Positions 1-53,172 of a stretch of 53,172 nt of DNA are shown piece after piece. The stretch comes from Dysgonomonas sp. PH5-45 (lineage in GTDB: Bacteria; Bacteroidota; Bacteroidia; Bacteroidales; Dysgonomonadaceae). The notes under the pieces were generated by a model. That model saw only the letters and a list, made by a program, of their open reading frames with translations. It searched no databases and was not told the origin of the DNA. The position numbers were made by a program, and so were the translations under genes. Location: NCBI RefSeq assembly GCF_029893235.1, contig NZ_JARXWE010000021.1, positions 1-53,172 on the forward strand, given 5' to 3'. Within the stretch, counting starts at the first letter, position 1, and each line of letters begins with the position of its first letter.

Positions 1-111
1 ATTGAGCAAATATTCAACGCGCTTATTTCATTGATAATAAATAATTTAACTAAACAAATCAGCGAATTGTTTCAACTACTGATTCGCATTAATAATTTAT
101 TTATAATATAA
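1..111 (+). pseudogene. Possible 3' remnant of a gene cut by the IS
   Basis: Frame 1 is open from the window edge for 36 codons, and its stop codon (109-111) uses the first base of the insertion sequence. The encoded segment is rich in Ile, Leu and Asn and could be an amphipathic helix. I do not recognise it. The short length and AT-richness mean the open frame could be chance, and the true gene, if there is one, lies outside the window. Confidence 0.25.
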
Positions 112-969
112 GAGTCTGTTTAAATTTTATTCAACAATAATTTTATAGATGCAATTTTGACCATTTCCTCTGCAGAGTCAAAAGTTGTTTCATAGTTACG
201 GCATAATCTTCGATTATAATCGAACCAAGCAAATGTACGTTCTATTACCCAACGTTTCGCTATTGGTCTAAAACCATGTTTTTGATAACCACTGATTATG
301 ACTTGTAATACATAACCAAATGTATTTCTAATATTATCAGCCAATTCGCCCCTATATCCACCATCAGCTATAATAGTTTTTACAGATGAACATAATTCTT
401 TAAGTACCCGCATCAATAGGTTCGCAGCTTTGCTATCATGAATATTGGCTACCGTCACCATAACTGCTATTAAAAATCCATTTTTATCAACTACAACATG
501 ACGTTTAATACCCTTTATCTTTTTATTGCCGTCAATACCCTTCAAGGCTTTATTATTTCCCCATTTTACACTTTGGCTATCAATAATACCTAAAGAGGCT
601 TCCTTATTTTGCTTTCGTTTAAATCGAACAGATTCCCGTAAGTTACTCAATAGTAAATCAAATTCCTGCAGGTCTGACCATTTACGGAAATAGTAATAAA
701 CCAACTCCCATTTAGGGTAATCTTTTGGTAACATGCGCCATTGGCAACCACTTCTCACTAAGTAAAATATGGCGTTCCATATCTCTTTCAGGTCATGTTT
801 TCGTCTTCTTTCTTGGGGCAATAGAACTTTTTCTATATATTGCCACTGGGCTTCTGTTAAATCGGTAGGATACATTTCTTTTTTAGTTTGGTCACTTCAA
901 AGAAACATCTTCCAGCTTGTTTTGCGAAGCCCTATATTATTTTTTAGTAATCAAATTTAAACAGACTCT
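111..969 (-). mobile_element. IS5-family insertion sequence, complete
   Basis: A 17-bp perfect terminal inverted repeat (AGAGTCTGTTTAAATTT at 111-127, its complement at 953-969) encloses one transposase gene on the minus strand. The dinucleotide TA at 109-110 and 970-971 fits a TA target duplication, as expected for several IS5-family groups. The element is 859 bp, normal for this family. All three catalytic acidic residues are present, so it may be active. Its right end touches the tip of a related, older copy. Confidence 0.9.
120..875 (-). CDS. IS5-family transposase (DDE type)
   Basis: This is the 251-residue transposase of the element at 111-969, which cuts and joins DNA at the terminal repeats. 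The N-terminal part has the DUF4096-like block typical of IS5 transposases (YPTDLTEAQW at residues 2-11, with the GCQWRMLP segment near residue 43). The DDE residues are D99 in IIDSQSVK, D171 in IADGGYRG and E212 in VIERTFAWF. The gene is a single uninterrupted frame with no sign of programmed frameshifting. Its stop lies 9 bases inside the end of the element. The subgroup (IS427, IS1031 or ISL2) cannot be settled by eye. Confidence 0.93.
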   Translation of the reverse strand: MYPTDLTEAQWQYIEKVLLPQERRRKHDLKEIWNAIFYLVRSGCQWRMLPKDYPKWELVYYYFRKWSDLQEFDLLLSNLRESVRFKRKQNKEASLGIIDSQSVKWGNNKALKGIDGNKKIKGIKRHVVVDKNGFLIAVMVTVANIHDSKAANLLMRVLKELCSSVKTIIADGGYRGELADNIRNTFGYVLQVIISGYQKHGFRPIAKRWVIERTFAWFDYNRRLCRNYETTFDSAEEMVKIASIKLLLNKI

Positions 970-970
970 T

Positions 971-1060
971 AGAGCCTGTTTAATTTTATTCAACAATAAT
1001 TTTATAGAAGCAATTTTGACCATTTCTTCCGCTGCGTCAAAAGTTGTTTCATAATTACGG
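971..1060 (-). mobile_element. Truncated IS5-type element (3' transposase end only)
   Basis: These 90 bases align with 111-200, the end of the intact element carrying the transposase C-terminus. They show roughly seven substitutions and one indel by eye. The copy begins with its own terminal repeat tip (AGAGCCTGTTTAA) and stops abruptly near 1060, where IS200/IS605-type sequence begins. It is therefore a diverged, older relative, not a duplication of the intact copy. Confidence 0.8.
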
Positions 1061-1219
1061 TGAACTTGCCACTTCATTTTGCATACATATTTGACGTATC
1101 AACTCGCGGGTTCGTTCGGCAACCGAACCTTCGAGAACCAGAGGCTGATATTTCGTTATCCAAACTATATGATATTTGATGTCATAGCGGGTGTGTGAAC
1201 CGCTTTTATATGTTTGCAT
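1061..1219 (-). pseudogene. IS200/IS605 TnpA (Y1 transposase), N-terminal fragment
   Basis: Read on the minus strand from an ATG at 1219-1217, the sequence encodes about 50 residues opening MQTYKSGSHTRYDIKYHIVW and then ITKYQPLVLEG and AERTRELIRQIC. This is the start of single-strand Y1 transposases (tnpA), which move IS200/IS605 elements. The similarity ends near 1065-1070, before the HUH motif and the catalytic tyrosine, so the fragment cannot be functional. It is joined directly to the IS5 remnant. Confidence 0.8.
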
Positions 1220-1251
1220 AAAAATTATATTTTTACAAATATATAAATTCT

Positions 1252-1265
1252 CCGCCTAAAGGCGG
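1252..1265. repeat. Hairpin of the IS200/IS605 end
   Basis: CCGCCT-AA-AGGCGG is a perfect 6-bp hairpin followed by GGGGATTTCAC. It lies just outside the TnpA start, where IS200/IS605 elements carry a subterminal palindrome recognised by TnpA. With the broken tnpA it marks the surviving end of that element. Confidence 0.65.
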
Positions 1266-1366
1266 GGGATTTCACCCATCCCAGAATTATAAATTAAAAT
1301 AAAGCAATTTGTTTGATAATAATCAACTTCTTTTGTATCATCCAAATGCACCAGGGATTAATGTTG

Positions 1367-1374
1367 TATATTTG
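1367..1374 (+). promoter_or_regulatory. Candidate promoter (-7 box) of the LD-carboxypeptidase gene
   Basis: TATATTTG matches the Bacteroidota -7 consensus TAnnTTTG and lies 39 bases before the ATG. I see no convincing -33 box. Confidence 0.4.
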
Positions 1375-1413
1375 CTTATAAGTTAATGTAGATAAGATAA
1401 AAAGCAGAACAAA

Positions 1414-2328
1414 ATGAAACACACTATTATATATCCTCCTGCCTTATCTGTGGGAGATAAAGTCAGGATTATATCCCCTTCGGGTAGTATAGACAAACAA
1501 TATATTGAAGGGGCTAAACACACCTTACAAACGTGGGGACTCGAAGTAGAAGTTGCTCCCCATGCCGCAGGACGGTATGGCCGATTTGGCGGAACAGCAG
1601 AGCAACGCCTCTGTGATATTCAAGATGCGATGGATGATGAACAAGTGAAAATGATTCTCTGTTCGCGCGGTGGCTATGGAGCTGTACACTTGCTTGAGTC
1701 TATTGATTTTACGAAAATAAAAAAGAATCCTAAATGGTTAGTGGGATATAGCGACATAACAGCCCTTCATCTTTTGTTTATGCAAAACGGATTGGCCTCT
1801 ATTCATGCCCCGATGGCAAAGCATCTGGCTTTGGATGCTGACAATGAGTCTTCTATATATTTAAAAGATATTTTAATGAACAATAAGGTTATTAATTACA
1901 ATCGGCCATTTCATGAATTAAATATCAAGGGAGATACCGAAGGCTGTTTGTTTGGCGGGAACCTTTCTGTTTTGGCGGGATTGATTGGTACGCCTTATAC
2001 GCAAGTGCCTAAGAATGGAATACTTTTTATAGAAGATATTGGCGAACGCCCTTACCAGATTGACCGTATTTTGTGGAATCTGAAGTTGGCAGGTATATTA
2101 AAACAAATAAAAGGGCTCGTTGTTGGACAATTCACCGATTATGAAGAAGACCCTTTGATGCCAATGACTGTATATGAGAACATTCGTGCAATGGTTAGCG
2201 AATATAATATTCCTGTTTGTTTTGATTTTCCGGTAGGCCATGTACGGGAAAATTACCCGCTTGTACATGGTGGACAATATTTTTTTGAAGTATCTGAAAA
2301 AGAAACAAATCTATGCCTAAACAGCTAA
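1414..2328 (+). CDS. ldcA: LD-carboxypeptidase (peptidase family S66)
   Basis: The enzyme removes the terminal D-alanine from murein tetrapeptides (L,D-bond) during cell-wall recycling. The MccF self-immunity peptidases belong to the same family. The 304 residues show the S66 landmarks: the SRGGYGA segment (84-90), the nucleophile S113 in VGYSDIT, an acidic block IEDIGERPYQIDRIL from residue 206 containing the catalytic Glu, and H276 in PVGH. The length is normal for LdcA. There is no signal peptide, which fits a cytoplasmic recycling enzyme. The gene stands alone after the mobile-element debris. A microcin-immunity role is possible, but no peptide biosynthesis genes are nearby. Confidence 0.9.
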   Translation: MKHTIIYPPALSVGDKVRIISPSGSIDKQYIEGAKHTLQTWGLEVEVAPHAAGRYGRFGGTAEQRLCDIQDAMDDEQVKMILCSRGGYGAVHLLESIDFTKIKKNPKWLVGYSDITALHLLFMQNGLASIHAPMAKHLALDADNESSIYLKDILMNNKVINYNRPFHELNIKGDTEGCLFGGNLSVLAGLIGTPYTQVPKNGILFIEDIGERPYQIDRILWNLKLAGILKQIKGLVVGQFTDYEEDPLMPMTVYENIRAMVSEYNIPVCFDFPVGHVRENYPLVHGGQYFFEVSEKETNLCLNS

Positions 2329-2385
2329 AATAACGGAATGCGAGACCTTGTAAATATTCTATTTTATCGCAAATGAAAATATTTT

Positions 2386-2455
2386 TATCGAAAAACAATA
2401 AAAATATTTTTTTTACCGGAAAATTATGTTTTCATTTGTATATCGAAAAACGATA
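2386..2455. promoter_or_regulatory. Candidate operator pair for the YozG-like regulator
   Basis: Two nearly identical 15-mers occur: TATCGAAAAACAATA (2386-2400) and TATCGAAAAACGATA (2441-2455). The second is a perfect 5-bp inverted repeat, TATCG-N5-CGATA. They start 55 bases apart in the noncoding stretch 2329-2622 before the DUF2975/HTH gene pair. This is the arrangement expected for autoregulation by the HTH protein at 3305-3517. That link is inferred from position and symmetry only. Confidence 0.5.
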
Positions 2456-2491
2456 AATAAACATTGAATAACAAATTTAATATTTACAGTT

Positions 2492-2554
2492 ATGAGTATC
2501 GTGATAGCAATAGTTTTGTTTCTTGTCTCTATCTTTGCAAATGCAGTAATGTAA
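2492..2554 (+). CDS. Possible 20-residue hydrophobic membrane peptide
   Basis: An ATG opens a 20-codon frame, MSIVIAIVLFLVSIFANAVM, which would form one transmembrane helix. It lies between the candidate operators and the DUF2975 gene, so it would be the first gene of that cassette. No clear ribosome binding site is visible, and a frame this short can occur by chance. It resembles other tiny helix-only membrane proteins, but I do not recognise a family. Confidence 0.3.
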   Translation: MSIVIAIVLFLVSIFANAVM

Positions 2555-2622
2555 AACAACTTATTTTTGCATTAAGAGAAAAAGTTCTGTAGTTTCTAAC
2601 TTTTATTATCTAAACTAAAAGA

Positions 2623-3285
2623 ATGAATCGTAAATTAAAAGTTCTTTCAATCGTTTTAATAGCACTGTACCTTTACAGTATTTTTGATAATGTGGTGCAG
2701 GTTATACCACAAATGATATCTTACTATTCGCATAAACATCAGGAAGAAGCACATGGAGAAAAAGGTTTTCCTTTTCCATCTCCCCTGAAAGCCGAATCGA
2801 ACAAGAATGCTACAACCGAAAAAAAAGTAAATAATAGAACAGGCAAAGAAGTGTTTGTTGAAAAAGATATTTCAACAGTTTATTTTCCACTGAGCGAAAG
2901 TGATAATTTATCAGTTTGGCCTAAGGTAGTATCGGTGTCGGTAGTAATCCTTTCTTTGATGAATATTATTGTACTCATCTATATTCCTATTCTGTTCTTT
3001 AAGACATTAAGTTCGATAGGAAAAAATAAAATATTTACAAGAGAAAATATGATTCGCATACGCCGATTGGGATATTGTGTAATCTTTATAGGACTTGTTG
3101 AATCCTTTTCAAAAATTTCCGATAGGTTTATTTTCTCTCAACTCATATCGTTCGATGGATATACGGTATCCTATTACGGATCGCTCGATTATTTCGGTTT
3201 GATTTTTGGCGTAACGCTTTTGGCAATATCAGAAGCTCTGCGACAAGCTCTGAAGATGAAAGAAGAGCAGGATCTTACTATATAA
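2623..3285 (+). CDS. DUF2975 membrane protein
   Basis: This is a 220-residue inner-membrane protein of unknown biochemical role. Four hydrophobic segments are visible at about residues 6-28, 102-127, 147-165 and 187-206, with a polar loop rich in Lys and Glu between the first two. The pattern, and the ending LRQALKMKEEQDLTI (residues 206-220), are typical of DUF2975, whose C-terminus usually ends in a Glu-Asn/Asp-Leu-Thr motif. A YozG-like HTH gene follows after 19 bases, the usual partner of DUF2975 in Firmicutes and Bacteroidota. The pair is probably one transcript under the palindromes at 2386-2455. Confidence 0.8.
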   Translation: MNRKLKVLSIVLIALYLYSIFDNVVQVIPQMISYYSHKHQEEAHGEKGFPFPSPLKAESNKNATTEKKVNNRTGKEVFVEKDISTVYFPLSESDNLSVWPKVVSVSVVILSLMNIIVLIYIPILFFKTLSSIGKNKIFTRENMIRIRRLGYCVIFIGLVESFSKISDRFIFSQLISFDGYTVSYYGSLDYFGLIFGVTLLAISEALRQALKMKEEQDLTI

Positions 3286-3304
3286 CTAACCCTAAAATCT
3301 GAAT

Positions 3305-3517
3305 ATGGCAATAATTGTAAATTTAGATGTTATGATGGCTAAGCGTAAGATCTCACTGAACGAACTATCAGAAAAAGTGGATATTACGCCGGCCAACTTA
3401 TCTATACTAAAGACCGGAAAGGCTAAGGCTATACGCTTTTCGACGCTCGAGGCTATCTGCAAGGAGCTGGACTGCCAGCCCGGCGATATCTTGGAGTTTA
3501 AGGACGATGATGAATAG
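3305..3517 (+). CDS. YozG-like Cro/CI-type HTH transcriptional regulator
   Basis: The protein has 70 residues and is almost entirely one helix-turn-helix domain. Residues 11-35 include MAKRKISLNELSEKVDITPA, followed by NLSILKTGKAKAIRFSTLEA and a C-terminal LDCQPGDILEF segment, the YozG/HTH_26 pattern. It most likely binds DNA as a dimer and controls its own operon with the upstream DUF2975 gene. The ligand or signal is unknown. It may sense the state of the membrane partner, as proposed for similar HTH/membrane-protein pairs, but nothing in the sequence proves this. Confidence 0.85.
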   Translation: MAIIVNLDVMMAKRKISLNELSEKVDITPANLSILKTGKAKAIRFSTLEAICKELDCQPGDILEFKDDDE

Positions 3518-3535
3518 AATTTGGATATGATTCTT

Positions 3536-3543
3536 TATCTTTG
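3536..3543 (+). promoter_or_regulatory. Candidate -7 box for the glutaminyl cyclase-sufE genes
   Basis: TATCTTTG matches TAnnTTTG exactly and lies 24 bases before the ATG at 3568. It supports starting the protein at that ATG, not at the TTG at 3541. A good -33 element is not obvious. Confidence 0.45.
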
Positions 3544-3567
3544 TGCCTTAAACGTAAAAAAATAAAA

Positions 3568-4569
3568 ATGCTTAAGTTGAAGATAGGAACATACCTCGTG
3601 TCAGTATTATTTCTCGTTGTAGCTTGTAGCTCTAAGACTACTACTAAAAACGAAAACAGCACTCAGGGCGTTTACAAAAAAGTATCGCCCGAATTTAATC
3701 AGGATAGCGCATACAGGTATATAGACAATCAGGTCGGTTTTGGATATCGTGTACCTAACTCTCCCGAACATGTGGCATGTGGCGATTATTTAGTTGCCCA
3801 ACTCAAGCACTTCGGAGCCGAAGTAATTGAGCAGAAAGCGGAGGTAAAAGCCTACGATGGCACGGTTTTGAATATGCGCAACATAATAGGGTCGTACAAC
3901 GTTGACCAGGCGGAGCGTATACTCCTGTTTGCACACTGGGATACCCGCCCTTTTGCCGACCGTGACGGGAATCCCGAAAACCACCGCAAACCTATTCTGG
4001 GAGCCAATGATGGAGCCAGTGGAATAGGTGTTCTGCTCGAAATTGCCCGCCAAATACAACTCAAAACTCCCGCTTTGGGAATAGATATCATCTTTTTCGA
4101 CGCCGAAGATTACGGAACACCCGCCTTCGACGATGATACCGATAACAGCCAAAACTGGTGGTGCTTAGGTTCGCAATATTGGTCAAAAAATCCGCATACA
4201 CCAAACTATAAGGCACGTTACGGAATCTTACTCGATATGGTTGGCGCACCCAGTGCAACTTTCTATAAGGAACAATATTCGGATGTATATGCTACCGATG
4301 TGGTTCGTAAAATATGGGGCACGGCATATAGTCTGGGATATGGTAAGTACTTTATCAACAAAAAAGGCGGGGCTATCATTGACGACCATGTGCCTGTTAT
4401 CGAAAACCGGAATATCCCCTGTGCCAACATCGTACAGTTTGACCCAAATTCGAGCCTTGGTTTTGGGTGGTATTGGCATACCATGAACGATGATATGAAA
4501 AACATCAATCGGGAAACCCTCAAGGCTGTGGGACAAACCGTGATGGAGATTATTTACAAAGAAAAATAA
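3568..4569 (+). CDS. Glutaminyl-peptide cyclotransferase-like M28 metalloenzyme (lipoprotein)
   Basis: The product resembles the zinc-dependent type II glutaminyl cyclases of Bacteroidota (as in Porphyromonas gingivalis), which convert N-terminal Gln of exported proteins to pyroglutamate. M28 aminopeptidases share the fold. From the ATG at 3568 the N-terminus has a lysine-containing start, a hydrophobic core and the lipobox VVAC, so the protein should be a lipoprotein exposed to the periplasm. Metal or active-site blocks are visible in order: HWDTRPFAD, GANDGASG, FFDAEDYG, GSQYWSKNPH, ILLDMVGA and DDHVPV. The 333-residue length is usual. The role matters because signal peptidase I cleavage in this group often leaves Gln at the mature N-terminus. 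sufE follows after 7 bases. Confidence 0.82.
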   Translation: MLKLKIGTYLVSVLFLVVACSSKTTTKNENSTQGVYKKVSPEFNQDSAYRYIDNQVGFGYRVPNSPEHVACGDYLVAQLKHFGAEVIEQKAEVKAYDGTVLNMRNIIGSYNVDQAERILLFAHWDTRPFADRDGNPENHRKPILGANDGASGIGVLLEIARQIQLKTPALGIDIIFFDAEDYGTPAFDDDTDNSQNWWCLGSQYWSKNPHTPNYKARYGILLDMVGAPSATFYKEQYSDVYATDVVRKIWGTAYSLGYGKYFINKKGGAIIDDHVPVIENRNIPCANIVQFDPNSSLGFGWYWHTMNDDMKNINRETLKAVGQTVMEIIYKEK

Positions 4570-4576
4570 AAAAGGA

Positions 4577-4999
4577 ATGACTATAAACGAAATACAGGAC
4601 GAGATTATTGAAGAGTTCTCGGTCTTTGACGATTGGATGGACAAATATGCCTTGCTGATAGACTTAGGCAATTCGCTCGAACCGCTTGACGAAAAATATA
4701 AGGTGGAATCTAACCTCATTGTAGGTTGCCAGAGCCGCGTATGGCTGAATGCCGAATATGTTGACGGTAAGGTCTGTTTCCGGGCCGAAAGCGATGCCGT
4801 AATCGTAAAAGGCATTATAGCCTTGCTCATCAAAGTCTTATCGGGGCGTACACCAGACGAGATTATTAATACAGACCTTTATTTTATAGAAAAAATAGGC
4901 TTGAACGAACACCTCTCTCCCACCCGTTCTAACGGGCTGCTATCAATGGTAAAGCAGATGCGCTTCTATGCAATGGCGTATAAAGCCAAAGGAAATTAA
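4577..4999 (+). CDS. sufE: SufE-family cysteine desulfuration protein
   Basis: SufE accepts persulfide sulfur from the cysteine desulfurase SufS and passes it to the SufBCD scaffold for Fe-S cluster assembly in the cytoplasm. The 140-residue protein keeps the family core, with the acceptor cysteine C51 in NLIVGCQSRVW and the C-terminal LSPTRSNGLLSMV segment. It lies 7 bases after the glutaminyl cyclase-like gene and probably shares its transcript. No other suf gene is in the window, so it acts with partners encoded elsewhere. Confidence 0.92.
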   Translation: MTINEIQDEIIEEFSVFDDWMDKYALLIDLGNSLEPLDEKYKVESNLIVGCQSRVWLNAEYVDGKVCFRAESDAVIVKGIIALLIKVLSGRTPDEIINTDLYFIEKIGLNEHLSPTRSNGLLSMVKQMRFYAMAYKAKGN

Positions 5000-5037
5000 A
5001 AGGAAGGTTTGTTTCGGTTTTTACAAATATTCTTACT

Positions 5038-5045
5038 TATATTTG
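5038..5045 (+). promoter_or_regulatory. Candidate -7 box of ssb
   Basis: TATATTTG fits TAnnTTTG, 40 bases before the ssb start codon. A T-rich stretch about 20 bases upstream may be the -33 region. Confidence 0.45.
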
Positions 5046-5085
5046 TATATTGTATCCAGAAAAATAGAAATAAAAGGGAAATATT

Positions 5086-5562
5086 ATGTCAGTAAATAAA
5101 GTAATACTTATAGGTAATGTGGGCAAAGACCCCGATGTCAGATACTTCGACAATGGTTCGGCTGTTGTTAACTTCACTTTGGCCACAACCGAACGTGGAT
5201 ATACTGCCGCAAATGGCACTCAGATTCCAGACCGTACGGAGTGGCATAATATTGTTTGCTGGCGTGGATTGGCTAAAGTGGCCGAACAGTTTGTGAGGAA
5301 AGGAACGCAAGTATACATCGAAGGAAAGATACGTTCGCGTAGCTACGACGATCAGAACGGAGTGAAACGCTATGTTACCGAAATTTATGCCGACAATTTG
5401 GAGTTGCTGGGCCGCCGTGGCGATACAACAACCCAACAACCAATAGCACAACCTGCTTACGGAAACGAAACCGCTTCGCCTTCCGCAGTAAGCACACCTA
5501 AGCCCGTTCAACAATCCACCGAACCTTTTGGCGGAGACGACTCGGACGATTTACCGTTTTAA
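5086..5562 (+). CDS. ssb: Single-stranded DNA-binding protein
   Basis: SSB coats single-stranded DNA in replication, recombination and repair and recruits partners through its acidic tail. Residues 1-108 form the OB fold (VNKVILIGNVGKDPDVRY, then TEWHNIVCWRGLAKVAEQF and YIEGKIRSRSY). A flexible Gln/Pro/Thr-rich linker follows, and the protein ends in the acidic tip DDSDDLPF, the usual protein-docking peptide. The length of 158 residues is typical for chromosomal SSB of this phylum. It has its own promoter and terminator, and the pcrA helicase follows. Confidence 0.97.
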   Translation: MSVNKVILIGNVGKDPDVRYFDNGSAVVNFTLATTERGYTAANGTQIPDRTEWHNIVCWRGLAKVAEQFVRKGTQVYIEGKIRSRSYDDQNGVKRYVTEIYADNLELLGRRGDTTTQQPIAQPAYGNETASPSAVSTPKPVQQSTEPFGGDDSDDLPF

Positions 5563-5608
5563 GAAATAAAAAAAATTACCTGTCAAGGTAAAATTATAAA
5601 TGATATAT

Positions 5609-5658
5609 AAGCCCATCGGTGTAATCGTATAAGGCAAGATTACAACCGGGGCTTTTTT
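5609..5658 (+). terminator. Rho-independent terminator of ssb
   Basis: AAGCCC and GGGGCTT, extended by GTAATC/GATTAC, form a long interrupted stem followed by TTTTTT. Confidence 0.75.
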
Positions 5659-5702
5659 AGATAGGGAACATCAAATCCTTTTTTTATACACCATTTTTGT
5701 AG

Positions 5703-8030
5703 ATGGAAGATTTACTTCAACAACTGAATGAATCGCAACGGGCTGCTGTTGAGTTTTGTGACGGACCTTCGCTCGTAATAGCGGGTGCGGGCTCGGGCAA
5801 GACACGTGTACTGACCTACAAGATAGCCTATTTATTGAAATTGGGTTTACCTCCGCAAAACATTCTTGCTCTTACCTTTACCAACAAAGCGGCACGCGAA
5901 ATGCGCGAGCGTGTAGGACAGTTGGTTGGCGAACACGTTGCCCGCCGGTTGTGGATGGGAACGTTTCACTCCATTTTTTCGAGAATATTACGTGCCGAAG
6001 CCGAAAGGATAGGCTTCGGGGCTACATATACCATTACCGATTCGGCCGATTCGCGCAATCTGATAAAGACCATTATCAAGGAGATGCAACTCGATGATAA
6101 ACTTTACAAACCGGGTATGGTACAGGCTGTGGTGTCGAGAGCAAAGAACGCTTTGGTATCGCCTGCCATGTATGCCCAAAACAAGGAAGTGTTGGAGCAT
6201 GACGCACGGGCTAAAGTTCCGCAGATAAAAGACATCTATCGTGAATATAACCGGAGGCTAAAAGCTTCGAACATGATGGATTTTGACGATTTGTTGTTTT
6301 ACACCAATCGTCTTTTTCTGGACAATCCGGAAGTTTTGAAAACTTATCAGGAGCGTTTTCAATATATCTTGGTAGATGAGTATCAGGACACAAACCGCTC
6401 GCAATATCAGATTGTGAGCCAACTTGCAGCCCTGCATCACCGTATTTGTGTGGTGGGCGACGATGCCCAAAGTATTTACGCTTTCCGTGGAGCAAATATA
6501 GATAACATTCTGCAGTTTAGCGGCGAATATACTAATGCACAAACGTTTAAACTGGAACGTAACTATCGTTCCACACAGAACATAGTTAATGCCGCAAGCA
6601 GCCTTATCAGCCGTAATGTGGAACAAATAAGGAAAAAAATTTATTCTGAAAACGAAGAAGGCGAAAAGTTGGAGCTGAGCAGTGCTTTTTCCGACTTTGA
6701 AGAAGGCCTTATCGTAGCCAATAAGATACAAGAATTGAGGCGGCAAAAACAAGAACCGTATAGCGATTTCGTTATCCTGTACAGAACAAATGCCCAATCA
6801 CGCATTTTTGAGGAGTCTTTACGCAAGCGCAATATCCCATACCGGATTTATGGCGGTTTGTCTTTCTATCAGCGTAAGGAAATAAAGGATGTGATAGCCT
6901 ATTTCCGTCTGGTAGTCAATCCTAACGACGAAGAAGCGCTGAAGCGTATCATAAATTTCCCTACTCGTGGCATTGGGCAAACAACACTCAGTAAGGTGGC
7001 CGAAGCAGCCCGATTGCATAACACGAGCCTTTGGCAGGTGGTATCCAACCCTTTGGCTTTCAACCTGAATATAAACGCAGGAACGGGACGTAAATTAGCA
7101 GATTTCCGTGAACTGATAGACAGCTTTATGCAACAGTTGCAAGAACTGTCGGCCTACGAGATGGCCTCTCTTATCGTCAAACAAAGCGGAATAGCCCGTG
7201 AGGCTTATCAGGATAATACACCCGAAGGAATGAGTCGGCAGGAAAACCTGCAAGAGTTGCTTGGTGGTATCAACGAATTTTGTGAAACCCGCCGCGAAGA
7301 AGGCGAAGAACAGATAGGCTTGATGGATTTCTTGGCCGAAGTATCTTTGCTGACCGACCAAGATACGGACAAAGAATCGGGTCACGAAAAAGTGACGATG
7401 ATGACCATTCACGCATCAAAAGGGCTGGAGTTTAAAAACGTATTTATTGTTGGGTTGGAAGAAGACCTTTTTCCCTCGTCAATGGCCAAATCGGAAACAC
7501 GGGGCTTGGAGGAAGAGCGCCGCTTGTTTTATGTGGCAATAACACGGGCAAAGGAGTTTTGTATGCTGACTTATGCTAAGAGCCGTTTCCGCAACGGACA
7601 AACCAATCCGTGCAATCCCAGCCGTTTTCTTCGCGAAATAGATACTTCGTTCCTTAACATCAGTGCAGGAGCTTTAAGTGGTGGTTTCAGTTCTGCAAAC
7701 GGCAATGGTTTTTGGGACAATGTCCGCCGGCAAAGAGAAGAAAGGGAAAGCAGCACTCCAATCAGAAACTACGAATCAAACCCTAAACCTGTAAGTACGC
7801 CTCCACCATCCAAAATGGTGAGTGTAAGGCATGCCACACCTAAATTATCGGCACAAACGGGAGTGGCAGATGTACCTGTTGGAGCAATGATAGAACACGA
7901 GCGCTTTGGCATAGGTAAAGTTCTTTCGGTTGAAGGAGCAGCCGAGAGTCGTAAAGCAACTGTTGAATTCCAGAATGCGGGAACCAAACAATTATTGTTG
8001 AAGTTTGCACGATTTAAGATAATAACTTAA
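5703..8030 (+). CDS. pcrA: PcrA/UvrD-type superfamily 1 DNA helicase
   Basis: This is an ATP-driven 3'-5' helicase for nucleotide-excision repair, mismatch repair and clearance of blocked replication forks. In 775 residues the SF1 motifs appear in order: the Q-like motif LNESQRAAV (8-16), Walker A GAGSGKT (28-34), LTFTNKAAREMRERV, the DEYQDTN Walker B, VGDDAQSIYAFRGA, LERNYRST, TIHASKGLEFKNVFI and VAITRAKE. The last 45 residues (IEHERFGIGKVLSVEG onward) are the Tudor-like RNA polymerase-binding tail found in PcrA/UvrD. A Ser/Pro-rich linker precedes it. The ATG at 5703 is the only sensible start. Confidence 0.95.
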   Translation: MEDLLQQLNESQRAAVEFCDGPSLVIAGAGSGKTRVLTYKIAYLLKLGLPPQNILALTFTNKAAREMRERVGQLVGEHVARRLWMGTFHSIFSRILRAEAERIGFGATYTITDSADSRNLIKTIIKEMQLDDKLYKPGMVQAVVSRAKNALVSPAMYAQNKEVLEHDARAKVPQIKDIYREYNRRLKASNMMDFDDLLFYTNRLFLDNPEVLKTYQERFQYILVDEYQDTNRSQYQIVSQLAALHHRICVVGDDAQSIYAFRGANIDNILQFSGEYTNAQTFKLERNYRSTQNIVNAASSLISRNVEQIRKKIYSENEEGEKLELSSAFSDFEEGLIVANKIQELRRQKQEPYSDFVILYRTNAQSRIFEESLRKRNIPYRIYGGLSFYQRKEIKDVIAYFRLVVNPNDEEALKRIINFPTRGIGQTTLSKVAEAARLHNTSLWQVVSNPLAFNLNINAGTGRKLADFRELIDSFMQQLQELSAYEMASLIVKQSGIAREAYQDNTPEGMSRQENLQELLGGINEFCETRREEGEEQIGLMDFLAEVSLLTDQDTDKESGHEKVTMMTIHASKGLEFKNVFIVGLEEDLFPSSMAKSETRGLEEERRLFYVAITRAKEFCMLTYAKSRFRNGQTNPCNPSRFLREIDTSFLNISAGALSGGFSSANGNGFWDNVRRQREERESSTPIRNYESNPKPVSTPPPSKMVSVRHATPKLSAQTGVADVPVGAMIEHERFGIGKVLSVEGAAESRKATVEFQNAGTKQLLLKFARFKIIT

Positions 8031-8096
8031 CAAACAACACTTTGAACTTTCGTCCGAAAAATTCATACTCCAAAATGTTTATTGACGATAAGTTTA

Positions 8097-8127
8097 TTGC
8101 CTTTTGCTTTTTAATTTCATACTTTTG
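8097..8127 (+). promoter_or_regulatory. Candidate promoter of tkt-rpiB
   Basis: TTG at 8097-8099 and TACTTTTG at 8120-8127 are separated by 20 bases, which fits the Bacteroidota -33/-7 pattern. The start codon is 33 bases downstream. Confidence 0.6.
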
Positions 8128-8160
8128 TCTCTGATTAATAGGAAAACCAATTTTTGAGCA

Positions 8161-10191
8161 ATGAACAATATAAATGTATTAAACCGAGCTGCCGATAATA
8201 TCCGCATATTGGCTGCTGCAATGGTAGAGAAAGCTAAATCGGGCCATCCCGGTGGTGCTATGGGAGGCGCAGACTTTATAAATGTTTTGTACTCCGAATT
8301 TATGGTTTTTGACCCTCAAAATCCCAGATGGGCGGGTCGCGACCGTTTTTTTCTCGATCCGGGGCATATGTCGCCAATGCTATATTCTCAACTGGCATTG
8401 ATCAACAAATTTTCGATCGACGATCTTAAACAATTCCGTCAGTGGGGCAGCGCAACACCCGGACATCCCGAATTGGACGTAGAACGGGGAATAGAAAATA
8501 CCTCAGGGCCACTCGGGCAAGGTCATGTATTTGCCGTTGGTGCCGCTATTGCCGCTAAATTCCTGAAAGCCCGTTTAGGCGAGCAAATGGGGCAAACAAT
8601 ATATGCTTTTATTTCGGACGGTGGAATACAGGAAGAAATATCGCAAGGAGCAGGTCGCATTGCCGGAACATTGGGGCTTGACAATCTTATTATGTTTTAC
8701 GATTCTAACGGCATCCAACTTTCTACCGAAACGAAAGACGTTACAGTTGAAGATACTGCCGCTAAATACCGTGCATGGGGATGGCATGTGATATCTATCG
8801 ACGGAAATGATGTTGCACAGATACGTGCCGCTTTGACCGAAGCAAAAGTCGAAAAAGAACGGCCTACGCTCATCATCGGACAAACCATTATGGGTAAAGG
8901 CGCGCGCAAGGAAGATGGATCGAGTTTCGAAAATAAAGTAGCCTCGCATGGTATGCCTTTAAGCGATGGTGGAGCTTCTATTGAACGAACAATTGAGAAT
9001 TTGGGTGGAAATCCCGAAAATCCGTTTGTTATTTTCCCCGAAGTAGCAGAGTTTTATGCAAACCGATTGAAGGAATTAGAAGCTATCGTTGCCGACAGGC
9101 ATGCAGCCGAAAAAGCATGGGCGCAACAAAATCCGGATTTGGCCAAGAAAAAAGAGCTTTGGTTTTCAGGCAAAATACCGAACATCGATTGGGCGGCCAT
9201 AGAGCAGAAAAACGATATAGCAACTCGTGCAGCATCGGCTACGGTTCTTGGTGTGTTGGCTCAGAATGTGGAGAATATGATTGTGTCGAGTGCCGACCTT
9301 TCGAACTCCGACAAAACCGATGGTTTCCTTAAATATACACAAGCATTCCGTAAGGGTGATTTTTCGGGAGCATTTTTTCAGGCCGGAGTTTGTGAGTTGA
9401 CAATGGCATGTGTTTGTATCGGTATGAGTTTGCATGGTGGTATCATTCCGGCGTGTGCAACTTTCTTTGTATTCTCCGATTATATGAAACCTGCCATCCG
9501 TATGGCCGCATTGATGGGTCAACCTGTTAAATTCATCTGGACTCACGACGCTTTCCGGGTAGGAGAAGACGGACCTACACACGAGCCTGTTGAACAGGAA
9601 GCTCAAATACGCTTGATGGAAAAACTGAAAAACCATCACGGGCAGAATTCAATGTTGGTGTTACGTCCTGCCGATGCTGCCGAAACAACTGTTTCGTGGC
9701 GAATGGCTATGGAAAATACCGACACGCCTACGGGCTTGATTCTATCTCGTCAGAATATTAAAGATCTGCCTACTATAACAGATTCTCGCTATGCAGATGC
9801 ACAGCAAGCGGAATATGGAGCTTATGTGGCTATTGATGATGCTGAGTTTGACGTTATTCTGTTGGCGTCCGGTTCGGAGGTATCCACCCTTATAGAGGGA
9901 GCCAAACTACTGAATGCCGATGGTGTGCGTACACGCATTGTTTCTGTTCCATCCGAAGGCTTATTCAGAAGCCAAGACAAAGAATATCAGAAATCTGTTT
10001 TGCCCGAAGGCTCCAAGATATTTGGCCTAACGGCAGGGTTGCCTGTAAATCTGCAAGGTTTGGTTGGCGATTCGGGACGTATTTGGGGCTTGGAGTCGTT
10101 CGGATTTTCTGCTCCATATAAGGTTTTGGACGAGAAACTGGGCTTTACTGCCGAGAATGTTTATAATCAAGTGAAAGACTTTTTAAAATAG
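8161..10191 (+). CDS. tkt: Transketolase
   Basis: This thiamine-diphosphate enzyme moves two-carbon units between sugar phosphates in the non-oxidative pentose phosphate pathway. The 676-residue length is full size. The N-terminal region carries the substrate and cofactor histidine motif SGHPGGAMGG (residues 27-36), then GPLGQGHVFAVGAA, ISDGGIQEE and YDSNGIQLS. The middle domain has THDAFRVGEDGPTHEPVEQEAQ, and the C-terminal domain begins near residue 535. rpiB starts 8 bases after the stop, so the two enzymes of pentose interconversion are co-transcribed. Confidence 0.97.
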   Translation: MNNINVLNRAADNIRILAAAMVEKAKSGHPGGAMGGADFINVLYSEFMVFDPQNPRWAGRDRFFLDPGHMSPMLYSQLALINKFSIDDLKQFRQWGSATPGHPELDVERGIENTSGPLGQGHVFAVGAAIAAKFLKARLGEQMGQTIYAFISDGGIQEEISQGAGRIAGTLGLDNLIMFYDSNGIQLSTETKDVTVEDTAAKYRAWGWHVISIDGNDVAQIRAALTEAKVEKERPTLIIGQTIMGKGARKEDGSSFENKVASHGMPLSDGGASIERTIENLGGNPENPFVIFPEVAEFYANRLKELEAIVADRHAAEKAWAQQNPDLAKKKELWFSGKIPNIDWAAIEQKNDIATRAASATVLGVLAQNVENMIVSSADLSNSDKTDGFLKYTQAFRKGDFSGAFFQAGVCELTMACVCIGMSLHGGIIPACATFFVFSDYMKPAIRMAALMGQPVKFIWTHDAFRVGEDGPTHEPVEQEAQIRLMEKLKNHHGQNSMLVLRPADAAETTVSWRMAMENTDTPTGLILSRQNIKDLPTITDSRYADAQQAEYGAYVAIDDAEFDVILLASGSEVSTLIEGAKLLNADGVRTRIVSVPSEGLFRSQDKEYQKSVLPEGSKIFGLTAGLPVNLQGLVGDSGRIWGLESFGFSAPYKVLDEKLGFTAENVYNQVKDFLK

Positions 10192-10199
10192 AAAAAGAT

Positions 10200-10661
10200 A
10201 TGGCTACTTTGGTATTACCTAAAACAGATAAGCCTGTGGGCATATGCAGCGATCATGCCGGATACGAGTTGAAAGCGTATTTAATTTCTTTATTCGAAGC
10301 TCAAGGTATTGCATACAAAGACTTCGGCACATATTCGTCCGACAGTTGCGATTATGCCGATTTTGCACATCCTTTGGCTGTGGCCGTAGAGAAAGAAGAA
10401 TGCTATCCGGGTATAGGTATTTGCGGTAGTGGAAATGGAATAAATATGACACTAAATAAGCATCAGGGCATTCGTTCTGCTTTGTGCTGGAATGCCGAGA
10501 TTGCAAGTTTGGCGCGGGCGCATAATGATGCAAATGTGATTGTGATGCCAGCCCGGTTTGTTTCGGAAGAAGAAGCCATAGATATACTTAACAAATTCTT
10601 CGAAACTGACTTTGAAGGAGGACGTCACCAAAAAAGAATAGACAAGATTCCTGTTCGGTGA
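10200..10661 (+). CDS. rpiB: Ribose-5-phosphate isomerase B
   Basis: RpiB interconverts ribose 5-phosphate and ribulose 5-phosphate, supplying substrate for the transketolase encoded directly upstream. The RpiB/LacAB fold is clear: ICSDHAGYELK (15-25), SCDYADFAHP (49-58), and the phosphate loop GICGSGNGINM (73-83) with the catalytic-type cysteine C75, followed by GIRSALCW. The length of 153 residues is usual. Separation from tkt is only 8 bases, and a terminator follows. Confidence 0.95.
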   Translation: MATLVLPKTDKPVGICSDHAGYELKAYLISLFEAQGIAYKDFGTYSSDSCDYADFAHPLAVAVEKEECYPGIGICGSGNGINMTLNKHQGIRSALCWNAEIASLARAHNDANVIVMPARFVSEEEAIDILNKFFETDFEGGRHQKRIDKIPVR

Positions 10662-10691
10662 TATAGTCTCACAACTCAGTAAAATATAAAG

Positions 10692-10730
10692 GATACCCTG
10701 TTGCAGAAAAATGTGATAGGGTATCTTTTT
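10692..10730 (+). terminator. Rho-independent terminator of tkt-rpiB
   Basis: GATACCCT (10692-10699) pairs with AGGGTATC (10718-10725) and is followed by TTTTTT. Confidence 0.85.
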
Positions 10731-10787
10731 TAGAATTAGAATATAGATAGAAAAACGTTTTTACGTATAATTTTATACCCTCGAAAG

Positions 10788-10819
10788 TTTCTCAAAAAAG
10801 AAATAATTATATACTTTTG
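10788..10819 (+). promoter_or_regulatory. Candidate promoter of tRNA-Lys
   Basis: TTTC at 10788-10791 and TACTTTTG at 10812-10819 are 20 bases apart, and the tRNA begins 22 bases after the -7 box. Confidence 0.6.
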
Positions 10820-10841
10820 CATCACCATAAAAAACAAATAC

Positions 10842-10917
10842 GACTCCGTAGCTCAGTTGGTAGAGCAAATGACTCTTAATCATTGGGTCGAGAGTTCGAG
10901 CCTCTCCGGGGTCACCA
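10842..10917 (+). tRNA. tRNA-Lys (anticodon CTT)
   Basis: A complete 76-nucleotide cloverleaf is present. The acceptor GACTCCG pairs with CGGGGTC (one G-T pair). The D stem is GCTC/GAGC. The anticodon stem AATGA/TCATT encloses the loop CTCTTAA with anticodon CTT, reading AAG. The T stem GAGAG/CTCTC encloses TTCGAGC. The 3' CCA is encoded. Confidence 0.96.
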
Positions 10918-10921
10918 TAAG

Positions 10922-10960
10922 AAAAGCTAATTATCAATATAAAAGATAGTTAGCTTTTTT
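10922..10960 (+). terminator. Terminator after tRNA-Lys
   Basis: AAAAGCTAA (10922-10930) pairs with TTAGCTTTT (10950-10958) and runs into a T tract. Confidence 0.75.
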
Positions 10961-11000
10961 GTTTTTTATCTTTATTTGCCATACCCGACAACATCAAACA

Positions 11001-11041
11001 AAAAACCTCCCAAATAGCCCAATCGCTACCGGAAGGTTTTT
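11001..11041 (-). terminator. Terminator of the ECF sigma operon
   Basis: AAAAACCT (11001-11008) and AGGTTTTT (11034-11041) form an A/T-flanked stem just beyond the stop codon of the last gene of the minus-strand operon 11068-13363. Confidence 0.7.
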
Positions 11042-11067
11042 CTACATTCATTTTATAATCAGTAAAT

Positions 11068-11862
11068 TCAAAAATCTATCATTACTCCAACAGAGTAGGT
11101 TTTTATATCGGGATTCTCATCATTTTTAAACATTGAAAAAGGCGAATAATAAGCAAATACACTGACATCGCCAATACCTGCCTGCAGCCTCAATTTTAAG
11201 TCTACGGTACGCATATTCAAATCGCGCCCTTGATTTTTTTTATGTTTACCTAAATCGTCATAATACTTCACTTGCGACTTCGAATAGTATTTGAAAAAAC
11301 CAACTACCCCACCCGAAACAAAAAACTTCTTATACTGATATTCCATCAAAACAGGTATAGACACATAGTGTGCCAATAATTTACTCGATTTGTAATCTAT
11401 ACCCTCAGGAGCAGGTTTAAATTGAGTTATACCATCAACTTTGGTCAAAGCAACATTATCGCTAAAATGGTAGCGTGCCCAATCCAAGCTAATACCCGAA
11501 ACAAACATCCAGTTAGAGTTCGCTATTTGCATTCCATAGTTGCAAATACCCACCGAAAACATATATGACTGGCTTTGTTTAAGTTTACCGCCCGAGATGT
11601 CGGAGTCGTCATAATTCAGAAAACTGAATCCGAACCCACTGCCCGACCTCGGAGACAACCATTTTTTAGGTCTGCGTTGCCAAAAAAAATTGACATTATA
11701 ATCCGCTCCATCAATAGAGACACTGCTGTTTTGGGTATCAATCGTTTCCGTATGCGACGTAACCTCGTTATTGGACAGATAAACCGTATCGGTTAGGTGC
11801 TCTTTGGCCGAGATTAACATTGCAGACAAGCAAAAAAAGGAGAGAATAAATAGTTTCTTCAT
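11068..11862 (-). CDS. Predicted outer-membrane beta-barrel protein
   Basis: The protein has 264 residues with a signal peptide (MKKLFILSFFCLSAMLISAK, cleavage near residue 20). Alternating aromatic/glycine strands such as SGFGFSFLNYDD, YMFSVGICNYGMQ and KFFVSGGVVGFFKYY follow, and it ends in SVGVMIDF, a terminal strand with final Phe as in outer-membrane barrels. I cannot assign a specific family; the PorT-like or OMP_b-brl groups are the nearest shape. It is the last gene of a four-gene unit headed by an ECF sigma factor, so it is probably a target or sensor of that envelope-response system. Confidence 0.75.
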   Translation of the reverse strand: MKKLFILSFFCLSAMLISAKEHLTDTVYLSNNEVTSHTETIDTQNSSVSIDGADYNVNFFWQRRPKKWLSPRSGSGFGFSFLNYDDSDISGGKLKQSQSYMFSVGICNYGMQIANSNWMFVSGISLDWARYHFSDNVALTKVDGITQFKPAPEGIDYKSSKLLAHYVSIPVLMEYQYKKFFVSGGVVGFFKYYSKSQVKYYDDLGKHKKNQGRDLNMRTVDLKLRLQAGIGDVSVFAYYSPFSMFKNDENPDIKTYSVGVMIDF

Positions 11863-11887
11863 AATATTTGATCTAATAAAATTTAAG

Positions 11888-12376
11888 TTATTGAATCTTC
11901 AATCGTTTGTTGTTCACGTAAATAAACAAGTCCTTCAGTTTAGACAACTCATAATCTAATTGCTGGGGAGAAAAGCTTCCTTTCAGGTAAACCAGTGTTA
12001 TTTTTTTCGATTTATTTTTAAATAGAATATATTCGTACGCTTGTGTTTTTTTACCATCTCTTACCAAATATGTACCCGATTCTACTTTACCGTTTTTTTT
12101 CAGTTCAGAAATCTTACTGCCTTTTTCTATATCAGTATGAACGGCTTGAAGCACGGTTGTAAGCTTTTCCGGAGTTTCGTCCAAAACCAAACTTTTATAG
12201 AAAGAAATCTTACTGCCTTGCGAAAGGATGTCGGACGAAAGCTGAACCATCACCGAGCCTTTTTGTTTGCCATACTTATCAAAACAGTTTTTTATTTTCA
12301 TATTCTCCTGTCCAAATGCAGTTAAAAATAGCATTTGACTCATAACGAATAGTATTATTATTTTCAGTAGTTTCAT
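11888..12376 (-). CDS. Small exported protein of unknown function (ECF operon)
   Basis: The product has 162 residues with a signal peptide ending near VMSQMLFLTAFGQ (about residue 22). The mature part is a mix of basic helices and strands without recognisable motifs. It resembles the small secreted DUF4252/DUF6108-type proteins found in ECF-sigma operons of Bacteroidota, but the match is by general shape and context only. It lies between the anti-sigma-like gene (13 bases) and the barrel gene (25 bases) and should be translated from the same message. A role in sensing or buffering envelope damage is inference. Confidence 0.7.
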   Translation of the reverse strand: MKLLKIIILFVMSQMLFLTAFGQENMKIKNCFDKYGKQKGSVMVQLSSDILSQGSKISFYKSLVLDETPEKLTTVLQAVHTDIEKGSKISELKKNGKVESGTYLVRDGKKTQAYEYILFKNKSKKITLVYLKGSFSPQQLDYELSKLKDLFIYVNNKRLKIQ

Positions 12377-12389
12377 CGTATAGTTTAGT

Positions 12390-12854
12390 TTATTGGATAA
12401 ATGACTCTAAAACAGAAATCTGAGAATCAATAGCATCAGCATCTAAGTCCGAAACATTGTTGATTGATACAATAGCTTGCGTTCTGACAATCTCTTTATC
12501 AGATATTTTTTTGCCGTCAATATAGACTATCGATTTTGAAGTCTCGGTATCGTTGTTAAGATAAACAGCCCGTCCTATAAAAAAGAGTAAAAAACTTGAG
12601 GCAATACCTATATAAAGGTATATTGGCAAGCGTTTTTTCTTTTTAGCCCTACTAACATTTGTGCTACCGGAGTCGGAAACCGAATCTATCCCTTTTTCGG
12701 CTTTTTCTTCACTGAAAAAACAAAATATAGGTGCATATATCCGATACCGTTCGTCGATATCACCTTGTTTAAAATATTGGCGCAAAAGCTTCTCTTCTTT
12801 CAAAGAAGTTTCACCTTCAAAATACCGGTCTATTATTTCCCCTATATCCTTCAT
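12390..12854 (-). CDS. Probable transmembrane anti-sigma factor
   Basis: The 154-residue protein has a cytoplasmic helical N-terminus (IGEIIDRYFEGETSLKEEK, residues 4-22) of the kind that holds ECF sigma factors in Bacteroidota. A basic linker (KKKKR at 71-75), one membrane helix at about 77-97 and a short periplasmic tail follow. It starts 2 bases beyond the stop of the sigma gene, the usual sigma/anti-sigma order. It lacks the zinc-binding HxxxCxxC motif and the FecR domain of nutrient-uptake anti-sigma factors, so a general envelope-stress role is more likely than iron or glycan sensing. Confidence 0.75.
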   Translation of the reverse strand: MKDIGEIIDRYFEGETSLKEEKLLRQYFKQGDIDERYRIYAPIFCFFSEEKAEKGIDSVSDSGSTNVSRAKKKKRLPIYLYIGIASSFLLFFIGRAVYLNNDTETSKSIVYIDGKKISDKEIVRTQAIVSINNVSDLDADAIDSQISVLESFIQ

Positions 12855-12856
12855 GT

Positions 12857-13363
12857 TTACTCTTTAATTATCTTGTTTATGTCGATAAATTTATCCCGCA
12901 CCCTTTTTCGGGCTCTTGATAAATTAACTGTCACAGCAGACACTTGTGTTCCAACAATTTCGGCAATCTCCGCCAATTCATATCCTTCAACATCGCGCAT
13001 CAGTATAATCTGCCGTTGCAATTCGGGCAATGTTTCTATGATTTTTTTTACTAGCCTAACGCTATCATTCAACTCTGTTCGGAAGTGAGGCGTTTCAGAA
13101 CTTTCGGCTATCTGCAAACCGTCGATAGGAACATTATACCGTCCACTCCTTAATTTATCAATACAAATATTCTTTACGGTTTGGATGGCAAAACCCTGAA
13201 CGTTTGGATGGACAAGTAGTTGCGACCTCACACTCCACAAGCGCAGCATTGCTTCTTGCACAGCATCTTCAGCATCACTGTTAGTAGCCAAAATATTCCT
13301 TGCCAGATTATACATTTTATCCCGCAGAGGCATTACTACCAATTTAAACTGTTTTATCTCCAT
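12857..13363 (-). CDS. ECF-type RNA polymerase sigma factor
   Basis: The 168-residue protein has sigma region 2 (LVMPLRDKMYNLARNIL, then SDAEDAVQEAMLRLW, residues 9-44) and region 4 (LPELQRQIILMRDVEGYELAEIAEI, about 115-139, followed by the recognition helix SAVTVNLSRARKRVR). It would direct RNA polymerase to promoters of its own operon and others when released by the downstream membrane protein. Gene order is sigma, anti-sigma, exported protein, outer-membrane barrel. The gene is divergent from metK, with 324 bases between the two start codons. Confidence 0.92.
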   Translation of the reverse strand: MEIKQFKLVVMPLRDKMYNLARNILATNSDAEDAVQEAMLRLWSVRSQLLVHPNVQGFAIQTVKNICIDKLRSGRYNVPIDGLQIAESSETPHFRTELNDSVRLVKKIIETLPELQRQIILMRDVEGYELAEIAEIVGTQVSAVTVNLSRARKRVRDKFIDINKIIKE

Positions 13364-13524
13364 CCTGCATTATATAACGAAGCTCATCAATATTTATAAC
13401 ATGATAACTGGTTTTATTTTTCTTTAAAGACACACTCCAATGCCACATAATAATGACTATCAATTAGTTGATTAAATATATAAGATTTTATATATTTTTA
13501 ATTCTATTTTTTAGCATAAAGATA

Positions 13525-13532
13525 TAACTTTG
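13525..13532 (+). promoter_or_regulatory. Candidate -7 box of metK
   Basis: TAACTTTG matches TAnnTTTG. Transcription would start near 13539, just before the SAM-II-like RNA, leaving a leader of about 150 bases. The -33 region is T-rich without a clear TTG. Confidence 0.55.
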
Positions 13533-13546
13533 CATTCAGTTTAGAA

Positions 13547-13597
13547 TGTGGAAAGATTTGTCTGCTTGCAACCACAGTAAAAAATGCTAAAACCGCC
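13547..13597 (+). promoter_or_regulatory. SAM-II-like riboswitch candidate upstream of metK
   Basis: The leader contains the ordered elements of the SAM-II aptamer as I remember it. P1 is UGUGG (13547-13551) with CCACA (13572-13576). The loop contains GAUUUG (13555-13560) and GCUUGCA (13564-13570). An A-rich linker is followed by GCUAAAA (13586-13592). UUGC (13566-13569) can pair with GC-AA of GCUAA to give the pseudoknot. The second half of the pseudoknot (the usual CC/GG pairing) is not evident by eye. Position between promoter and the S-adenosylmethionine synthetase gene strongly suits a SAM sensor. Its 3' end is 90 bases from the ATG, farther than is typical. Confidence 0.6.
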
Positions 13598-13610
13598 TTT
13601 TATTACTTCT

Positions 13611-13629
13611 TTGTACAATACTTGTACAA
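13611..13629 (+). promoter_or_regulatory. 19-bp palindrome in the metK leader
   Basis: TTGTACAATACTTGTACAA consists of two copies of the self-complementary octamer TTGTACAA separated by three bases. It can be a protein-binding operator, or in RNA an 8-bp hairpin with a UAC loop. It lies between the SAM-II-like RNA and the start codon, where an expression platform would be expected. No T tract follows, so it is not a terminator. Confidence 0.5.
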
Positions 13630-13687
13630 ACATCTCACAGACAAAACCTACCACTCATTAATTTTATATTTAAAAAATTATATTATT

Positions 13688-14956
13688 ATGAGCTATTTAT
13701 TTACATCGGAATCGGTGTCGGAAGGACATCCCGATAAAGTTGCCGATCAAATCTCGGATGCACTACTTGACGAATTTCTGGCACACGACCCTCAGTCGAA
13801 AGTGGCTTGCGAAACACTTGTAACAACCGGACAGGTTGTCCTTGCCGGCGAAGTAAAATCGAAAGCGTATATCGACGTTCAGGAAACTGCCCGCAAAGTA
13901 ATAGAGCGTATCGGTTATACAAAGAGCGAGTATCAGTTCGAAGCTAAATCGTGCGGTGTTCTGTCGGCCATTCACGAGCAATCGGACGACATCAACCGGG
14001 GAGTTGACCAAAAAGCCGATCCTATGGATCAAGGAGCAGGAGACCAAGGTATGATGTTCGGATATGCAACCAGCGAAACCGATAATTACATGCCACTGGC
14101 TTTAGACCTATCGCACGCCTTGCTGATAGAACTTGCCAAAATACGCAAAAACGAAACTGCTTTGATGCCATACTTGCGCCCAGATGCTAAATCGCAGGTA
14201 ACAATCGAGTACGACGATAATGGTTCACCGTTGCGTATCGACACAATTGTAATCTCTACACAACACGACGAGTTTGGTCCCGACCAAGCGATGCAGGATA
14301 AAATCAGGGAAGATGTGATAAACATACTGATTCCGCGTGTCAAGGAGAATTATAAATTCAGGGAAGATATCACCCGTCTGTTTAACGACAACATTATTTA
14401 TCACGTAAATCCTACCGGAAAATTTGTTATCGGTGGGCCTCACGGAGATACAGGCCTCACAGGCCGTAAAATCATTGTAGATACTTATGGCGGCAAAGGT
14501 GCTCACGGAGGTGGTGCATTCTCGGGCAAAGACCCTTCGAAGGTAGACCGTTCGGCTGCGTATGCTTCGCGCCACATTGCCAAAAACCTTGTCGCGGCAG
14601 GTGTATCGCCCGAAGTTTTAGTGCAGGTTTCGTATGCTATCGGTGTTGCCAAACCTATGAACATTTACATCAACACTTACGGAAAGAGCAATATTTCACT
14701 GACCGATGGGCAAATAGCCAAAAAAGTTGAGGCTATCTTCGATATGCGTCCTAAAGCCATAGAAGAAAGACTGAAACTGAGAAATCCTATTTACTCAGAA
14801 ACAGCAGCTTACGGACATATGGGACGCACTCCCGAAACCGTAACAAAGGTATTTACATCAAGATATACCCAAGAACCTATTAAAAAAACAATAGAATTAT
14901 TTACTTGGGAAAAACTTGATTTTGTTGATACAATAAAAAAGGAATTTAACCTGTAA
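13688..14956 (+). CDS. metK: S-adenosylmethionine synthetase
   Basis: MetK makes S-adenosylmethionine from methionine and ATP in the cytoplasm. I start the protein at the ATG at 13688 ([21 protein letters not shown]), since upstream codons in this frame are not conserved-looking and lie within the leader. The 422-residue enzyme has GHPDKVADQ (residues 13-21), the ATP-binding [12 protein letters not shown] block, [14 protein letters not shown], and the phosphate loop [19 protein letters not shown]. The gene has a long leader with a SAM-II-like element and a palindrome, pointing to feedback control by its product. It ends at a strong terminator that overlaps the next promoter. Confidence 0.97.
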
Positions 14957-14982
14957 TTTTTTTGACCAATAAAATAATACCG

Positions 14983-15020
14983 GGCTGCAAAAGAATTTGT
15001 AATTTTGCAGCCTGTTTTAT
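14983..15020 (+). terminator. Terminator of metK
   Basis: GGCTGCAAAA (14983-14992) and TTTTGCAGCC (15003-15012) are perfect complements, followed by TGTTTTATTT. The descending arm overlaps the -7 box of the next transcript. Confidence 0.85.
15000..15007 (+). promoter_or_regulatory. Candidate -7 box of DUF4271-hemD inside the metK terminator
   Basis: TAATTTTG matches TAnnTTTG and is part of the terminator stem-loop. Transcription would start around 15013, 10 bases before an ATG at 15023 and 35 bases before the GTG at 15048. Confidence 0.5.
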
Positions 15021-15047
15021 TTATGGATATAAACGAATTAGATAAAG

Positions 15048-15986
15048 GTGGAAATCGAGCAGGATTCTATAACAACAGCATTACCGGATGTGGGTCTACT
15101 TCCCGCAACACAAGGTACACATACCGGTATAATCAAACCCGACTCTGTATCCACAAATCCAAGGTTGCTCAACTTTTCGAAGCAAGATACCACAACTTAT
15201 TCCATAAATCAGGCAACTGATACCCTTGCCAACGAATCGCTAATAGATACTGTTGCTCCGGTAAAGGCATATACGGCAGTCGGTCATAAAGGGAAAGACC
15301 GTTTACCCAGCCTTAAAGGCGAAGACGGAATTTTTGCTCTCCTATTGCTCAGCTTCATGCTCCTTGCCTTTGTGTATAAAAGAGGAATATCTTTGTTCGA
15401 CAGGCGGGGCTTGCTTTCCTTACTTTCAGATCGGTCTGAAAGGGTTTCGTTTAAAGAAACAACGGCAGCCGACGCATGGGGAAATGGGCTTTTGTTTTTT
15501 CAGGCAATACTCCTTTCAAGCATCGTGCTATACGATTTGTTTTTCGAAACCAGCACTTATATAACCAGTACCACAAGTAGTTTTATAACAGTAATATTAT
15601 TTGTTGTTACCTTATTTATTTTTGTTGGCATAAAGTATGTGTTCTATAAGTTTATGGGATATCTGTTCGATGTACAAGGACTGATAAATACATGGAAAAA
15701 AGATTATGTTTCGCTCATTAACATCTTCGGAATATGCATCTTCCTGCCAACATTGGTACTGATTTATGCCGATCATTTTCATTTCTTAGCATTCTTATTG
15801 TCTTTTATTTTATTTATACTGACACGCTTAGTTATTTTCTATCGAACAATTTCCTTTTTTTTACAACAAAAAGTTAACTTTTTATTTTTGATTACCTACC
15901 TTTGCAGTGTCGAAATTTTGCCATATATATCCTTATATTTTGGTCTGAATTTTTTATTTGAAACGGATATAATTAATATTCTATGA
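15048..15986 (+). CDS. DUF4271 integral membrane protein
   Basis: This is a 312-residue protein of unknown function with a polar N-terminal 90 residues and then about six hydrophobic helices (near 95-112, 148-168, 176-200, 222-245, 247-268 and 280-302). The hydrophobic part matches the DUF4271 pattern that precedes hemD in Bacteroidota. Its stop overlaps the hemD start by four bases (ATGA), so translation is coupled. The start is uncertain: the frame opens at a GTG (15048), because an in-frame stop lies at 15039. An ATG at 15023 in another frame would give a natural MDINELDK extension if one base were absent. Confidence 0.75.
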   Translation: MEIEQDSITTALPDVGLLPATQGTHTGIIKPDSVSTNPRLLNFSKQDTTTYSINQATDTLANESLIDTVAPVKAYTAVGHKGKDRLPSLKGEDGIFALLLLSFMLLAFVYKRGISLFDRRGLLSLLSDRSERVSFKETTAADAWGNGLLFFQAILLSSIVLYDLFFETSTYITSTTSSFITVILFVVTLFIFVGIKYVFYKFMGYLFDVQGLINTWKKDYVSLINIFGICIFLPTLVLIYADHFHFLAFLLSFILFILTRLVIFYRTISFFLQQKVNFLFLITYLCSVEILPYISLYFGLNFLFETDIINIL

Positions 15987-16741
15987 GTACAAAAATTAAG
16001 AGAGTTTTAATATCACAACCAAAACCAGCCACCGAAAAATCTCCTTATTTTGATATCGCAGAAAAATATAATCTGACTCTGGATTTTCGTCAATTTATTA
16101 AAGTAGAAGGCTTAGATGCCAAGGAGTTCAGACAACAAAAAATTTCTATCCCCGATTATTCGGCAATCGTATTTACGGCAAAGGTGGCCATAGACCATTT
16201 CTTTTCGCTTTGCGAAGAACTGCGGATAACTATGCCCGAAACCATGAAGTATTTTTGTATATCCGAGTCTGTGGCTCTTTATCTGCAAAAATATATAATA
16301 TACCGTAAGCGTAAGATTTTCTTTAGCCAGACGGGCAAAATGGACGGATTGGCTAACTCTCTGACCAAGCACAATAAAGAAAAATTTCTTGTTCCCGTAT
16401 CGGATGTGCATAACGATGATATCACAGCCATTCTGGACGAGAAAAAAGTAGATTACACCAAAGCCATTATGTACCGGACGGTAAGTACGGAGATAGAGAA
16501 AGATTACATAAAGTCGTTCGACCTTATCATTTTCTTCAGCCCGTTAGGTATCGTGTCTTTATTTAAAAATGATCCCGACTTTGAACAGGGAGACATATAT
16601 ATAGCATGCTTCGGAGCTGCCACTGCTAAAGCTGTGAGAGAAGCCGGTTTACGTTTAGATTGCGAAGCTCCCCAGCCCGGATTCCCTTCTATGACTGCTG
16701 CTCTTGAGGCTTTTGTGAAAGAGAAAAACAAGAAAAAATAA
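15983..16741 (+). CDS. hemD: Uroporphyrinogen-III synthase
   Basis: HemD closes hydroxymethylbilane to uroporphyrinogen III in tetrapyrrole synthesis. The 252-residue protein has the two-lobed HemD layout: an N-terminal VLISQPKP segment, a first-lobe motif YSAIVFTAKVAIDHFF (about 58-73) and the late segments LIIFFSPLGIVSLF and IACFGAATAKAVREAGL, which match the conserved SP.gv..f and iG..TA..l motifs. HemD sequences diverge strongly, so the call rests on these and on the DUF4271 neighbour. The start overlaps the upstream stop as ATGA. A terminator follows at once. Confidence 0.85.
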   Translation: MSTKIKRVLISQPKPATEKSPYFDIAEKYNLTLDFRQFIKVEGLDAKEFRQQKISIPDYSAIVFTAKVAIDHFFSLCEELRITMPETMKYFCISESVALYLQKYIIYRKRKIFFSQTGKMDGLANSLTKHNKEKFLVPVSDVHNDDITAILDEKKVDYTKAIMYRTVSTEIEKDYIKSFDLIIFFSPLGIVSLFKNDPDFEQGDIYIACFGAATAKAVREAGLRLDCEAPQPGFPSMTAALEAFVKEKNKKK

Positions 16742-16773
16742 CTAATACAATTACTCGATAATAAAGTATAACA

Positions 16774-16809
16774 GCAAGCTTAGATCTTTTTCGGGATCTA
16801 AGCTTGTTT
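16774..16809 (+). terminator. Terminator of DUF4271-hemD
   Basis: CAAGCTTAGATC and GATCTAAGCTTG form a 12-bp perfect stem ending in TTTC. Confidence 0.8.
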
Positions 16810-16827
16810 CATATATCACACAGTTAA

Positions 16828-17535
16828 ATGGATAAGGCAGAATATACAGACAGCGAATTAGGTCGGATATTCTTTATCGCCAACAGACGGGCAAAACGGG
16901 TTATCGCACGCCGTGTGCCCGATGGTATCCAGATAACAATACCCGTATACTTTTCCGCACAGCAGGCATTTGCAGCCTTAGAGGAGTTACGGCCAAAGCT
17001 TTCGTCGCTGAAGGGCAGACCAAACCATATATTTTTGCCCGATGCTGATTTCAAGACTCTCAGTTTCAGCATTAAAATAGAAAAAAGCGAAAATCTCAAC
17101 AACTTTTATTTTTCTCTTCAAAACTATGTTTTAACCATTGTATGCCCTCACAATTGTGTATGTGAATCGATTGATACACAAAATACTATCCGTGATATTG
17201 TAGAAAAGGTGATGCGCAACGAGGCCAAAAGAATATTCCCCGCATTGGTATCTTCTTTGGCTCAGGAACACGGTTTTACTTTTACTGACGTGAAAATAAA
17301 CAAAAGCCGTAGCCGATGGGGCAGTTGTTCGTCGGGGAAAAACATTAACCTTTCTTATATGTGTATGTTGTTGCCCCGGCATCTATGCGGTTTTGTTATT
17401 CTGCACGAACTCTGCCATACTGTGGAAATGAATCACAGCCCCAGATTTTGGAATCTTTTGGATAGCGTAACCGATAAACAAGCAAAAAAATTAACCGAAG
17501 AACTGAAAAAGATAAAAATACCTTTTTGGCGGTAA
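16828..17535 (+). CDS. YgjP/SprT-like zinc metallopeptidase
   Basis: The 235-residue protein belongs to the YgjP (DUF45) metal-dependent hydrolases. The conserved C-terminal third reads KSRSRWGSCSSGKNINLSY, then LPRHLCGFVILHELCHTVEMNH. The zinc site is H193-E194-x-x-H197 with H203. The WGSC and NLSY-type motifs are characteristic of the family. The cellular substrate is unknown; some relatives are encoded beside restriction or repair genes, but this one lies between hemD and an MFS transporter. No signal peptide is present, so it is cytoplasmic. Confidence 0.87.
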   Translation: MDKAEYTDSELGRIFFIANRRAKRVIARRVPDGIQITIPVYFSAQQAFAALEELRPKLSSLKGRPNHIFLPDADFKTLSFSIKIEKSENLNNFYFSLQNYVLTIVCPHNCVCESIDTQNTIRDIVEKVMRNEAKRIFPALVSSLAQEHGFTFTDVKINKSRSRWGSCSSGKNINLSYMCMLLPRHLCGFVILHELCHTVEMNHSPRFWNLLDSVTDKQAKKLTEELKKIKIPFWR

Positions 17536-17583
17536 AAGTCGGTGTTGGATGACAACAATCATACTATCTTTATGCTCGCTTTT

Positions 17584-18822
17584 ATGGAAAATTGGAAGAA
17601 AAAATTTGCACTCATTTGGTCGGGCGAGCTTGTGTCTACCCTAACCAGTTCGGTTGTAGGGTATGCCGTTATTTTTTGGTTAAGCCTCGAAACTGGCTCG
17701 GCCGAAGTATTGGCTTTTGCCACCATAGCATCCATGCTTCCACAGATATTGATAGGGCTATTCACTGGCGTTTTGATAGACCGATGGAGCCGTAAATGGA
17801 CAATGATTTTCTCTGACTCGTTCATTGCCATTACCACCCTTATTCTGTGCATTATGTTCCATTACGGGAAAATTGAAGTATGGCAGATTTACATACTACT
17901 GGCTTTCAGGTCTGTTGGTAACGCGTTCTATACACCTGCCATGCAAGCATCCATTCCGCTTATTGCGCCCGAATCGCAGTTGATGCGAGTGGCTGGCGTC
18001 AATCAGATAATAGTATCACTGAGTAGTATAGCCGGGCCGGCCTTGGCTGCCTTGTTGATTGTGGTGATGGACATGACTTTTATATTGCTGCTCGATGTTG
18101 CGGGTGCTATCATAGCCTGCGTTGCTTTGCTCTGTGTGAAAATACCAAACCCCGAAAGAGAAGATGCCACCGAGAAAATAAATGTGCTGAAAGAAATTAA
18201 AGACGGACTGAAAGCCATATCGTCGGTAAAAGGGCTGACATGGCTTTTCGTTTTCGATATAATAGCAATAGCCTTGTTGATGCCTGCTTCGGCATTATTC
18301 CCCTTGATGACCGTTAAATATTTTATGGGCGACACTTTCAGTATGAGCATCGTAGAAACCGCTTGGGGAGTGGGAATGCTGATAGGAGGAGCTTTTCTTG
18401 GTCTGAAAATAATGAAAAGCACCAATAAAGCCTTGCTTATTATTACAACCCTCATAGTGTTGGGTCTTACATTCCTTTTTTCCGGGATACTGCCCGCATC
18501 GGGGTTTGTGGTCTTTGTTATTCTTTCCGGTATCGGAGGTATATGCGGAGCCATATTCTGGAGTGCTTTCACCGTAATACTGCAAACAATGATAGACACA
18601 AGCACTCTTGGGCGGGTATTCTCAATCATGGGTAGCCTCAACCTTATTCCGGCCATACCCGGCTTATTGGCAACCGGTTTCATTGCCGAATATATAGGTC
18701 TTAACTCGGCTTTCCTGTACACGGGCATCTCTATCTGTATAGTAGGTTGTACTATGCTTTTCATTCCCTCGGTCAGGGAACTGGGGCGCGAAACCAAACG
18801 GCGGGGCAATCAAATCTTATAA
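17584..18822 (+). CDS. MFS efflux transporter (MFS_3/macrolide-exporter type)
   Basis: This is a 412-residue permease with about 12 hydrophobic segments. The opening MENWKKKFALIWSGELVSTL and the loop-2 motif GVLIDRWSRKW (with the MFS signature DRWxRK) are typical of the drug-exporting MFS_3 family that includes macrolide and enterobactin exporters. I start at the ATG at 17584, where the family usually begins. A GTG at 17542 and an ATG at 17572 are alternative in-frame starts. It follows the metallopeptidase gene by 48 bases and may be co-transcribed. The substrate cannot be told from sequence. Confidence 0.85.
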   Translation: MENWKKKFALIWSGELVSTLTSSVVGYAVIFWLSLETGSAEVLAFATIASMLPQILIGLFTGVLIDRWSRKWTMIFSDSFIAITTLILCIMFHYGKIEVWQIYILLAFRSVGNAFYTPAMQASIPLIAPESQLMRVAGVNQIIVSLSSIAGPALAALLIVVMDMTFILLLDVAGAIIACVALLCVKIPNPEREDATEKINVLKEIKDGLKAISSVKGLTWLFVFDIIAIALLMPASALFPLMTVKYFMGDTFSMSIVETAWGVGMLIGGAFLGLKIMKSTNKALLIITTLIVLGLTFLFSGILPASGFVVFVILSGIGGICGAIFWSAFTVILQTMIDTSTLGRVFSIMGSLNLIPAIPGLLATGFIAEYIGLNSAFLYTGISICIVGCTMLFIPSVRELGRETKRRGNQIL

Positions 18823-18823
18823 C

Positions 18824-18841
18824 AACCGGAGGGCGGTTTTC
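18824..18841 (+). terminator. Weak terminator between the convergent MFS and nnr genes
   Basis: AACCG-GAGGG-CGGTT forms a five-pair stem followed by TTTC. It is short but lies in the only 30 bases between the two convergent stop codons. Confidence 0.4.
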
Positions 18842-18852
18842 TACACCGAAAC

Positions 18853-20343
18853 TTATTCTGTTACCACTTTCATGGCTTTTGCCAGATAGTCAATTATATC
18901 TTTACTGTTCATCGCTTCCTGCCCGTATTCCTGAGCAGCCATATCGCCTGCCAAACCATGCAGGTACACGCCTATCAGGGCGGCATGTGTATTTGAGTAA
19001 CCGCGAGCCATAAGCCCCGTAAGGTATCCTGTCAGAACATCTCCGCATCCGCCTTTTGCCATTCCGCTATTTCCGGTCGAATTAAAAAAGTATTGTCCAT
19101 CGGGCATACAGACTAAAGTATGCGCTCCCTTTACAACAAATACCGAATCCAAATCTTTGGCATATTCAAGGACAAGCTTCAGTTTGTGTGCTTCATCGTC
19201 CCAATTGCCAATAAGGCGTTTCAACTCTCCAAGGTGAGGTGTAAAAACAGACCCTTTGGGTATATATTGCAACAATTCTTTGTTCTGTGCCAGTATGTTT
19301 ATGGCATCGGCATCAAAAACCATAGGCAACCCGGTATCGCTTTTAAGCAACTGCTCCAAAACGCCGGTAGTTTGCGCTGACTGCCCCACCCCACAGCCAA
19401 TACCTATGGCGCTGTATTGTGTCAGATCTTGTGTCAGGGAAGACAGGCTTGTGTTTTTATCGAGGCTCAATATGGCGGATGGGTAATTCACTTGAACGGC
19501 CATACGCTCTTGTTCCGGCATGTGCGTGGTTACCAAACCACAACCCGAACGCAGAGCCGCACCCGTAGCCAGCACAGCCGCACCGGCCATCCCTTCCGAA
19601 CCACAAAGCAGAAGCGCATGCCCATAAGTGCCCTTATGTGCAAATTTAAGCCGGGGACGCAGTAATTTCTGTATGGTAGACTCTACTATAAAGAAATAAG
19701 GCGACTCGGTTTGCTGCATAAAATCTTTGCTGAGACCTATGGGTAGGATAATCATCTCGCCACAACACTCGCCGGCTTCGGGCAATAGAGCGGCAAGTTT
19801 AGGAAATTCCAGAGTTAATGTCTGATTGGCATTTACAATAGTTTGAGATGCGTTTCCAAACTCGCAAATCATCCCCGACGGTATATCTATCGAAACAATC
19901 CGGTTAGGCAAAGAATTTATGATATTTATTATAGACCGTAAAGGTTCTTTTACTTCCCCCACAAGCCCTGAACCAAGTAAAGCATCAACGATTATCGTTT
20001 TTTTAGAGATTTCAATCTGTCCTCCTTCTATTATGTCAACACCATAGGGCAACAGGTTCATATTGTGGTTGCACTCTTCGGTCATATCCGATTTGCTGTA
20101 AGCTGTATAGACCGAACATTTATATCCGGTATTATAGAGGATACGGGCAACAGCCAGTCCGTCGCCACCATTATTGCCTTTGCCTATGAAAAAAAACAGG
20201 GGAATATCTTTGCCGATATTATCCTTAAACCAATCAGCTATTACGTTAGCCGCACGCTCCATCAGGTCGAACGAGTTTATCTGTTCGTTTTCGATTGTAT
20301 AATTATCGGCTGCTTTTATTTGCGTACCTGTCAATATCTTCAT
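18853..20343 (-). CDS. nnr: Bifunctional NAD(P)H-hydrate repair enzyme (epimerase + dehydratase)
   Basis: The protein repairs hydrated NADH and NADPH. The N-terminal YjeF_N domain (about 1-215, with FFIGKGNNGGDGLAVARIL) epimerises R- and S-NAD(P)HX. The C-terminal ribokinase-like domain (about 225-496, with GSEGMAGAAVLATGAALRSG, FTPHLGELKRL and GNSGMAKGGCGDVLTGYL) dehydrates the S form using ADP or ATP. The fused 496-residue form is the common bacterial arrangement. It converges on the MFS gene. The B3/B4 gene lies 27 bases upstream on the same strand and is probably in the same transcript. Confidence 0.95.
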   Translation of the reverse strand: MKILTGTQIKAADNYTIENEQINSFDLMERAANVIADWFKDNIGKDIPLFFFIGKGNNGGDGLAVARILYNTGYKCSVYTAYSKSDMTEECNHNMNLLPYGVDIIEGGQIEISKKTIIVDALLGSGLVGEVKEPLRSIINIINSLPNRIVSIDIPSGMICEFGNASQTIVNANQTLTLEFPKLAALLPEAGECCGEMIILPIGLSKDFMQQTESPYFFIVESTIQKLLRPRLKFAHKGTYGHALLLCGSEGMAGAAVLATGAALRSGCGLVTTHMPEQERMAVQVNYPSAILSLDKNTSLSSLTQDLTQYSAIGIGCGVGQSAQTTGVLEQLLKSDTGLPMVFDADAINILAQNKELLQYIPKGSVFTPHLGELKRLIGNWDDEAHKLKLVLEYAKDLDSVFVVKGAHTLVCMPDGQYFFNSTGNSGMAKGGCGDVLTGYLTGLMARGYSNTHAALIGVYLHGLAGDMAAQEYGQEAMNSKDIIDYLAKAMKVVTE

Positions 20344-20370
20344 GTTGTTTTGTTTAAGTATTAAGAAAAA

Positions 20371-21033
20371 CTAAAAATAAAATACATCTCCACCATCGGA
20401 CGATGCATACTGTTGCAATAACGATTGCATATACTGTACTGCCCCGGGCAAACCTTCGGGTCCATCATAACCATTAATAATAGCCAACAGGTATTTTGTT
20501 TCAACACTTATCTTTGTTCGCTCATTATCGCTGGTAGGAGTACCAATGCCGCCCACTTTGTCTCTATAAACAGGAAGTCCCTCAATATTAAGTAAACCTT
20601 TGCCTATTCCTTCATATGGTTCGCCGGTTGTACCGACACCCAAAGTTAATACATTTCCCGAGATTTTATCAACATCGAAGCCTCCTATCGAATATCCGGT
20701 TTTTATAGAAACCAGATTTATTATATCGACAAGCGTATCAATCTGGTATAAGGGGATATCCCTTAAAATGCGTCGGCAGAGAGCCTCGGCCGAGGGTCGG
20801 TAACGGTTAGGATCTTTCCCAAACCTTTTGTATGCCATGCGTGTAGCTTCAATAGCCGGATGTTTTTTTATTTCTTCTATCACACCTGTTTGCTTATACT
20901 GCTCCGAAATGGAGTTTATTTCCCTCCAGAGGGGTTCGCAATAAGGTGTATTTACTACTTTGGCTAAAATGGCTGCTCCTGCAAAATCGGGGCATAAACT
21001 CTTAAACTCGCCCGAAACATTTATTGATATCAT
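20371..21033 (-). CDS. B3/B4 domain protein (PheT-like tRNA-editing fold)
   Basis: The 220-residue protein consists of a B3/B4 domain like that of the phenylalanyl-tRNA synthetase beta chain, found free-standing in many bacteria. Diagnostic features are the EATRMAYKRFGKDPNRYRPSAEAL stretch (from residue 62), DTLVDIINLVSIKTGYSIGG and the late TKISVETKYLLAIINGYDG. A role in clearing misacylated tRNA or in tRNA binding is suggested by the fold and not shown. It lies 27 bases upstream of nnr on the same strand. Confidence 0.82.
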   Translation of the reverse strand: MISINVSGEFKSLCPDFAGAAILAKVVNTPYCEPLWREINSISEQYKQTGVIEEIKKHPAIEATRMAYKRFGKDPNRYRPSAEALCRRILRDIPLYQIDTLVDIINLVSIKTGYSIGGFDVDKISGNVLTLGVGTTGEPYEGIGKGLLNIEGLPVYRDKVGGIGTPTSDNERTKISVETKYLLAIINGYDGPEGLPGAVQYMQSLLQQYASSDGGDVFYF

Positions 21034-21394
21034 ATTTTAACTAATATATCAGAATGGAAATTTAAAGTTAACTATAAAAAATGTTTTCATGAAAATATAA
21101 TAACATTCATTATCTAAACAATGCCTACTATCACTTACATATTGACAGGTATTTGTTAAAACAAACATTAAAATATAACAATACATGATTTAACCCACTC
21201 TTTTTGCTTGCGATTTCACTAAAATAATATATTTTTACCAAACAATGGTTCATACTTCAAACAAAGGAAAGACTTAAATAAATAATAATTAATTAACGAC
21301 TTACTCTAACAAAAAAACTAAAATCGTTTATTTTAGTTACAAAATACATCAAAATGCAAAATCAAAAATAACACCCAATTAATGTTATAGTACT
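21034..21394. other. AT-rich intergenic region with no gene found
   Basis: These 361 bases separate the divergent B3/B4 gene and the 67-residue gene. Frames are short and full of stops. A weak promoter-like pair for the plus strand is TTG (21208-21210) with TATTTTTA (21230-21237), which would give a leader of about 150 bases. No convincing structured RNA is visible. Confidence 0.5.
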
Positions 21395-21598
21395 ATGATA
21401 GTAAAACACTTAATAGGCTATCTATTTAGTCAAAATAAAAACACATACAAAGAGCTTGCTAAAATATTTAAAGTGTATCCATACCATGTATATGCATTAG
21501 CTCATGGAAGAAAGGCTAAAACATACAACGAATTCAATATATTGCAGGAACTTGTAAATAGAAAAATTGTTGATGGCTACCAATTGAGATATAAATAA
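21395..21598 (+). CDS. Orphan 67-residue protein, possible HTH fold
   Basis: I do not recognise this small basic protein. Residues 15-40 (KNTYKELAKIFKVYPYHVYA, then LAHGRK) can be read as two short helices in helix-turn-helix spacing, and the C-terminal half (EFNILQELVNRKIVDGYQLRYK) as another helix and a basic tail. It has no signal peptide or membrane segment. A damaged copy of its last 20 or so codons lies 90 bases downstream (21687-21764), which shows the frame has been protein-coding and duplicated. The surrounding 0.8 kb is AT-rich, which fits acquired or fast-evolving DNA. Confidence 0.6.
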   Translation: MIVKHLIGYLFSQNKNTYKELAKIFKVYPYHVYALAHGRKAKTYNEFNILQELVNRKIVDGYQLRYK

Positions 21599-21686
21599 GA
21601 GTTGCCAATAAATTTTATTTTTTACAATAAATCATACTGAACCCTTTTTTCGGAATTGAGAAAATAAAGACCTTCTGTGTATTTAA

Positions 21687-21764
21687 AAATTCACCCTACA
21701 TCACAACCTTAACCAACTTGTAAACAGAAAAATAGTTCGTGGTTATAAGATAAAATCCAAATAA
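21687..21764 (+). pseudogene. Decayed C-terminal copy of the 67-residue gene
   Basis: The frame ending in the stop at 21762-21764 encodes LNQLVNRKIVRGYKIKSK, which aligns with LQELVNRKIVDGYQLRYK at the end of the gene at 21395-21598. Similarity extends weakly upstream to about 21687, where an in-frame stop (21684-21686) interrupts it. No start codon or intact N-terminal part is present. Confidence 0.65.
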
Positions 21765-21845
21765 GATATGCTGTAAGACAGGTTGTGTTTTTTTATATTT
21801 TTCCGTTCCTTTATAAGATATAATAATCAAAACAATCTAATTGCT

Positions 21846-23519
21846 ATGAAAACACGTTTATTTTTCATCTTCGCTTTTCTTCTTGCAACAACCTGTATAG
21901 TTGCACAAAACAGAAAGGGGGGGCTTCGTTTAAATCCTTCTGTAAGCCAATATGAACTTTATGTATCTTTCTACCCAAACAATATTGTGATGAACAACGA
22001 TACGTTGTGTCTGAAAACGGCATCTGTTCTGAATAAAAAATTAAAAAACCTGAAAGAAGAATACTCTTTCCAGTTCGAGAAAGGAATAGATATCCCCGAT
22101 ATTAATCTACAAAAGATACGTAAATCGGCATCCTTGAGGGGAGCAAATACAAATAGCATAGACAAGTTAAACCGTATATACAAGGTTGTTTCAGACAAGT
22201 TAAGCAAGGATGATTTGCTTAAAATAGCAACTAAACTGGAAGCCATGGACGAGGTTGAATATGCCTGCTTGACTCCCTGTGTACCCATAAAACCACCTTA
22301 CGATATACCTCCTGTAACGCCTAATATGGAGTCTTCGCAAACATATTTAAGGTCTAACCCCGGAGTGAACGCATATTATGCTTGGGAAAGAGGACTCACC
22401 GGAGAAGGTGTGCGCGTACACGACATAGAATATGGCCTTAACCCCGATCATGAAGACTTGAACGAAGTAAACGTTTCGATAGCTCAAAATATGGATATAC
22501 AATCTTCTATGAGCTTAGACCACGGAACAGCCGTTGCCGGAATTATGTGCGCAGGAAATAATGGTTATGGCATTACCGGTATAGCGCATAATATTGACCG
22601 ATTTATACTTTATCCGGAATATACATCTTCCGGCTATAACCGTATAAAAGCTGTTACACGGGCCATTATGGATGCAGAACCAGGCGATATAATCTTGTAT
22701 GAAATGCAAATATATGTGCAAACAACCGAAGACTATGTACCAGCTGAATATAACAACGTGGTATGGGATTTAACGAAAGCTGCAACTGATGCCGGAGTAG
22801 TAGTAATTGCAGCAGCAGGCAACGGGGGTATGAACTTAGACGATCCTTTATTTGAAGAATATAACGCCCGGGGCAATAGTGGTGCTATTATTGTAGGGGC
22901 AGGTCACCCCAGCACAAGGCATAACAAACTGTACTTCAGCACATATGGCTCTCGTGTTGATGTTCAGGGTTGGGGTATGGATGTATTATCTATCGGATAC
23001 GGAGACTACATGATGCCAGGTGATGATATAAACCAAAAATATACAATGTTTTCGGGTACAAGTTCCGCCACACCTATTGTAGGTGGATGCGCTGCCATTT
23101 TGCAATCGTACTACCATAGCTTAACCGGAAACTATATGACATCGCCTCAGATGAGAGAACTATTAATTGAAACCGGCCTTCCGCAAAGGCAAGAAGATGT
23201 GGACGGGCACATCGGGCCTTTCCCCAATTTAGAGCAAGCAATAATACAAATGGAACGTTTAGCAAGTATAGAAGAGGCCGAAAAGAAAGAATCTTTTGCT
23301 GTCTATCCAACCCTTGTAACCGATCATCTGAATATTGTTTCCGGACAAGCAGAAAACGATGTAATTCTGATTGATATATATACCCCTGACGGAAAACTTT
23401 CTTGTTCGCCTGTATGCAAAGATGGTATTGTTGACACTTCTACCTTAACAAAAGGAGTATATTTGGTGAGAATATCAGGAAAATATAATTCCACAACAGC
23501 CAAAATAGTGAAAAAATAA
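21846..23519 (+). CDS. Secreted subtilisin-like serine protease (S8) with T9SS sorting tail
   Basis: The protein is a 557-residue exported protease. It starts at the ATG at 21846 with a signal peptide (MKTRLFFIFAFLLATTC, ending near IVAQ). A propeptide-like region (about 25-165) precedes the catalytic domain, which has the Asp in VHDIEYGLNPDHEDL, the His in DHGTAVAGIM and the Ser in FSGTSSATPIVGG. The last 75 residues (FAVYPTLVTDHLNI to GVYLVRISGKYN and a final KIVKK) are a type A C-terminal sorting domain, which directs type IX secretion and is removed at the surface. It is a single-gene unit ending at a terminator shared with cydB. Confidence 0.93.
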   Translation: MKTRLFFIFAFLLATTCIVAQNRKGGLRLNPSVSQYELYVSFYPNNIVMNNDTLCLKTASVLNKKLKNLKEEYSFQFEKGIDIPDINLQKIRKSASLRGANTNSIDKLNRIYKVVSDKLSKDDLLKIATKLEAMDEVEYACLTPCVPIKPPYDIPPVTPNMESSQTYLRSNPGVNAYYAWERGLTGEGVRVHDIEYGLNPDHEDLNEVNVSIAQNMDIQSSMSLDHGTAVAGIMCAGNNGYGITGIAHNIDRFILYPEYTSSGYNRIKAVTRAIMDAEPGDIILYEMQIYVQTTEDYVPAEYNNVVWDLTKAATDAGVVVIAAAGNGGMNLDDPLFEEYNARGNSGAIIVGAGHPSTRHNKLYFSTYGSRVDVQGWGMDVLSIGYGDYMMPGDDINQKYTMFSGTSSATPIVGGCAAILQSYYHSLTGNYMTSPQMRELLIETGLPQRQEDVDGHIGPFPNLEQAIIQMERLASIEEAEKKESFAVYPTLVTDHLNIVSGQAENDVILIDIYTPDGKLSCSPVCKDGIVDTSTLTKGVYLVRISGKYNSTTAKIVKK

Positions 23520-23544
23520 ACAGCTCGTCCTTTAATCAAAATAG

Positions 23545-23578
23545 AGAGGCTGAACCCACAAAAATAGGTTCAGCCTCT
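23545..23578. terminator. Bidirectional terminator between the protease and cydB
   Basis: AGAGGCTGAACC (23545-23556) and GGTTCAGCCTCT (23567-23578) form a perfect 12-bp stem between two convergent genes, with T-rich sequence on both sides. Confidence 0.85.
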
Positions 23579-23629
23579 GTTGTTTATAATTATATCGGTT
23601 GTATAATAACTTCAAAAGCAATGAAGTTA

Positions 23630-24775
23630 CTAATAAATGTGCCCATCATTTTTCAGGTCTTTGCCATCAAACTTTTTGCGTTCGAGCGCTCTCCATGCAT
23701 AAATAATGTATCCGAGTACAAACGGAACAAGGAACGACACATAAGTCATCACCGTGAGTGTAAACTGACTGGAGCTTGAATTCTCGATGGTAAGCGACGA
23801 TTGCAAATCGACCGACGAAGGATAATAAGCCGTGTTGTTCCACCCTGCTATAAGTAACAGACAGCATACCGTCAAAACAGTACCCAATCCACTAAACCAA
23901 ATGCCCGCCTGAAACTTATCGGAGAGTAAAGAGCGGATTATTCCATACAGAACCAACAACACCCCGACAGCAAATACAGCGAATACCACAGGCATTTCTA
24001 TCAGGTTAGTGAAATATTTATATTCTTCGAGCGTAACAACCTTGGTTGCAGGGTCTACCGCATACCCTACCGACAGGAGTGTCCAAATCAAAAATACAAG
24101 GAAGAACACAACAAACGGCAAGCTGTTATATAATAAAAACTTACGCGACCGCTTCACTAATTCTTCATCCGCCATACGGTTTATGAAGAATAAACAAGCC
24201 AACGTGCGGGCAAGGAAAAACACAGCCAAGCCCAAACACAAATTGCGGACATTGAGCAATGCTTCCAATCCGTGCCAAGGGTTGAGCCACTGACTGATGA
24301 CAGGAGCCAACGGATTGGTTAAATTCGCTTTATTTACGCCAAATTCCGAACCTGTAAAAAATGTAGCTATGGCAACCCCTATGAGGAAAGTACCAAACAA
24401 GCCGTTGATAAACAAGAACCAACGGTATGTGTTTTTACCCCATGTATTGCCGGGCTTCGACTGGTATTCGTACGACACGGCCTGTATAATGAAACAAAAC
24501 AAAATAGCCATCCATACCCAATATGCACCTCCAAAGCTTGTAGAATAAAACAAAGGGAAAGAAGCAAAAAACGCACCTCCAAAAGTAACCAGTGTAGTAA
24601 ACGTGTACTCCCACTTTCGGCCAAGAGCATTTACAAGAAGATATCGTTGTTGCTCGGTTTTAGCCAACGAAAACAGCATTGACTGCCCACCCTGAACGAA
24701 GAGAAGAAATGCAAAAATTCCGGCTATGAGGCTTATCAGGAACCACCAATAATGTTGTAAGAATCCGTAATCCAT
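23630..24775 (-). CDS. cydB: Cytochrome bd oxidase subunit II
   Basis: CydB is the second membrane subunit of the quinol oxidase that reduces oxygen to water with very high affinity. The 381-residue protein has eight or nine hydrophobic helices, starting with HYWWFLISLIAGIFAFLLFVQGGQSML. The sequence LLVNALGRKWEYTFTTLVTFGGAFFASFPLFYS follows the CydB pattern, here with Arg/Lys-Trp-Glu in place of the more usual Gly-x-x-Trp-Asp-x-x-Glu motif. It follows cydA by 58 bases in the operon DUF4492-cydA-cydB. No cydX-like gene or cydCD exporter is adjacent. Confidence 0.95.
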   Translation of the reverse strand: MDYGFLQHYWWFLISLIAGIFAFLLFVQGGQSMLFSLAKTEQQRYLLVNALGRKWEYTFTTLVTFGGAFFASFPLFYSTSFGGAYWVWMAILFCFIIQAVSYEYQSKPGNTWGKNTYRWFLFINGLFGTFLIGVAIATFFTGSEFGVNKANLTNPLAPVISQWLNPWHGLEALLNVRNLCLGLAVFFLARTLACLFFINRMADEELVKRSRKFLLYNSLPFVVFFLVFLIWTLLSVGYAVDPATKVVTLEEYKYFTNLIEMPVVFAVFAVGVLLVLYGIIRSLLSDKFQAGIWFSGLGTVLTVCCLLLIAGWNNTAYYPSSVDLQSSLTIENSSSSQFTLTVMTYVSFLVPFVLGYIIYAWRALERKKFDGKDLKNDGHIY

Positions 24776-24833
24776 AATCTTTATATTTTTAAAATTAAGA
24801 ATAAAACCTTTCTGAAAGAATAGCTGACAACAA

Positions 24834-26384
24834 CTAATCTTCTTGCGGGCCTTTCTTAATTTGGTTCAACATTATACGAACTTCTGCAATAGATAGTGCA
24901 GTAAATAATACCAAGAATAAGAAGAATGTAATCTGGACAGAATCGACCGACAGAGCCGATATTGCTGCCTGCAAAGGCATAACATCTTGTATAGCCCAAG
25001 GTTGGCGACCAAATTCGGCTGTGATCCATCCGGCCTGACTGGCAATGTATCCCAACGGTATCGACCATACGCATATCCAAAGCAGCCACTTCATACCTTC
25101 AAGTTTTTTGCGGTACTGAAAAAACATCAGAACAACAAACAGAAGAACAAAATAACCACCCAGATATACCATAATGTGGAAAGACCAAAATACAACAGGA
25201 ATATTCGGAACAAGATCGTCTGCGCTTTTAAGATATCCATATCCAAAATACGCATAATTCTCTTTTAGCTTTGCCTTATAGTCGGCAGCGGCTATTTCGT
25301 CGCCTTTCTTTTTCGCTATTTGATAGTCGGTCAAAGCTCCAATGGCAAGTTTGCCTTTGGCTTGTTTTTCGGCAAACGACAAAGCTTTACCTTGAGGTGT
25401 ATCATATCCGCCCTCAATGATATCCTTTATTCCGGGAACAAAGGCATCCATATCTCGATAGCCCAATAGAGCAAGGGCTTTAGGAATTTCAATTTTAAAG
25501 ATGTATGGCTCTACACCATCATTGTATGTCTTTTTATCGGGATTGGGCAAGGCTACGGCAATCAGTCCGGCTCCGTTTTCGCCTTCGTACAATCCTTCCA
25601 TGGCAGCAAGCTTCATGGGTTGTTTCTGAGCCACCTGATAGGCCGACCCATCGCCTGTATAAGCCGTCAGTAAAGAAGCTACAAGCCCAAAAACGGTTGC
25701 TACCTTCATGCTTTGTACCGCAAACTCTTTGTTGCGTCCCTTAACCATGTACCAAGCGGCAACACCCACAACAAAAACAGCACCTAATATCCACGAAGAG
25801 ATAACCGTGTGGAAAAATTTGTTTATGGCTATCGGGGAGAATACTATCGCCCAGAAATCGACCATCTCGTTACGAACGGTATCCGGATTAAATTCCATTC
25901 CCACAGGATATTGCATCCATCCGTTAGCAACCAGAATCCACAGCGCCGATATGGTTGCGCCCAATATGGTGAGCCATGTTGCAGCCAAGTGTGCTTTTTT
26001 GCTTACCCTATCCCACCCGAAAAACATGATAGAGATAAAGGTTGCTTCCATAAAGAATGCTACAATTGCCTCAATGGCTAATGGTGCTCCGAAGATGTCG
26101 CCTACAAACAAACTGTAGTTCGACCAGTTTGTACCGAACTGAAACTCAAGGATAAGCCCCGTTGCCACACCAATGGCAAAGTTTATCCCAAAAATCAGTT
26201 GCCAGAATTTAGCTGTTCTTTTCCATTGCTCTTTTCCGGTTCTTACATAGGCGGTTTCCATGATAGACATGATTATACCCAAACCTAACGTTAGCGGAAC
26301 AAAGACCCAGTGAAACATGGCCGTCAAAGCAAATTGCGCCCTCGACCAGTCGACCAACGATGAGTTTAATATTTCAAATTCCAT
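24834..26384 (-). CDS. cydA: Cytochrome bd oxidase subunit I
   Basis: CydA binds the hemes and oxidises quinol. The 516-residue protein has the N-terminal FALTAMFHWVFVPLTLGLG segment with the heme-ligand His, FFHTVISSWILG with another His ligand, SFHIMVYLGGYFV with the Met ligand region, and the GRQPW quinol-site motif in EFGRQPWAIQDVMP. The periplasmic Q-loop between about residues 240 and 385 is long, as in the E. coli type, and includes a Lys/Ala-rich insert. Such an oxidase lets a mostly anaerobic bacterium use or remove trace oxygen. Confidence 0.97.
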   Translation of the reverse strand: MEFEILNSSLVDWSRAQFALTAMFHWVFVPLTLGLGIIMSIMETAYVRTGKEQWKRTAKFWQLIFGINFAIGVATGLILEFQFGTNWSNYSLFVGDIFGAPLAIEAIVAFFMEATFISIMFFGWDRVSKKAHLAATWLTILGATISALWILVANGWMQYPVGMEFNPDTVRNEMVDFWAIVFSPIAINKFFHTVISSWILGAVFVVGVAAWYMVKGRNKEFAVQSMKVATVFGLVASLLTAYTGDGSAYQVAQKQPMKLAAMEGLYEGENGAGLIAVALPNPDKKTYNDGVEPYIFKIEIPKALALLGYRDMDAFVPGIKDIIEGGYDTPQGKALSFAEKQAKGKLAIGALTDYQIAKKKGDEIAAADYKAKLKENYAYFGYGYLKSADDLVPNIPVVFWSFHIMVYLGGYFVLLFVVLMFFQYRKKLEGMKWLLWICVWSIPLGYIASQAGWITAEFGRQPWAIQDVMPLQAAISALSVDSVQITFFLFLVLFTALSIAEVRIMLNQIKKGPQED

Positions 26385-26408
26385 ATAAATAAGTTTTAAA
26401 AAGTGATC

Positions 26409-26654
26409 TTATTTTATACTGTCATTAGAGGTAGCTCTTTCTATCAGTTCCTGTCGTACGTAATCGGCCTTGCCTTCAGCCGAATCGGATTTAGAGCTCA
26501 AGAAATTAGGGAAGAATATGGGACGTAGTATAAGGAACATTATGCACAGTTTTATTATTACCAAAATCCATAAGGTTTTGCCCAGCGTTCCCATGTTTTT
26601 TATTCCGTCCCAAAACATGGCAAAGAAATTGAATTTTCCGGTTTTACTGTCCAT
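26409..26654 (-). CDS. DUF4492 small membrane protein of the cyd operon
   Basis: This 81-residue protein has one membrane helix (about residues 25-46, TLGKTLWILVIIKLCIMFLI) between a short aromatic N-terminus (FFAMFWDGIKNMG) and a polar tail. DUF4492 genes stand directly before cydA in Bacteroidota and some Campylobacterota, so it is likely an assembly factor or accessory subunit of cytochrome bd, though this is not proven. A good ribosome binding site (AAAGGA) precedes the ATG. The T tract of the ald terminator ends only 14 bases before the start codon. Confidence 0.85.
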   Translation of the reverse strand: MDSKTGKFNFFAMFWDGIKNMGTLGKTLWILVIIKLCIMFLILRPIFFPNFLSSKSDSAEGKADYVRQELIERATSNDSIK

Positions 26655-26668
26655 CGTTCCTTTATATT

Positions 26669-26713
26669 AAAAAAAAATCTCAGCGTATACCCATAGCTAA
26701 GTATACGCTGAGA
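26669..26713 (-). terminator. Strong terminator between ald and DUF4492-cydAB
   Basis: On the minus strand TCTCAGCGTATAC pairs perfectly over 13 bp with GTATACGCTGAGA (10-base loop), followed by nine T residues. It ends ald transcription, and the T tract stops 14 bases before the DUF4492 start codon. Confidence 0.9.
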
Positions 26714-26730
26714 CAGGTATTTATTTTTAA

Positions 26731-27837
26731 TTATGCTTTGTATTCTACATAATCAAAACCAAAAGCATCGGCTACACCTTTGTGAACAATTGTACCGTTA
26801 ATAATGTTCAAGCCCTGACGCAAATCGGCAAAACGTTTACAAGCTTCTTCCCATCCAAGGTTTGCTATCTGGCAAGCGTAAGGAAGGGTAGCGTTTGTAA
26901 GAGCCATTGTCGATGTCATTGGCACAGCACCCGGCATATTTGCAACCGAATAGTGAAGAACACCGTCGATAGTGTAAACAGGGTCGCTGTGTGTTGTTGG
27001 TTTAGATGTTTCGAAACATCCGCCTTGGTCAATAGCAACGTCAACAAGCACTGTTCCGGGTTTCATATCTTTAAGCATATCTCTTGTTATAAGGCGAGGT
27101 GCTTTTGCTCCGGCCACAAGTACCGAACCGATAATAAGATCGGCATCTTTGATAAGCTCGCGAATAGTATATTCGTCAGAATATCTTGTAACAACGTTAG
27201 CTGGCATAACATCTGCCAAATAACGCAAACGAGAAATATTTTTATCCAAGATAGTAACACGCGCACCTAATCCGGCAGCCATTCTTGCCGATTGTGTACC
27301 TACTACACCACCACCTAATACAAGAACGTTAGCTGGTCTTGTTCCAGGAACGCCACCCAAAAGAAGGCCTTTACCGCCTTGTGGTTGTTCAAGGAAACGC
27401 GCACCTTCTTGAGTTGCCATACGGCCTGCAACTTCACTCATAGGAGTCAATAGCGGAAGGCTTCTGTCCGGAAGGGTTACAGTTTCGTAAGCAAGACAAA
27501 CAGCTTTGCGTCTGATCATAGCCTCTGTAAGTTCAAGGCTCGATGCAAAGTGGAAATATGTGAACAAGATTTGGTTTTCTTTAATCAAATCGTATTCTGG
27601 TTTGATAGGTTCTTTTACTTTTACAATCATATCGGCGATTGCATAAGTTTCTTCGATGGTATTAAGGATTTTAGCTCCTGCTCCTACATAGTCAGAATCC
27701 TGAAACCCGCTACCAACACCAGCACTTGTCTGAACATAAACTTCATGACCTGCTCTTACGAACTCCATTACACCTGCGGGAGTTACCGCAACTCTGTTTT
27801 CACTGGGTTTAATTTCCTTTGGAACACCAATTTTCAT
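26731..27837 (-). CDS. ald: Alanine dehydrogenase
   Basis: The enzyme reversibly deaminates L-alanine to pyruvate and ammonia with NAD+. The 368 residues cover the whole family: MKIGVPKEIKPSENRVAVTP at the N-terminus, catalytic-type Lys near 75 (VKVKEPI) and His96 in YFHFASS, the NAD-binding Rossmann loop VLGGGVVGTQSARMAAGLGA (about 171-190) and the VDVAIDQGGCFET and HYSVANMPGAVP segments. It is transcribed from a promoter beyond its 5' end, possibly with the DUF3467 gene 57 bases upstream. It ends at the strong hairpin before the cyd operon. Confidence 0.95.
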   Translation of the reverse strand: MKIGVPKEIKPSENRVAVTPAGVMEFVRAGHEVYVQTSAGVGSGFQDSDYVGAGAKILNTIEETYAIADMIVKVKEPIKPEYDLIKENQILFTYFHFASSLELTEAMIRRKAVCLAYETVTLPDRSLPLLTPMSEVAGRMATQEGARFLEQPQGGKGLLLGGVPGTRPANVLVLGGGVVGTQSARMAAGLGARVTILDKNISRLRYLADVMPANVVTRYSDEYTIRELIKDADLIIGSVLVAGAKAPRLITRDMLKDMKPGTVLVDVAIDQGGCFETSKPTTHSDPVYTIDGVLHYSVANMPGAVPMTSTMALTNATLPYACQIANLGWEEACKRFADLRQGLNIINGTIVHKGVADAFGFDYVEYKA

Positions 27838-27894
27838 AATTTTTTTTGTTTTTGTTATTGAATTTATAATATAGTTATTTTAGTATCGGCGGTT

Positions 27895-28200
27895 CTAAGC
27901 CTGCCCACCCACTACGGGAGGGGTAAACGACGAACCGTTATCTACTTTTATCGTTCCGTTCTGATTTTCGTACTTCACAATATTGTCGTTCAAGGCAAAC
28001 AATAAGCGTTTGGCATGCTCGGGGGTAAGTATAATTCTCGACTTAACCTTAGCTTTGGGCACACCGGGCATTACCCGTACAAAATCAATAATAAATTCCG
28101 AACTGGAATGCGCTATTATTGCCAAATTAGAATAAGTGCCTTGGGCAATTTCGTCATTCAATTCAATCTGAATTTGGTTTTGTTGTTCTTGTTTTTCCAT
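27895..28200 (-). CDS. DUF3467 protein
   Basis: This is a 101-residue soluble protein with the DUF3467 core: IELNDEIAQGTYSNLAIIAHSSSEFIIDF (residues 11-39), MPGVPKAKVKSRIILTPEHAKRLL and NDNIVKYENQNG. The family is common in Bacteroidota and other bacteria and has no assigned function. Its compact beta-rich form is reminiscent of small chaperone-like or regulatory proteins, but that is a guess. It lies 57 bases before ald on the same strand. A -7 box is present about 95 bases before its start. Confidence 0.85.
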   Translation of the reverse strand: MEKQEQQNQIQIELNDEIAQGTYSNLAIIAHSSSEFIIDFVRVMPGVPKAKVKSRIILTPEHAKRLLFALNDNIVKYENQNGTIKVDNGSSFTPPVVGGQA

Positions 28201-28296
28201 GTAATTTTTTTGTTGTAGTTATAATGTTCAAAAACACTACTGTAAGACACTTGCTTTAACACACTTTCTCTTGCACAAAGGAAGAAAAAAGCATTA

Positions 28297-28304
28297 CAAA
28301 GATA
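28297..28304 (-). promoter_or_regulatory. Candidate -7 box of the DUF3467 gene
   Basis: On the minus strand the sequence is TATCTTTG, matching TAnnTTTG, about 97 bases before the start codon. The -33 box is not clear. Confidence 0.45.
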
Positions 28305-28459
28305 ATGTCATTTTATTGTATTTTTAAACATAAACAAGATTCTTTTTGGTTCGACAATAAATTAAACTATACCCGTAGTGTATTTAGAAAATAAAAGCTC
28401 GTTTTCTGAAAAATCACGATAAAGAGAGTGGCCTAAAAGTAATTTTTGATTTCTTTTTA

Positions 28460-28592
28460 TCATTCTGACCGTAGGGAAGAATCTCTTTTGAGGGAAGAGA
28501 TGTTTCACTATCGTTCAACATGACAACAGAGAGTATTAATTTGATACTATCAATCGATTTTTGGGACTCTTGAGTGAAACGAAGGATGACAA
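28460..28592. repeat. REP-like imperfect palindrome in a 466-base gene-free gap
   Basis: The gap 28201-28666 holds no gene. Within it TCATTCTGACCGTAGGGAAG (28460-28479) continues into AATCTCTT. It is answered by AAGAGATGTTTCACTATCGT (28495-28514) continuing into TCAACATGACA, giving an imperfect inverted repeat of about 28 bases per arm. A third half-unit, GAGTGAAACGAAGGATGACA (28572-28591), follows. The words TCATTCTGA and GAAGGATGACA recur in intergenic repeats of Bacteroidota. Related pieces are at 29203-29219 and 36414-36436. Confidence 0.55.
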
Positions 28593-28666
28593 AATGGATA
28601 ATACTATTTTTCAGAGAATTAGCTTTTATTTTCTAAATAAACTACGAGTTAAACTATATATAAATT

Positions 28667-29083
28667 CTATAAGTTGGTTTCGTTTTCATTATTCGGCAAA
28701 ACTTCGGTCAATATTCCGGACTTGGCTTTTCTTTTTTTGCATAAGGTTAAAATCTGGAAAATTGTTCCTACAGCTCCTAAACCCAGCATCACATACTGCA
28801 TAGTGCTTCCGCGGAACACTACAAATGCCGAAAAGCAAACCATGCACCACATCAATAATACCGAGAGGAATATGGCTTTCCACCCAAAGCCACTGTCAAG
28901 CCTTTTCAGATAATAGCCTGTCAACCGGTTTTCTTCCAACATCTTGTACAACCTTGGCGATCCTTTTGTGTACAGTATTCCCGTCAGCAGAATAAAAGGC
29001 GTTGTGGGCAATCCCGGAGTAATTATCCCCAGTAAACCTAACATCAAAGAAATGGAACCTAATATTATAAAAATATATTTCAT
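28667..29083 (-). CDS. YbaN/DUF454 inner-membrane protein
   Basis: The 138-residue protein opens with a helix and the hallmark loop GLLGIITPGLPTTPFILLTGILY (from residue 17), where LPTTPF is the DUF454 signature. KGSPRLYKMLEEN and then two further helices (about 73-88 and 94-112) follow. The tail is basic and polar. DUF454 proteins (E. coli YbaN) sit in the inner membrane and have no known activity. The gene stands alone on the minus strand beside the repeat region. Confidence 0.87.
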   Translation of the reverse strand: MKYIFIILGSISLMLGLLGIITPGLPTTPFILLTGILYTKGSPRLYKMLEENRLTGYYLKRLDSGFGWKAIFLSVLLMWCMVCFSAFVVFRGSTMQYVMLGLGAVGTIFQILTLCKKRKAKSGILTEVLPNNENETNL

Positions 29084-29262
29084 CTATATGCGATAGTCTA
29101 TATCTATAAACATCAATACGTTACAGAAGCAAAGGAAGCAAATATTTTACATATAACAACGTTTAACAGGCGATAGTTTCAAGAAAGTTAACAAGAAACC
29201 CCTCAGAACAGAATGACACCACAACTTGTTATTATTTTTTCAGGAATCATGTTATTAAAGAA

Positions 29263-29295
29263 TTGGAACGGTTTCTTTAATATTATGTATCTTTA
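29263..29295 (+). promoter_or_regulatory. Candidate promoter of the Omp85-like gene
   Basis: TTG at 29263-29265 and TATCTTTA at 29288-29295 are 22 bases apart. The -7 box misses the final G of TAnnTTTG. The proposed TTG start codon lies 21 bases beyond it. Confidence 0.45.
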
Positions 29296-29316
29296 CGATT
29301 ACAAAAAATTTCTCTG

Positions 29317-31197
29317 TTGACTCGTTTTCTGTACATAACCATCTTTTGTTTGTTTTTTTTCTGCACTTCTCACTCCGGATATGCAAGGGGGTACGACTAT
29401 GTATCGGACTCCATACAATCCAACATACAGCACGAAGATTCGCTGTCGGCAATCAAACTAAACGAATCGTACCAAGACTTAAAAGAAAAAACAGGCAAAA
29501 ACAGATGGACTAAAACAATATTCTCTACTCTGATACGCAAACCAAAGCTACCTAACAGGGCAGACGAAAAAAAATCGTTAGTAAACGAGTACAAACCCTA
29601 TCATGGAAAAATTATCCGTAATATAAACATCACCGTACTCCCCCCTTTCGGGACAAGTGTAGAAAACCCGGACGAGAGGATAGAAAAATTCGACACATTC
29701 AACAACCTGCATCAGCCAACAAAAAAGCCTGCAATCCTTCGCAACCTTCAGTTTCAATCGGGAGATCCGGTAAAATCGGGAACCATTTCCGAGTCGGAAG
29801 CCTTTCTGCGCTCCAGCGGATATATTGCCGATGCACGGATAAACATTATTCCCATAGTAGAAGTTAATGACTCGGTCGACGTCGACATCGTAGTCAGAGA
29901 TAAATGGACAATAGGTGCTTATGTGCACAAAGTGACTACAACAGGGCTCGATACAGAACTATTCGACAAAAATATATTAGGCTCCGGAAGCCGTGCCGGT
30001 CTGAGATTTATATACGAGTCCGATTACTCACGTAATTTCGGATTCGGGGGCAACTATTTATATAAAAATCTTTTCGGTTCGCTCATTGATTTGCAGGGCG
30101 AATATCTGGATAAGATTAAAAACTACCAGTTCTCAGCATCTGCCAAACGCAACTTACAACCCAAACTCAATTACTTTGGCGAAATGAGCTATTCCCGACA
30201 GATAATTCGCACCGATATTGCAGCATGGGACTCCTTATCACCCGACTATCACCAACAGTTTTGCATTTCGCTGGGGCGGGCATTCACCTTGCCTTCGGAC
30301 GATGCCGTGAAGCGTTTCGTTATAAGCACAAGTTTCAGACAAAAATCGCCTAAATACAAAAACTCTCTTTATCAGGAACATGTAAAAGACATTATGCTGC
30401 CATACAAATATGTTGAAAACAAAATATGGCTCGCACAATTCAGCCTCTATAAAAACACTTACATAAGGGAGTATCTGATTAATAATTTCGGGACAACCGA
30501 AAACATTGCACAGGGCTACAACCTATCCCTGCAACTTGGTTACAGCACTTTCCGGCATTTTAAGAGTGGCATGTACACCTCTTTCAAGGCAGCGGCCAGC
30601 AGTAGCAAAATCGTGCCCGGTAACCTATACGGCGAGGCGGCCATTTCGTCGTTCTTCAACAAAGGCGAAGCATACGAAAGCGTACTTAAATTCGAGTCGA
30701 ACTACTACTCGCCGCTCATAAGCCTTCCTTTTGGCCGATTGCGCCAATTCCTGACGGTAAACTATACAAAACTTTTATCGCCCGACAAATATTTTGGAGA
30801 CCGCATTTACTTTGGCTCTAAAACCAATCTGGGTATAAACGAATATACAAAAATGGCAAACGGAACAGAGCAATTTCTGGTCAAAACCGAAAGCGACTTA
30901 TATTCCAGATACGAAATTGCGGGCTTCCGTTTTCTCTTTTACCACTTTTTCGATATGTGCTGGCTAAGCCCCAGAAACGAAAGCCTATTCAAAAAAGATA
31001 ACCTCTATTGGGGTACGGGGATAGGTATTCGTATAAAAAATGATATGCTTGTATTTAATACCCTTGATATTAAACTCGGATTTTATCCACGGATGGATCA
31101 AAATGGCTTTGACCGTTTTTTTGATATAGGATCTTCTGTACCAACAGTTTCGCCCAATCTCGTGCCTACATATCCCAAAGAAATTTTGTTAGAATAA
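29317..31197 (+). CDS. Omp85/BamA-like outer-membrane protein with POTRA-type domain
   Basis: The 626-residue exported protein begins at a TTG codon with a signal peptide (TRFLYITIFCLFFFCTSH, cleavage near SGYARG, residue 25). Residues about 90-205 look like a POTRA domain (IIRNINITVLPPF, later AILRNLQFQSGDPV, SEAFLRSSGYIADARI and VDVDIVVRDKWTIG). The rest is a long barrel rich in Gly, Tyr and Asn strands (GSRAGLRFIYESDYSRN, FGFGGNYLYKNLFG). Such proteins fold or translocate others at the outer membrane. It is shorter than BamA (five POTRA) and is more like the single-POTRA Omp85 homologues of this phylum. No ATG fits the frame near the start. Confidence 0.75.
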   Translation: MTRFLYITIFCLFFFCTSHSGYARGYDYVSDSIQSNIQHEDSLSAIKLNESYQDLKEKTGKNRWTKTIFSTLIRKPKLPNRADEKKSLVNEYKPYHGKIIRNINITVLPPFGTSVENPDERIEKFDTFNNLHQPTKKPAILRNLQFQSGDPVKSGTISESEAFLRSSGYIADARINIIPIVEVNDSVDVDIVVRDKWTIGAYVHKVTTTGLDTELFDKNILGSGSRAGLRFIYESDYSRNFGFGGNYLYKNLFGSLIDLQGEYLDKIKNYQFSASAKRNLQPKLNYFGEMSYSRQIIRTDIAAWDSLSPDYHQQFCISLGRAFTLPSDDAVKRFVISTSFRQKSPKYKNSLYQEHVKDIMLPYKYVENKIWLAQFSLYKNTYIREYLINNFGTTENIAQGYNLSLQLGYSTFRHFKSGMYTSFKAAASSSKIVPGNLYGEAAISSFFNKGEAYESVLKFESNYYSPLISLPFGRLRQFLTVNYTKLLSPDKYFGDRIYFGSKTNLGINEYTKMANGTEQFLVKTESDLYSRYEIAGFRFLFYHFFDMCWLSPRNESLFKKDNLYWGTGIGIRIKNDMLVFNTLDIKLGFYPRMDQNGFDRFFDIGSSVPTVSPNLVPTYPKEILLE

Positions 31198-31285
31198 ATC
31201 ACCCATAACAAATGCTTAACTTTTATTAACAATACATGATGCAACATCAAATTCAAAACTGCATCTTCTTAATAGCTGAAAGATT

Positions 31286-31990
31286 ATGAACCATAAAAAA
31301 AATACAGCAAATCTGAAAACAAGCGTGTTTTCTGTTATCATATCTGTAATAATTCTGGCATTTGCATCATGTAGTTCGGACGACTATAAAGTGCCGTCTT
31401 ACATCAGTGAACTGGCCAGTGTGCAAAAAACAGATGATGGTGGTTATTATCTGGTAATGGACAACGGAACAACACTCTTTCCTGCGCAAAGCGATAGAGA
31501 GTACACCGTGAAACCCAATCAGCAAAGAGTTCTAATAAATTTTGAATATCTGGATGTACCAATCGTAGGGGCATACGACAAAGCTATTAAGATATATTCG
31601 ATACAGGATATACTGACTGCTAACGTTGTTGAGCCCGAATCTGATGCCGACCTTAACCAGTTTGGCAACGATCCGGTCGAAATATCATCCTTGTGGATTG
31701 GCGATAGTTATCTGAATATAAGATTTACTTTCGGGTATGGCGAAACGCAAACCCACTCCATTTGCTTGTTGAACAATAAAAATACCCGTTCAGCAACCGA
31801 CGGAAAAATACATTTAGAGCTAAGGCACAATGCAAAAAACGATCCTGCCAACTACAAAGTAAAAACTATGGCAGCATTCAATTTGCGTCCTTACCTCGAA
31901 ACCGAAATAAAACCAGTGAAGTTTATTGTTACAGCAATTGGCTTCGATGGTAAAACACAAACTTTTGAAACTACTTACGATAATGATTAA
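31286..31990 (+). CDS. NigD-like lipoprotein
   Basis: The 234-residue protein has a basic N-terminus, a hydrophobic core (SVIISVIILAFA) and a lipobox ending at the Cys of FASCSSDD, so it should be lipid-anchored. The following domain (YYLVMDNGTTLFPAQSD, VLINFEYLDVPIVG, VEISSLWIGDSYLNIRFTFGYG, and the HLELRHNAKNDPANYKVK block) is the NigD-like N-terminal OB and C-terminal beta-sandwich arrangement. NigD was named from a Prevotella nigrescin bacteriocin locus, but most homologues have no known link to bacteriocins. It follows the Omp85-like gene by 88 bases and may be co-transcribed. Confidence 0.8.
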   Translation: MNHKKNTANLKTSVFSVIISVIILAFASCSSDDYKVPSYISELASVQKTDDGGYYLVMDNGTTLFPAQSDREYTVKPNQQRVLINFEYLDVPIVGAYDKAIKIYSIQDILTANVVEPESDADLNQFGNDPVEISSLWIGDSYLNIRFTFGYGETQTHSICLLNNKNTRSATDGKIHLELRHNAKNDPANYKVKTMAAFNLRPYLETEIKPVKFIVTAIGFDGKTQTFETTYDND

Positions 31991-32120
31991 CTATAAAAGA
32001 TAAAATACTTCCAACATAACCGTTTGGTTTAAAACATGACTATTTCTTCTATACTTCAAAACCTACGGTTAATTATGTTGAGAATTACATTTTGATTATT
32101 ACTTTTTGATTTTCCTATGG

Positions 32121-32157
32121 AAACGGGGTCTTTGTGAAAAGGCTCCGTTTTGCTTTT
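32121..32157 (+). terminator. Terminator of the NigD-like gene
   Basis: AAACGGGGTC (32121-32130) pairs with GGCTCCGTTT (32141-32150) using two G-U pairs and is followed by TGCTTTTA. Confidence 0.65.
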
Positions 32158-32189
32158 ATACCCACTATTCAATTAAAAAGCTGATGTTC

Positions 32190-32232
32190 TTATAAAAACA
32201 ACAAGGCTGCACTCTCCGATGAATGCAGCCTT
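32190..32232 (-). terminator. Terminator of the fumarase gene
   Basis: AAGGCTGCA (32203-32211) and TGCAGCCTT (32224-32232) form a perfect 9-bp stem; on the minus strand it is followed by GTTGTTTTTATAAG. Confidence 0.8.
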
Positions 32233-32266
32233 ATCTTATTGTATATTGTTGTACTAAAGCAATTCC

Positions 32267-33904
32267 TTAATGGGCACAGCTTATTGGTTTTAGTTGTTTA
32301 AAGAAATCGTTTCCTTTATCATCGACCAATATAAATGCGGGGAAGTCTTCAACTTCTATTTTCCAGATAGCCTCCATTCCCAATTCCGGATATTCTACAC
32401 ATTCCAAACTCTTAATATTGGTTTGGGCAAGAATAGCTGCCGGGCCACCAATACTACCTAAGTAGAAGCCGCCATATTTGTGGCAAGCATCCGTTACCTG
32501 TTGGCTACGGTTTCCTTTGGCTATCATGATGAGGCTGCCACCGTGCGACTGGAAGGCATCCACATACGAGTCCATACGTCCTGCTGTTGTTGGCCCCATC
32601 GACCCACAGGCATACCCTTGTGGTGTTTTTGCAGGTCCGGCATAATAGATAGGATGATCTTTTATGTATTGAGGCAGGTCTTCTCCCCTATCCAAACGTT
32701 CCTGCAATTTTGCATGAGCAATATCACGCCCCACAATAATAGTACCTGTAAGAGACAAACGTGTTGATACAGGATATTTTGTGAGTTCGGCAAGAATCTC
32801 TTTCATTGGACGGTTAAGGTTAATCTTAACTCCTCCGCCTTCGCCTACCTGACGCATGTTTTCGGGTATAAGGCGAGTTGGGTTATCCTCCATTTTTTCG
32901 AGCCAGATACCATCCTTATTGATTTTACCTTTGATGTTACGGTCGGCCGAGCAAGATACACCCATACCCACAGGACAAGAAGCTCCGTGACGAGGCAAAC
33001 GAATTACACGCACATCATGCGCAAAGAATTTACCGCCAAATTGAGCACCCAATCCCAACTCGTGAGCAGCTTTCAGCAAACGGGCTTCCATATCAAGGTC
33101 GCGGAATGCGCGTCCACCTTCGTTGCCTGAGGTTGGTAGTTGGTCGTAGTATTTTGTTGAAGCTAACTTCACTGTCTTCAAGTTAGTTTCGGCCGATGTT
33201 CCGCCAATCACAAACGCAATGTGATAAGGAGGGCAAGCTGCCGTACCCAACGATTTCATTTTTTCGATCAAGAACGATTCGAGCTTTCCGGGGGTAAGCA
33301 ATGCTTTTGTTTCCTGATACAGATAAGTTTTATTGGCCGAGCCTCCACCTTTGGCCACAAACAAGAACTTATATTCGTTACCTTCTATGGCATATAGGTC
33401 TATCTGAGCAGGCAGGTTGCAGCCGGTATTTACCTCTTTATACATATCGAGAGGCGCATTTTGCGAGTAACGGAGATTGTCTTCGGTGAAGGTATTATAA
33501 ACACCTTTCGACAAAGCTTCTTCGTCATTACCGCCCGTCCATACATTTTGACCTTTCTTACCCATGATAATTGCCGTACCCGTGTCCTGACAGAAAGGAA
33601 GAACTCCTTTTGCCGATATTTCGGAGTTGCGCAAAAATGTTAGAGCCACAAACTTGTCGTTATCGCTCGCTTCCGGGTCGCTTAATATCTTTGCTACTTG
33701 CTCCTGATGCTCGGGGCGTAACAGAAACTCAACATCATGAAAAGCATGCTGAGCCAACAGGGTTAATGCTTCGGGTTGAATTTTAAGCATTTCTTGTCCT
33801 TCGAACATCGAAGTAGAAACATAATCTTTCGATAACAAATGATACTCGGTAGTATCCTTTCCTAAAGGAAACATTTCCTGATACTTAAATGGAGGTGTTG
33901 CCAT
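32267..33904 (-). CDS. Class I (iron-sulfur) fumarate hydratase
   Basis: The enzyme interconverts fumarate and malate with an oxygen-sensitive [4Fe-4S] cluster. In anaerobic Bacteroidota it serves the reductive branch of the citric-acid cycle that feeds fumarate respiration and succinate formation. The 545-residue chain joins the alpha and beta units: cluster cysteines in [10 protein letters not shown] (about 105), in GCNLPAQID and probably in [16 protein letters not shown]; the beta unit has [15 protein letters not shown] and [13 protein letters not shown]. It is not the class II (FumC) type. It is a single-gene unit with its own terminator. Confidence 0.95.
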
Positions 33905-33974
33905 GATTTGTATTAAATTATTTTAGTTGATTTCACAATATAATCTTTTGAAAGGGGGGAAGCCGAAAAATCAA

Positions 33975-34508
33975 TTACGACAAAGAATACACTTTCTCAT
34001 TGATTGCCTGCTTTATATATTCAAAATCTTTATTCAGATTGATATCCCCGTAGGTCATCAAGCGCATGGGTACAGGTTCGCCGCCTTTCATGTACGGAGG
34101 CTGTGCATACTCCACATCCCACAAATTAAAATTATGCCTCATATAGAAGCCTATACGGCGTTTGGCTATATCGGTTTCGGGGAGTTCCACTTCTATAACG
34201 ATTGGTTTTCCGGCCTTTTTTATAAAAGCGTTCAAAGCCTTCCCGCCAAAACCTTCATCACGAAACTCTGCGCTGACAGCAAAATGCTCGCCAAAAACAA
34301 ATGTCTCAAAATTCCAACAGGTCAAAAAACCTATGTGTTCTCCGTCATTATTAACAACAAGCAAGACTACGAAATCTTTTTCTTTTTCCATCAAACGAAG
34401 AAACTCTTTTACCGGCCTACGCTCATTATTAGGAAAAGACTCTATGTAAAGCCTTTCTACAAAATCCAGATCCGATTTTTTATTTATTTCTATTGTCCTT
34501 AAATGCAT
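33975..34508 (-). CDS. GNAT-family N-acetyltransferase
   Basis: The 177-residue protein has the GNAT fold: a substrate-side N-terminus (LYIESFPNNERRPVKEFLRLM), the strand-4 region GFLTCWNFETFVFGEHFAVSAEFR and the acetyl-CoA pyrophosphate loop RDEGFGGKALNAFI (about residues 83-96, RxxGxGG/A). The C-terminal strand RRIGFYMRHNFNLWD matches the usual YexxGF region. It would transfer an acetyl group to an amine; the substrate is unknown. It lies 21 bases downstream of the FtsE-like gene on the same strand. Confidence 0.87.
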   Translation of the reverse strand: MHLRTIEINKKSDLDFVERLYIESFPNNERRPVKEFLRLMEKEKDFVVLLVVNNDGEHIGFLTCWNFETFVFGEHFAVSAEFRDEGFGGKALNAFIKKAGKPIVIEVELPETDIAKRRIGFYMRHNFNLWDVEYAQPPYMKGGEPVPMRLMTYGDINLNKDFEYIKQAINEKVYSLS

Positions 34509-34529
34509 AATAGAGTAAGATTTTAGTGT

Positions 34530-35216
34530 TTAACGCGATATTTTCATTTCCGATATAGCACCATCTTCGCATTTTATTATATGCCCGGGGTACTTTTGTA
34601 CAATAGCATAGTTGTGTGTCGACATGATAACCGTTGTTCCGTTTTTCGATATATCGTGTAAGAGTTCAACAATCTGGTTACCGGTTTCGGGGTCGAGGTT
34701 TCCCGTAGGCTCATCGGCCAGTATAATTTCGGGCGAGTTTAATAAGGCGCGTGCAATAACTATTCGCTGCTGCTCCCCACCCGACAACTCGTGAGGCATT
34801 TTGTAGCCTTTATTTTGCATACCCACCTGTGTTAGCACTTCTTTTATGCGTATATCTATCAAATCTTTATTCTTCCATCCCGTTGCCCGTAAAACGAACT
34901 CTAAGTTCTTTTCGGCCGTACGGTCTATCAACAGCTGAAAATCCTGAAATACTATTCCAACCTTCCGCCTGAGATAAGGTATTTGTTTTCTTTTTATGTT
35001 TTGGAGTCGGAAGCCCAACACTTCGCCTTCGCCGCCCGCTATCGGTATTTCGCTATACAGGCTTTTCAGGAAAGTGCTTTTTCCGGAACCTACCTTACCT
35101 ATCAGATATACAAAATCGCCTTTCGCGAATTTTATATTTATGTTCTGAAGAATGGTATTTCCTTTTCTGCTCAAAGTTACATTCTCGTAATCGAGAACGA
35201 TGTTTTCTTTCTCCAT
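34530..35216 (-). CDS. ftsE: FtsE-type ABC transporter ATPase
   Basis: The 228-residue ATP-binding protein contains Walker A GKVGSGKST (40-48), the Q-loop in GIVFQDFQLLIDRTAEKNL, the signature LSGGEQQR, Walker B IILADEPTGNLD and the switch His in MSTHNY. The overall form matches FtsE, which with the membrane protein FtsX links cytokinesis to cell-wall hydrolases, though LolD/MacB ATPases are close relatives. No ftsX is adjacent; in Bacteroidota it is often encoded elsewhere. A possible -7 box (TACCTTCG, 35245-35238 on the minus strand) lies 22 bases before the start. The GNAT gene follows. Confidence 0.88.
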   Translation of the reverse strand: MEKENIVLDYENVTLSRKGNTILQNINIKFAKGDFVYLIGKVGSGKSTFLKSLYSEIPIAGGEGEVLGFRLQNIKRKQIPYLRRKVGIVFQDFQLLIDRTAEKNLEFVLRATGWKNKDLIDIRIKEVLTQVGMQNKGYKMPHELSGGEQQRIVIARALLNSPEIILADEPTGNLDPETGNQIVELLHDISKNGTTVIMSTHNYAIVQKYPGHIIKCEDGAISEMKISR

Positions 35217-35296
35217 ACAGATTCAAATTTCGTTATGCGAAGGTACAGTTTTAAATTATGAATTCCAATTTCGTTCTCCTGTTTCTACCGATGTCT

Positions 35297-35818
35297 TTAT
35301 TGAGCCAAAAGCCGGTCTAAGAGAGACACCATTTTGGCAAATTCTTCGGGGTCATAAAGGCGGGTAAGCATAACAATCTTACCGTCTTTGTCTATTATAA
35401 CATTGCGTGTAACGCCCGCACCTTTTTCGGCATACAGGCCGAATATCCTACCTCCTATATCCAAGCCCAACGGATAGGTCACCCCTGTTTTTTGAGCAAA
35501 CGCAATCACCTTTTCGGCCGGCTCGTCCAAATCTATTCCGTAGAGGGCAAAACCGGGGTTTGTTTTATGCTTTTGCCAGATATCTTTTTCTATAAACGGC
35601 ATCTCCTTACGGCAAACTCCGCACCAACTGGCGGTGAATTGCAGCATCACAACCTTGCCACGAAGTTCCGAAAGTTTCATCGTCGTGCCATCGGGCATAT
35701 ACATTTCAAAATCGGGAGCCATGTCGCCAACCTTTATTACATATCCCCTATCGTTTTCCTGTGCCGGCATACCCGATGCCATACATATAAACATCAATAC
35801 CAATAATATACGTTTCAT
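35297..35818 (-). CDS. TlpA-like thiol-disulfide oxidoreductase
   Basis: The 173-residue exported thioredoxin-fold protein starts at the ATG at 35818, where MKRILLVLMFICMASGMPAQ forms a signal peptide. An upstream in-frame extension lies inside the VanZ gene and is not credible. The redox motif is WCGVC in MLQFTASWCGVCRKEMPF, preceded by the AhpC/TSA-like KVGDMAPDFEM. The cis-proline region is less clear, near TRNVIIDKDGK. It would reduce or isomerise disulfides in the periplasm. Its start overlaps the VanZ stop (ATGA), so the two are translationally coupled. Confidence 0.9.
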   Translation of the reverse strand: MKRILLVLMFICMASGMPAQENDRGYVIKVGDMAPDFEMYMPDGTTMKLSELRGKVVMLQFTASWCGVCRKEMPFIEKDIWQKHKTNPGFALYGIDLDEPAEKVIAFAQKTGVTYPLGLDIGGRIFGLYAEKGAGVTRNVIIDKDGKIVMLTRLYDPEEFAKMVSLLDRLLAQ

Positions 35819-36222
35819 TTTGTTGTTTGTTTTAATATATAGTTTCTGAATACAATTGCGATAGGCAAAGCCGTTAACGCCCCCAACCCATCGGCCAAAA
35901 AGTCGTACCAATCGGCTGCCCTTGGCGGGAAATAGCGATCTTGCAATACTTCTATCAGTGCGCCGTACAATATAGGCATAAGGAACGCCCAGATAAGCAG
36001 TCGCGAAACATCAATATCTCCTTTTTTCAGATAAATATAATTCAATGCCGTTGCCCCCGAAAAACCAAAATACATAAAGAAGTGCGCCACTTTATCGAAA
36101 GGTATAAAAAAATCAATTTCCACATCCGGAATATCACTTACCGTGATGAGGCAACACAAGTAAAAAATAAGCGCAGCTATCAGTAAGGGAACATATGTAT
36201 ATTTCAATAAGTTCAGAAACAT
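35815..36222 (-). CDS. VanZ-family membrane protein
   Basis: The 135-residue protein has four hydrophobic helices (about 8-27, 44-62, 74-92 and 107-127). The VanZ landmarks are DKVAHFFMYFGFSG (residues 43-56), IEVLQDRYFPPRAADWYDFLADGLGAL and a hydrophobic end. VanZ proteins are linked to teicoplanin resistance in some Firmicutes, but most homologues have unknown function and this single gene does not imply glycopeptide resistance. Its stop overlaps the TlpA-like start by four bases. Confidence 0.88.
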   Translation of the reverse strand: MFLNLLKYTYVPLLIAALIFYLCCLITVSDIPDVEIDFFIPFDKVAHFFMYFGFSGATALNYIYLKKGDIDVSRLLIWAFLMPILYGALIEVLQDRYFPPRAADWYDFLADGLGALTALPIAIVFRNYILKQTTK

Positions 36223-36281
36223 AGTTTTGAATTAGATAAAAACACCAAATAGTATCTCTTTTATAAGAGGCTTAAACCCTG

Positions 36282-36313
36282 CAAAGATAACATTGTTAGA
36301 ACGATAAAACAGT
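36282..36313 (-). promoter_or_regulatory. Candidate promoter of vanZ-tlpA
   Basis: On the minus strand TATCTTTG (36289-36282) matches the -7 consensus exactly and a T-rich TGTTTTA lies about 20 bases upstream. The start codon is about 60 bases downstream. Confidence 0.5.
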
Positions 36314-36352
36314 AAGAAAAGAACAAATACATGTTGTTCATTGTTTAATTTA

Positions 36353-36371
36353 TTAGATTAAGATAATCTAA
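36353..36371. promoter_or_regulatory. 19-bp perfect palindrome, candidate operator
   Basis: TTAGATTA-AGA-TAATCTAA is a perfect 8-bp inverted repeat in the 269-base gap between the divergent vanZ and cupin genes. It lies about 40 bases upstream of the vanZ promoter and 120 bases before the cupin start. No regulator gene is adjacent. Confidence 0.4.
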
Positions 36372-36491
36372 AAACTGTTGCATGCCATTTCTTCTGTTTA
36401 TAGGAGATGTTTACTGAATGGTCAAGAATGACAAAAATACGGTAGCAATTTTAAATTAAGTTTAACAACACTAAGTATCACCAAAAAAGTT

Positions 36492-37055
36492 ATGTATATG
36501 AATACTCTGAAAACAAAATCAATTTTCCTTTTTTCCGCGTTAATGGGTTTAGGGCTGGTTTTTAGCTCCTGCAATAAAAAAAACGATGATAACCCTACTC
36601 AAAAAGAAACTGCCGATAACGGCACTAAACATCGCGATGTATTACTGAAAGATTACGGTGCAGAACCCCTTGTGCTGAATATAGAAGACTATACATCGGC
36701 AAACACCAATTTCAGAACCTCCTTGTGGACAGGCAAAAACCTTCAGGTAACATTGATGTCGATACCCGTTGGTGGTGAAGTAGGATTGGAACAACACAGC
36801 AACCTCGATCAGTTTTTGAGAATAGAAGACGGAAAAGCCCGTGTATTAATGGGCGACACCAAAGACTCCCTAAGTTTTGAAGAATTGGCGGGCGAAGACT
36901 TTGCAATACTTGTTCCGGCAGGCAAGTGGCACAACATTGTCAATATTGGCGACGAACCACTGAAGCTTTATTCTATCTATGCCCCGGCCGAACATCCCCA
37001 CAGCACGGTGCATAAAACCCAACAGGAAGCCATGGAGGCCGAGCACCATCATTAA
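36492..37055 (+). CDS. Cupin-domain lipoprotein
   Basis: The 187-residue protein has an N-terminal signal with the lipobox FSSC (Cys27), a Lys/Asp-rich linker and one cupin domain (about 65-170). Cupin motif 1 is GGEVGLEQHSNLDQFLRIEDG and motif 2 is PAGKWHNIVNIGD, with metal-type ligands H (EQH), the Gln/Glu near it and H (KWH). The tail EHPHSTVH and final HHH add histidines. In many bacteria this family (LYSIYAPAEHPH signature) is a cytoplasmic cupin; here the lipobox places it at the membrane surface. The enzymatic role is unknown. Confidence 0.85.
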   Translation: MYMNTLKTKSIFLFSALMGLGLVFSSCNKKNDDNPTQKETADNGTKHRDVLLKDYGAEPLVLNIEDYTSANTNFRTSLWTGKNLQVTLMSIPVGGEVGLEQHSNLDQFLRIEDGKARVLMGDTKDSLSFEELAGEDFAILVPAGKWHNIVNIGDEPLKLYSIYAPAEHPHSTVHKTQQEAMEAEHHH

Positions 37056-37104
37056 AGTTTAATATCTTCAGATCGTTTATCTGACTTTACAATAGCTAAA
37101 ATAT

Positions 37105-37139
37105 AAGGTATTCTCGATTCGGGAATACCTTTGTTGTTG
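37105..37139 (+). terminator. Terminator of the cupin gene
   Basis: AAGGTATTC (37105-37113) and GAATACCTT (37123-37131) form a perfect 9-bp stem followed by TGTTGTTG. Confidence 0.7.
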
Positions 37140-37156
37140 TATTATTACCCGTCCGA

Positions 37157-37188
37157 TTGGTATTACAACAACTATTTGTGTACCTTTG
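37157..37188 (+). promoter_or_regulatory. Candidate promoter of the ABC-F gene
   Basis: TTG at 37157-37159 and TACCTTTG at 37181-37188 are 21 bases apart, fitting the -33/-7 pattern; the ATG lies 32 bases beyond. Confidence 0.6.
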
Positions 37189-37220
37189 CCGCTCATAAAA
37201 AAAACAGATTATTTTCACAG

Positions 37221-38837
37221 ATGTTAATTGTAGAAAGCTTAAAAGTAGAGCTATCGGGGCGGATTCTTTTTGACAATATAAATTTTATCATAAACGATAA
37301 AGACCGCATTGCCCTTGTCGGAAAAAATGGAGCTGGCAAAAGTACCATGCTCAAGATTCTGGCAGGAGTAAACAAGAATTATAAAGGTACTATATCGATG
37401 CCCGACGGAACAACGGTGGGATATCTGCCACAGGTAATGATGGTTTCGGACGAGCGCACAGTGAGAGAAGAGGCTTCGCTCGCATTCTCTCATATTTTTG
37501 AGTTGCAAGACCAGATAGAGGAAATGAACAAGCAACTGGAAACCCGTACCGACTACGAATCGGATAGCTACGCACGGTTGATTGACGATTTTACCCATGC
37601 TCACGAACGCTTAGCACGCATAGAGGATACAAATTTTGAAGGCGAAGTAGAAAAAACTTTGCTCGGGCTTGGTTTTAAGCGTTCCGACCTGGACCGTCCT
37701 ACCAGCGAATTCAGCGGTGGATGGCGGATGCGTATAGAACTTGCCAAACTACTACTGAGTAGCCCCGACATAATGTTGCTCGACGAGCCTACCAACCATC
37801 TGGATATCGAGTCTATCGGTTGGCTGGAAGAATTTATACAGACAAAAGCGAATGCCGTTGTACTGATTTCGCACGACCGCGCATTTATTGATGCCGTAAC
37901 AAACCGCACCATAGAACTAACTTTGGGCAAAATATACGACTACAAGGTTAATTACACAAAGTATTTGGAACTGCGTCAGGAACGCCGCCAACAGCAGATA
38001 CATGCTTGGGAAGCACAACAAAAACAGATACAGGAAATAGAAGAGTTCATAGAGCGTTTCCGTGCGCAAGCGGCAAAGGCTGTTTTGGTACAAAGCCGTG
38101 TACGTCAGTTGGAAAAAATGGAGCGTGTTGAAATAGACGAAGAAGACAAATCGTCTGTCCGCATCAGGTTTCAACCAGCTGTCCGTTCCGGAAATTATCC
38201 GCTTACGGTAGAAATGGTAACGAAACTATATGACGACTATTTGGTTTTCGAGAATGCCAACTTTATGATATCGCGTGGCGAAAAAATTGCCCTCGCAGGA
38301 AAAAACGGTGAAGGTAAATCTACTTTCGTGAAATGTGTGATGGGCGAAACACCCTACACAGGCAATATAATGCTTGGCCATAATGTGAAAGTAGGATACT
38401 TTGCCCAAAATCAAGCCGATTTACTGGACGAAGACCTCACGGTTTTTGAAACGATAGACCGTGTTGCCGAAGGTGATATCCGCACACATATCCGCAATAT
38501 ACTGGGAGCTTTCATGTTCAACCGTGACGACTCGGACAAGAAAGTGCGAGTTCTGTCGGGAGGCGAAAGAACCCGCCTTGCCATGATAAAACTATTGCTC
38601 GAGCCTGTCAACCTACTTATTCTGGACGAACCCACCAACCATCTGGACCTAAAAACAAAAGAAGTGCTGAAAAATGCCCTCCTCGACTACGACGGAACGG
38701 TTATACTGGTTTCGCACGACCGTGATTTCCTTGACGGATTAGTAACCAAAGTATATGAATTTTCGAACAAAAAAGTACGCGAACATATAGGTGGTATAAA
38801 AGAATTCTTGGCAAAAAAGAAAACACTGAGTTCTTAA
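37221..38837 (+). CDS. ABC-F family ATPase
   Basis: ABC-F proteins lack membrane domains and act on ribosomes stalled or poised for translation. The 538-residue protein starts at the ATG at 37221 (MLIVESLKVELSG), which follows its promoter. It has two ATPase cassettes: Walker A GKNGAGKST (about 35-43) with signature FSGGWRMR and Walker B IMLLDEPTNHLD, and in the second half GKNGEGKST, LSGGERTRLAM and LLILDEPTNHLD. The arginine/glutamine-rich linker between them carries EEFIERFRAQAAKA. It resembles housekeeping YbiT/Uup-type members more than antibiotic-protection proteins, judged by linker length only. Confidence 0.93.
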   Translation: MLIVESLKVELSGRILFDNINFIINDKDRIALVGKNGAGKSTMLKILAGVNKNYKGTISMPDGTTVGYLPQVMMVSDERTVREEASLAFSHIFELQDQIEEMNKQLETRTDYESDSYARLIDDFTHAHERLARIEDTNFEGEVEKTLLGLGFKRSDLDRPTSEFSGGWRMRIELAKLLLSSPDIMLLDEPTNHLDIESIGWLEEFIQTKANAVVLISHDRAFIDAVTNRTIELTLGKIYDYKVNYTKYLELRQERRQQQIHAWEAQQKQIQEIEEFIERFRAQAAKAVLVQSRVRQLEKMERVEIDEEDKSSVRIRFQPAVRSGNYPLTVEMVTKLYDDYLVFENANFMISRGEKIALAGKNGEGKSTFVKCVMGETPYTGNIMLGHNVKVGYFAQNQADLLDEDLTVFETIDRVAEGDIRTHIRNILGAFMFNRDDSDKKVRVLSGGERTRLAMIKLLLEPVNLLILDEPTNHLDLKTKEVLKNALLDYDGTVILVSHDRDFLDGLVTKVYEFSNKKVREHIGGIKEFLAKKKTLSS

Positions 38838-38860
38838 AAAAACGAAATACAATAGCGAGA

Positions 38861-38891
38861 GCCGGAGTAGAATTTACCGCTCCGGTTTTTT
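38861..38891 (+). terminator. Terminator of the ABC-F gene, overlapping the next coding end
   Basis: CCGGAG and CTCCGG flank TAGAATTTACCG and are followed by TTTTTTATTG. The convergent AI-2E-type gene stops at 38874, inside the loop of this hairpin. Confidence 0.75.
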
Positions 38892-39899
38892 ATTGTCCAT
38901 ATCCACATACTCCCTTTTATAAATATCTATACAAAGCAGAAACATAGACAGCAACAAAGGGCCAAAAATCACACCCCAAAACCCGAATAAAGAAAGCCCG
39001 ATTATTACACCGAATATCGTTACCAAAGGATGGGTATCGGCTATCGACTTTTGCAATAAAAACCTTGCCAAGTTATCAACTCCCGATATAATAACAGCTC
39101 CGTATATAGCCAAGCCTATGGCCGCAGGCCAATTGCCCGTTATTGCCAAATAAACGGCAGCCGGAAGCCAAACGATAGTAGTACCAACCAAAGGTAAAAT
39201 AGTAGAAAAACAAGTGAGAATACCCAACACAAGAGGGAACGGAGCCCCAGACACTAAGTATCCGATAAATGCAACTACACCCTGAATCATAGCCAATAAG
39301 GGTATGCCAATGGCATTAGCCTTTGTCATTGTTTTAATTTCGTTTAATATTTCTTTCTTATTACTGTTCTCGAACGGAAGTAAGGATGCTATATAAGTTT
39401 CCAAACGAGTTCCCCCGATAAGCAGAAAATAAAGTATAAAGATCATGAAAACGGCATTAATAAAGAAAGACGATATTCCATCTATTATTTTCTGTAAATA
39501 CATGGTTGCTTTGCCTGTCACGGCAGCTATGTTGTCTGAGCTTAGCAGGTCATAACCGGTTTTGTCTTGAATGGTTGTCACCAAAAGCTGGATCTCATTT
39601 ATGAGCTGTTGCGGGTCGAGGTTTACCATTTGCAGTTTATCTACAAACAACCAAACGATGGCCGATACCGGAATAATAAAACAAAGCACAACCTCCACAA
39701 GAATTATTATGGCAGCAACACTACGCCTGATTTTTTTCTTATTGACAAGGTTATTAGCCTGATTACGTACAAGCACATAAATGGCAAAGGCTCCCAAAAA
39801 ACTGCTTATATATGGTGTCAGTTTTGCGAAAATGATGATTCCCAAACATAGTATAAGAACAATCAATGATATTTTCCAGTTTTTTTCTTGCATATTCAT
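38874..39899 (-). CDS. AI-2E family transporter (YdiK/PerM type)
   Basis: The 341-residue permease has eight or so membrane helices, beginning at about residue 12 (ISLIVLILCLGIIIFAKLTPY). A periplasmic middle domain follows (about 90-140), and the C-terminal half contains VSGAPFPLVLGILTCFSTILPLVGT and the late PLVTIFGVIIGLSLFGFWGVIFGPLL, the AI-2E family signature. I start at the ATG at 39899; upstream in-frame codons are not typical. Members move small molecules or ions (AI-2, Na+/H+) and the substrate here cannot be known. The gene converges on the ABC-F gene. Confidence 0.85.
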   Translation of the reverse strand: MNMQEKNWKISLIVLILCLGIIIFAKLTPYISSFLGAFAIYVLVRNQANNLVNKKKIRRSVAAIIILVEVVLCFIIPVSAIVWLFVDKLQMVNLDPQQLINEIQLLVTTIQDKTGYDLLSSDNIAAVTGKATMYLQKIIDGISSFFINAVFMIFILYFLLIGGTRLETYIASLLPFENSNKKEILNEIKTMTKANAIGIPLLAMIQGVVAFIGYLVSGAPFPLVLGILTCFSTILPLVGTTIVWLPAAVYLAITGNWPAAIGLAIYGAVIISGVDNLARFLLQKSIADTHPLVTIFGVIIGLSLFGFWGVIFGPLLLSMFLLCIDIYKREYVDMDNKKPER

Positions 39900-40024
39900 T
39901 TTTGTTTGGTTTACTCGGTTCGATATTTTAATAAACAAGATTTGATGTACTATTGTTTCGTTTGGGCTTTGTAATTTAAAAATCCGAGTCGATTCAAATA
40001 ATTCATTCTTCCCGCAATTTCTGT

Positions 40025-40032
40025 TATATTTG
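40025..40032 (+). promoter_or_regulatory. Candidate -7 box of prfA-pyrF
   Basis: TATATTTG matches TAnnTTTG, 39 bases before the prfA start codon. The -33 region is not clear. Confidence 0.45.
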
Positions 40033-40071
40033 TATTCCAAAAATTATAAACAGATTACAACCTTCGGATAA

Positions 40072-41151
40072 ATGTCTCAACTATTAGAAAAACTGAACAC
40101 TTTGGTTGTTCGCTTTCAGGAAATCAGTACACTCATAACAGACCCTTCGGTCATTGCAGACATGAAGCGTTATGTAAAACTTAATAAAGAATACAGGGAT
40201 CTCGAAAAAATTGTTGCTGCCCGTAATGAATACGAGCAAGTGCTTACGAGTATAGATGAAGCCAAAAAAATATTGGATTCGGAAAATGATGCCGAACTCA
40301 GGGAAATAGCAAAAGAAGAACTCGACACTTGCACCCAGCGTTTACCCATTCTGGAAGAAGAAATAAAACTACTGCTCATCCCCTCCGACCCCGAAGACGC
40401 AAAAGACGCCATCGTGGAAATAAGAGGTGGAACAGGGGGAGACGAAGCCGCAATCTTTGCCGGCGACCTTTATCGCATGTACACAAAGTATTGCGAAAAC
40501 AAAGGATGGAGAACCGAAATAACAAGCCTTACCGAGGGAACTTCGGGTGGATTTAAAGAGATTGTCTTTACCGTTACCGGCGAAGGCGTTTATGGCACTA
40601 TGAAATACGAATCGGGGGTGCATCGTGTGCAACGTGTCCCTGCCACCGAAACGCAAGGGCGTGTACATACATCGGCTGCAACAGTTGCCGTATTGCCCGA
40701 AGCCGAAGAGGTAGACATAGAAATCAATCCCGCCGATTTGGAGTGGCAAACAGCCCGTTCGAGCGGTGCTGGCGGGCAGAATGTAAATAAGGTGGAAACC
40801 AAGGTGCAGCTAACACACAAACCGACAGGCATAATGATACAATGCCAGCAAGCCCGTTCGCAGCTTGCTAACCGCGAAACGGCTTTACAAATGCTCAGAA
40901 CCCGCCTGTACGACATTGAACTAAACAAATACCAGTCCGAAATAGCATCAAAACGCAAAACGATGGTATCGACCGGCGACCGTTCGGCTAAAATCCGCAC
41001 ATACAACTATCCGCAAGGGCGTGTTACCGACCACCGTATCAACCTGACTCTCTACAACCTTTCGGCAATAATGGACGGCGACATACAGTCGATAATAGAC
41101 CAGCTTATTATAGCCGAAAACGCAGAGCGAATGAAAGAAAGTGAATTATAA
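40072..41151 (+). CDS. prfA: Peptide chain release factor 1
   Basis: RF1 reads the stop codons UAA and UAG and triggers release of the finished peptide. The 359 residues are full length. The codon-recognition tripeptide PAT is at 190-192 in [11 protein letters not shown], and the catalytic GGQ is at 234-236 in [11 protein letters not shown]. The PAT tripeptide (not SPF) makes it RF1 and not RF2. pyrF starts 19 bases after the stop and is probably in the same transcript, an order seen in other Bacteroidales. Confidence 0.97.
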
Positions 41152-41170
41152 GAATCAAAAATAAAGAATA

Positions 41171-41992
41171 ATGACAAAGCAAGAACTTTTTGAAAACATA
41201 AAGAAAAAACAGTCTTTTCTTTGTGTTGGCTTAGATACTGATATAAAAAAAATACCCGAACACCTGCTTCAGGAAGAAGATCCTATCTATGCTTTTAACA
41301 AAGCAATAATAGATGCAACAGCTCCCTATTGTGTGGCCTACAAGCCAAACACGGCTTTTTACGAAAGCATTGGTATAAAAGGTATTTATGCACTCGAAAA
41401 AACAATAGAATATATCCGGACAAAATATCCCGACCAGTTCATCATTCTCGATGCCAAACGTGGGGATATAGGCAACACCTCCGACATGTACGCCGCATCG
41501 GCATTCAATCATCTAAAAGCAAACGCCGTTACGGTAGCCCCTTACATGGGCGAAGATAGTGTGACGCCTTTCCTCGCATATGAAGGCAAATGGGTCATCC
41601 TGTTGGCATTGACATCAAACAAAGGGTCTTCCGACTTTCAGTTGATAGAAGACAGAAACGGAGAGTGTTTGTTCGAAACCGTTCTGAAAAAATCGCAAAA
41701 ATGGGGTACGGACCAACAAATGATGTATGTAGTAGGTGCAACACAAGGCTCAATGTTTGCCCAGATACGCAAACATGTTCCTGATCACTTCCTGCTTGTT
41801 CCCGGTGTGGGCGCACAGGGCGGAAGCCTTGCCGAAGTGGTGAAATATGGAATGAATAGCCAATGCGGGCTTTTGGTTAACTCCTCACGCAGCATTATTT
41901 ATGCCGACAAAACCGCAAAATTTGCCCATGCCGCAAAAGAAGAAGCACGGAAACTACAAGAAGAAATGGCTAAACACTTACAGAGTTTATAA
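41171..41992 (+). CDS. pyrF: Orotidine 5'-phosphate decarboxylase (type 2)
   Basis: The enzyme makes UMP by decarboxylating OMP in pyrimidine synthesis. The 273-residue protein has the long type 2 form: [18 protein letters not shown] (16-33), the catalytic motif [11 protein letters not shown] with the key Lys96, [14 protein letters not shown] and [21 protein letters not shown], then the phosphate-binding [10 protein letters not shown] and [12 protein letters not shown]. It follows prfA directly. I see no good terminator before the next gene. Confidence 0.95.
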
Positions 41993-42086
41993 AACCAAAA
42001 GAATCATGTTCTTAAGCATAAAATATCAGAAATCTATATTATGAGTTTTTAGCTTTTAAAATTCTTTCAACTATATAGAAATAAAT

Positions 42087-42094
42087 TACTTTTG
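42087..42094 (+). promoter_or_regulatory. Candidate -7 box of the Omp28-like gene
   Basis: TACTTTTG matches TAnnTTTG and lies 80 bases before the start codon; a weak TTC-containing -33 region is about 20 bases upstream. Confidence 0.5.
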
Positions 42095-42174
42095 CGATAG
42101 ATATATTAAATTACTATGTCAAACACTTAAAAATTTTCTAATTGTTTCATTCAAACTAAAGTAAAAAGATTAAA

Positions 42175-44091
42175 ATGAAAAGAAGTTTACTGTTTTTACT
42201 CCTCACTCAATTTTTGATAGGAGGGGTTTGTGCTCAAGGCCTCATACGGTCGGCATCAACAACAAAACCTGAAATCTACCCATCGGCTGTGGCCAGTAGC
42301 ACGCAGGCAAAAACATTAGGGTATGCTGATCCAACAACAAAAGGGTTTACCGGAGTTGGTTTGGCTTTCGATTCTGATTTTATATTAGCAATGGTTATTC
42401 CAGCCGATCAAATAAGCGATTTTGTTGGTGGCAAATTAACCAAAGTATTCATTGGTGTTGATAACGAGGTAACTAACACCCAACTTTACATTGCCAAAAC
42501 AAAAGGCGGAACACCGTTATACACACAAGACATTACTCTTAAGAGTGGCGGGTGGAATGAAATTGTTTTGGATGAACCTTTTACAATTGAAGATGACAAC
42601 CTTGCCATTTGCTACAAAGGGACTGCCGTGGCACGTACACAGTTTGGTGTTGTTTCCGGGAGCGAAGGCACAAATAACTGTTGGATAGCTTATAGAAACG
42701 CGGGGTCTACCAGCATGTATAGTTGGGCAAATCTTTCAAGCCACAATAGTAATACTGCTATTTTAGGTTCTGTTGAAAGAGACGATTACACAACTTGTAA
42801 TGTTGACTTCACTTCTATGAGTGTTCCTTCACTTCAAAAAACCAATACGGGATTTTCTATTAAAGGAACAGTATATAATACAGCTGCGACAACCATCAAT
42901 AGCTTTGATGTGGTTTATAAAGTAGGTGATAACGACCCTATCACTGTTCCTGTTGAAAACATCAATGTATACAACCGTTTTGCCAAAGACTTCGTGATAG
43001 ATAATGTAACTGTTGCCGAAGAAAGCACACTGCCTATCGAAGTTACTATCTCGAACATAAATGGAGGTGTGAAAGAAGATGATATCACTGATAACACATT
43101 AGCGAACGAAATCCGCTTTGGCGATTTTTATAACAAGCGTGTTCTTTTAGAGCATTTCACAACGTCGCCATGTCCAAACTGTTATCCTGCTCACCTGAAA
43201 TGGGAAAGTGTATTGGAAACACGTCCAAATGTCATCATGGTTGCTCATCATTCTGGTTATCAAAGTGATGAAATGACTATCGATGCGCATAATAGCTACT
43301 TGTGGTTTTATAACTCTCCTGCGGTTTATGCTCCGGCTTCGATGTTAGACAGAACCAACCTTTCTTCTTTAGGTGCCATAAACAGCAGTAATAAACCAGC
43401 CGAAGGTCCGGTATTTGCTGTTCGTACTCTGGAACAATTAGCTCTATTTACAGACTCGCTTAGTGATAACTATGCTTTTGCGTCTGTAAACATTGACAAA
43501 AATTATAATCCGGCAAACAGAAAGCTTAATGTAACTGTATCTGGCGAATCTCGGTTCGTATCGGAAATAAACAAAGACCTTAACCTAACTGTCTACTTAG
43601 TAGAAGACAGCATAAAAGGAACACAAAGTGGAGTTTCTGGAGCTTATTACCACAACCACGTTGTAAGAGCCGTTTTGAGTGGCGTTTGGGGTGATGCTGT
43701 TTCTTTCGATGGAGATACTTATAGCGCAACATATAGCTTCAATATTCCTGCAAATATGGATGTTAATCAGATGTCGATTGCCGCCTTCTTATCTGCCTAC
43801 GATTCTGAGCCTAACGGTTGTAAAGTTTATAATGCAGAATCTGTTTATATCGAAGAAAAAATGAGTATTTCAGATCCTCAAGTTGACGAAAAAACAGCTT
43901 ATGTTCATGCAGAAGGCTCATCAATCGTTATTGACGGTGAATTCACATCAGCTCAGATTTACGATGCTATGGGAAGACTTATTAAGAGCATAAACAATAC
44001 AACAAATTCTGTTTCCGCAAACAGTGGCCTATACATCGTTAAGGTAACAAACGGTAACAAACAATTTACCGAAAAAGTTATTGTTCGATAA
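42175..44091 (+). CDS. Omp28-domain secreted protein with T9SS sorting tail
   Basis: The 638-residue exported protein has a signal peptide (KRSLLFLLLTQFLIGGVCAQ), a beta-rich N-terminal half and an Omp28 domain. That domain carries a thioredoxin-like CPNC motif at C333/C336 (LLEHFTTSPCPNCYPAHLKW), as in the P. gingivalis Omp28 family. The last 70 residues (EGSSIVIDGEFTSAQIYDAM, then GRLIKSINN and GLYIVKVTNGNKQFTEKVIVR) form a C-terminal sorting domain for type IX secretion. It should be displayed at the cell surface. A redox or adhesin role is possible; the Cys pair is seen, the function is not known. Confidence 0.88.
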   Translation: MKRSLLFLLLTQFLIGGVCAQGLIRSASTTKPEIYPSAVASSTQAKTLGYADPTTKGFTGVGLAFDSDFILAMVIPADQISDFVGGKLTKVFIGVDNEVTNTQLYIAKTKGGTPLYTQDITLKSGGWNEIVLDEPFTIEDDNLAICYKGTAVARTQFGVVSGSEGTNNCWIAYRNAGSTSMYSWANLSSHNSNTAILGSVERDDYTTCNVDFTSMSVPSLQKTNTGFSIKGTVYNTAATTINSFDVVYKVGDNDPITVPVENINVYNRFAKDFVIDNVTVAEESTLPIEVTISNINGGVKEDDITDNTLANEIRFGDFYNKRVLLEHFTTSPCPNCYPAHLKWESVLETRPNVIMVAHHSGYQSDEMTIDAHNSYLWFYNSPAVYAPASMLDRTNLSSLGAINSSNKPAEGPVFAVRTLEQLALFTDSLSDNYAFASVNIDKNYNPANRKLNVTVSGESRFVSEINKDLNLTVYLVEDSIKGTQSGVSGAYYHNHVVRAVLSGVWGDAVSFDGDTYSATYSFNIPANMDVNQMSIAAFLSAYDSEPNGCKVYNAESVYIEEKMSISDPQVDEKTAYVHAEGSSIVIDGEFTSAQIYDAMGRLIKSINNTTNSVSANSGLYIVKVTNGNKQFTEKVIVR

Positions 44092-44116
44092 ACAATCAAA
44101 TCTACATTTTATACAG

Positions 44117-44156
44117 AAAGAGGCTGTCCTAAAAGTGGATAGCCTCTCTTGTTTTC
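44117..44156 (+). terminator. Terminator of the Omp28-like gene
   Basis: AAGAGGCTGTCC and GGATAGCCTCTCTT form a stem of about 10 bp (with one G-U pair) followed by GTTTTC. Confidence 0.75.
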
Positions 44157-44192
44157 AACAACACCTTTATTTTTTTACTCATTTATTTCCAG

Positions 44193-44291
44193 TCAATTAT
44201 TTTCATAAAATTGCGCATATTTATCCATCAAAGGTGCAACAAGCCCAATAGCGTCAACATCCAGATTATCAGCAAATCGGGAGGTCGTCAT
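44193..44291 (-). CDS. Unassigned 32-residue frame, possible gene remnant
   Basis: On the minus strand an ATG at 44291 opens MTTSRFADNLDVDAIGLVAP and LMDKYAQFYENN before a stop. The amino-acid mix looks like protein, and it could be the C-terminal end of a lost gene. It lies between the Omp28 terminator and relA, in a 296-base gap otherwise empty. No ribosome binding site is evident and I do not recognise it. Confidence 0.25.
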   Translation of the reverse strand: MTTSRFADNLDVDAIGLVAPLMDKYAQFYENN

Positions 44292-44337
44292 AAAGTTTTA
44301 AAGAGTATCGGTTCAGAAAGAGCGAAGAGGAGTTTTC

Positions 44338-44357
44338 CGCTTTGAAAATTCAAAGCG
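44338..44357. terminator. Hairpin downstream of relA
   Basis: CGCTTTGAA-AA-TTCAAAGCG is a perfect 9-bp stem 30 bases beyond the relA stop. No strong T tract follows on the minus strand (GAAAACTCC), so it may be a mRNA-end stabiliser and not a classical terminator. Confidence 0.5.
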
Positions 44358-44387
44358 TGTTCGGTATTGAAACAACCAAAATACAAC

Positions 44388-46619
44388 TTAACCGTTGAGC
44401 CTTGAAATTTGCTTAACGCCTTTTACGGTTTTCAGTTTTTTGATGAGTCCATCCAAAACTTGCGTGTTGCTAAGTGTAACAGACAGGTTTCCCTGAAAAA
44501 TACCATCGTCCGAATCTATATTGATAGAGCGCAAAACGACTCCATCCTCTTTCGATATGATTGACGTCAGATTGGTTATTATACCAATATCGTCATGCCC
44601 AATCACCCGCAAGGTAACCGTATATGCCGCTCCAAACTTGCCCGACCAGCGAGCCGCCAAAACCCGGTAAGCAAACCGTGTGAACATATCGCGAGCATTA
44701 GGGCAGTTTTTGCGGTGTATCTTTATTCCATGCGATGAAATGAACCCAAATATTTCGTCCCCGTAAATAGGGTTGCAACATTTAGCCAGTTGATATTCGA
44801 TCCCCGTCAGATTCTTATCTATTATCAGTTCGTCGCTGCCATAGTGATGCCCTTCCAGCGATTCTTCGCTATGTACAATATATTCCTCGGCGCTGACAGG
44901 TCCGTGCTTTTCTCTTAACTCCGAATCTTTGTTTTCTAACTCAAGATACCGATCTATAACATGGTTAACGTCCAACGATTTTTCAGCTATTTTCACGTAA
45001 AAATCGGTAACATTCTTAAAGCCCAGTTTTTTTATGAGCCGCATCAAGGTTGCATCGTCTTCTTCTATTTTCCGGTTTTTAAACCTGCGTCTGAGCAGCT
45101 CCTTTGCATCGTCAACCTGTTTGCTCGATTCTTCCTTCAAGCTCTGCCGTATTTTATTCCGTGCCTTTGTTGTGGTCACAAAGTTTAACCAATCTTGTTT
45201 CGGGGTCTGGTTTACGGAGGTAATTATCTCTACCTGATCTCCACTTTTTAGTTTATAACGAATAGGCACATTCCGTCCGTTTACCTTGCCCGATACACAA
45301 GAACATCCTAACTTTGAGTGTATCGAGAAAGCAAAATCCAGAACAGTAGCCCCTTGCGGTAGCTTGTGCAAGTCACCTTTAGGGGTAAACACATATACTT
45401 CGTCGTCATAAATATCAAGCTTGAAGTCCTCCATCTTTTCCTGAAGGTCAAGGCTTCGGTTTTCAAGTGTTTCGCGCAGGTTAGTCAACCAATCGTCGAC
45501 ATTCGATTGACTTTTCACCCCTTTGTACTTCCAATGGGCAGCAAGTCCCCGTTCGGCAATCTCATCCATCCGGCGAGTTCTGATTTGTACTTCAACCCAA
45601 CGCGACTCTGGTCCCATAACCGTTGTATGCAAAGATTCATAGCCATTACTTTTAGGTATGGAGAGCCAGTCTTTCAACCTTTTCGGATTAGGCACATATA
45701 AATCTGTGACGATGGAATAAGTTTGCCAGCATTCCGATTTTTCTTTTTCCAAATCCGAATCCAAGACTATGCGAATGGCAAAAAGGTCGTAAATAGATTC
45801 AAAGTCTATCTGCTGTTTTTTTAGCTTATTATTTATCGAATAAATAGATTTTGTCCGCCCTTTTATATCGTACTGCAAACCTGTAGACTTCAGTTTTTCG
45901 TTTATTGGAGCTATAAATCGGGCTATATATTTATCGCGCGAGGCTTTACTTTCATTAATTTTATGTGAGATAAAATCGTATGCTTCCCTATCGGTATATT
46001 TCAAGTAGAGGTCTTCCATCTCCGACTTCACCTTATACAAACCCAATTTATGAGACAGGGGAATATATAGGGAAAACACTTCGATGGTAAGCCTGAAGCG
46101 TGCTTTTTCGTCCATATACCTGGCATACCTCATCAGATACAATCTATTTGCAATCATAATGAGTATAACCCTCATATCTTCGGCAAACGAAAGCAGCAAT
46201 TTCAAAAAATTGTCAGAGCCAAGCGTTGACTGGTTGGTATCCAGTTCACTCACCTTTATTAAACCTTGTACAATATTGCCTACATCCTTTCCAAAAAGTT
46301 TTTCTACTTCGTATAGCGATACAACTTTTTGCTGAACAGGGCGATACAACAGAGCCGCCAATATAGATGTATGCTTCAACCCCAATTCCTGCACAATTAC
46401 GAAAACTGTATTTATTGTTGCCAGTATGAGGTCTGTTCCATAAATGCTTGACCGGTCTTTCGGAGCAGAGCTTCTCAAAGTCCGGAATAGTATATTCTTC
46501 AAATCACGAATTTCAGCCTCCTGCAGATTGTTGTTTAATATCTCATGAAGATGTTTATAAACGGATACAGGAATTTTAGGATAAACTTCCCCTTTATCTG
46601 CTTTTTGCTTTCTTTCCAT
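44388..46619 (-). CDS. relA: RelA-type (p)ppGpp synthetase with degenerate hydrolase domain
   Basis: The 743-residue protein makes the stringent-response alarmone (p)ppGpp from GTP or GDP and ATP. Order of domains: HD-hydrolase-like region (about 50-200), synthetase (about 235-370, with GRTKSIYSI, SIYDLFAIRI, SNGYESLHTTVMG and WVEVQIRT), TGS (about 400-470), a helical/zinc-finger region with AKCCNPIYGDEIFGF, and a C-terminal ACT domain (about 665-743). The metal-binding HD pair normally found in LLHDVVEDT is replaced by LLYRPVQQK (residues 90-98), and the usual LADRLHNMR Asp is Asn158 in IANRLYLMR. The hydrolase is therefore expected to be inactive, as in synthetase-only RelA proteins. Confidence 0.93.
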   Translation of the reverse strand: MERKQKADKGEVYPKIPVSVYKHLHEILNNNLQEAEIRDLKNILFRTLRSSAPKDRSSIYGTDLILATINTVFVIVQELGLKHTSILAALLYRPVQQKVVSLYEVEKLFGKDVGNIVQGLIKVSELDTNQSTLGSDNFLKLLLSFAEDMRVILIMIANRLYLMRYARYMDEKARFRLTIEVFSLYIPLSHKLGLYKVKSEMEDLYLKYTDREAYDFISHKINESKASRDKYIARFIAPINEKLKSTGLQYDIKGRTKSIYSINNKLKKQQIDFESIYDLFAIRIVLDSDLEKEKSECWQTYSIVTDLYVPNPKRLKDWLSIPKSNGYESLHTTVMGPESRWVEVQIRTRRMDEIAERGLAAHWKYKGVKSQSNVDDWLTNLRETLENRSLDLQEKMEDFKLDIYDDEVYVFTPKGDLHKLPQGATVLDFAFSIHSKLGCSCVSGKVNGRNVPIRYKLKSGDQVEIITSVNQTPKQDWLNFVTTTKARNKIRQSLKEESSKQVDDAKELLRRRFKNRKIEEDDATLMRLIKKLGFKNVTDFYVKIAEKSLDVNHVIDRYLELENKDSELREKHGPVSAEEYIVHSEESLEGHHYGSDELIIDKNLTGIEYQLAKCCNPIYGDEIFGFISSHGIKIHRKNCPNARDMFTRFAYRVLAARWSGKFGAAYTVTLRVIGHDDIGIITNLTSIISKEDGVVLRSINIDSDDGIFQGNLSVTLSNTQVLDGLIKKLKTVKGVKQISRLNG

Positions 46620-46750
46620 TATATTAATCTGACTAATAAATTAAACTCGAATCTCACCATAAAATTAAAACATTATAACCAGATTACACTACCAACAAAA
46701 GCTAAAATATACGAACAGAATATATTTACCAAGAACGTGGTGATAAACAA

Positions 46751-46784
46751 AAAAGGTCACGGAGTCTTGACCCCGTGACCTTTT
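46751..46784 (-). terminator. Terminator of ompA
   Basis: AAAAGGTCACGG (46751-46762) and CCGTGACCTTTT (46773-46784) form a perfect 12-bp stem; on the minus strand the T-rich TTTTTTGTTT follows. Confidence 0.85.
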
Positions 46785-46809
46785 ATTATTGTTTAAGAAA
46801 CCTTCTTGA

Positions 46810-47979
46810 TTAGTCAGCAAAGAAAATTGCTACACGGTTCCATTCGTTAACTTTGTAAGGTTGTTCAGCAGAACCTTTCCACTCAACAGATACGCGATCG
46901 TTGCTGATTCCGTATTTGTCAACAAGAGTTTTAGCTACTGTTTTAGCACGTTTTTCAGAAAGTTTGTCATTGAACTTAGCTGTACCTGTTTTCTTGTCAG
47001 CATAACCTACAACTTTAACTTTAGAACTTGGGTTAGCTTTCAAATATTCAGCAGTATTGAATATGCTAACTTCTTGATTTTTGTCAATAGCTGCGCTACC
47101 AATACGGAAGAATACTACATTAGGAACATAAGTGCTGCTAGTTTCAACTGGAGCAGGAGTTTTAACTTGAGGACATGGTTTTTGCTCTGGGCAAGATTTT
47201 GGACGTTTGCTCAATTCTGCATTTTCAGCTCTTAGACGGTTGATTTCAGCGTTCAAACCATCAATTTGAGCTTGGTCTGCAAGAACTGCTTCAGTGAAGT
47301 CTTTTCCACCCAATTTAAGAGTAAGACCTGCTGTTGCACGACCGATTGGTCTCCATCCATGAGGTTGATCTTTAATCACTTCGTTTGCGTGATTTGTATC
47401 GAATTTTTTCTCAACTAAGTCACCACCTAACTCAACAAAAGCCGAAACTCTGTCAGAGAGTCTGAATGTGTTAAGCAAACCGAAGTGGAATGTAACAGGG
47501 TATGAAGAAATAGAAGCATCATAACCACCGTTTCTTACCTGTGTTACCCCAACACCACCATTAAGAATGAAGTTGTAGAAACGTTTGCTGTTGTAATTAC
47601 AAAGATAATTTGTAACATTAAACATTACGTCTACGTGAGCACCAATTTCTTTCATTGAGTGCATAACCTGAGCATCACCTCCACTGAATGTATGGATAGA
47701 ACCCGATTGAAGTGTCAAACGTCCACCCCAATAAGGATTGAACCATTTACCAACAAATAAAGTTGGAGTCACTGTCAGTCTGTTAAGGATATCCGCATGC
47801 TGATCGCCAGGACCAACATAGATAGAAGCACTCGCACCAGCACCTAAGAACCAGTTATCCCAAAAACCATTCTTAACGAATGTAGTTTTTCTTCCAGCTT
47901 CAGCACTTATACCACTTTCTTGAGCAGAAGCAGTTAGCGTAGCTAAACATAAAATTAAAAGTAAACCTACTTTTTTCAT
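46810..47979 (-). CDS. OmpA-family outer-membrane protein
   Basis: The 389-residue protein starts at the ATG at 47979 with a signal peptide (MKKVGLLLILCLATLTASAQ). The mature part is an eight-strand-like barrel (about 40-245), a coiled-coil/Pro-Cys-rich hinge (DGLNAEINRLRAENAEL and then CPEQKPCPQVK) and an OmpA peptidoglycan-binding domain (about 275-389, NVVFFRIGSAAIDKNQE, VVGYADKKTGTAKFNDKLSEKRA). It anchors the outer membrane to the wall. It lies 27 bases after the fcl stop on the same strand, and it ends at a strong terminator, so it may have its own promoter or share that of gmd-fcl. Confidence 0.92.
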   Translation of the reverse strand: MKKVGLLLILCLATLTASAQESGISAEAGRKTTFVKNGFWDNWFLGAGASASIYVGPGDQHADILNRLTVTPTLFVGKWFNPYWGGRLTLQSGSIHTFSGGDAQVMHSMKEIGAHVDVMFNVTNYLCNYNSKRFYNFILNGGVGVTQVRNGGYDASISSYPVTFHFGLLNTFRLSDRVSAFVELGGDLVEKKFDTNHANEVIKDQPHGWRPIGRATAGLTLKLGGKDFTEAVLADQAQIDGLNAEINRLRAENAELSKRPKSCPEQKPCPQVKTPAPVETSSTYVPNVVFFRIGSAAIDKNQEVSIFNTAEYLKANPSSKVKVVGYADKKTGTAKFNDKLSEKRAKTVAKTLVDKYGISNDRVSVEWKGSAEQPYKVNEWNRVAIFFAD

Positions 47980-48006
47980 AATCAATTCAAATTATAGTTA
48001 AACAAT

Positions 48007-49107
48007 TTAATAGTTTTTATTTAAATACCAATTATATAATTTCTCTATTCCACTTTCAAGACCGACACTATATTTCCACCCTAATGAATTGAGTTTCGAT
48101 ACATCGGTAAGTTTTCGCATTGTTCCATCCGGTTTTGAAGAATCAAAACTAATTTCACCCGAAAACCCTATTATTCTTTTTATAAGAAACGCCGCATCAT
48201 AAATAGATATTTCTTTACCTGTTCCAATATTTATGTGAGTATTTCTTATTTCTTTACTGTTTATAACATTTACTAAATCTAAAAAGTTCACAGTCTCCAT
48301 CACAAACACCGTTGCATCAGCCATATCTTCGCTCCAGAGAAACTCTCTCATAGGCTTTCCTGTGCCCCATAGTTTTAGTTCAATTCTGCCGTCTTTATTT
48401 ACGTCTATACCGTACTTATTAAAAACAGACAATATTACAGATTGTTCACATTCACCATTAACGTTTTCGATAGGGCGAATGTTCAAATCTTCGCGTATAC
48501 TATCCCAATCGTTGTTTTCAAGACACTTGCTCAAATGTATTTTCCTTATCATTGCCGGCAATACATGCGATGTCTCTAAGTTAAAGTTATCATTTGGCCC
48601 ATACAAATTTGTGGGCATCACCGATACAAAATTTGTCCCGTATTGGATGTTATAGCTTTCGCACATTTTTATTCCGGCTATTTTAGCTATGGCATACGGT
48701 TCGTTTGTGTACTCCAAAGGCGATGTGAGCAAAGTGTCTTCAGCCATTGGCTGAGGTGCTTCTTTAGGGTATATACATGTACTACCCAAAAACACAAGTT
48801 TTTTCACTCCATTGAGGTACGACTGATGAATCACATTATTCTGAATCATCGTATTTTCGTATATAAAGTCGGCTCTGTATGTATTATTGGCAACAATTCC
48901 TCCAACCTTAGCCGCTGCTAAGATAACATATTCCGGTTTTTCTTCTTTAAAGAAATCAGCAACTGCTCTTTGGTCAGTAAGATCTAATTCTGAATGACTC
49001 CTCAATACAAAATTAGAATATCCTTTATCCTGCAAATTCTTTAATATTGCAGAACCAACTAAACCTCTATGCCCGGCAATATATATTTTCGAACTCTTGT
49101 CAATCAT
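48007..49107 (-). CDS. fcl: GDP-L-fucose synthase
   Basis: Fcl is a 3,5-epimerase and NADPH-dependent 4-reductase that turns GDP-4-keto-6-deoxymannose into GDP-L-fucose. The Rossmann motif is GHRGLVGSAI (residues 12-21), and the catalytic set is Ser in GSTCIYP, Tyr and Lys in PYAIAKIAG. The 366 residues exceed the E. coli enzyme (about 320). The extra length lies near the middle (ENVNGECEQSVILSVF, then NKYGIDVNKDGRIELK), an insertion seen in other Bacteroidota Fcl proteins. gmd, the preceding step, lies 8 bases upstream. Confidence 0.96.
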   Translation of the reverse strand: MIDKSSKIYIAGHRGLVGSAILKNLQDKGYSNFVLRSHSELDLTDQRAVADFFKEEKPEYVILAAAKVGGIVANNTYRADFIYENTMIQNNVIHQSYLNGVKKLVFLGSTCIYPKEAPQPMAEDTLLTSPLEYTNEPYAIAKIAGIKMCESYNIQYGTNFVSVMPTNLYGPNDNFNLETSHVLPAMIRKIHLSKCLENNDWDSIREDLNIRPIENVNGECEQSVILSVFNKYGIDVNKDGRIELKLWGTGKPMREFLWSEDMADATVFVMETVNFLDLVNVINSKEIRNTHINIGTGKEISIYDAAFLIKRIIGFSGEISFDSSKPDGTMRKLTDVSKLNSLGWKYSVGLESGIEKLYNWYLNKNY

Positions 49108-49115
49108 TATTCTAT

Positions 49116-50267
49116 TTACTCAAAATAGTTGTTGATCCGGTAGCCTCCGTTTTTAAGAAAATCTTCTTTTTTCATTAATGCAACATCATGTACCATCATA
49201 TCGTTGCACAATGCTTCAAGGTTGTATGTTGGCTCCCAACCTAATTTTGTCCGAGCCTTTGTATTATCTCCTATAAGAAGGTCAACCTCGGTAGGTCTAA
49301 AATATGCCGGATCTACTTTTACAACAGCTTGCCCTATTCTGGCTTTAAAACCATCTAAATATTCGGCACCAACGGTTTCTGTAAACTTCGCATCGTTAAC
49401 CGAATCAATATATCCTTCTTCGTCAGCGCCTTCGCCTTTAAAAGAAACTGTAACACCAACTTCAAGGAACGACATCTTTATAAAATCCCGTATAGTGGTT
49501 GTTACTCCCGTCGATATCACATAATCATCGGGCGTATCCTGCTGCAGGATAAGATACATTGCCTTTATATAATCTTTGGCATGTCCCCAATCGCGTTTGC
49601 TCGACAGGTTTCCCATATAAACGTCCTGTTGCAAGCCCAAAACTATTCTGGATACAGCCCTTGTTACTTTTCTTGTTACAAAAGTTTCGCCTCGCAATGG
49701 CGACTCATGGTTAAACAAAATACCATTACTTGCATGTATTCCATAAGCCTCCCTGTAATTCACCGTAATCCAATAAGCATACATCTTTGCTACGGCATAC
49801 GGACTACGTGGATAGAACGGTGTTGTTTCTTTTTGCGGTATTTCCTGCACCAATCCATACAATTCGGATGTAGAAGCCTGATAGATACGAGTTTTATCAA
49901 CCATTTTCAACAAACGAACAGCTTCAAGGATGCGTAATGTCCCGATACCATCTGCATTTGCTGTATATTCAGGAGTATCAAAACTCACTTTCACATGGCT
50001 CATTGCCGCCAGATTATAAATTTCGTCTGGCCGTACATCCCCAATTATCCGGGTAAGATTCATACTATCGGTCATATCTCCATAATGGAGAATCAGATTC
50101 CGGTGCTCTATATGCGGATCTTGATACAAATGGTCAATACGATCCGTGTTAAAAAGTGACGATCTTCTTTTTATTCCGTGAACAGTATATCCTTTTTTTA
50201 TCAAGAACTCAGCCAAATAAGCTCCGTCCTGACCTGTAATACCTGTTATAAGTGCAATTTTACCCAT
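49116..50267 (-). CDS. gmd: GDP-mannose 4,6-dehydratase
   Basis: Gmd converts GDP-mannose to GDP-4-keto-6-deoxymannose, the first committed step to GDP-fucose. I start at the ATG at 50267 ([20 protein letters not shown]), not at an in-frame TTG five codons upstream. The Rossmann loop is GITGQDG, with the NADP-type [18 protein letters not shown] and the SDR tyrosine motif [15 protein letters not shown]-fucose in Bacteroidota feeds capsules and O-glycosylation of exported proteins. Both gmd and fcl are downstream of a good promoter. No glycosyltransferase is in the window. Confidence 0.96.
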
Positions 50268-50621
50268 TTTGTGTTCGAACAATATAAGTTCGTTTTATTT
50301 AAAATTTATTCAATGAAACATGCAATATCCGTTATCGGACACACACTTTTCAAAACGCAAATGTATAAATAAAACCGAAAGAGACAAAAATAAGTCGTAA
50401 AAAAAGACATCATCAATATTACATCCCGTTAAACCTTTTTTTGTGAAAATTTGTACTTAATTAAAAATCAATGATTAAACACAATACTCTCCCACTATCT
50501 TTCTTTCACTTTATTTTTATATATATAAGCTGCTGTTTCAATAAAAGAGCCTATAACCCCAACAAACTATGCTTCTTGAAAGAATAAAAGAACTGGCTTT
50601 ATTTATGATATGAAAACGAAA
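50268..50621. other. Intergenic region upstream of gmd
   Basis: The 354 bases carry the gmd promoter and no gene. A small hairpin (CGAAC 50276-50280 with GTTCG 50288-50292) lies just before the gmd start in the leader RNA. I see nothing else. Confidence 0.5.
50358..50388 (-). promoter_or_regulatory. Promoter of gmd-fcl
   Basis: On the minus strand TTTG (50388-50385) and TACATTTG (50365-50358) are 19 bases apart, an exact Bacteroidota consensus. The leader would be about 85 bases. Confidence 0.65.
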
Positions 50622-50649
50622 AACCTCTCCGCCTGGTGACGGAGAGGTT
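50622..50649 (-). terminator. Terminator of the tyrosine phenol-lyase gene
   Basis: AACCTCTCCG (50622-50631) and CGGAGAGGTT (50640-50649) form a perfect 10-bp stem, followed on the minus strand by TTTCGTTTTC. Confidence 0.8.
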
Positions 50650-50693
50650 ATCTATTTTAAAACATTTTGTTTAAACTAAAGCTTCTCGCAAAA

Positions 50694-52091
<1,398 letters not shown>

Positions 52092-52254
52092 TTATTAAAA
52101 GTTAATACTGAATTTTCACAAATTTGCAAAAAAAAAAGTGATTAGGAATTAACAAAAACATGTTGTATAGCAAATTGTAAAACAAAAACGCATTTAACAT
52201 AGCTCACAGCTTATATTTTTGCATTATTCTTTTACAAAAAACTGTTTTATTGTT

Positions 52255-53121
52255 TTATTTCTTTTCAAATAAACGTCCCTTCCCCAGCATAAAAGGCAAA
52301 TACCGGTTTATGCCCCATATCGGTATAAGCATTAAGAACAGGATAGCTATAACAATACCAAACTTCAACCAATAGCTATCAGCCCAATACTCTTTTCCTA
52401 TAAAATGAACAATCAAAAGCTGGAATATACGAATAAGGTATGTATGGCAAGCCAGCACCACTATGGCGTTCGTTGTTATATATTCTACAATCTTCACACG
52501 TCCAAATACAGACGAAAGAGCCTTCAGCAAGACAAATAAAGGTACAATAACCGAAAAGCAGGCCAAAGTCTTAATCGCTATTTTCAGATAGGAGTCGTCA
52601 ACCTCAATATACGTCCAAACCAAAAAGAGGTATAAAATAAAGAAGCCTAAAGCAAGGATATAACGTTTTCTGCCTTCTAAAAAACGGAGTAAATAATCCC
52701 TATAAAGAAACGCTACACCATAAAAAGGAATATATGAGCAAACCAAGTTGAACATGAATGGAGTACCCGATAAATCTATAATATAAGGTACAAAAGGGAA
52801 AACCAACAACAATAAAGTTAAGCCAGATTTATTTTTCACCCATTTATTTAAAGCATAAAACAGGCATTGCATCAAAAACAAACAAGGAACAAACCACAAA
52901 GGCCAACAAACATGGTATGGACGTCCATACAAATATTCCAGTATCGGCTCATAAAACGGTATGTTAACATCAAGACCATCCCCTATTTTTCGTCCGGCAA
53001 CTAACCAAAAAGCATAAAACACCAAGAAAAAACAAACATAAGGAATCAGCAGCTGTTTGCTACGATGTCTGAAAAACGGGTCAGCGGATTTTCCCGGTTG
53101 ATAAACCTTGTCACATATCAC
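52255..53121 (-). CDS. Acyltransferase-3 (OafA-like) membrane protein, 5' end apparently frameshifted
   Basis: The 288-residue open part has eight or so hydrophobic helices, with RSKQLLIPYVCFFLVFYAFW near the N-terminus and WFVPCLFLMQCLFY further on, as in O-antigen and peptidoglycan O-acetyltransferases. The family normally opens with 50-90 more residues and the motif MPLFFFISG directly before the segment at VYQPGKSADPFFRHR. Here the frame has a stop at 53155-53157, while a second frame (VGDIKFFMYRLAM, from 53168) stops at 53118-53120. Joining them restores the expected start, so a one-base frameshift or sequencing error is likely. The GTG at 53121 is only a formal start. Confidence 0.7.
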   Translation of the reverse strand: MICDKVYQPGKSADPFFRHRSKQLLIPYVCFFLVFYAFWLVAGRKIGDGLDVNIPFYEPILEYLYGRPYHVCWPLWFVPCLFLMQCLFYALNKWVKNKSGLTLLLLVFPFVPYIIDLSGTPFMFNLVCSYIPFYGVAFLYRDYLLRFLEGRKRYILALGFFILYLFLVWTYIEVDDSYLKIAIKTLACFSVIVPLFVLLKALSSVFGRVKIVEYITTNAIVVLACHTYLIRIFQLLIVHFIGKEYWADSYWLKFGIVIAILFLMLIPIWGINRYLPFMLGKGRLFEKK

Positions 53122-53172
53122 GAATATAGCATCGCCAGTCTGTACATAAAGAACTTAATATCTCCCACGCCT

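Follow-up and report, generated by a model that had tools for sequence, protein, structure and literature searches.

SAM-II riboswitches of the Bacteroides group have been in print since 2005, Bacteroides thetaiotaomicron being among the examples (PMC1273637, accessible part). The same source covers the SAM-II riboswitches of Alphaproteobacteria (RF00521, SAM_alpha) and reports that a disrupted P2 abolished the response of the A. tumefaciens SAM-II RNA. The model 'SAM-II long loops, Bacteroidetes, marine, RF01726' has been in print since 2010 (Weinberg et al., PMC2864571, accessible part). The S. meliloti metA riboswitch, which belongs to the same class as the element described here, controls a start 74 nt away, has predicted alternative folds without SAM and uses a Shine-Dalgarno sequence located inside the riboswitch (PMC9373788, accessible part); none was identified in the leader studied here. 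The supplement of PMC2864571 aside, no study of the SAM-II expression platform in Bacteroidota was found in the literature, as far as the accessible text of the sources extends, and priority for the distal strand described below is not claimed. SAM-II is not named in the accessible parts of the transcriptome papers on B. theta and F. psychrophilum, and those of PMC12121620, PMC7160235 and PMC9689429 contain nothing on a Bacteroidota SAM-II platform.

The window analysed here is the whole stretch of 53,172 nucleotides from Dysgonomonas sp. PH5-45 (contig NZ_JARXWE010000021.1). A search of the whole window with Rfam 15 gave a match to RF01726 (SAM-II, "long loops") at 13542-13600 on the forward strand (67 bits, threshold 44, E 7.8e-11), aligned over the full model (positions 1-60 of 60); with such a score over the whole window, the aptamer pieces are not a matter of chance. 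The genome holds one RF01726 copy. The initial annotation had called this leader SAM-II-like and had suggested the RF00521 and SAM-V covariance models as a check. Membership was rejected for both, RF00521 reaching 22.1 bits for a threshold of 36 and SAM-V giving 0 matches at E up to 10 when 13400-13800 was compared with all Rfam 15 families, and the model passed over threshold was RF01726, the Bacteroidetes/marine SAM-II model. Apart from RF01726 and RF00521, the sole match on this segment up to E 10 was unrelated (E 2.7). The assignment to SAM-II is thus borne out by the covariance-model match, the metK context and conservation in related leaders, and "like" was too cautious for an aptamer that passes the threshold of a catalogued family. 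The leader is very probably a SAM-II (RF01726) riboswitch exerting feedback control of metK. The features of the locus are as follows.

13525..13532, + strand, Bacteroidota-type -7 promoter box TAACTTTG (sequence reading, and enrichment in related leaders); TAnnTTTG is taken here to be the Bacteroidota -7 consensus
13542..13600, + strand, SAM-II aptamer, RF01726 (67 bits, gathering score 44)
13547..13551, + strand, P1 5' strand UGUGG, pairing with 13572-13576 (both sides change in relatives)
13555..13570, + strand, conserved loop GAUUUG-UCUGC-UUGCA, including the 5' strand of pseudoknot P2 (RF01726 alignment; 94 of 95 family loci); its Us presumably form the SAM site
13572..13576, + strand, P1 3' strand CCACA (sequence reading, structure count)
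13586..13591, + strand, GCUAAA, the P2b 3' strand (RF01726 alignment)
13592..13687, + strand, leader after the aptamer, rich in C and poor in G (20 C and 4 G over its 96 bases)
13610..13630, + strand, 9-bp hairpin UUUGUACAA-UAC-UUGUACAAA between the aptamer and the distal strand (pair probabilities 0.55-1.0)
13638..13645, + strand, distal strand CAGACAAA, candidate anti-aptamer strand (perfect complement of loop 13557-13564, UUUGUCUG)
13651..13654, + strand, CCAC, competing for GUGG of the P1 5' strand (pair probabilities 0.75-0.96 with 13548-13551, free fold)
13688..14956, + strand, metK, S-adenosylmethionine synthetase, with its ATG at 13688 (TIGR01034 equivalog, 505.3 bits, cut-off 309.4)

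The pieces named in the initial annotation (UGUGG/CCACA, GAUUUG, GCUUGCA and GCUAAAA) were all located where it had placed them; by sequence reading GAUUUG lies at 13555-13560, GCUUGCA at 13564-13570 and GCUAAAA at 13586-13592. Compared with RF01726, the window has the same sequence, P1 and P2b strands and phylum, but it lacks the consensus CAG just after GCUAAA, the matching strand lying 46 bases downstream and beyond the 60 positions of the model. Compared with RF00521, the order of P1, GAUUUG, UUGCA and GCUAAA is the same, whereas the score is below threshold and the loop is shorter in the window. The aptamer itself is a further copy of a known riboswitch kind, the distal strand being the sole part that is possibly new.

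Two other annotated features of the region are an ECF sigma factor of the PG0214 family (12857-13363, minus strand, divergent from metK; NF058625, 183.2 bits, cut-off 130) and a tRNA-Lys with anticodon CTT (10842-10917). Between the aptamer and metK, two TTGTACAA palindromes stand 11 bases apart (13611-13629). This tandem is unique in the 453 kb of the genome searched, in which the 8-mer has 18 copies overall, the window accounting for 5; apart from the window's own, L041 is the only one of the 213 related leaders to contain the 8-mer. In the RNA the pair forms the 9-bp hairpin, and in the DNA it could be a protein site. The sequence of the hairpin at 13610-13630 occurs only in the window among the 213 leaders, 6 of which have other perfect 9-bp hairpins.

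RF01726 matches were found in 94 of the 101 genomes of the window's family, in 197 of 295 genomes sampled from its order (195 over the cut-off) and in 63 of 395 genomes sampled from its phylum (57 over the cut-off). The 234 stretches represent 231 distinct loci, L232 being empty and L230 and L231 duplicating L128 and L150. A MetK motif lies downstream in 228 of these 231 loci, the misses being L080 (contig end), L174 and L229 (31.9 bits, below threshold). The aptamer pattern matched 215 stretches and left 19 unmatched, 16 of them distinct, of which 15 have the MetK motif. This pattern fixes TTG, TTGC, ACC and TGCTAAA, so that the analysis covers the better conserved leaders.

L080 and L174, for which no metK is shown, were left out of the 215, and the remaining 213 leaders with a readable metK start (94 from the family, 119 from outside) were used for the GCUAAA-ATG spacing, the comparison of C with G, and the P2a and swap-null counts. 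Sets of 209 leaders comprise those of at most 200 bases and were used for the P1 counts, the promoter box, the terminator scan, the open frame and the reach of complements. The tree-disjoint pair test was performed on 207 leaders, openness and leader-to-start pairing on 196 (up to 160 bases), and the duplex-energy shuffle test on 140 of the 209 (one family leader per loop sequence). The pair test on supported branches used a tree of 177 leaders, with both traits in 95 or 69, and the structure count was made on 73 aptamers.

One genome of the window's genus has two RF01726 copies (L024 and L095), each before a frame with the MetK motif SEGHPDK, so that a second metK may be controlled there by a switch of its own. 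In L139, L146 and L153, and in weaker matches at class level, an insert between P1 and GCUAAA gives spans of up to 117 bases; our guess is that such inserts are the origin of the name 'long loops'.

Of the 95 RF01726 loci in the family, 94 have GATTTG, TTGCA and TGCTAAA in this order, one mismatch being tolerated in the latter two motifs, and the two sides of P1 change together, which is the conservation in related metK leaders that the initial annotation had proposed looking for. Among 209 leaders, the P1 core is GUGG/CCAC in 176, GAGG/CCUC in 30 and AUGG/CCAU in 3, counts in which the two inner G-C pairs are fixed by the search pattern and the two outer positions are free or A/T. Four P1 pairs hold in every row of the 73 aptamers, one of them changing on both sides in 8 rows, and the outermost P1 pair holds in 40. 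The P2b pairs are invariant in these aptamers, which were selected by a pattern that fixes their letters, and give no covariation signal either way. The covariation score (0.117) was higher than in all 500 shuffles (mean 0.069); the structure with partners slid by +2 columns scores 0.115, so this score alone is no proof.

The outer stem P2a is a feature of the SAM-II class, and as a pseudoknot stem it cannot be scored by the Infernal model. Directly after GCUAAA, a proximal P2a of at least 3 bp was counted in 80 of the 119 leaders outside the window's family and in 8 of the 94 inside; in the window, no more than 2 bp can be read by eye. RF01726 does not require P2a for membership, 94 of the 101 family genomes being over its threshold. 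The pairing expected after GCUAAA is thus missing in the window, which justifies the doubt about the outer pseudoknot voiced in the initial annotation; its suggestion of a variant applies to the outer part of P2 beside GCUAAA, absent in the window and in most family leaders, and not to the aptamer itself. The same absence counts against a SAM-II switch, as the window's aptamer, lacking a proximal P2a, may not bind SAM (compare the A. tumefaciens P2; PMC1273637, accessible part). A hairpin of the AAAAAAUGC strand with a downstream GCAUUUU was recognised by eye in several family leaders (13576-13607 in the fold of the window).

The initial annotation had placed the leader behind a Bacteroidota promoter, and the box at 13525-13532 agrees with this: of 209 related leaders, 189 have a TAnnTTTG no more than 45 bases 5' of P1, compared with 14 of 917 control windows. 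Given the position of this box, transcription would start close to the 5' end of the aptamer, just 5' of P1. The distance to the ATG, 90 bases from the end of the annotated interval and called unusual for a translational switch, turned out to be typical, the gap between GCUAAA and ATG having a median of 79 bases (middle half 67-112) over the 213 leaders, for 96 in the window.

In the window, loop 13557-13564 and the distal strand 13638-13645 are perfectly complementary over 8 bases (pair probability 0.87-1.0 in the free fold). It is distinctly unlikely that this complement is fortuitous, with the aptamer working through P1 and P2b alone: 8 perfect bases are expected in only 0.3% of mononucleotide shuffles of the window's leader, and such a strand is common in other leaders of the order and class, where it covaries with the loop. 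A chance origin would nevertheless fit the three loci of the same genus (L024, L094 and L095; two genomes), which do not have the distal helix, and the 74 of 93 family leaders in which the loop lacks any perfect 6-base complement.

Strands complementary to the ligand loop turn up repeatedly in leaders from elsewhere in the order and class, and they covary with it. Perfect loop complements of at least 6 bases were counted in 43 of the 119 leaders outside the family, against 8.7 in a swap null (sd 2.5, highest of 300 draws 16), and in 18 of the 94 inside, against 3.8 (sd 1.7, highest 10). Of the 35 leaders whose loop is ATTGA, 30 have CAATC and 2 have CAGTC; of the 20 whose loop is ACTGA, 4 have CAATC and 7 have CAGTC, all four counts being uncorrected for kinship. 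In tree-disjoint pairs with different loops, the own partner was better in 32 and the swapped one in 15, and 7 were tied (Wilcoxon p 0.0009; sign test 0.019). Pairs from outside the family gave 23, 6 and 3, respectively (sign test 0.002). Applied to the proximal P2a, the same test split into 12 for, 11 against and 31 ties, and did not recover even this helix. The independent-pairs tree test of the distal strand had only 3 pairs on supported branches. Single leaders compared with shuffles were mostly non-significant, p being below 0.05 in 37 of 140 by duplex energy and, for the helix score, in 12 of 94 family leaders and 25 of 119 others (medians 0.27 and 0.25).

The reading that we favour, tentatively and with a little less than even confidence, is that the distal strand is an anti-aptamer strand and that the riboswitch works by competition. 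The UUU of GAUUUG is a ligand contact in SAM-II. Competition is favoured by the window's helix, which crosses this UUU, and by the GUGG:CCAC pairing, which takes P1 apart. When SAM is plentiful, it would be bound by the P1/P2b pseudoknot and metK expression would fall; we infer SAM binding and the OFF direction from the riboswitch class (PMC1273637, accessible part). Without SAM, loop 13557-13564 and P1 strand 13548-13551 would pair with 13638-13645 and 13651-13654, and the aptamer would be dissolved. With SAM, P1 and P2b would form first, leaving free the distal strand and the C-rich leader, which would then lower expression by Rho-dependent termination in this C-rich, G-poor segment or by closure of the start region. 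The unconstrained fold of the window (-32.4 kcal/mol) has the distal helix formed and the P1 strand GUGG paired with CCAC 13651-13654; when P1 is formed and the strands of the pseudoknot are left out, the fold reaches -22.2 kcal/mol, a value in which the energy of the pseudoknot and of SAM is not counted.

The distal strand might instead be a P2a displaced 46 bases downstream, GUCUG 13560-13564 pairing with CAGAC 13638-13642 in the SAM-bound state. The CAGAC pairing would then replace the lost proximal P2a, and hairpin 13610-13630 would shorten the loop. If P2 is required, the family needs a substitute, as shown by the counts of proximal P2a given above (8 of 94 against 80 of 119), and 37 of the 44 distal complements from outside the family, and 18 of the 19 from within it, reach the G of GAUUUG beside the loop. 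The window's helix, however, continues through the ligand Us of GAUUUG, and the P1 GUGG is taken by CCAC. Distal strand and P2a use the same loop and should exclude each other, as a switch requires; in leaders from outside the family, a proximal P2a is kept in 32 of the 43 that have a distal strand and in 41 of the 72 that do not, which speaks for competition and against a displaced stem. Inside the family the distal strand brings no change in the proximal one, P2a being missing in 17 of 18 leaders with it and in 59 of 63 without; as nearly all family leaders lack P2a regardless of the distal strand, the latter could serve there as a remote P2a. We consider this displaced stem an unlikely explanation.

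Extended to Bacteroidota SAM-II at large, competition is a possibility to which we give rather less than even weight: a covarying strand about 10-50 bases after GCUAAA would pair with the ligand loop as the competing element, and the window's family would have given up the usual outer stem, the distal strand, where kept, being the only outer partner of the loop.

Two outputs were considered for the competing folds. The first, which seems possible but not probable, is transcriptional: the open, C-rich leader of the SAM-bound RNA would load Rho and lead to termination before metK, and without SAM the distal helix would hide the leader. C minus G is 16 in the window's leader, more than in any other of the 137 leaders, itself included, taken from 453 kb of this genome, for which the mean is -1.1 (sd 5.6). 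Of 213 related leaders, 205 have more C than G; in the 150 bases preceding the aptamer this holds for 106 of the 213. The genome has a rho gene (646.5 bits, cut-off 509.45), and sites resembling intrinsic terminators are rare, with none in 13380-13800 and 3 in 209 related leaders by a simple scan. The signal of the window, however, comes from few G (the fewest of 137) and not from an excess of C, 16% of leaders having as many; its YC dinucleotides are ordinary (8, mean 6.7), and an unstructured start region would likewise give a G-poor leader.

The second output is translational and rather improbable in our estimate: formation of the aptamer would free leader bases that close the start region. 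The predicted openness of this region falls when the aptamer bases may not pair with the leader, from 0.466 to 0.391 in 115 leaders outside the family (shuffled aptamer 0.379) and from 0.494 to 0.422 in 81 inside (shuffled aptamer 0.434). TCCC occurs in 22 of 45 leaders with an ATGGG start against 13 of 70 others (p 0.0008, not corrected for kinship), and leader-to-start pairing outside the family averages -6.85 kcal/mol, against -6.20 for shuffled leaders and -5.39 for swapped starts. The S. meliloti metA riboswitch provides a precedent for action on a start 74 nt away (PMC9373788, accessible part). In the window's family, however, leader-to-start pairing is no better than in shuffles (-5.66 against -5.87 kcal/mol), and among the 115 leaders outside it, comparison with shuffles gives p<0.05 for only 14. 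The shift in openness of the window is small (0.336 to 0.270; shuffled aptamer 0.263), and its start-codon hairpin is present in both predicted folds. Sequestration of the start region was consequently rejected as a general rule, being weak overall and absent in the window's family. A leader peptide or a longer MetK was also rejected: the frame is open back to the aptamer in the window, but in only 34 of 209 leaders.

Shine-Dalgarno pairing is hardly used in Bacteroidota, and the locus bears on how such switches act in a phylum where it is scarce. The covarying distal strand provides a concrete element that can be mutated, and the G-poor leader raises an equally concrete question about Rho. 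If competition by the distal strand is the true mechanism, the expression platform would lie outside the Rfam model, and this would explain control without a Shine-Dalgarno sequence.
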